From assembly GCA_016550425.1 (NCBI GenBank), contig JABXGS010000243.1:1-10173 (forward strand): 10,173 nt of DNA, read 5' to 3'. The stretch comes from an archaeon (GTDB lineage: Archaea > Asgardarchaeota > Hermodarchaeia > Hermodarchaeales > Hermodarchaeaceae). The notes under the pieces are model-generated. The model ran no database searches. It saw only the letters and a program-made list of their open reading frames with translations, and had not been told where the DNA came from. Below are positions 1-10,173 of the stretch, one piece after another (the first letter of the stretch is position 1; every line of letters starts with the position of its first letter). The translations under genes and the position numbers were made by a program.

Positions 1-1235
1 ACTGGACAGGACACCCCAATGAGGCAATTCGACTCAACATCACGGTTCTTGGATCCTCAGAGGAATATCGCCTAATTACTAATGAAACGGGGATTGCACA
101 ACTTGAACTCTTCCTTAAGGCACCCACACAATATGATGTTAAGGCACAATCGACATCTGGATTAGAATCCTTCTATACTCTCACGCCATTATCTGTCTGT
201 TCAGCCACCTTACAATATCCTCATTCCATCAAGCAGGGAGAGCGTCTCTCAGTTACTTGCTTCATCAATTCATCTTGGGACACATCAGCTTACATCAATC
301 TCAGTCTCTTTGCAGAAGAAGTAGGGGGCGTCTTCAAACCAAATCTACTTCTCATACCTGGTGAAAACTTCATTCATCTAAACCTTGAAATCCTTCCCAA
401 CTGTCCCCCTCAAACCTACAACCTCACCCTATTCATACACGCTTCTCCCCTCCTCTTATTTACCGACCAATTCCCATTGCAGGTACAGACGGCTTTCATA
501 CTCACTATCATCGAGCTTCCAGATAATACCTTACAGAATCAACCCTTTCCTTTAACAGTGAATCTAACAAACCTTGGGTCTCAGGGTAGGGCATTTGAAA
601 TCGTTGCTAATCCCAACTTCGTAGGAGCCACCCAAGTCATTATTCAAAGCAACGAGACTCGATCCATTACATTCCTCATTCAATATATGCCCCAAACGGT
701 CATAGACACAGGATTCCGTCAGCTGTCTCTCACACTCCTCACAATGAATCAACAAATCCTCACTATCGAAAATACACTATTTGTTGGCTACGCCATTGTC
801 AATCTCGTCATTACCTTCCTCCCACCCATTTTCCTATGTGGACTCTGTATTCTTGGAATTTTCTGGTTGAGAAACGCAAAACGCTCCCAAAAACAAACAC
901 CGTCAGAAGCATCCGCGCCTCCAATAACTACTCCCTCAAATGAACAGGTAATGCAAATTCAATTGGGTACAAACTCCGGGGAAACAAGAACACAACTGCC
1001 AATCAACCCTCAAGTAAAGCGACAGTTGTCACAAGTAATCCAGAAGTTAAGACTAGCCAAAACCAGCTCAAAATACTATTCAAATGATCGTATAGTCCTC
1101 GCCTGGGAAAAGAATGGTCAAGAACTCCACATCATTCTCCAAGGAGAAAACCACCAACTCATCCAACAGCTCTTCAGACTGCTCTCGGATTCAACCCTCT
1201 TTCAAACCCAACAAGGTGATTCAACTGATTTCTAG
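1..1235 (+). CDS. Surface/membrane protein with C-terminal anchor, 5' partial
   Basis: The frame is open from base 3 to the TAG at 1233-1235 with no stop, so about 410 residues of a longer protein are visible and its true start lies left of the window. A TTG at 477 is internal, since coding continues through it. Residues 1-262 of the fragment look extracellular: alternating beta-type segments, little charge, and seven N-x-S/T sequons, as in Ig-like or adhesin-like archaeal surface proteins. A hydrophobic stretch at fragment residues about 263-289 (starting YAIVNLVITF) is the membrane anchor, followed by the basic stop-transfer LRNAKR. A cytoplasmic tail of about 120 residues then has a Ser/Thr/Pro/Gln-rich linker and a compact end (about 330-400) that could be a small domain. 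It overlaps the next membrane gene. The family is not recognised and the extracellular role is inference from composition. Confidence 0.75.
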   Translation, partial: WTGHPNEAIRLNITVLGSSEEYRLITNETGIAQLELFLKAPTQYDVKAQSTSGLESFYTLTPLSVCSATLQYPHSIKQGERLSVTCFINSSWDTSAYINLSLFAEEVGGVFKPNLLLIPGENFIHLNLEILPNCPPQTYNLTLFIHASPLLLFTDQFPLQVQTAFILTIIELPDNTLQNQPFPLTVNLTNLGSQGRAFEIVANPNFVGATQVIIQSNETRSITFLIQYMPQTVIDTGFRQLSLTLLTMNQQILTIENTLFVGYAIVNLVITFLPPIFLCGLCILGIFWLRNAKRSQKQTPSEASAPPITTPSNEQVMQIQLGTNSGETRTQLPINPQVKRQLSQVIQKLRLAKTSSKYYSNDRIVLAWEKNGQELHIILQGENHQLIQQLFRLLSDSTLFQTQQGDSTDF

Positions 1236-1728
1236 CTTATATACTAGTCTTACAATTGCAGTTCTACTAATCTTCTTCCTTGAAACACTTACTGCCATAT
1301 GCCTTTATCGCCAACATCGAAACCACTTAAAATCCAAATCCACACAAAAGCTTCTAGTGCTTGTTAACTTCAATCATTCCTCTTATTCAACGCGTTACCC
1401 ACTCAATACCCAAGATAACAGGATCCCCTCTCCACAAATCTCCAAACTCGCTATCAACGATTTATCTCATTTTCCGCCTCAAGGTAAGTGGATTCGATTC
1501 AAGCACAGCCTCTGCCTTTCCACCGTCTTTGTCATCTCTTTTCTTCTCCTCCACGTTATACTCAGACCTTACACGTCTTCATGGACCCTAATTCTTCTCC
1601 CCATTCTGATTCCGATTCCTTTCCTCGTCCTCCCCTCTCTCCTCAATTTAAAATCCTTTGCAACCTTTAGCTGTCTTTTGGGCGGACTTGGCATAAGCGC
1701 GATTATTCTTGTCGTATTCTTAAGGTAA
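1216..1728 (+). CDS. Hypothetical multi-pass membrane protein
   Basis: The frame is open from further upstream (ATG at 1114), but that start would lie 122 bp inside the previous gene and add a Ser/Asn/Lys-rich leader with no clear purpose. I prefer the GTG at 1216, preceded by AAGG and overlapping the previous gene by 20 bp, which gives 170 residues. Predicted membrane segments are at about 8-31, 98-116, 122-143 and 147-168, with a polar loop of about 65 residues (32-97) between the first two. The overlap suggests translation coupled to the surface protein before it, so the two may work as a pair. No family is recognised. The start is uncertain; the reading frame itself is well supported by its hydrophobic pattern. 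Confidence 0.6.
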   Translation: MIQLISSLYTSLTIAVLLIFFLETLTAICLYRQHRNHLKSKSTQKLLVLVNFNHSSYSTRYPLNTQDNRIPSPQISKLAINDLSHFPPQGKWIRFKHSLCLSTVFVISFLLLHVILRPYTSSWTLILLPILIPIPFLVLPSLLNLKSFATFSCLLGGLGISAIILVVFLR

Positions 1729-1982
1729 TGCAAAATATCTATACAAAAAATAAATTCAGTCCGAAAACCGAGTATTCAAATCCGAACGTTGGGTACCAAT
1801 ACCTCCAGAACTTCTCGCCATCAAGTTGTAGAAATCTAGTCTCTCATAACTCTATTCAAACTCAGAAAATCGGTAAGCGACATTACCGACGAAGGATGTC
1901 TTCTATGATAGCTACGTGTCAATCTGCACTGCAAGAATCTGCCAAATATCTGTTAGCATTAAACTCATCCAGTTCTCCGTAA
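1728..1982 (+). CDS. Small basic hypothetical ORF, possibly coupled
   Basis: The ATG shares its A with the TAA stop of the membrane gene (TAATG at 1726-1730), an arrangement typical of coupled translation, and AAGG lies just upstream. The 84-residue product is Ser/Asn/Tyr-rich and basic, with a KRHYRRR cluster near residues 49-55 and a short helical C-terminus. It has no membrane segment, signal peptide or recognisable motif. It could be a real small gene, the remnant of a longer one, or chance: the composition is unusual and only the junction argues for it. Confidence 0.35.
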   Translation: MQNIYTKNKFSPKTEYSNPNVGYQYLQNFSPSSCRNLVSHNSIQTQKIGKRHYRRRMSSMIATCQSALQESAKYLLALNSSSSP

Positions 1983-1993
1983 TTCTGAAATCA

Positions 1994-2002
1994 CATATTT
2001 AT
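1994..2002 (+). promoter_or_regulatory. Possible TATA box for the PLD-like gene
   Basis: CATATTTAT in the 85-bp gap before the PLD-like gene would place transcription start near 2024-2028, leaving a leader of about 40 nt that contains the Shine-Dalgarno AAGGGG at 2056-2061. A second AT-rich element (ATATTAAA, 2030-2037) is an alternative but would start transcripts at or inside the ribosome binding site. Confidence 0.35.
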
Positions 2003-2067
2003 CCAGTTGCTAAACTTCTTATGGCTCCGATATTAAACTACCTTGAAAAATAATCAAGGGGATACAT

Positions 2068-3009
2068 GTGAGTACTACCCGGCTTGGCCGCGTTGCTAAA
2101 GAGGCACTGCTCCTCATTCGGAAATTTATGGGTCAGGGCGATTTCCAACGGGCATCCAATGCAGCCCTCAACGCGGCAGAAGCCTTCAACGAAATGGCCA
2201 AGCACTCCTCTGGATCCTCTTCCAAGCTTGCCTATCAACGAGCCCGGACCCTGGTGGAAATCACCAAAGCTCTAAGACGTGAAGAACCTCTACCCGTCCA
2301 TCTGGTTGACGCGCTGGACAGTTTCTTCCTTGAAGACAAAGAACCGCTACCCCCGCCACCGGTCAATGAAGAAGAATCACCAGTCCTAGAAACCACATCT
2401 ACAGAAGACTCTGATGAATCGATGGAGCTCGAATCCGTCTTGCAAACCTCAGAAGCGATGGAGCCGACACTTCACCAACTACTCAATGGAATTTCCATTG
2501 CTTGCACACTTGTTGAAATGCTAGAACGCGCAACCCAAAGCATTCGAATTATGGTCCAAAATCTGACTGATGTCAAAACAATTGCCATTGGCACGGACTC
2601 CTGTGAAGTAAACCTCCTAGATCGGCTAATCGCAAAAGCGAACGAAGGTGTAAAAATCCGCATTATTATCCGCGAACCCGAAGCATTTGGTGCGGCTTCT
2701 AAGCACTTCCAAGAAGCTGTCGAAAAACTCCTCCAAGAAAGCCCAGCCATAGAAATCTTGGTGTGTGCTCAAATGCATATCAAATCCCTCATCGTTGATG
2801 AAACAGAAGTCCTTGAAGGTAGTGCGAATTTTACCGCGAAAGGGTTATCCGGAATTGGTGAACAAGCCACATGGACAAACAATTCTGAGTTTGTAGCCAA
2901 GTTTATACAACGATTTGATCAATATTGGATTCATCAAAGTTCTGAATGCACTGCATGCAAAAATAGAACTTGTGAGGTCCATCCATTAACTCGCCGTACG
3001 CCCCCATAA
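2068..3009 (+). CDS. Single-HKD phospholipase D-like protein with helical N-terminus
   Basis: The start is GTG 2068, six bases after AAGGGG (2056-2061); the ATG at 2066 is out of frame and meets TGA at once. Layout of the 313 residues: helical region 5-70 with a TPR- or MIT-like hairpin (GDFQRASNAALNAAEAF near 24-40); acidic/proline-rich linker about 88-125; then a PLD-like domain about 132-290. The catalytic HKD motif reads H237-x-K239-x4-D244 and is followed by GSANFT (251-256), the usual G-S-x-N segment of the family. Only one HKD is present, so an active enzyme would have to dimerise, as Nuc-type and other one-motif members do. The end has C294-x2-C297-x4-C302-x2-H305, a possible metal site. 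Substrate cannot be told: nucleic acid or phospholipid are both possible. The N-terminus suggests a protein-protein adaptor. No signal peptide, so probably cytosolic. Confidence 0.8.
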   Translation: MSTTRLGRVAKEALLLIRKFMGQGDFQRASNAALNAAEAFNEMAKHSSGSSSKLAYQRARTLVEITKALRREEPLPVHLVDALDSFFLEDKEPLPPPPVNEEESPVLETTSTEDSDESMELESVLQTSEAMEPTLHQLLNGISIACTLVEMLERATQSIRIMVQNLTDVKTIAIGTDSCEVNLLDRLIAKANEGVKIRIIIREPEAFGAASKHFQEAVEKLLQESPAIEILVCAQMHIKSLIVDETEVLEGSANFTAKGLSGIGEQATWTNNSEFVAKFIQRFDQYWIHQSSECTACKNRTCEVHPLTRRTPP

Positions 3010-3041
3010 CTGACGATTCCTGATAGCAATATGGGTACTCG

Positions 3042-3048
3042 TTTTTTT
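3042..3048 (+). terminator. Oligo-T terminator
   Basis: Seven consecutive T begin 32 bp after the PLD-like stop codon. Archaeal RNA polymerase ends transcripts at such T tracts without a hairpin; shorter T5 tracts follow near 3189 and 3209. The rest of the 290-bp spacer (3010-3299) shows no convincing gene; an 85-codon minus frame there overlaps the PLD gene and has no supporting signals. Confidence 0.45.
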
Positions 3049-3231
3049 CAAATGAAAGAATTATCTGGAGACAGGCTAGTCTTTGAGAATTCCGCTTGAA
3101 AAAATCGTCTATTATGGTCTTATTTAAATCTAAAATGGTTTTAAAGCACTTGGAATCCAATTCAACGTTTCTTATAATCTATTAAGGATTTTTAGGCATT
3201 TAGGGTCATTTTTCTTCTACCCTTCGGGGAG

Positions 3232-3239
3232 TTTAAATA
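3232..3239 (+). promoter_or_regulatory. Probable TATA box for the winged-helix gene
   Basis: TTTAAATA with a purine-rich upstream GGGGAG (BRE-like) puts transcription start near 3262, giving a leader of about 38 nt that includes AGGGGG at 3283-3288 before the TTG start. A small CCC-TTCG-GGG hairpin (3220-3229) sits immediately upstream of the box and might be part of the control region. Confidence 0.5.
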
Positions 3240-3299
3240 ACAAACAACGGCTTTCTCTCTTTTTCAAGGGCTACCGCCGAGCAGGGGGCGAATCAACGC

Positions 3300-5063
3300 T
3301 TGGCGACAACAGCACGCACACAACAAAAGGCAAAAGAAAATCTTAGTAAAAACCAACGCCGACATTACCGGCAAGAACTTCGGAAACGCTTGAAAACAAT
3401 CCAAGCTGAAATCACCCAGTTAACAGACCGTACCCCACCCCTCCCAACGCGAATAGAATTCTATGACGATGACGCTCTCACAAATCCCGGGTTCTGTGGA
3501 ACCTACGAAGACAAAAAATTACGTATAGCAACGCAACTCATACAACGACCTCTTCTTCTCGACACAGTATGCTACCGGGAAATGTATACCGTCTTACTAC
3601 CGCAGGTTGTCAAAGAGGTTCCAGAAAGTGGTGACCTAGGTCTTCTTTGTGCCCATCAACATACTAACAAAAATGAGCATGATCAACTCCTGAAAATATG
3701 GCAAGTTGTTTCTCCCCGGCGATTTTATGGCGATGTCATTTACAACGCTCCATTTTCATTTCCACTCTTTAATCGCGTCACCCAGGATACATTTCTTGGA
3801 CGCGTGCTTCCATTCTTTAATGAACTTGAACCTGCAATCACCCCCCTCTCGTCCCGCGAATATGTTGATCTGTTAGAGACCTTTATGTTGAATTATGCAT
3901 CACCATTAAACGAGCATGAATTACGGGTTCTGCATCTTATCCAGGAGAATCCCACCGCCTCTCTTCGAGAACTCCAGCAAATCTCATCATATTCCCTAGG
4001 ATCGCTTAGTAGTTACATGACAAACTTTCGAGAAAAACTTCTCCTCTCTCGGTTCTACCGGGTAAATTTTCCTCGGATACGATTGAACCATGTCGCAGTT
4101 CTCGCATATCCTGCACCAGGTAGTCGTGTCTCTCGGTATATCGAGCTATGTCCCTATCTTCGGAAGATTCACAGGTTTGGTGGAAGTGGGGCCCCCTACC
4201 TCCTAAGTTATACTCTTCCACGATTACGTATTCGTCGGCTCCAAGAATGGCTTCAAGAGCTGGTTAGTCTTGGTCACCTAATCCGATACCGTTTCTACCC
4301 GCTAAGTGGCGTGTTCAACGGATATAACCTCCGAAGTTATCTCGCCCATGGCGATGAGGTTCCTGTCGCCGAACGATTTCGTTGGGTAGCTTGGATCCGT
4401 TATTTGCGGGATGTCTTAATCCGAGAAGGTTACGGAGAAGTGCTGGCTCAACCCTATATCTACGAATATGATGATCCAAACATCAAAGCCGCTGAATTAA
4501 ATCCACTTGCCTATCAGGTGCTAGCCCATGTAACTCCTGAAACAACGGCTGAGGATTTAGCCCAGCTCCTTGGGGAATCCGTCCACTCCATCCGACGACA
4601 GCTAAAATCACTCTTCAAGCAGCAGGTTCTCTTTCAAAGACCTGATTTGGCTATGTACCATCTGGGACTTAATGAAACAATATTCATCATCCTCGAAGGA
4701 ACAGAAGAGCTCGTACGTAACTTCCTAGCCGGTTGTAAGGAAGCGCCACTGTATGGTGGATCAGTATTCCATCATCCAACTCCTGGATGCATTGTTGCCT
4801 TTGGATTGCCTACTGGTTTAGCGCTCAAAGTAGGACGCGAACTCGATCATCTTTTTCTTGAACAAGATGAATTTGATGCAGCCGTATTCTATGGTAGTGG
4901 TGCTAAAGATTTCATTATGAATCAAGTGCGCCAACGTTGCCCGTTCAATTACGAATTAGGGCAATGGCAATGGTTCCGAGAGTATTTTCCAACAGCTTTT
5001 GATCATGTCGAATCCCAACAACGAGAACTACAGGAAACAGAACGTTTACACTTCACAGGATAA
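3300..5063 (+). CDS. Double winged-helix regulator-like protein
   Basis: TTG 3300 is the first start codon after the in-frame TAA at 3234 and follows AGGGGG by 11 bases. The 587-residue product begins with a basic helix (9-42). Residues about 50-200 have a pattern reminiscent of zinc metalloproteases (G-x-Y strand, then a helix with CYREMY at 91-96), but HExxH is absent, so this part is at most a dead relative. Residues 203-260 form a winged helix-turn-helix of the Lrp/AsnC type (RVLHLIQENPTASLRELQQI), followed by a ferredoxin-like alpha/beta stretch at 262-335. A second unit repeats this: helix-turn-helix at about 400-450 and alpha/beta at 458-530. This suggests an internally duplicated DNA-binding, effector-sensing regulator. 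It has no membrane segment. A small gene follows after 21 bp. DNA binding is well supported by pattern; target and ligand are unknown. Confidence 0.7.
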   Translation: MATTARTQQKAKENLSKNQRRHYRQELRKRLKTIQAEITQLTDRTPPLPTRIEFYDDDALTNPGFCGTYEDKKLRIATQLIQRPLLLDTVCYREMYTVLLPQVVKEVPESGDLGLLCAHQHTNKNEHDQLLKIWQVVSPRRFYGDVIYNAPFSFPLFNRVTQDTFLGRVLPFFNELEPAITPLSSREYVDLLETFMLNYASPLNEHELRVLHLIQENPTASLRELQQISSYSLGSLSSYMTNFREKLLLSRFYRVNFPRIRLNHVAVLAYPAPGSRVSRYIELCPYLRKIHRFGGSGAPYLLSYTLPRLRIRRLQEWLQELVSLGHLIRYRFYPLSGVFNGYNLRSYLAHGDEVPVAERFRWVAWIRYLRDVLIREGYGEVLAQPYIYEYDDPNIKAAELNPLAYQVLAHVTPETTAEDLAQLLGESVHSIRRQLKSLFKQQVLFQRPDLAMYHLGLNETIFIILEGTEELVRNFLAGCKEAPLYGGSVFHHPTPGCIVAFGLPTGLALKVGRELDHLFLEQDEFDAAVFYGSGAKDFIMNQVRQRCPFNYELGQWQWFREYFPTAFDHVESQQRELQETERLHFTG

Positions 5064-5072
5064 TTAATTTCT

Positions 5073-5078
5073 AGGAGG
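5073..5078 (+). promoter_or_regulatory. Strong Shine-Dalgarno site
   Basis: AGGAGG six bases before the ATG at 5085 is the best ribosome binding site in the window. It fixes the start of the following small gene and argues that this gene is real. Confidence 0.8.
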
Positions 5079-5084
5079 AAAAAA

Positions 5085-5420
5085 ATGAACAAACCCAAAG
5101 AGTTCAATGGCAAATCGTTTTTATTCGAACAGGGTGAATTGGAGACCAAACTAAAACGGCGTGGACCGGGGCGAGGAATCGGAGAAAAACGAATCAACCA
5201 AGAACGGCTGGATATGTTGAAAACTCTTTTTCAAAATCTCGAAAATATTCATAGATTTCTTATCCAAGAGGGGCATTCCATAATCAATGAGAGTGGTTCA
5301 ATTCTTTCATCTGGATCACATGATAATCTTGACCAGATGTTGGTGCTTCTTGAGGATTTTCTGTGGACTCTCAACTGTTCTATTGCAAAAAATGGAGGTG
5401 ACCCACGGCTTCTTAGATAA
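5085..5420 (+). CDS. Small helical hypothetical protein
   Basis: Translation start is secure because of the AGGAGG at 5073-5078. The 111-residue protein has a basic, glycine-rich patch (about 22-36, KLKRRGPGRGIGEKR) that could touch nucleic acid, then two predicted amphipathic helices (about 40-65 and 80-102) joined by a Ser/Gly turn. No family is recognised. It lies 21 bp downstream of the double winged-helix gene on the same strand, so the two probably share a transcript and it may be that regulator's partner. Its last 8 bp overlap the end of the converging nuclease-like gene. Confidence 0.7.
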   Translation: MNKPKEFNGKSFLFEQGELETKLKRRGPGRGIGEKRINQERLDMLKTLFQNLENIHRFLIQEGHSIINESGSILSSGSHDNLDQMLVLLEDFLWTLNCSIAKNGGDPRLLR

Positions 5421-6135
5421 GGCGCGTTTGGTGACCAAAACTCGGTCGAATGGCATATACCTGGTCTATCTGCTTTTCAAAGTTGAGAAGAAAGGCGTTT
5501 AAGAGTGCAGCAGGCACGATGGGGATCTGCTCATGAAAGTGGATGTCTTCAGTAAGCATGGTTACCAGCATCGGTATCAAGATGGGTGCCGTCCAATCTA
5601 GGCAACCAAGATCTGCCTGAAACTTCGCAAAATTCATTGCAAGAACCTCAGTACGCTCCTTCTGAGCCTCCGCAGCATTTCGGAGACTAGTAGCTTTTCC
5701 TAACCGCACTCCATACTGCTTACAGTCAATAGAAAACAATACAGGTTGACGACCAGCAACAATATCGATTTCATACCGACGCTTGCGAGAGAAACGAAAT
5801 CGATGACAAACATGGAACTCGTGAAATATTAGCACTCGTGCAACGAATTGTTCGAATTCTTGCCAGGTTAAAGCTGAAAGGACTGGGCGATTTGGCTCCC
5901 CCAATTGGAGGGCTCGAATCGCTACGCGAACCTTAGAGTATCCTGAGAACATCCATTGGGTTTTTTCTCTTTGAAGAAGCTGTGCAGATTCTAATGAATG
6001 GAGAAAAGACGAATTTTGAATCATATCGGGAAGTTGTCTAGTTTGAAAGGAACTTTCTCCTTTCGTTGCTATCAATAGCGATCGAAGCTGTGATCCCTCA
6101 TTGAACGATGAGAGGATTTGTTCCTCGTGATTCAT
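5413..6135 (-). CDS. PD-(D/E)XK nuclease-like protein (Mrr/RecB-type fold)
   Basis: ATG at 6135 is the first start after an in-frame TGA; a GAGGTGAT lies about 14 bases ahead, rather far for a ribosome site. The 240 residues divide into a likely winged-helix N-terminus (about 4-75) and a restriction-endonuclease-like core (about 88-195). In the core WQEFEQFVARVL (91-102) supplies the first-helix acidic residue (E93 or E96), YEIDIVAG (121-128) carries D124, and SIDCKQYG (135-142) carries D137-x-K139. Together these match the E...D...(D/E)xK active-site pattern of the Mrr, RecB-like and Holliday-resolvase group. Key residues look intact, so DNA cleavage is plausible. No methyltransferase or restriction partner is nearby. 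It follows the Roadblock gene by 54 bp, same strand, perhaps co-transcribed. A T6 run on its strand (5392-5387) about 21 bp past the stop may end its transcript inside the opposing gene. Confidence 0.7.
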   Translation of the reverse strand: MNHEEQILSSFNEGSQLRSLLIATKGESSFQTRQLPDMIQNSSFLHSLESAQLLQREKTQWMFSGYSKVRVAIRALQLGEPNRPVLSALTWQEFEQFVARVLIFHEFHVCHRFRFSRKRRYEIDIVAGRQPVLFSIDCKQYGVRLGKATSLRNAAEAQKERTEVLAMNFAKFQADLGCLDWTAPILIPMLVTMLTEDIHFHEQIPIVPAALLNAFLLNFEKQIDQVYAIRPSFGHQTRLI

Positions 6136-6189
6136 AGAATCCAGACATAATCACCTCAAACGTTTCCACAGTCCCAGGTATACACAAGG

Positions 6190-6576
6190 CTAGATTTCTA
6201 ATTCGCGGAGGGTTTCACGGATTTTTCGTAGAGCGTTATTGACTTCTCGAATAAAGAATCGTGTATTCCGTGGAACCAAAGCGGCTAGTACAACAGGTCG
6301 GTCATCTTCCAGCAGAGTAGACTTACAAACTAAAGTACCTTTTTCACACCGTATTGTAATATCCCGAATCATTCCTAGCTTGAGTTCGTCTCGCGCTCGG
6401 TCTGCCGTATCAAAGACATAACTCCCCATTGCTGCCGCTACTTTTTCATCGACTCCACGACTCACAGCTGAAGCAATGACAAATCCTTCATCTGTGGCAA
6501 TGATACTAGCTTTGACACGGTCAGTCTTATTCAATTTCTCCAAGATTCCTGTGAGTGAATGCAACGTTGAGGGCAT
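6190..6576 (-). CDS. Roadblock/LC7 domain protein
   Basis: Roadblock/LC7 proteins are small dimers that bind and regulate Ras-like GTPases (MglB in bacteria; dynein light chains and Ragulator subunits in eukaryotes) and are greatly expanded in Asgard archaea. The whole 128-residue protein is this domain: starting helix STLHSLTGILEKLNK, strand pair KASIIATDEGFVIASAV, central helix EKVAAAMGSYVFDTADRA, strands DITIRCEKGTLVCKS and PVVLAALV, and a closing helix. I chose ATG 6576 because GGAGG (6588-6584) lies seven bases upstream; a TTG at 6597 would add seven residues on the wrong side of that site. No GTPase gene is in the window, so the partner must be elsewhere. It leads a probable two-gene transcript with the nuclease-like gene and has its own TATA box. 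Confidence 0.88.
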   Translation of the reverse strand: MPSTLHSLTGILEKLNKTDRVKASIIATDEGFVIASAVSRGVDEKVAAAMGSYVFDTADRARDELKLGMIRDITIRCEKGTLVCKSTLLEDDRPVVLAALVPRNTRFFIREVNNALRKIRETLRELEI

Positions 6577-6583
6577 ACCAGAT

Positions 6584-6588
6584 CCTCC
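6584..6588 (-). promoter_or_regulatory. Shine-Dalgarno site that sets the Roadblock start
   Basis: GGAGG on the minus strand, seven bases before ATG 6576. It lies downstream of the alternative TTG start at 6597 and so rules that start out. Confidence 0.75.
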
Positions 6589-6634
6589 GATATCCAATAA
6601 TCTCCGCTGTACTACTTCCTAATTCGCATAACCG

Positions 6635-6642
6635 CTTATAAA
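6635..6642 (-). promoter_or_regulatory. TATA box of the Roadblock gene
   Basis: TTTATAAG on the minus strand, with GCTGAA as a possible BRE upstream. Transcription would begin near 6610, leaving about 35 nt of leader with the GGAGG site. It forms one half of a divergent promoter region (6577-6748). Confidence 0.6.
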
Positions 6643-6696
6643 TTCAGCTTGCGTTCAGTATTCTGTCTTTAAACTGAAAAATTCCCAACACGTAAG

Positions 6697-6704
6697 CTTA
6701 TAGA
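6697..6704 (+). promoter_or_regulatory. Possible TATA box of the membrane gene
   Basis: CTTATAGA about 25 bp before a likely start near 6727; the short leader would hold AGAGGT (6735-6740), eight bases before the ATG at 6749. Together with the minus-strand box at 6642-6635 it makes a back-to-back promoter pair 55 bp apart. Confidence 0.4.
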
Positions 6705-6748
6705 GAACATATCTCATCAAATGAACCAAGAATTAGAGGTTAATCTAC

Positions 6749-7354
6749 ATGAGCCTAGCTCTCCATCAGATCTGGATAATCATCACAACTATGATCTTGA
6801 CAGGTTGTAGTCTTGTCCTCCTTTTCTTCCGCCACCGAATTCCCGGATTCTTCGAGTACAACGAATCGTTCCTCTCGCTTTTTGGCATCGAATCTAATCA
6901 GGCTAACTGGGTTCGTTACCTGTTTAACTGGGCCATAGGCACATGCATGGCCACTGTCGTGTATACCCTTATCATCAACGTCAATGAAAATCTCCTTATC
7001 CTTACAGGGCTTAGGGGGATTCCCCTTGATTTAGTCATCATTCCCCTCGCCATCATTAGCATTATCTTATCGATTCTGCTTATTTCCGCGGCTCTCGTAC
7101 CGATGCTTATTGTCCCGTTGGTCCCCCCTTCCGCCTTGGGTATTCTTCTCATTCTCCAGTTCTATGGAATACACCCAAGCTCCTTCACCATAACAAGTCT
7201 TTCTTCGGCTTTCATCTACTTTGCTGCTAGCGCAATCGGCTTTGTCGGAGCTATTCTGGCTCTTTATCATCTTATACGTACTTATTTCGGGGTGTCACTT
7301 TCACACTACTTTCAACAACGACGCAAGGAAACCAGTTCCGTTAGTACTAATTAA
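6749..7354 (+). CDS. Hypothetical multi-pass membrane protein
   Basis: ATG 6749 follows AGAGGT by eight bases. The 201-residue product is strongly hydrophobic, with predicted membrane segments at about 7-27, 56-77, 94-118, 119-139 and 150-176. A polar, aromatic loop (about 29-55) follows the first segment, and the end is a basic cytoplasmic tail (FQQRRKE at 188-194). No catalytic motif or transporter signature is seen, and a Cys at residue 20 lies inside the first segment without a convincing lipobox. It is divergent from the Roadblock gene and convergent with the histone gene. Family and role are unknown; a small integral membrane protein is all that can be said. Confidence 0.75.
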   Translation: MSLALHQIWIIITTMILTGCSLVLLFFRHRIPGFFEYNESFLSLFGIESNQANWVRYLFNWAIGTCMATVVYTLIINVNENLLILTGLRGIPLDLVIIPLAIISIILSILLISAALVPMLIVPLVPPSALGILLILQFYGIHPSSFTITSLSSAFIYFAASAIGFVGAILALYHLIRTYFGVSLSHYFQQRRKETSSVSTN

Positions 7355-7390
7355 GACGAGTCCCCACGAAATGAGAAAAAAAGGAGAAAA

Positions 7391-7430
7391 GGACAATCCC
7401 CCGCAACACACTCGCCGACGAAGATTGTCC
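7391..7430. repeat. 8-bp inverted repeat between convergent genes
   Basis: GGACAATC (7391-7398) and GATTGTCC (7423-7430) are perfect inverted copies separated by 24 bases. They lie between the stop of the membrane gene and the end of the histone gene, so could fold in either 3' untranslated RNA or bind a dimeric protein. Confidence 0.5.
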
Positions 7431-7442
7431 CAGTCCTATGTA

Positions 7443-7470
7443 TTTAGTTAATAGTGTGAGATTAACTAAA
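7443..7470. terminator. Hairpin at the histone 3' end
   Basis: TTTAGTTAAT (7443-7452) and ATTAACTAAA (7461-7470) form a perfect 10-bp stem with an 8-base loop. The histone TAG stop (7468-7466) lies inside one arm. The stem is AT-rich with no long T tract after it, so it may act as a 3'-end or stability element rather than a classic terminator; it would form in transcripts from both sides. Confidence 0.45.
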
Positions 7471-7684
7471 AGTCGTAAGCCATCAACGTTTTTCGCTTGT
7501 TGGCTTTGGCCCGATGAGTTGCCTTTGTGATGAGTGCCTCGACAGCATCATCGATCGCTTGATAAGCATCACCGGAAACATTGAAACCCATTTTGTGGGC
7601 CTTTGCCGCTATGGCTTTCTTTACAATTTTATCAACGGCCAATTTGGTTTCCTCCAACTTGAAGAAACGGCTTCTCCTCAACAC
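7466..7684 (-). CDS. Archaeal histone-fold protein with short helix 3
   Basis: The 72-residue product is a single histone fold: helix 1 region about 12-32 (ETKLAVDKIVKKAIAAKAHK), the segment NVSGDAYQAIDDAVEALITKATHRAKAN (35-62) containing the long helix 2, then the conserved R-K-T (64-66) and YDF at the end. Canonical archaeal histones have the same R-K-T-x4-D but continue about ten residues as helix 3; here the protein stops at D-F. The short helix 3, together with the VSGDAYxA and KATxRAKANxRKT motifs, resembles 'face-to-face' prokaryotic histones such as Bdellovibrio Bd0055, from memory. It should bind DNA as a dimer or tetramer, but may not build the canonical hypernucleosome. No ATG is available in frame: GTG 7684 is used here, TTG 7681 or TTG 7657 are possible, and none has a Shine-Dalgarno site. 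It has its own strong TATA box. Confidence 0.85.
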   Translation of the reverse strand: MLRRSRFFKLEETKLAVDKIVKKAIAAKAHKMGFNVSGDAYQAIDDAVEALITKATHRAKANKRKTLMAYDF

Positions 7685-7769
7685 TAAGAATAAGAAGAAA
7701 CGCCGCTGAAATGAGGTTTGGCGCCTTCTTCTTTAAAAAGGTTTGGGTCGCCTTGCTTTACCTTTTAAA

Positions 7770-7778
7770 CTATATAAA
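7770..7778 (-). promoter_or_regulatory. TATA box of the histone gene
   Basis: TTTATATAG on the minus strand is the best TATA box in the window, with TCCCGA directly upstream. Transcription should start near 7747, giving a leader of about 60 nt without a Shine-Dalgarno sequence. It lies 25 bp after the stop of the upstream TPR-like gene, so the histone is probably transcribed alone. Confidence 0.65.
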
Positions 7779-7803
7779 TCGGGATTTTTTGCGAAAATAA
7801 CCC

Positions 7804-8346
7804 CTATGGTATTCGAAAATTAAGACCTTGTTCCTCTAGTGCCTTTTTCAATATTCGTTGTCGTTCTTCGAAATTTCGGATTGCTTCACCCAGCATTGGC
7901 AGTAAATCCAAGTCCGCTCCCTTGAAAGTTCTGTTCAGGTTTTCGAAGGCAGGTATCATATCAGCACAAATTTGTTGAGCACCTACAGCTGCCATCAGCA
8001 ACTCATTTCGCTGCTTTACTGTTTTCGCTATTTCGCTTTCCGCTAGAAACCAATAAAACACACTTTTAGTGAGTTTAAACGCCCATAGAATGCCAAAGAA
8101 TTGCCACATTTGAGCTGTGGGATCTTTCGGCATTTCTAGGAGTTGTTGAAGAATCTTCCCTACTTCCTTACGTGCTTCCTCAAATTGCTCCCTAGCTGCT
8201 TCGAATCGTCCATGCTTAGCTAATTCACTGCCCGTATTCATTATTTCAAAATAGCGTTTAGGCAACGCATGAATCATTTCCAAGGTACGTGCTTCTTCGA
8301 TTCGTTCCCTATTATTAGTCGGTTCTTTTTCGGGCACGCCGCACAT
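7804..8346 (-). CDS. Helical TPR-like protein, partner of the longin-like protein
   Basis: The 180-residue product is almost wholly helical with no membrane segment. Residues 39-60 fit the A-x2-G-x-F-x2-A-x3-F-x2-A pattern of a tetratricopeptide repeat (LAKHGRFEAAREQFEEARK). Further helices lie at about 77-105 (Trp/Phe-rich, WQFFGILWAF), 110-140 and 145-173. ATG 8346 lies 32 bp inside the upstream longin-like gene; AAGGGGG is only about two bases ahead of it, so GTG 8337 (11 bases after) is a fair alternative. The overlap implies coupled translation, which usually means the two products bind each other. A scaffold or adaptor role is inference; no enzyme motif is seen. Confidence 0.72.
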   Translation of the reverse strand: MCGVPEKEPTNNRERIEEARTLEMIHALPKRYFEIMNTGSELAKHGRFEAAREQFEEARKEVGKILQQLLEMPKDPTAQMWQFFGILWAFKLTKSVFYWFLAESEIAKTVKQRNELLMAAVGAQQICADMIPAFENLNRTFKGADLDLLPMLGEAIRNFEERQRILKKALEEQGLNFRIP

Positions 8347-9349
8347 ATCCCCCTTCTACTGCTAATTCTTTGAAAATGTTATAATCCTCCTTTGATAACC
8401 GTAGGAGGGTTGATGCTTCATCATCGGGAAGGGTTTCTGATTGTGCGAGAAGTTCAGCGACTTCATCAATCCGATTGCGCAATGTAAGAAAAGCCATTTC
8501 AGCGACTTTTCGGAGCTCAGCACCACTTTCCCCCAACACTTTTTCAGAATGGGCGACGGAATCGGCGATTTTCAAAGACCGACTTTCAAATCCCACCGGT
8601 AGCACGATATGCTCTTCGACGAGTAAACATACATATACGAGTCCCATGGTTGCAGAATCCGCGAAGGTTTCTTCATAGGCTCGATTTGGTAGGCTAAGAA
8701 TAAAGGACATATTCGCAGGGCGATCTTGCAGGACTTGAAGGGCAGCTCCTGCATCTTCAAAATACATCACTGGAATTCGCCGACGTCGCATAGTCTGAAG
8801 AGCCCGGATAACTGACTGGTTCCGTGTTTTTCGTCCCACTACCAGAATTGGTGCTCCTCGAAGAAGACCATAGAGGAGGATGTCCAATCCTGGTCCAAAT
8901 CGTCGCCAAAGGCGAATGATTGCAGGACGGAGATCCATTTCTTTTTTGGGTTTTTCAAAAGTTGGTAAATAATCTTGAACAACTTCTCTGGCAACGGGAT
9001 TGAAATCTCGAAATGGAGCGACTTCTCCTGTCCAACTACGAAGCTCCTTTTGATATCGGTCAAGGAATAACGCGTTTAGAGTTTTTAATACAGCCATAAT
9101 TGAAACGTCATCATCTTCTCGATCCGCAAGGGCTACACTTAGTACCGGGTCCGCTAGGTCCCATACAAATTGGAAATTACCCGTTTCAATCGTTGTTACA
9201 TCATCTGCCAAAAGATCCTGGCCAAACATTCGGAGGGCTGATAGAAATCCCGAGACAAGTTCAGGGCTCACCTTCACTTCCATCGGTCCAAATCCGACAG
9301 ACGTGAGAACTAGTCCACTTTTGTGAAAATGATACAGTCGGTGTATCAT
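8315..9349 (-). CDS. Longin-like domain protein with possible DENN-like C-terminal half
   Basis: Residues 1-120 have the strand-strand-helix-strand-strand-helix order of longin domains: IHRLYHFHKSGLVLTSVGF, helix LVSGFLSALRMFGQDLL (31-47), strands FQFVWDLADPVLSVALAD (59-76), long helix 82-103 and a terminal F-x-x-F segment. In eukaryotes these domains occur in SNAREs, TRAPP, Mon1-Ccz1 and folliculin-type GTPase regulators, and they are frequent in Asgard archaea. Residues about 140-260 (helix, then DILLYGLLRGAPILVVG at 156-172, helix, RRIPVMYFED at 190-199) recall the central strand-helix-strand of DENN modules in folliculin/NPRL2-type proteins; this is a pattern judgement only. The end (about 262-340) is helical. 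No signal or membrane segment is seen. ATG 9349 starts directly on the first longin strand, with a TATA box just upstream. It overlaps the TPR-like gene. Confidence 0.65.
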   Translation of the reverse strand: MIHRLYHFHKSGLVLTSVGFGPMEVKVSPELVSGFLSALRMFGQDLLADDVTTIETGNFQFVWDLADPVLSVALADREDDDVSIMAVLKTLNALFLDRYQKELRSWTGEVAPFRDFNPVAREVVQDYLPTFEKPKKEMDLRPAIIRLWRRFGPGLDILLYGLLRGAPILVVGRKTRNQSVIRALQTMRRRRIPVMYFEDAGAALQVLQDRPANMSFILSLPNRAYEETFADSATMGLVYVCLLVEEHIVLPVGFESRSLKIADSVAHSEKVLGESGAELRKVAEMAFLTLRNRIDEVAELLAQSETLPDDEASTLLRLSKEDYNIFKELAVEGGYVRRARKRTD

Positions 9350-9379
9350 AGCAAGCCCGTTTTGATGTTCACAAGTTCG

Positions 9380-9385
9380 TATAAA
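9380..9385 (-). promoter_or_regulatory. TATA box of the longin-like gene
   Basis: TTTATA (in CATTTATACG) on the minus strand places transcription start at about 9355, so the mRNA would be nearly leaderless. That fits the lack of a good Shine-Dalgarno site before ATG 9349. Confidence 0.5.
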
Positions 9386-9468
9386 TGGGTTTCCACTCGA
9401 TTTCGAAAACTCTCAAGAATCTGTTAAAGCCTGCATTCCATCTAGAAACAATCTGGTACTCGGATCTG

Positions 9469-10173
9469 CTAAAGTGAACGTTGCGTTCGACGTAACCAGA
9501 GTGCACGAACTAATAATGTAATAACCACAATTAGGATCACGGCTGCAATCACGGCGACAATGATGATGGGCCAAGGACTTGGTGCCGGAACTAAGGCGAC
9601 AGTCGTATTTAGGACTTCATAGTAATAAGTCAAGGATGTGGCAATGGAATCGATGGTAACTACGGTGGTCTCATTAGCCTGATAGTAAATTCCCACATCG
9701 TGATCAATAACGTAGGTGGTGTCAATTATTTGGTTTGGAGCTGTACTGCTGTTAAAGAGTCGGTAGCACAATTGTTCAGTACCGCTGGCTATTACCGTTG
9801 TGTGGGTCACGGTTTGCCAAAGGCTTCCTCCTATTATTTGGTTCGAACCAATTGTGATGGTGCTTAGAGTATTATCGTCGAGGAAGAATCCGGGGAGTCC
9901 TTGGGATGTCGGGTACTCTACTAATCCTGAACTGACGCCTGGGGGGGCTGGGGCTGGAACCGATCCATTTAATGTAATTGTCGTTTCCCATGTACTGTTT
10001 GATATCACGACGATGTTGCTGAAGATGGTGACCGAGAAGTTGTAAAACGCTTGGATATTCGGGCCACTTGGGATTAGATGTGAGACACGGATTGACAAAT
10101 TCGTAACTTGATGCCAGTTCATTGTATAGTTGCTTTCTGCTAATGATAGAGTCGTCCAGTAAGCAATATCTGC
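9469..10173 (-). CDS. Membrane-anchored surface protein, 5' partial
   Basis: The frame is open to the right edge of the window (17 further codons before the ATG at 10122, no stop), so the visible 234 residues are the C-terminal part of a larger exported protein. The outer part is rich in Thr, Ser, Asn and Tyr with seven N-x-S/T sequons and beta-strand character. It includes a Pro/Ala-rich spacer (about 72-79 of the fragment) and TYYYEVLNTT near the membrane. A Pro-rich stalk (PAPSPWP) precedes a clear membrane helix at fragment residues about 201-222 (IIIVAVIAAVILIVVITLL), and a short basic tail (RALWLRRTQRSL) closes it. Such proteins are common on archaeal cell surfaces; ligand and family are not recognised. 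It is unrelated by eye to the surface protein at the left edge except for the same anchor layout. Confidence 0.8.
   Translation of the reverse strand, partial: ADIAYWTTLSLAESNYTMNWHQVTNLSIRVSHLIPSGPNIQAFYNFSVTIFSNIVVISNSTWETTITLNGSVPAPAPPGVSSGLVEYPTSQGLPGFFLDDNTLSTITIGSNQIIGGSLWQTVTHTTVIASGTEQLCYRLFNSSTAPNQIIDTTYVIDHDVGIYYQANETTVVTIDSIATSLTYYYEVLNTTVALVPAPSPWPIIIVAVIAAVILIVVITLLVRALWLRRTQRSL

Follow-up and report, generated by a model that had tools for sequence, protein, structure and literature searches.

The question raised by this locus was whether an archaeon of the Asgard group, the relatives of complex cells, encodes a protein that joins a longin domain to a DENN core, and whether that protein works together with the product of an overlapping gene. 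The window (the whole stretch of Hermodarchaeia DNA that we analyzed, 10,173 nucleotides) holds a gene for a 344-residue protein, here LD-A, that we consider likely to be a genuine prokaryotic longin-DENN protein, kin of the FLCN/C9orf72/SMCR8/DENND group and probably a GTPase platform with a bound helical partner. The features of the gene pair are as follows:

8315..9349, (-) strand: LD-A, predicted longin-DENN protein, 344 aa (ORF with ATG start; predicted fold and PDB fold matches)
8960..9349, (-) strand: predicted longin domain, LD-A residues 1-130
8330..8926, (-) strand: predicted DENN core and helical tail, LD-A residues 142-340
7804..8346, (-) strand: partner, 180 aa, all-helical with six helices in the model (ORF with ATG start)
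8315..8346, (-) strand: two-frame overlap of LD-A and partner, 32 bp (23 bp if a GTG is the true partner start)

As the original prediction had it, the ORFs at 8315-9349 and 7804-8346 share the 32 bp at 8315-8346; an alternative GTG start three codons inward of the partner's ATG would give an overlap of 23 bp. A 23-bp overlap is also possible in L001 (with an ATG), L004, L005, and L006, and the possible lengths are 41 bp in L002 and L003 and 29 or 47 bp in L007; the two frames overlap in all eight loci (the window and seven others), the length varying with the start that is chosen. A search of 5.8 billion proteins identified 41 proteins matching the 344-residue ORF and 49 matching the 180-residue ORF (E ≤ 1e-3, the window's own included in each), of which 37 and 41, respectively, were selected (sets A1 and A2). 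LD-A and the partner lay side by side in 7/7 GTDB loci, all of them in Hermodarchaeota MAGs, with LD-A identity as low as 53%, so that the proposed check on conservation of the pair in related genomes came out positive. Since both ORFs have homologs in the protein search and are adjacent in all seven loci, we concluded that neither is a chance frame. The MAG of two of the relatives, P0085 and P0105, is labelled Hodarchaeota.

A longin-like first half followed by a weaker DENN-like pattern had been proposed from the letters of the sequence, and both halves found support in the predicted fold and the family links of LD-A. The AlphaFold model used had a pLDDT of 83 and a pTM of 0.77; it was the one good model of five, the remaining four scoring 65-71, and longin helix 1 was poorly predicted. 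Residues 1-130 were predicted as an N-terminal longin domain, and residues 142-340 were modelled as helix-helix-strand-helix-strand-helix-strand, a central DENN alpha/beta core with no P-loop. Helices toward the C-terminus (261-270, 277-303, 309-315, 320-332, and 335-343), where the all-helical d-DENN of a DENN module would be expected, were aligned as part of the DENN matches. When the model was compared with the PDB by Foldseek, the top seven matches were FLCN-complex or DENND chains, and among the 50 matches listed by VIA, those starting past residue 100 were to DENN proteins only, with 175-186 aligned residues.

The overlapping gene had been described as helical and TPR-like, and the first half of that description held: the partner model consisted of six long helices (pLDDT 86). 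The TPR-like half was weakened: the best TPR profile scored 16.2 bits in the window's partner, short of its cut-off (32.7), with no Foldseek match at E ≤ 0.001 and VIA matches within the range expected of helical bundles. TPR_2 matched 14 of the 41 partner homologs at E ≤ 0.1 (best E 0.0056). A partner gene was found in 7/7 genomes with LD-A and in 0/5 without it (G069 and G072-G075, genomes listed alongside the seven), so that the presence of the two genes agreed in all 12 genomes checked. Given this co-occurrence and the overlap of the frames, a complex is the natural reading, and the partner would most likely be produced together with LD-A and bound to it, making a putative LD-A/partner complex.

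Our confidence in such a complex must be weighed against the gene neighborhood, whose members besides the pair are listed here:

9469-10173, (-) strand: membrane protein, cut by the window end, transcribed ahead of LD-A
7466-7684, (-) strand: histone-fold-like protein, 72 aa (Pfam Histone, E 7.1e-5, 23.5 bits, cut-off of 26.4 unreached)
6749-7354, opposite strand: gene between the Roadblock and partner genes
6190-6597, (-) strand: Roadblock/LC7 protein, 135 aa (PF03259, 32.9 bits, cut-off 23)
5413-6135, (-) strand: Mrr-like nuclease (19.4 bits, cut-off of 21 unreached)
2068-3009, (+) strand: PLD-like protein (67.8 bits, cut-off 27)

The order of transcription on the (-) strand is membrane protein, LD-A, partner, and histone-fold-like protein, with the Roadblock and Mrr-like genes further on. 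The entire block, with LD-A at one end and the Mrr-like gene at the other, was kept in 7/7 GTDB loci, the outer genes varying, and due to this the linkage of LD-A and partner is weak evidence when taken alone. We therefore regard it as a substantial minority possibility that the helical gene is no partner at all, the overlap and linkage reflecting compact, slowly rearranging genomes, particularly as the named genomes compared for this linkage were all Hermodarchaeota-like. Against this, the partner is the sole gene in the window whose frame overlaps that of LD-A, an overlap that recurs in every locus compared, and the agreement in presence had no exception. The histone-fold-like gene adjoined the pair in 7/7 loci. 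For the PLD-like protein the best NCBIfam models were DpdK and DrmC, far under their cut-offs, and an alpha-SNAP-like protein (L099:6569-7270, (-) strand; PF14938, 28.0 bits, cut-off 25) was encoded near the LD-A locus in L099, and L098 and L100 have a neighbor from that blast cluster as well (the profile-scanned copy being that of L099).

The preferred reading, a longin-DENN platform with its partner, gained a further candidate subunit from searches with the LD-A profile. These identified a second full-length protein of ~350 residues, the paralog LD-B, encoded elsewhere in most genomes bearing LD-A. In a small set the profile aligned with LD-B from its position 2 as far as 329-341, with E-values of 3.5e-36 to 9.3e-28; hhalign of the two families gave 99.8% over 326 columns, and the DENN half of LD-A searched alone matched LD-B weakly (E 1.2e-5 to 0.01, small set). 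The LD-B alignment (A7) comprised 28 of 36 proteins and four loci. LD-A and LD-B were each found in seven genomes, and both in six of the eight having either, G070 having no LD-B and G069 no LD-A, which may reflect genome incompleteness. The longin part of the LD-A profile belongs to a family present in 201/227 Asgard genomes (E ≤ 0.01), and among the matches listed most stopped at positions 113-157, with no DENN part. Searched alone, the DENN part reached other Asgard genomes and two further families, C (~330 residues) and D (~365 residues). Family D adjoined sirtuin and acylphosphatase genes (L107, L108, and L110; scanned in L107), with a GTP cyclohydrolase II gene beside it (scanned in L108).

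From these relationships we propose that LD-A probably works like members of the FLCN/C9orf72/SMCR8/DENND group. Its longin would serve as the platform that seats a Ras/Rab/Arf-like GTPase or pairs with a second longin, with the DENN part bracing the complex. The platform would act with the helical partner and perhaps be paired with LD-B, which is the best candidate for the other longin-DENN chain in an arrangement like FLCN-FNIP or C9orf72-SMCR8; both GTPase regulation by LD-A and the LD-A/LD-B pair are putative.

Where GTPase genes were found near these families, they hint at a function on GTPases. Near LD-A itself, a P-loop motif scan of the window and of ten related stretches from seven places (L001-L007 and L098-L100) found no small GTPase gene. 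A GTPase gene lay on the same strand as LD-B in three of six LD-B regions, 2.0 kb off in L095 and L096 and 4.6 kb off in L092, where a TnpB-like gene intervenes; in the remaining three the contig ends before the place where the gene would be expected. An AAA-type gene (386-388 residues) lies between LD-B and the GTPase gene, and the one GTPase copy scanned belonged to the Ras family (204 bits). Family C was 2.7-3.2 kb from a convergent GTPase gene, of the Arf family in the one copy scanned, in 5/6 loci, the sixth contig ending earlier. Family D, too, had such genes nearby, an Arf-like GTPase gene in L107 and, in L110, a gene with a GTPase motif.

DENND10 in Commander is a scaffold holding a helical partner, and LD-A could likewise be a pure scaffold that holds its partner, with GTPase regulation lost or never present. 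We consider this unlikely, as the GTPase genes near LD-B and family C speak against it, as does the Roadblock gene, Roadblock proteins being a standard GTPase platform. That gene, which had been predicted about 1.7 kb away, is indeed 1.7 kb from LD-A and 1.2 kb from the partner, scores over its Pfam cut-off, and was kept on the same side of LD-A in 7/7 loci, with the opposite-strand gene intervening in the window.

We also looked for an arginine that could serve as a catalytic finger, which in NPRL2 we take to lie in the loop between longin strands 4 and 5. No arginine was conserved in this loop across LD-A or LD-B, single relatives such as P0025 having one. The conserved arginine of LD-A lies elsewhere:

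9119..9121, (-) strand: Arg77 codon, in the loop between longin strand 5 and helix 2 (from the LD-A alignment)

Of the 36 LD-A rows, 35 have R at this position and one has K, and LD-B rows do not have R; Arg77 is possibly a functional residue, outside what we take to be the finger site of FLCN, NPRL2, and SMCR8. Since the strand 4/strand 5 loop has no conserved arginine, and LD-B has none at the place of Arg77, the residues do not support a FLCN-type GAP mechanism for LD-A, and a role as a GEF or scaffold would be at least as likely. In family D (L089, L083, and L090) and in proteins of the L134 type there is an arginine in the loop that leads into the final strand of the longin, a placement similar to that of NPRL2 Arg78; families C, LD-A, and LD-B have no conserved arginine in this loop. 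A finger-bearing and a finger-less chain in each genome would be like SMCR8-C9orf72.

In the profile searches, Fuz_longin_1 was the sole Pfam match in the family (33 of the 37 members scanned); no Pfam profile reached its cut-off in LD-A itself, Pfam DENN (PF02141) gave no match at E ≤ 1 in LD-A or the 37 scanned members, and neither Folliculin family (PF11704, PF16692) matched LD-A at E ≤ 1. LD-A itself matches none of these eukaryotic profiles; its placement rests on the fold and on a chain of profiles that starts with its link to family C (94.8% over 45 columns). Folliculin_C in turn matched 12/16 family-C members (best E 9.6e-4), scoring above its cut-off once, in a further Asgard protein (27.7 bits against 27), and in none of 14 control genomes. 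A profile of 26 diverse DENN cores (26 of 27 reference cores, picked for diversity; alignment A8), searched against 177,635 PDB sequences, ranked SMCR8 first and third, at its DENN core, these matches being marginal (E 0.028 and 0.07) with an unrelated helicase ranked between them. The same profile matched a GTPase ORF spuriously in L172 (E 8.5e-4), so its weak matches are not proof.

These links bear on whether LD-A combines a longin with an unrelated alpha/beta domain, DENN-like by general topology alone. A chance resemblance is conceivable since the DENN core resembles a minimal P-loop alpha/beta domain in its layout (PMC3521125), and it would agree with the lack of a Pfam DENN match in LD-A. 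We nevertheless judge it very improbable, because the top seven Foldseek matches and the VIA matches past residue 100 were to FLCN-complex, DENND, or other DENN proteins, and because the sequence chain runs from LD-A through family C to Folliculin_C and SMCR8. That LD-A is instead a Fuz/Mon1/HPS1-type protein with several longins in tandem, as Fuz_longin_1 and the Fuzzy and Mon1 complexes among its fold matches might suggest, is scarcely credible, as Fuzzy aligned over just 126 residues, the size of the first longin, and residues 142-340 take the DENN match with a modelled strand/helix order that is not that of a second longin.

The longin-DENN combination extends beyond LD-A. The 26-core profile matched 58/227 Asgard genomes at E ≤ 1e-19 and 88/227 at E ≤ 1e-4, the alignment including members from some matched genomes and 30 of the 88 being weak matches; in G059-G067 there were 7 to 10 matches per genome. 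The family-C profile reached still more proteins beyond C and D. The Folliculin longin profile (PF11704) exceeded its cut-off in 40/227 Asgard genomes and 0/14 controls. Among the 51 matches listed, we inspected 20 places over the cut-off, and in ten (L162-L170 and L181) the same ORF had a DENN core; the profile used already contained the family of five of these, whereas the other five (L167-L170 and L181) lie outside that family. DENN-core proteins were also seen at L134, L135, L137, L139, L140, and L158 (as with the ten, in genomes G059-G067), and ~765-residue proteins of L148 (cut by the contig end), L150, and L160 had two tandem DENN cores. A recurring gene row in L171, L172, L175, L176, and L177 (~150-164, 99-148, 422-442, 460-467, and 417-419 residues) holds a Folliculin-longin protein, in which no DENN core was found; a ~318-residue GTPase-motif gene was near in four of the five.

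The origin of the tripartite DENN module has so far been placed in the eukaryotic stem: according to Zhang et al. 2012 (PMC3521125), the module grew by domain accretion early in eukaryotic evolution, and the last eukaryotic common ancestor had five to seven types of DENN. In the open full-text literature, a body that leaves preprints and subscription papers outside, we found nothing joining Asgard archaea with DENN or SMCR8 and nothing on a prokaryotic longin-DENN protein. There is reportedly a preprint in which Asgard proteins are screened by structure, and it might list DENN folds; given this search scope, and with the Asgard Pfam Folliculin matches open to all, priority is uncertain. We see an even balance for and against the proposal that longin-DENN regulators, including the folliculin type, arose and diversified in Asgard archaea ahead of eukaryotes, with a Hermodarchaeota two-chain version, made up of LD-A plus its helical partner and of LD-B with its nearby Ras-family GTPase gene, as the counterpart of the FLCN-FNIP and C9orf72-SMCR8 heterodimers. 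If this is true, eukaryotic membrane-switch control was inherited as a working system and not assembled in the eukaryotic stem. The Asgard DENN cores, longin-joined in LD-A and in the Folliculin-positive relatives, would shift the origin of these regulators to the archaeal ancestor, and such compact proteins would make exchange, hydrolysis, and pairing testable outside eukaryotes.

Compared with FLCN-FNIP2, LD-A is compact and matches neither Folliculin Pfam family, its overlapping partner is helical and not a second longin-DENN protein, and it has no conserved arginine at the FLCN finger site as we place it. C9orf72-SMCR8 acts as an ARF GAP, with a pocket formed by two longins and with Arg147 of SMCR8 as the finger (PMC8213707), whereas no such residue was identified in LD-A. 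DENN proteins are described as Rab GEFs in PMC3521125, and from this type (DENND10, DENND1) LD-A differs in being prokaryotic and having no match to Pfam DENN. Asgard longin, Roadblock, and TRAPPC3 proteins have been described (PMC10933270), in a paper that does not contain the term DENN; LD-A shares its longin part with other Asgard longin proteins, most of which, among the matches listed, have no DENN part. NPRL2-NPRL3 of GATOR1, which are GTPase regulators, resemble LD-A in layout, with a longin and a C-terminal region; in NPR2/NPR3, however, the DENN part is abbreviated or absent and there is a triad of winged helices (PMC3521125), whereas in LD-A the C-terminal region is modelled as a DENN core.
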